Made by a program: the position numbers and the translations under genes. Positions 1-11,669 of a stretch of 11,669 bases of DNA are shown one piece after another. The stretch is from contig CALZJV010000379.1 of the NCBI GenBank assembly GCA_945787595.1, positions 1 through 11,669 of the forward strand, given 5' to 3'. Numbering within the stretch: position 1 is the first letter of the stretch; every line of letters starts with the position of its first letter. This stretch comes from an uncultured Desulfobacterales bacterium. Lineage in GTDB: Bacteria; Desulfobacterota; Desulfobacteria; Desulfobacterales; JAFDCJ01. Below the pieces are notes generated by a model, which was not told where the DNA came from, ran no database searches, and worked only from the letters and a program-made list of their open reading frames with translations.

Positions 1-288
1 CGACAGATTCACCGCCAGAATATTTACGTCCATGCTGACCCCGGCCTGTTGTGCTATCTCTTTTTCCGACAGCCGCTGAGCACCTTCGATGGTCAGCCGG
101 CTGATCTTGAAATAGTCACACTGGGTTAAAATGTCATGGACCAGAATGAAAAAGCAGGTCACAGCCGCTACCGCGGCCAATATCGCGGTCAATTTGAAAC
201 CCAGCAGAATTTGGCCTAAAAATTTGAATTCCCGTTTGGGTTTTTTGCCTTTGCGTTGATTGTTTTGTGGTTGTCTGCGGCCGAACAT
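1..288 (-). CDS. ftsQ: Cell division protein FtsQ, N-terminal part (runs off the window)
   Basis: The reading frame is open from an ATG at 288-286 to base 1, giving 96 residues with no stop, so the gene continues beyond the left edge. The protein starts with a short basic cytoplasmic tail (residues 1-20, rich in K/R/Q/N). One hydrophobic membrane segment follows (about 24-50), then a periplasmic start resembling a POTRA domain (from about 58: FKISRLTIEGAQRLSEKEI). This layout and the position just downstream of murC fit FtsQ, the bitopic divisome protein that links FtsB/FtsL to the septum. An in-frame TAA lies shortly upstream, which fixes the start at 288. Only a weak AGG at about -7 precedes it. 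The gap to the end of murC is filled by repeat element A, and no murB or ddl lies between. The identity rests on architecture and context, since FtsQ sequences diverge strongly. Confidence 0.85.
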   Translation of the reverse strand, partial: MFGRRQPQNNQRKGKKPKREFKFLGQILLGFKLTAILAAVAAVTCFFILVHDILTQCDYFKISRLTIEGAQRLSEKEIAQQAGVSMDVNILAVNLS

Positions 289-319
289 TTTTTGCCTACA
301 AATCGTTTAATGATTAATT

Positions 320-520
320 CTACTTTGTTACATTTATCTTTGCTTCAGCCCCTTGTTATATCAGACTGATATAGAGGGATAAACGAATGCCTAAAGTGAA
401 CTAAATTGCCTAAAATGCCTAAAATTAAGGAATCGCTACGCTCTATCTTGTTTTATAAAATTGACAGAATACCACAATTTTAGTTCATTTTAGTTCATTT
501 CAAATTTTAGCTCATTTCCT
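320..520 (+). repeat. MITE-like interspersed element, copy A (partial)
   Basis: This AT-rich block fills most of the gap between murC and ftsQ. It recurs in inverted orientation at 5980-6248 (copy B) with long identical runs, for example TAAACGAATGCCTAAA, ATGCCTAAAATTAAGGAA and AGAATACCACAATTTTAG. It starts with CTACTTTGTTA (320-330), a near match to the terminal repeats of copy B. Internally it has a left arm of roughly 9-10 bp units (387-423, unit ATGCCTAAA). A core follows (about 427-475) containing GCTACGCTCT and TTTTATAAAA. The right arm (476-517) carries units in the opposite sense (TTTTAGTTCA). The second terminal repeat is not visible, so the copy looks truncated on the murC side. No ORF is carried. 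Mobility is inferred from the two inverted copies. Confidence 0.8.
350..378. other. Strong near-perfect hairpin inside element A
   Basis: TATATCAG (357-364), a single A, and CTGATATA (366-373) form a perfect 8-bp inverted repeat. It is extended by CCCT (350-353) pairing with AGGG (375-378). Copy B keeps the central CAGACTG but has an imperfect stem. No T-run follows on the minus strand, so it does not look like an intrinsic terminator for murC. Confidence 0.6.
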
Positions 521-556
521 ATAATAGAATATAAACCCATCTGCCGGATTTCGGCT

Positions 557-655
557 TCAAGGAAGCGCTTTCAATATGTCCATGCCCACCTTCCAGACAT
601 CGCCGGCGCCCAGTGTCAGCAAGACGTCTCCCGGTTTTAAATTATCCTTCAAGTA
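557..655 (-). pseudogene. murC: Detached C-terminal end of MurC (frame-shifted from the main murC frame)
   Basis: Just past the stop that ends the main murC frame (649-651), another minus-strand frame reads [20 protein letters not shown], then WKVGMDILKALP, ending at a stop at 557-559. LLTLGAGDxWKVG is the typical C-terminal signature of MurC, so this is the natural end of the protein displaced by a frameshift near 652-660. It has no start codon of its own and would not be translated independently. Joining it to the upstream frame gives about 453 residues, close to normal MurC length. The spacing between the two pieces appears a few residues short of typical homologues. A small deletion is therefore more likely than a single-base slip. 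Confidence 0.85.
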
Positions 656-1917
656 AGCATGTCGCCACCTGAATAATAGACTTCTTTATGCCCGTGAGCT
701 TTGATACCTTCGCACAATTTCCGGCCGGTTACGCCTTCTATTTTCTGCTCTCCGGCGGCATAGATCGGCAATACCAGCAGAACATCGGATTGATAAAACG
801 AGCGGGTAAAATCATCAAACAATGCCTGGGTCCGGGTGTAGCGATGAGGTTGAAACACGATAACTTTGCGGTTATCCGGCCAGCACTCTTCGATGGCCTG
901 GAGGGTGGTTTTAATTTCAGTCGGATGATGCCCGTAATCATCCACCACGGTAATGCCGTTTACCTCTCCCTTGATTTCCAGCCTGCGCTGAACCCCTTCA
1001 AGGGTTTGAAGGGCGCTTTCGATGGCAGCCATGGGTATATCCAGCTCGACGCCCGCCGCAATGCTGGCCGTAGCGTTGTAGACATTGTGAACGCCCGGCA
1101 GGTTTAAGGTGAATCGACCGAGTTTATGTCCTTGTCGGTAAACACTGAAGCAGCTGCGGCGTTTTTCAAATTCCACATCTCTTATCTGGAAATCAGCCTG
1201 GGAGCTCATGCCATAGGTGGTATAGCGTTTTTTTATTTTTGGAATAAGATCCTGGATCGATTCATTGTCCAGGCAAAGGATTGCCAGACCGTAAAACGGT
1301 ATCCGGTCGATAAAATCTAAAAAGACGGCTTTGATGGTTTCCAAATCCTGATAGTAATCCAGATGTTCCCGATCGATATTGGTCACCACCGCAATCGCAG
1401 GAGAGAATTTCAAAAAAGATCCATCACTCTCATCGGCTTCGGCAACGATAAAATCTCCTTCTCCCAGCACGGCATTGGAACCGATGCTTTTCAGTTTACC
1501 GCCGATGACCACTGTCGGATCCAGGCCTCCTTGCGCCAAGACCGAGGCGATCATAGATGTCGTGGTCGTTTTGCCATGAGCACCTGCAATGGCCACACTG
1601 TATTTTAACCGCATGAGCTCGGCCAGCATTTCCGCTCGCGGAATTACCGGGATCGAAATTCGTTCGGCGGCCAACACTTCAGGATTGTCACGGCCGACGG
1701 CCGACGAGGTTACGACCACATCAGCGCCACTGATCTGATCTGCGCCATGCCCGATAAAGATAATACCGCCAAAGCCTTTGAGACGTTCGGTAATTTCGGA
1801 GGTCTGCAGATCGGATCCGGATACGGTATAGCCCAGGTTGAGAAGCAATTCCGCAATGCCGCTCATTCCGATGCCGCCGATTCCCACAAAATGGATGTGA
1901 TATTTTTTTTGATACAT
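649..1917 (-). CDS. murC: UDP-N-acetylmuramate--L-alanine ligase MurC, C-terminally frameshifted
   Basis: MurC adds L-alanine to UDP-MurNAc with ATP in the cytoplasm, the first peptide step of peptidoglycan synthesis. The 422-residue frame shows the N-terminal Rossmann motif GIGGIGMSG (12-20) and the ATP-binding loop [10 protein letters not shown] (111-120). It also has EADESDGSF (160-168), [10 protein letters not shown] (180-189), [10 protein letters not shown] (326-335) and FQPHRYTR (355-362), all typical of MurC. The main frame ends prematurely with GGDMLT; the expected LLTLGAGDVWKVG end lies in another frame down to 557. The start at 1917 fits the usual MurC beginning. No Shine-Dalgarno is visible, because a 7-bp repeat array directly abuts the ATG. 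A frameshift this late leaves the catalytic centre but removes about 31 terminal residues. Whether the lesion is real or a sequence error cannot be decided from one copy. Confidence 0.93.
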
Positions 1918-1966
1918 GGGTATGGGTTCAGGGTTTAGGGTTCAAGGTTTAAGGTTCAGGGTTATG
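1918..1966. repeat. 7-bp tandem array (GGTTCAG type) abutting the murC start codon
   Basis: Seven consecutive units fall in exact 7-bp register: GGGTATG, GGTTCAG, GGTTTAG, GGTTCAA, GGTTTAA, GGTTCAG, GGTTATG. The array touches the base next to the murC ATG (1915-1917, minus strand). It therefore occupies the place where the murC ribosome-binding site would be. The unit length is not a multiple of three, and the units vary at fixed positions. Confidence 0.85.
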
Positions 1967-1974
1967 GGCAAAAA

Positions 1975-2066
1975 GGGCATAGAGCAAAGGGCATAGCGCA
2001 TATATAAGAATTCGGAAGTCGGAATGCGGAATGCGGAAAAAAAGAATTTGGAATGCGGAAGTCGGA
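1975..2066. repeat. Two further 7-bp arrays (GGGCATA type, then ATGCGGA/AGTCGGA type)
   Basis: Positions 1975-2002 hold GGGCATA, GAGCAAA, GGGCATA, GCGCATA in register. Positions 2010-2037 hold ATTCGGA, AGTCGGA, ATGCGGA, ATGCGGA. After an A-rich break, 2046-2066 hold ATTTGGA, ATGCGGA, AGTCGGA. Both words reappear in inverted orientation downstream: TATGGGC/CATGCCC at 2127-2161 and ATTCCGA/CTTCCGA at 2165-2199. The order is interleaved (1-2-1'-2') rather than nested. Confidence 0.8.
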
Positions 2067-2126
2067 AAAAGGCAAAGCCCACGGAGCCAGGTAACAAGCT
2101 TATTGAAAAATCAGTCTTTTTAACGC

Positions 2127-2241
2127 TATGGGCTCTACTCCATGCCCTCTGCCTATGCTTAATCATTCCGAATTCCGCCTTCCCACTTCCGAATTCCAAT
2201 TTCTGTTTTCTGTCCCCTGATCTCTGTCTTCTGTCATCCGG
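2127..2241. repeat. 7-bp arrays (inverted partners plus TTTCTGT type) abutting the murG stop
   Basis: Units at 2127-2161 are TATGGGC, TCTACTC, CATGCCC, TCTGCCT, ATGCTTA. From 2165 to 2241 eleven units run without losing register: ATTCCGA, ATTCCGC, CTTCCCA, CTTCCGA, ATTCCAA, TTTCTGT, TTTCTGT, CCCCTGA, TCTCTGT, CTTCTGT, CATCCGG. The word changes midway while the 7-bp phase is kept. The array ends two bases before the murG stop codon (2244-2246). The first two groups are the reverse-complement sense of the arrays at 1975-2066. Confidence 0.85.
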
Positions 2242-2243
2242 CA

Positions 2244-3521
2244 TCATGCCGCCAGTAGCCGGTAGCAGTCATCCACGATATTCCTTGCTGCATCCGGCTT
2301 ACCGAACTGCAATGCCTTGGCTGACATATTCTCCAACTCAGCCGGATGGGCAGCATAATACGCTATTTTTTCACTGAGAATTTTGCCGCTGAGGTCCTTT
2401 TCGATGAGCATCTCAGCAGCACCTTCATCCGACAGGCTGCCGGCGTTCAGCACCTGGTGATTGTCGGCTGCAAACGGAAAAGGGATGAAAATAGCCGCTT
2501 TGCCCAGGGCCGTGACTTCTGCAACCGTCGTCGCACCGGCTCTGCAAATAATCAGATCGGCCCGGCCGTACTGTCCGGCCATGTTATCGAAAAAGGCTTG
2601 AACCGTGCCGTCCACCTTGCTTCGCCGGTATGCTTCCCGGACAGGCTGTTCATCCACCTGACCGGTCTGATGAATAAAGTGCAAATGTTCTAAATGTCTG
2701 AGGTGATCCAGAGCCTCGATCACAGCCATGTTAATTCTGTGTGCGCCTTGACTGCCGCCTACGATTAAAACCGTAAAAGGCCTGTCAACAGATTCATCGG
2801 TTTCTGTGTCTTTAAAACGGCCGGCACTATCCAAAATGTCTTGCCGCACCGGATTGCCCGTCCAATGAACTTTTTGGGGATCCATGTGTGAACGGGTATT
2901 TTCAAAGGAAATGTATATTCGATTCGCAAACCGCGATAAGATCCTGTTGGTAATTCCCGGAAGTATATTTTGTTCATGGACGACGATGGGAATCCTCCGC
3001 AGCCAGGCCGCGAAAACCACAGGTCCGGCGGAATAGCTGCCGAGACCGATGGTCAAATCCGGCGAAAAATTTTTTAGAATCCGATTTGCTTCCAAAATTC
3101 CTTTGGGAATTTTTGCGCCTGATTTGACCTGGTTCCACAACCCCAGACCTTTAATGCCGGCGGCTGTTATGGTTTGAAGCGTATAATCCATTCTTGAGAG
3201 CACCGATCTTTCCAGCGGGTTGCCGGTGCTGATAAAAATGATTCGACTCGCGGCATTGCGGGCTTCAAATTCCTGCGCAATCGCAATTCCGGGAAAAAGA
3301 TGGCCACCGGTGCCGCCGCCGGCTATGACGATGTTGAGGGCACGGGACGGATTCCGACATAAATCGCTTCCGTCTTCAGTCCCGACTGCGGGGGCGCCCG
3401 GCACCTCAGCTAAAAGCTGAAAGCTGAAAGCAGAAAACAGAATGGTTTTGATGTCGCTTTTCTGTGAGCTAATCGCTTCTATCTTTGAGCATTCTGTTTG
3501 TGCTGCAGGATTTTCGATCAT
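2244..3521 (-). CDS. murG: MurG, UDP-GlcNAc:lipid I N-acetylglucosaminyltransferase, with a repeat-bearing N-terminal extension
   Basis: MurG transfers GlcNAc from UDP-GlcNAc to lipid I at the inner membrane face, making lipid II. Numbered from the ATG at 3521, the protein shows the glycine loop GGGTGGH (68-74), HEQN (182-185), GGSQGA (255-260) and HQTG (284-287). The donor-site segments CRAGATTVAE (326-335) and FPFAADNHQ (348-356) are also present. The family normally starts a few residues before IVIAGGGTGGH; here about 60 extra residues precede it. No ATG, GTG or TTG stands at the expected place, where a CTC leucine codon is found. The only in-frame starts seen upstream are the ATG at 3521 and a GTG at 3404. 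The extension contains a translated 7-bp repeat array and no recognised domain. ftsW ends 12 bp before the ATG, consistent with operon coupling. The enzyme core looks complete; the true start is uncertain. Confidence 0.94.
   Translation of the reverse strand: MIENPAAQTECSKIEAISSQKSDIKTILFSAFSFQLLAEVPGAPAVGTEDGSDLCRNPSRALNIVIAGGGTGGHLFPGIAIAQEFEARNAASRIIFISTGNPLERSVLSRMDYTLQTITAAGIKGLGLWNQVKSGAKIPKGILEANRILKNFSPDLTIGLGSYSAGPVVFAAWLRRIPIVVHEQNILPGITNRILSRFANRIYISFENTRSHMDPQKVHWTGNPVRQDILDSAGRFKDTETDESVDRPFTVLIVGGSQGAHRINMAVIEALDHLRHLEHLHFIHQTGQVDEQPVREAYRRSKVDGTVQAFFDNMAGQYGRADLIICRAGATTVAEVTALGKAAIFIPFPFAADNHQVLNAGSLSDEGAAEMLIEKDLSGKILSEKIAYYAAHPAELENMSAKALQFGKPDAARNIVDDCYRLLAA
3408..3442. repeat. 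7-bp tandem array (AGCTGAA type) inside the 5' extension of murG
   Basis: Five units in exact register read AGCTAAA, AGCTGAA, AGCTGAA, AGCAGAA, AACAGAA. Nearby, 3367-3387 holds CTTCCGT, CTTCAGT, CCCGACT, another short heptamer run. On the minus strand the array is translated as part of the murG extension (FSAFSFQLLAE). The array lies between ftsW and the conserved MurG start, in the same kind of position as the intergenic arrays. Confidence 0.75.
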
Positions 3522-3533
3522 TAAAAATACCGG

Positions 3534-4667
3534 TTATTTTCGTTGTTTTGGTGTCATATTCAGCGATGCACTTATATTCATTAAGATCCCGATAGATGCC
3601 ATATTCAGCAACAAAGAGGTCCCGCCGTAACTTAAAAAGGGCAGGGTGAGGCCTTTGGTCGGCAGCAGGCCCAGGGCGACCCCCATGTTGATGCAAATTT
3701 GAAGTCCCATGGCCGTGGTCAGCCCTAGTGCCAGCAGTGATCCAAATGCATCGGGCGCATTGCGGGCAATTTGAATGCCTTTCATAAGAATCAGCCCGTA
3801 AAGCCCGATGATAATCAGAACACCTACCAGCCCGACCTCTTCACCGATAATGGAAAAAATAAAATCCGTATGAGGCTCGGGAAGATAAAATAACTTTTGA
3901 TGGCCTTTGCCAATCCCCGCACCCCATAATCCACCCGTGCCGAAGGCCATCAGAGAATGAACGATCTGGTAGCCTTCATCTGTCGGATATTGCCAGGGAT
4001 CGAGGAAACTCAAAATCCTCTTTACCCGGTACTCGGCGTTGATTAAAAAGTAGTAAAACACCGGCAATAAAGCAATCAGCGAGGTGAAAAGATGAAGGCA
4101 GCGAACGCCGCCGACAAACATCATCAGCCAGGTAAGCGCTGCCAGGATGAGAATCGATCCAAAATCCGGCTGTTTAAAAATACAGACGGCAAACGCCCCG
4201 AAGACGAGAACATGGGGCAGAAATCCGATAGAAAACTCCTTTAGTTTGTCTGCCTTTTTTTCCAGTGAATAGGCCAGAAATACCACCATGGCAAAACGCG
4301 CAAATTCGGAGGGCTGAAACGAAAAGTGTCCAAAACGCAGCCATCTGGCCGAACCGCCGGCCGAAAATCCGAAGTCGGTGAATTGAATTGCCATCAAGAA
4401 AAGAAGTGCCAGGGCAAGCAAAGGGTACGTCAACGGTCGATACCATCGATAGGGAAAATGCCGGCAGATGACCAGGCCGATAATTCCCACCAGGGCAAAA
4501 AGCGCCTGTTTTTTTAAAAACAGGTAATCCGAACCGAATTTTTTTAAAGCTAAGGCGGAACTGGCGCTGTAAACCATGACGATTCCGATTCCAACCAGAA
4601 AAAGTACCGGAAACAGCAGCTGAATGTCGTAGGCCGCAGTATGGGTCGTATGCTTTTTAGCACTCAT
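3534..4667 (-). CDS. ftsW: FtsW, septal peptidoglycan glycosyltransferase (SEDS family)
   Basis: FtsW polymerises lipid II into glycan strands at the division septum together with the transpeptidase FtsI. The 377-residue protein is strongly hydrophobic with about ten membrane segments, the usual SEDS layout and length. Family motifs seen include SARWLRFGHFSFQPSEFARF (106-125), KQPDFGS (165-171), FLDPW (221-225) and GYQIVHSLMAFGTGG (232-246). PEPHTDFIF (263-271) carries the conserved Asp268 matching the SEDS catalytic-site Asp, and LPFLSYGGTS lies at 342-351. The start ATG overlaps the murD stop in ATGA (4664-4667), indicating translational coupling. The order murD-ftsW-murG favours FtsW over the paralogue RodA. 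No lesion is seen. Confidence 0.96.
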   Translation of the reverse strand: MSAKKHTTHTAAYDIQLLFPVLFLVGIGIVMVYSASSALALKKFGSDYLFLKKQALFALVGIIGLVICRHFPYRWYRPLTYPLLALALLFLMAIQFTDFGFSAGGSARWLRFGHFSFQPSEFARFAMVVFLAYSLEKKADKLKEFSIGFLPHVLVFGAFAVCIFKQPDFGSILILAALTWLMMFVGGVRCLHLFTSLIALLPVFYYFLINAEYRVKRILSFLDPWQYPTDEGYQIVHSLMAFGTGGLWGAGIGKGHQKLFYLPEPHTDFIFSIIGEEVGLVGVLIIIGLYGLILMKGIQIARNAPDAFGSLLALGLTTAMGLQICINMGVALGLLPTKGLTLPFLSYGGTSLLLNMASIGILMNISASLNMTPKQRK

Positions 4668-5971
4668 GATATTTGCACTTTGAATTTTTCGACAGCATTC
4701 CTGAAATCTTCACCACGATGCGCATAGCTATCGTACATATCAAACACGGTATCTCCCAGAGCGGATTGAATTAGGCCGGCGGCTTTGCCCATGACGATCA
4801 GTTTTTTGGCGTGCCGGGCCAAAACCTCTCTGAGTACCTTAAAATCGCCGCCCTTATCCAGGCCGCCCATGATTAGAACCACCGGTTTTTTAAAACTTTC
4901 GACTGCTCTGATGACGGCATTGACATTGGTCGCCTTGGAGTCATTGAAAAAGTCGACACCGTGTATCGTGTCGATATGTTCCAGTCGATGCGCAGCACCC
5001 TGATACCGGTTCATTGCTTCCTGGACTGTTTGCGGCGATGCACCGGCTGCCAGGGCCGCCAGAGCCGCTGCTGCGGCATTCTCCAGATTGTGACGGCCTA
5101 TCAGCTTAAAGTTGGACAGGTCCAAAAACAACCGGTCGTGGGATGCTAAATGCGCTATAGGCCCTTTATTGTTTGGTTTTTTTGATTCATGAAAGCGAAA
5201 ACGAATCCTTGTTCCATTATTTACAGCGCCTTCTTCCTCGTTATTGAGTGACGCAAAGTATAATTTTGTGCTTTTAAGTGGTTCGGTAAGGGTATGCACC
5301 AAGGGGTCCGAACCGTTTAATACGGCGATGTCACCCGGCTGCTGATTTTTAAAAATCCGGATTTTGGATGCGGCATATGCGTCAAAATTCGGGTATCGAT
5401 CCAGATGATCCGCTGTGATGTTCAACAGCACCCCGATCCTCGGCCTGAAGGTGTCGATGGTGTCCAGCTGAAAGCTGCTGATTTCCGCGACGATGAAATC
5501 CGCCTTTTGCTCTCCATCCGCGTAAGCGATCAGCGGATTGCCGATGTTGCCGCCCACGAAGACATTGAATCCGGAATGCAGCAGCATACGGCCTAAAATT
5601 TCAGTGGTCGTGGTTTTGCCATTGGTACCCGTAACCGCCAAAATGGGCTCTTTGATAAATCGTGATGCCAGTTCTATTTCTCCTATGACCGGTATGCCGT
5701 GTTCCTTGGCCTGCAATACCGGTTCAATCGTGTGGGCGACTCCCGGGCTCAGAACAACAAGATCCGCCTTTTCGAAGGTTTGAGATCTGTGATGGCCCAG
5801 CTCCGTGGCAATGCCCATTTCATGGATTTTCTGTGCTCGGGGCCCCAGCGTCTCCTCGGCGGCCTGGTCGGTTACCATCACCACCGCCCCCCTTTTTTTC
5901 AGAAACCGGGCAACGGCTATTCCGGTTACGCCGAGCCCGACCACGATAATTGTTTTGTTTGCGAGTTCCAT
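4664..5971 (-). CDS. murD: UDP-MurNAc-L-alanine:D-glutamate ligase MurD, with an apparent internal C-terminal deletion
   Basis: MurD adds D-glutamate to UDP-MurNAc-L-Ala with ATP. Visible motifs are the N-terminal Rossmann GLGVTGIAVA (12-21), the ATP loop TGTNGKTTTT (114-123) and EISSFQLD (163-170). NITADHLDR (184-192), NDSKATN (343-349) and MGGLDKG (368-374) follow. The C-terminal domain then jumps from KAAGLIQSALGDTV (396-409) directly to FDMYDSYAHRGEDF (410-423). In the family these two segments are separated by roughly 35-40 residues, including LLSPACASF with a D-Glu-contacting Ser (Ser415 in E. coli). That stretch is missing here without loss of frame. The total of 435 residues hides this, because a polar stretch near 243-272 adds length. 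An active enzyme seems unlikely if the sequence is correct. The start lies 8 bp from element B, and no Shine-Dalgarno is seen. Confidence 0.94.
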   Translation of the reverse strand: MELANKTIIVVGLGVTGIAVARFLKKRGAVVMVTDQAAEETLGPRAQKIHEMGIATELGHHRSQTFEKADLVVLSPGVAHTIEPVLQAKEHGIPVIGEIELASRFIKEPILAVTGTNGKTTTTEILGRMLLHSGFNVFVGGNIGNPLIAYADGEQKADFIVAEISSFQLDTIDTFRPRIGVLLNITADHLDRYPNFDAYAASKIRIFKNQQPGDIAVLNGSDPLVHTLTEPLKSTKLYFASLNNEEEGAVNNGTRIRFRFHESKKPNNKGPIAHLASHDRLFLDLSNFKLIGRHNLENAAAAALAALAAGASPQTVQEAMNRYQGAAHRLEHIDTIHGVDFFNDSKATNVNAVIRAVESFKKPVVLIMGGLDKGGDFKVLREVLARHAKKLIVMGKAAGLIQSALGDTVFDMYDSYAHRGEDFRNAVEKFKVQIS

Positions 5972-5979
5972 GATGAATA

Positions 5980-6248
5980 CTACTTTGTCACATAATCAGA
6001 GCAAAATATTTTATTATTCGAATTTCAAAAGATTGTAATTTTGATTGAGAAAATGAGCTAAAATTAAAAATGAACTAAAATGAGCTAAAATTGTGGTATT
6101 CTATCAATTTTATAAAAAGAGATAGAGCGTAGCGTTTCCTTAATTTTAGGCATTTTAGTCAATTTAGATCATTTTAGGCATTCGTTTATTCCGCTTTATC
6201 AGTCTGTTATAACTAGGGACGGACCCGAAGATAAAAATGACAAAGCAG
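5980..6248 (-). repeat. MITE-like interspersed element, copy B (complete, with terminal inverted repeats)
   Basis: The element is bounded by CTACTTTGTCA (5980-5990) and TGACAAAGCAG (6238-6248), an 11-bp terminal inverted repeat with one mismatch. Its reverse complement matches copy A (320-520) over about 200 bp. The inner layout is arm (6051-6095, units such as AAATGAGCTA), core with TATAAAAAGAGATAGAGCGT (6111-6130), then the inverted arm (6140-6185). It has no ORF. It begins 8 bp upstream of the murD ATG and so supplies the murD leader. Non-autonomous mobility is inferred from copy number, terminal repeats and lack of coding capacity. No clear target-site duplication was identified. Confidence 0.8.
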
Positions 6249-6273
6249 AATTAACTATCCTATATTGTCCAAA

Positions 6274-6333
6274 CCGACCGCCTCGCCCTTGCCGGCAGGA
6301 GGGCAAGACCTGAGCGAGAGCGAAGACGGTCGG
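6274..6333. other. Multi-stem GC-rich hairpin in the murD-mraY gap
   Basis: CCGACCG (6274-6280) pairs with CGGTCGG (6327-6333). Inside, CTCGC (6282-6286) pairs with GCGAG (6314-6318). Alternatively GCCCT (6285-6289) pairs with AGGGC (6300-6304) around the palindrome TGCCGGCA. The block is GC-rich in otherwise AT-rich surroundings. No T-run follows on either strand, so a terminator role is unsupported. It could be a REP-like or cruciform-forming element. It stands alone in this window. Confidence 0.5.
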
Positions 6334-6360
6334 AATTTGGCATTTGATAATCTAAAATAT

Positions 6361-6388
6361 CCATTACTCCATCACTCCATTTCTCCAG
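6361..6388. repeat. 8-bp tandem repeat (CCATTACT type)
   Basis: CCATTACT, CCATCACT, CCATTTCT and a partial CCAG follow each other in 8-bp register, close to the 3' end of mraY. The style resembles the 7-bp arrays elsewhere in the window, but the period is 8. The remaining 6389-6450 shows nothing recognisable. Confidence 0.55.
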
Positions 6389-6450
6389 AAGCCCTGAAGC
6401 ATAAAGCCTAAAAAATATAATTAAGCCGATTCGTGATCTCAGGCATATTG

Positions 6451-7530
6451 CTATCTTAATTTTAAGGTACTCATGGCCAGCAGGGCCAGAGCGATGGCAA
6501 TGATCCAGAAGCGGACAATCACCTTTGGTTCCGGCCAGCCCTTTAATTCAAAGTGATGGTGCAGCGGCGCCATACGAAAAATTCTTTTGCCGTGGGTCAT
6601 TTTGAAAAACCCCACCTGGAAAATCACGGATAAGGCTTCCATGACAAACAGCCCACCGACCAACGCCAGTAAAATTTCCTGTTTGGTAATGACGGCAATG
6701 GTGCCCAAAGATGCACCCAGGGATAGTGAACCCACATCGCCCATGAAGATTTGAGCCGGGTAGGCGTTAAACCACAAAAATCCGAGGCCGGAACCAGCCA
6801 GTGCGCCGCAGAAGATAGCCAATTCTCCACTTCCGATCACATTATTTATTTGCAGGTAATCAGCAATTTTGGCATGGCCGGCCACATAAGCAAAAATCAT
6901 GTAGGTCGACGCTGCAATAATCACCGGGCCGATGGCAAGCCCATCGAGTCCGTCAGTGAGATTAACTGCATTGGACGCCCCCACGATGACAAATGCCGCG
7001 AAAATGACATAACCCCAACCAAAATCCGGCGAGATATTCTTAAAAAACGGTATGGTAACCTGGGTTGAAAAATCCGGACTGATGTATACCAGCAAGCTGG
7101 TAACCAGGGCGACAATCCCCTGCAGTGCCAGTTTTTTGCGCACGGTTAAACCTTTGCTCTGCTTTTTGATTTGCATCAGATAGTCATCGATAAATCCAAT
7201 CGTTCCATTGCCGATGATGACAAACAGCACAATCCATATAAAATAATTGGTTAAATCACTCCAAAGAAGAATGGAAATGGTTATGGATATAATGATCAGC
7301 GTTCCACCCATTGTCGGCGTACCGGCTTTGTCCAGGTGGGTCTTGGGACCGTCATCCCGGATGTATTGACCCACTTGCATGGCGCCTAGTTTGCGGATCA
7401 TCCAGGGCCCCAGGAGAAAGCAGATGAAAAAAGCCGTCAAACTGGCATAAATCGTCCTGAACGTAATGTAACGAAATACGTTAAAGACTGAAAACGTCGT
7501 ATGCAGTGGATATAACAGGTGGTAGAGCAT
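6451..7530 (-). CDS. mraY: Phospho-N-acetylmuramoyl-pentapeptide transferase MraY
   Basis: MraY moves phospho-MurNAc-pentapeptide from UDP onto undecaprenyl phosphate, forming lipid I in the inner membrane. The 359 residues match the family length, with about ten membrane helices. Diagnostic motifs are GTPTMGG (70-76), FIDDY with the Asp pair 115-116, [13 protein letters not shown] (187-199), [10 protein letters not shown] with Asp265 (264-273) and [13 protein letters not shown] with the His triplet 324-326 (320-332). The Lys commonly found after DDY(L/R) is Met119 here, with lysines at 122-123. The gene stands between murF and murD as in typical dcw clusters but is separated from both by repeat-filled gaps of more than 400 bp. 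The ATG at 7530 gives the expected N-terminus; only a weak AAGAAAC precedes it. No truncation is seen. Confidence 0.97.
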
Positions 7531-7589
7531 CGTTTCTTTATTGGTTGTGCTTAATTAAATTTCTAGAAGAACAATTTCTTTCCCTGCAT

Positions 7590-7673
7590 CGGTTATCGGT
7601 TATTGGTTATTAGTTATTGGTTAATAATTATTGGTTAATAGTTATTGGTTAATGGTTATTGGTTAATAGTTAT
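7590..7673. repeat. 7-bp tandem array (TGGTTAT type), 12 units in register
   Basis: Twelve consecutive heptamers run without a register shift: CGGTTAT twice, TGGTTAT, TAGTTAT, TGGTTAA, TAATTAT, TGGTTAA, TAGTTAT, TGGTTAA, TGGTTAT, TGGTTAA, TAGTTAT. Variation falls mainly at unit positions 1-3 and 7. It lies about 60 bp upstream of mraY. A short inverted counterpart (AACAATT, AACGATT) is seen at about 7936-7949, overlapping the murF stop. Confidence 0.9.
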
Positions 7674-7694
7674 TGGATTTTATCGATTTTACTC

Positions 7695-7709
7695 GCGGCT
7701 GGAAGCCGC
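7695..7709. repeat. REP-like palindrome
   Basis: GCGGCT (7695-7700), GGA, AGCCGC (7704-7709) is a perfect 6-bp stem with a 3-nt loop. On the minus strand it reads GTGGGAGCGGCTTCCAGCCG followed by CGA. This strongly resembles bacterial REP elements of the GTGGGAGCGGCTTCAGCCGCGA type, which are mobilised by REP-associated tyrosine transposases. No transposase is in the window. Confidence 0.65.
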
Positions 7710-7738
7710 TCCCACAAATATTATGTACCAAGGTTGAG

Positions 7739-7920
7739 CGGTTCAGGGTTCAACGTTTCGGGTTGAAAAACGCCCAACCAGCTCCTATCAAAGGGATTCA
7801 GCTTTTATGTGTCAATAACGCCTTTTCACCCAATGGGTGAAGTCGAGTGTTCCGGATCTTAATCAGTATAGTAAGCAGTTTCAAACAGATTTAACCTTTG
7901 AACCTTGAACCTGGAACCGA
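7739..7920. repeat. Inverted pair of 7-bp arrays (GGTTCA / GAACCTT) around a core with a perfect hairpin
   Basis: The left arm (7739-7766) is CGGTTCA, GGGTTCA, ACGTTTC, GGGTTGA. The right arm (7893-7920) is AACCTTT, GAACCTT, GAACCTG, GAACCGA, close to the reverse complement of the left arm. The core between them contains TTCACCC-AAT-GGGTGAA (7825-7841), a perfect 7-bp stem with a 3-nt loop. No ORF is present. The left arm shares its word with the array before murC (1918-1966). Confidence 0.75.
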
Positions 7921-7946
7921 CCAGTTTTGGTTGTAACAATTAACGA

Positions 7947-9377
7947 TTAACTTTTTTTCTCTCCCGCCCACTCCTCAAGTTTGCGGACCACTTTTTCCAT
8001 GGCCATTCCGCGGGAACCCTTTACTAGCAGCCAGTCACCGGGTTGCAGCCAATTTTTCAAGTCTTCTACGATTTCATCCTGCCGGCCTTCAAAGGTATCG
8101 GTTGACGGCATGCCCTCATCGTGAGCGCCGGTTCTCACGGCGGCGGCAAACTCACCATATGCGTATAATCGACGAATACCCGAGCGCGCGACCCGGGCAC
8201 CGACTTTGCGATGGAGTGATTGGGCCTGGGCGCCCAGTTCAAGCATATCCCCGATCACAACGACGCCTCTGGCCCCGGCTCGCATTGTATTGAGAGTTGC
8301 AAAGGCGGCTTTCATGGAGTCAGGGTTGGCGTTGTATGTATCGTCGATAAGGTGGATGCCACCGGGCATGTCCCTGATGTTCATCCTGCCGGAAACCGGT
8401 TTGAATGCTTCGAGACCGGTCTTTACGGTTTGGCAAGAAAGACCTAACTGTTGGCCTACGGCCGCTGCCGCCAGTGCATTGGAAACCATAAAACGACCGG
8501 GAGAATTTAAATGGACTGCAATGCTTTCGGCAGCTAAGATCAACGTAAAGGAAATTGTGTGCTTGGTTTCATTGATATCTTCCGCTCTGATCGCCGCTTC
8601 GCGGGACAGCCCGTAAAGGATCACCTCGGCTTTTGTTTTGGAGGCCAATTGAATCACTCGAGGATCATCCGCATTGAGAATGGCTTTGGCGCCGGGTCCG
8701 AGGTTTTTAAGGAGGTCTCCTTTTTCCTGCATGACACCTTCAATGGACCCCAAGCCTTCCAAATGCGCCGGACCGATATTGGTCAGTACACCGATATCCG
8801 GCGAGCATATTTCAGATAATCTTGCTATTTCACCGGGATTGTTCGTGCCCAGTTCCAGGACGGCCCACTGATGGCCGGTTGATAATCCGAGCAGGGTTAT
8901 CGGCAAGCCGATGTCATTGTTAAAATTCCCAACGGCCGTCAGGATATCATACTGACGATCTAGAACCGCGGTGGTCATCCGGCGGGTGGTGGTTTTTCCG
9001 TTGGACCCCGTAATAGCTACCACGGACGCGTTTGACCGCTGACGGTTAAACGCCGCCATGTCCCCCAAGGCTCGGGTGGTATCTTCAACCGCGATACAGA
9101 CGACATCGTTTGTTTTCCATGCTGAAATGGGCATTTGGTTGGCCTTATGGCGATTGATTACAAGGCCACGCACCCCCTGATCGACTATCTTTGAAGTAAA
9201 TGTATGGCCATCATGGACTTCTCCTGTAATGGCCACAAAAACGTCCTCGGCAGAGATGTTACGGGAGTCAATGGAAACCCCTGTGAAGGGACGGCGCAAA
9301 TCACCACATAAAAGCTCACCCTGGGTGGCTTCTATGATTTCTGCGGCTGTCCAGGTTAGGAGATGGCTTTGGGTCAT
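7947..9377 (-). CDS. murF: UDP-MurNAc-tripeptide:D-alanyl-D-alanine ligase MurF
   Basis: MurF joins the D-Ala-D-Ala dipeptide to UDP-MurNAc-tripeptide, completing the cytoplasmic pentapeptide precursor. The 476 residues include the N-terminal MurF fold with SIDSRN (35-40) and DVFVAI (45-50), and the ATP loop TGSNGKTTT (123-131). NFNNDIGLPITLL, ELGTNNPGEIARL and NIGPAHLEGLGS follow, then the C-terminal-domain motif DDTYNANPDSMKAA and the late VKGSRGM. All are characteristic and in the expected order, with normal length, so this is the one Mur ligase here without a lesion. It is 305 bp from murE and 416 bp from mraY, both gaps filled with 7-bp repeat arrays, instead of the tight packing usual in dcw operons. 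The start ATG at 9377 is preceded only by a weak GGACA. Confidence 0.97.
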   Translation of the reverse strand: MTQSHLLTWTAAEIIEATQGELLCGDLRRPFTGVSIDSRNISAEDVFVAITGEVHDGHTFTSKIVDQGVRGLVINRHKANQMPISAWKTNDVVCIAVEDTTRALGDMAAFNRQRSNASVVAITGSNGKTTTRRMTTAVLDRQYDILTAVGNFNNDIGLPITLLGLSTGHQWAVLELGTNNPGEIARLSEICSPDIGVLTNIGPAHLEGLGSIEGVMQEKGDLLKNLGPGAKAILNADDPRVIQLASKTKAEVILYGLSREAAIRAEDINETKHTISFTLILAAESIAVHLNSPGRFMVSNALAAAAVGQQLGLSCQTVKTGLEAFKPVSGRMNIRDMPGGIHLIDDTYNANPDSMKAAFATLNTMRAGARGVVVIGDMLELGAQAQSLHRKVGARVARSGIRRLYAYGEFAAAVRTGAHDEGMPSTDTFEGRQDEIVEDLKNWLQPGDWLLVKGSRGMAMEKVVRKLEEWAGEKKS

Positions 9378-9460
9378 TGATTGTTGTCCGTTATGTGTTA
9401 AATTAAAAGCCGATAAAATTCCTTACATCGTGATTCAACTTCCTAATATGAAACTTCATG

Positions 9461-9623
9461 GAATGACGAATGAAGATTGAAGATTGACGAATTGAGGATG
9501 TCGCTCTCCGAGGCGTAGGCGCTACAACCCTTACGAGCCGGAGGCTTCGCTCTGCTTTTTATAACAAATAAAATAGAAAGAATTCCTTAATTCGACATTC
9601 GTCAATTGACATTCGACATTTGT
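9461..9623. repeat. Inverted-arm heptamer element with a core shared with elements A and B
   Basis: The left arm (9461-9502) reads GAATGAC, GAATGAA, GATTGAA, GATTGAC, GAATTGA, GGATGTC. The right arm (9589-9623) reads AATTCGA, CATTCGT, CAATTGA, CATTCGA, CATTTGT, which is the same word in reverse-complement sense. The core contains GCTTCGCTCTGCTTTTTATA (9544-9563). This resembles GCTACGCTCT...TTTTATA in element A (435-456) and, inverted, TATAAA...AGAGCGTAGC in element B. It fills most of the murE-murF gap and codes for nothing. Confidence 0.8.
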
Positions 9624-9682
9624 CATGCCGAAGTCTCTATTCCGATCAAACTGGTGGCTCCGGCAACTAGCGGCGGCGCTGA

Positions 9683-10714
9683 CTATTGACCACTAATTGC
9701 CTGCAGTGCCTTTGCAGCTTCCACCCGGTCATCAAATGCAACGACGGATGTACCCAGTATCTGATAGGTCTCATGGCCCTTGCCGGCTATCAGTACGGCG
9801 TCCTGCGGCCGGGATGCCAGAATCCCCAGCTCGATGGCACGGCGCCGATCGGGTTCGACCGTGTATCCCTTTCGCTTAAATCCGGTTTTCAGATCAATTG
9901 CCGTATACTCGAGACTGTTGGTCTGTCTGACCCCGGGTAAAATTTGATCGATGATTGCGGCCGGATTCTCCCGGCGGGGATTGTCGGAAGTGACGATTGA
10001 CAGATCGCACAGCCGCGCGGCAATCTCCCCCATCAAGGGACGCTTTTCTTTGTCCCGGTCGCCGCCGCATCCAAAAACACAGATGATCCGGGCCGGTGCA
10101 ATCTCCTTTAAGGCCGACAAGGCGTTTTCCAGAGCATCCGGTGTATGCGCATAGTCCACATAAACAAATCGTCCGGTACTGTTATTTATGGTTTCAAGTC
10201 GACCGGGAATGGCAGTCAATGCTTCAATCCCGGCTTTAATCATATCTGACGCAATGTTCAGGGCGGTTGCGACACCCGTGGCCGTGAGAATATTTTCGAC
10301 GTTGTGTACCCCCACGAGGGGAGTTTTGAATATAAAACTCCCCCCGGGGGCGGCAACCTTCCCATCGGTGCCATCTAAATTACATCGGATATTTTCAGAC
10401 CTTATTTCGCAATCAGGAGACGATCCTGTTCTAACTAAAGGCATCGGCAGCGAATCCGCCAGTTTTTGGCCCCTAGCATCGTCGCAATTGATGACAGCCG
10501 AGGCATTTTCTTTCTTCGGGCCTCTCGTCAGATACTCGGTGAACAATCTTTTTTTACTGGACCAGTATGATTGCATGTCGCCATGAAAGTCGAGATGGTC
10601 CTGGCTCAAATTCGTAAAGGCGGCCACGTCAAACCAGCAGTTTTTAATACGCCATAGATCGATGGCATGCGAAGAGGCTTCCGCTACCACATGGGTGACG
10701 CCATCAGACTGCAT
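9683..10714 (-). CDS. murE: MurE, central and C-terminal domains (downstream part of the frameshifted gene)
   Basis: This frame carries the rest of UDP-MurNAc-tripeptide synthetase MurE. Numbered from the ATG at 10714, it shows AEASSHAIDL (11-20), NLSQDHLDFHG (35-45) with the nearby SKKRLF segment, and VDYAHTPDAL (186-195). FGCGGDRDKEKRPLMGEIA (214-232), DNPRREN (244-250) and GKGHE (311-315) follow. DNPR marks enzymes that add meso-diaminopimelate rather than lysine. The reading frame extends upstream of the ATG as RILSE, matching the usual family segment, so the ATG at 10714 is an internal methionine and not a native start. The true gene starts at 11297 in another frame. The ATP loop is absent from this part, so it could not be active alone. 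It ends at a TAG next to the 305-bp repeat-filled gap before murF. Confidence 0.93.
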   Translation of the reverse strand: MQSDGVTHVVAEASSHAIDLWRIKNCWFDVAAFTNLSQDHLDFHGDMQSYWSSKKRLFTEYLTRGPKKENASAVINCDDARGQKLADSLPMPLVRTGSSPDCEIRSENIRCNLDGTDGKVAAPGGSFIFKTPLVGVHNVENILTATGVATALNIASDMIKAGIEALTAIPGRLETINNSTGRFVYVDYAHTPDALENALSALKEIAPARIICVFGCGGDRDKEKRPLMGEIAARLCDLSIVTSDNPRRENPAAIIDQILPGVRQTNSLEYTAIDLKTGFKRKGYTVEPDRRRAIELGILASRPQDAVLIAGKGHETYQILGTSVVAFDDRVEAAKALQAISGQ

Positions 10715-11297
10715 TTCCGATAGAATCCTTCATGGGGTTGACAAATGATTTGTTCCCATAGCGATAATTTATTGTTCCGATCACGCCGACCTTAAATCCG
10801 GCCTGTAGCAGGATGCTTTCGATTAAATAGGCGACCGTCGTCTTGCCGTTGGTTCCGGTAATGCCGACCAGGGTCATGTCCTGGGACGGATGGCCGAAAA
10901 ACCGTGCCGCCAGATCGGCCAGGGCTACGCGCGTATCGGTTACCCGGATGACGATCGGCCGGCTTTTTGGGGGTAGGGCACCGACTTCATTAAGAAAGGG
11001 CTGAGGAGGCTCTTTTTGCGCGATAATTGCTGCAGCTCCTCTTTTAAGAGCCTGCGGCATAAAATCATGACCATCGGCGGTTTGCCCTTCAATGGCGACA
11101 AACATACCACCCGGTTGAACCTCCTGGGCCCTGTAATGAATTGACCTAATTTCCGAATCCGGTAGGCTGTCATGTTGCGCCGGGGATGGCGCATGGCCAT
11201 TTTCGGCGTCATTCTTTACTCTCCGATCACTGCTGCTTGTATTTAAACAGTTTGCGGTGATTGGTTTAATGGCTTCAAGTAATTTTGACAGCTTCAC
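10704..11297 (-). CDS. murE: MurE, N-terminal domain and ATP-binding loop (upstream part of the frameshifted gene)
   Basis: MurE adds the third residue of the stem peptide to UDP-MurNAc-L-Ala-D-Glu. This 197-residue frame has the N-terminal substrate domain (IHYRAQEVQPGGMFVAIEG) and the ATP loop GITGTNGKTT (145-154). It then reaches GTINYRYGNKSFVNPM, and from there the family continues with TTPESLDLQRIL. Here NPM is followed by out-of-frame bases giving KDSIGNAV and a stop, while RILSEMQSDG appears in the next frame. About 26 bp thus seem to be missing near 10730. The GTG start at 11297 overlaps the ftsI stop by 4 bp (GTGA), indicating coupling. Residues about 15-46 are an unusually long polar stretch compared with common MurE N-termini. 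Confidence in identity is high; whether the break is biological is open. Confidence 0.93.
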   Translation of the reverse strand: MKLSKLLEAIKPITANCLNTSSSDRRVKNDAENGHAPSPAQHDSLPDSEIRSIHYRAQEVQPGGMFVAIEGQTADGHDFMPQALKRGAAAIIAQKEPPQPFLNEVGALPPKSRPIVIRVTDTRVALADLAARFFGHPSQDMTLVGITGTNGKTTVAYLIESILLQAGFKVGVIGTINYRYGNKSFVNPMKDSIGNAV

Positions 11298-11669
11298 CCT
11301 TTGGCCTCACTGCCCAGGAATACCCTGAATTTTGTCGTACCACCATCAGGCGGCACATTTAAATAGTTCAGGGTTTGCTGAGCAATTTGTTTAAATACCG
11401 GGGCGGCTACGATACCGCCATAATATTTTCCCTTGGGCTCATCAATAACCACCAGAATTGCAATTTCCGGATTATCGGCAGGCGTAAAACCGATAAACGA
11501 CGCCATATGCCTGTTGTCCGAGTATTGGCCGTTTTCATCGAGTTTCCGGCTGGTACCGGTCTTGCCACCAACGGAATATCCGTCGAGGGCGGCGTTCACT
11601 CCGGTGCCGCCTTCTGTGATGACCGTTTTCATGATATTTTTGACTATTTTAGCGGAGCGGGCGGAAATG
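11294..11669 (-). CDS. ftsI: FtsI-type penicillin-binding protein (class B), C-terminal part, runs off the window
   Basis: The frame is open from the right edge to the stop at 11294, giving 125 residues of the transpeptidase domain; the visible ATG at 11632 is internal. It contains SVGGKTGTSRKL, the KTG box of penicillin-binding proteins (Lys codon 11561-11563). The class B motifs ISARSAKIVKNIMKTVI and ASFIGFTPADNPEIAILVVI, followed by a proline/glycine segment and YYGGIVAAPVFK, are also seen. The SxxK and SxN boxes would lie upstream, outside the window. Position directly before murE, with a 4-bp overlap, identifies it as the septal transpeptidase FtsI (PBP3), partner of FtsW. In some deltaproteobacterial relatives a Spo0VD-like PBP occupies this place, so the exact subfamily is less certain. 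Confidence 0.92.
   Translation of the reverse strand, partial: ISARSAKIVKNIMKTVITEGGTGVNAALDGYSVGGKTGTSRKLDENGQYSDNRHMASFIGFTPADNPEIAILVVIDEPKGKYYGGIVAAPVFKQIAQQTLNYLNVPPDGGTTKFRVFLGSEAKG

Follow-up and report, generated by a model that had tools for sequence, protein, structure and literature searches.

Most of the period-7 arrays in the window are, with a probability that we put at roughly 0.8, arms or pieces of composite arms of several dispersed, MITE-like palindromic families, and their units change within the arrays. The window, meaning the whole stretch of 11,669 nucleotides that was analysed, is a dcw cluster on the minus strand, with murC, murG, ftsW, murD, mraY, murF, murE and the end of an ftsI-like gene. 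No NCBIfam model fitted the ORF at 1-288; from its position in the cluster, our guess is that it is ftsQ. The top matches of the window's MraY came from Desulfobacterales MAGs, and one genome, G173, is near the window's organism (MraY 95%, gene blocks 77-88% at the nucleotide level). The genomes compared were mostly MAGs, so single hits could be mis-binned, and the relatives' genes were called by a crude longest-ORF rule.

The initial annotation had named ten arrays in strict 7-bp register, and the register held for all ten, each standing above shuffled or random sequence; the coding DNA has no such register. Autocorrelation of the pooled window gaps gave z = 14.1 at lag 7, 9.0 at lag 14, 5.9 at lag 21 and 6.6 at lag 28; the coding DNA of the window gave z = -0.8 at lag 7. 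The gaps held 7 lag-7 segments, whereas 300 dinucleotide shuffles gave 0.02 on average and never more than 1. For nine of the ten arrays the lag-7 identity was reached in 0 of 5,000 random placements, and the weakest, 7739-7766, had p = 0.0026 by random placement. Lag-7 identity across the ten ranged from 0.56 to 0.89, so the units are not near-identical as those of long SSRs are.

The arrays had been said to occur in nearly every gap of the operon. They occupy four of six; the gaps at 289-540 (z = -0.1) and 5972-6450 (z = 1.5) are the exceptions. These two gaps carry another element, with TTTTAGTTCA-like units spaced 9-10 bp instead of 7, present as two inverted copies of a unit of ~200 bp whose core holds CGCTACGCTCTATC. 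The TTTTAGTTCA-type unit has relatives in G005 (75% over 103 nt), and the ftsQ-murC gap of G173, 35 bp against 271 in the window, is without this TTTTAG element of 289-540. One array of the 7-bp kind shares a frame with murG:

3408-3442, plus strand: AGCTGAA array, inside an open frame continuous with murG (ORF 2244-3521)

Because of that frame the array may be translated. It had no dispersed relative in the G001 and G005 samples (2.0 Mb). The murG-ftsW gap of the window aligns gap-free with that of G204 and differs from that of G173 by 81 bp, which is no multiple of 7.

Between murC and murG (1918-2243) the arrays form a composite:

1918-1966, plus strand: GGTTYAR array, outer left word of the composite, with 6 units (9 at the orthologous place in G173)
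1975-2002, plus strand: GGGCATA array, shorter by 14 bp in G204 and G173
2010-2066, plus strand: GGAATGC/GGAAGTC array, shorter by 22 bp in G204 and absent in G173
2067-2160, no strand: composite core, found also in G204 and in a copy at G173:C127
2127-2158: inverted partner of the GGGCATA array, inside the composite core
2161-2200, minus strand: TTCCGAA array, inverted partner of 2010-2066, within a 126-bp segment whose length is unchanged in G204
2201-2241, minus strand: array of a TCTGTC word, 70 bp (10 units) longer in G204

The stretch 2127-2241, originally taken as a single array, proved to be three. Successive segments of the gap measure 48/55/69, 32/18/18, 23/23/-, 54/32/-, 126/126/- and 48/118/- bp in the three sister species compared (window, G204 and G173), and differ, in that order, by 7, 14 and 21; 14; 0; 22; 0; and 70 bp. 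The inner composite is missing from G173, so only two of the comparisons come from that genome. All length changes fall in arrays and all but the one of 22 bp are multiples of 7, the whole-unit length change of long SSRs; the constant 126-bp segment also contains an array (TTCCGAA). The comparison of orthologous gaps that had been proposed for detecting 7-bp steps was thus largely positive. A process that measures length had also been proposed: the 7-bp steps fit slippage or misaligned exchange of units, whereas the differences of 22 bp here and 81 bp in the murG-ftsW gap are not multiples of 7.

The word order of the composite is repeated at an unrelated locus of G005 (70% over 119 nt). Core-bearing relatives stand in G173, one with 81% identity over 189 nt plus two more, in a search that scored 40 candidates per genome and so gives lower bounds. 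A nested perfect hairpin for 1918-2243 was rejected, as the right-hand partners are not in nested order.

The mraY-murF gap holds an array beside a palindrome, and a dispersed unit:

7590-7677, plus strand: GGTTATT array, adjoining the REP-like palindrome
7694-7716, no strand: REP-like palindrome CGCGGCTGGAAGCCGCTCCCACA
7727-7931, no strand, 205 bp: element E, MITE-like, with GGTTCAG arms and dispersed relatives; the orthologous gap of G173 lacks it
7739-7766, plus strand: left heptameric arm of element E
7893-7920, minus strand: right heptameric arm of element E; 3 of 9 aligned copies have 7 bp more here

The GGTTATT array and its REP-like neighbour recur in reversed orientation between mraY and murF of G005, followed there by an inverted AATAACC array. 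Element E is abundant in G173, where 30 of the 40 scored matches to 7545-7945 span 150 or more of the 205 bases of the element and are 69-83% identical; with 40 candidates scored per genome, 30 is a lower bound. Further relatives were found in G204, G153, G083, G178, G216 and G001, one copy in G216 being without the core. An alignment of nine copies showed core and arms in common and flanks that are unrelated except for one 38-nt match. The corresponding gap of G173 has 121 bp between matching flanks against 425 in the window, and lacks element E. The element E region (7720-7940) had no match in the plasmid collection, nor did a 22-base exact pattern of its arm in the viral contigs.

The murF-murE gap gave a clean comparison of an occupied and an empty site:

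9402-9692, no strand, ~291 bp: insert that holds element F, absent between murF and murE of G173
9458-9628, no strand: element F, the part common to dispersed copies, 94% identical to G173:C292 and 90% to G204:C114
9461-9502, plus strand: left GAATGAC/GATTGAA arm of element F
9589-9623, minus strand: right ATTCGAC/ATTGACA arm of element F
9506-9543, no strand: segment inside F, missing from several F relatives (whose matches split at query 51/90) and alone in others

Judging from the split matches, 9506-9543 is a probable nested REP-like insert. Copies of element F are 94% and 90% identical in G173 and 90% and 89% in G204 (two candidates scored per genome, so lower bounds). The empty murF-murE site of G173 is clean, while two F sites stand elsewhere in the same genome. 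The insert starts at the murE stop codon (9683-9692), and the window's MurE, as read from the sequence, would end two residues after that of G173.

A different word had been assigned to each array. Several words are indeed present, but there are about seven for twelve arrays, and inverted partners share a word. The reduction follows from four inverted partnerships: 1975 with 2127-2158, 2010 with 2161-2200, 7739 with 7893 and 9461 with 9589. In this way eight of the twelve window arrays belong to same-word inverted pairs around unrelated cores; an automatic pair test flagged one of three pairs in the window. The GGTTCAG word of the inverted arms at 7739 and 7893 is also that of array 1918. A single consensus family for all arrays is ruled out by the several words, and wholly different words are ruled out by the same-word inverted partners and by a lexicon common to the genomes. 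Heptanucleotide STRRs of cyanobacteria are intergenic 7-bp tandem units that use few words. The window's arrays resemble them as 7-bp tandem intergenic units; with about seven words in the window and a wider lexicon in relatives, they do not follow one or a few consensus words. STRRs are not known to have inverted arms.

Same-word inverted pairing extends to the relatives. Neighbouring array pairs were inverted in 11 of 30 cases and direct in none in a first sample, and inverted in 20 of 43 and direct in 5 in G005; both counts took arrays lying more than half outside simple ORF calls. A pooled sample, which took all arrays and pairs up to 250 bp and overlaps with the other two, gave 45 inverted and 12 direct pairs of 109, with ~5.5 expected of each, so that direct same-word pairs are likewise above expectation. 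A detected inverted partner within 400 bp was found for 38 of the 148 noncoding arrays of G005; many arrays may therefore stand alone or have lost their partner.

The initial annotation had also suggested testing the unit words against a shuffled background. Set against a column-permuted null, the best word matches from genome to genome came out ahead for 64 of 68, 58 of 60, 117 of 145 and 49 of 60 arrays, pointing to a shared lexicon. For the window's own twelve arrays against three libraries, 14 of 36 tests reached p <= 0.05 (40 permutations each), which makes the window test, taken alone, moderate.

The genomes of relatives were used for a genome-scale lag analysis, and the lag-7 excess expected beyond the window was seen in the sampled relatives G005, G001 and G273, with lag 8 second. 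The 1.0 Mb of G005 held 106 lag-7 segments (97 noncoding) against 28 at lag 8 and 3 at lag 6; G001 (0.8 Mb) held 32, all noncoding, against 14 at lag 8; and G273 (229 kb) held 53, against 23 at lag 8 and 0 at lag 6. The bulk autocorrelation effect is small: 0.302 at lag 7 in noncoding G005, against 0.283 at lag 6 and 0.286 at lag 8, and 0.285 in G001, against 0.279 and 0.280. In G273, the locus L228 18841-19434 carries lag-7 arrays of 359 and 212 bp, whose slight decay suggests that they expanded recently. Divergent gaps held fewer arrays per kb than the other gaps, 0.41 against 1.02 and 0.98 in G005 and 0.04 against 0.40 and 0.51 in G001.

This depletion would suit arms selected as RNA stems, whether as REP-like mRNA stabilisers or terminators, or as sites of a protein that reads 7-bp steps. 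The predicted stems are long, in several cases interrupted at about unit spacing, and in 35 of the 42 inverted pairs that have a skew the G-rich strand is the one pointing to the core (p = 1.5e-5, with copies that are not independent), both in keeping with such selection; Rfam gave 0 matches at gathering score. We nevertheless consider selection of this kind very improbable as the explanation, since sister species differ by as many as 10 units, each change affects a single arm, the gaps of a sister lack whole elements, and 8-bp and 9-10-bp families exist too. The one-armed changes are seen in the alignments of paralogues of elements A and E, and mean that the two arms are not kept in step.

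The reading as dispersed MITE-like families draws on further elements in the relatives. Nine of 22 paired elements of G001 and G005 had another match of at least 60 nt in the 2.0 Mb sampled; 13 had none. Element A had 43 matches in G005 and one in G001; 7 of the G005 sites, counting that of the query, align over 126 or more of its 156 bases. Element B matched 22 times in G005 and 13 times in G001, and some of these matches are the two strands of a single site. Element D, whose arms consist of AAATCCG units, occurs in at least 12 of the 22 genomes of G273's genus (17 candidates scored per genome, so counts are lower bounds). At one orthologous place in 11 relatives of G273, the element is present in 2, there are 2-39 bp instead of ~280 bp in 8, and G256 has 189 bp of other sequence. 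The alignments comprised 17 of the 43 G005 matches for A, 17 of 35 for B, 18 rows for D and 9 for E. On a broader scale, (GGTTCAN)3 occurs in 94 of 291 genomes of the order and its backward control in 4 of 291, one of which (G152) has many matches; on the MITE-like reading the recurrence would reflect inheritance and spread of element families, or possibly convergence.

These elements have several features of MITEs. They are short (~100-290 bp) and without a transposase gene, their inverted ends are heptameric and imperfect, they have many dispersed copies with unrelated flanks, and D, E and F are present or absent at orthologous sites. They are longer than the 20-40 bp palindromes with a GTAG/CGTC tag of REPs and BIMEs, and their arms are periodic. 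No clear target duplication was seen by eye in the D and E copies and the G173 gaps, the copies being 6-30% diverged, and no autonomous element or transposase was found in the 28 regions (20 + 8) examined. The conserved period had originally been attributed to a mechanism acting on length rather than to copying of one element. This is not supported for most window arrays, which sit in units with dispersed, core-bearing relatives, one of them with an empty orthologous site in a sister species.

The same evidence bears on whether these are plain heptanucleotide SSRs, each array having arisen in place by slippage favouring 7-nt steps, with no mobile element. Heptanucleotides were the commonest long repeats in most genomes of one study, for which a polymerase explanation has been given (Mrazek et al. 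2007, as cited in the part of PMC4679880 available to us). The orthologous arrays that differ mostly by multiples of 7 and the near-perfect long arrays of G273 would be expected of such SSRs. As the sole cause they are improbable, given the common cores, the dispersed copies, the empty site and the inverted pairing of arrays.

On the MITE-like reading, small non-coding palindromic elements with heptameric arms would be copied into new gaps, by transposition or another copying route, bringing different words with them, and their families would be scattered over the genomes of Desulfobacterales. The heptamer word, or the ordered series of words, differs from family to family, which is why the words change from gap to gap. 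The different word in each gap is then largely a different MITE-like family in each gap, and the breadth of words in one operon, thought unusual in the initial annotation, stands at about seven words and comes mainly from several element families in successive gaps. Unit number most likely rises and falls, mostly by 7 bp, through replication slippage or misaligned repair, perhaps aided by the hairpin; point mutation would blur the units, while gain and loss of units by seven would help to keep the register. The elements may be passive or have a REP-like effect on mRNA.

Families with unrelated cores and words have in common inverted arms assembled from modules of ~7 nt (in a few cases 8 or 9-10 nt), usually with the G-rich strand inward. 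We entertain, as a rather unlikely possibility, that this convergence comes from common mobilising machinery that reads spacing and fold instead of sequence, or from a generator of new families and words that combines slippage with fold-back copying. Stepwise change of the word along an array that keeps its strict 7-bp register, the trace expected of the latter, is seen at L018 15447-15572, L020 1240-1294 and L041 33-107.

Reports since 2007 describe bacterial intergenic DNA as enriched in heptamers and ascribe this to polymerase slippage (via PMC4679880 and PMC4692102, as far as their accessible text goes). A close parallel is with the GGGAATC / GGGGAYT heptamers of Xanthomonas and Nostoc, which form degenerate intergenic arrays (Rehm et al. 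2015, PMC4692102). In Xanthomonas, the accessible part of that paper gives 70 and 75 cases of two nearby sites on opposite strands, convergent, few sites in divergent gaps, and lengths that differ between two species (PMC4692102). Our arrays are likewise degenerate and intergenic, form inverted pairs, are scarce in divergent gaps and differ in length between species. In that account, as available, each genome group has one word family and the emphasis is on G-quadruplexes (PMC4692102). Here there are several words and composite arms, the cores are dispersed and sites can be empty.

TAACTGA direct repeats of Beggiatoaceae, some Cyanobacteria and Bacteroidetes are intergenic 7-bp tandems at many genome sites, as are ours (MacGregor 2015, PMC4679880). 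As described in the available portion of that report, they have one favoured word, related heptamers are rarely repeated, and most lie shortly before start codons. Bacterial MITEs, like the units described here, are small dispersed elements of intergenic DNA whose ends are inverted, and one of them, BrickBuilt of Porphyromonas gingivalis, contains an internal tandem array, a 23-bp minisatellite (Klein et al. 2015, PMC4596501). BrickBuilt is, in the part of the paper available, one family whose units measure 23 bp; in our elements 7-bp arrays make up the inverted arms themselves, and there are several families. REPs and BIMEs are also intergenic palindromes that are rarer between divergent genes, and the window has a REP-like palindrome at 7694-7716 (Di Nocera et al. 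2013, PMC3733652). As treated in the accessible text, REPs are tagged palindromes of 20-40 bp without 7-bp arrays, unlike the heptamer-armed units (PMC3733652).

Heptamer excess, inverted heptamer pairs (in Xanthomonas) and MITEs are thus already published; what is new is the combination of several heptamer-armed families with empty sites. Such elements in Desulfobacterales are unnamed in the open-access literature searched, which does not show them to be unpublished. A good part of the heptamer excess in this one bacterial order sits in the arms of dispersed palindromic elements, and unit steps, mostly of seven, are visible between sister species. This joins the literature on long simple repeats to that on MITEs and REPs and gives loci for testing a 7-nt slippage step. 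A common period without a common word need not mean independent origin.

The murD-mraY gap carries three different repeat units in the window, G173 and G204. G204 (L329) has inverted arms of 8-bp TGGAATNN units there, an 8-bp counterpart of the heptameric arms. The 90-bp noncoding stretch before mraY at 6254-6343 shares 90% identity with G173 and 76-86% with other relatives, conserved above the remainder of this gap. In the coding DNA, murE appears as two overlapping frames at 10704-10714, and the murC frame ends at 649, yet its DNA match to G173 extends to 563. The split in murE and the early stop in murC (~650) are frameshifts or sequencing errors.
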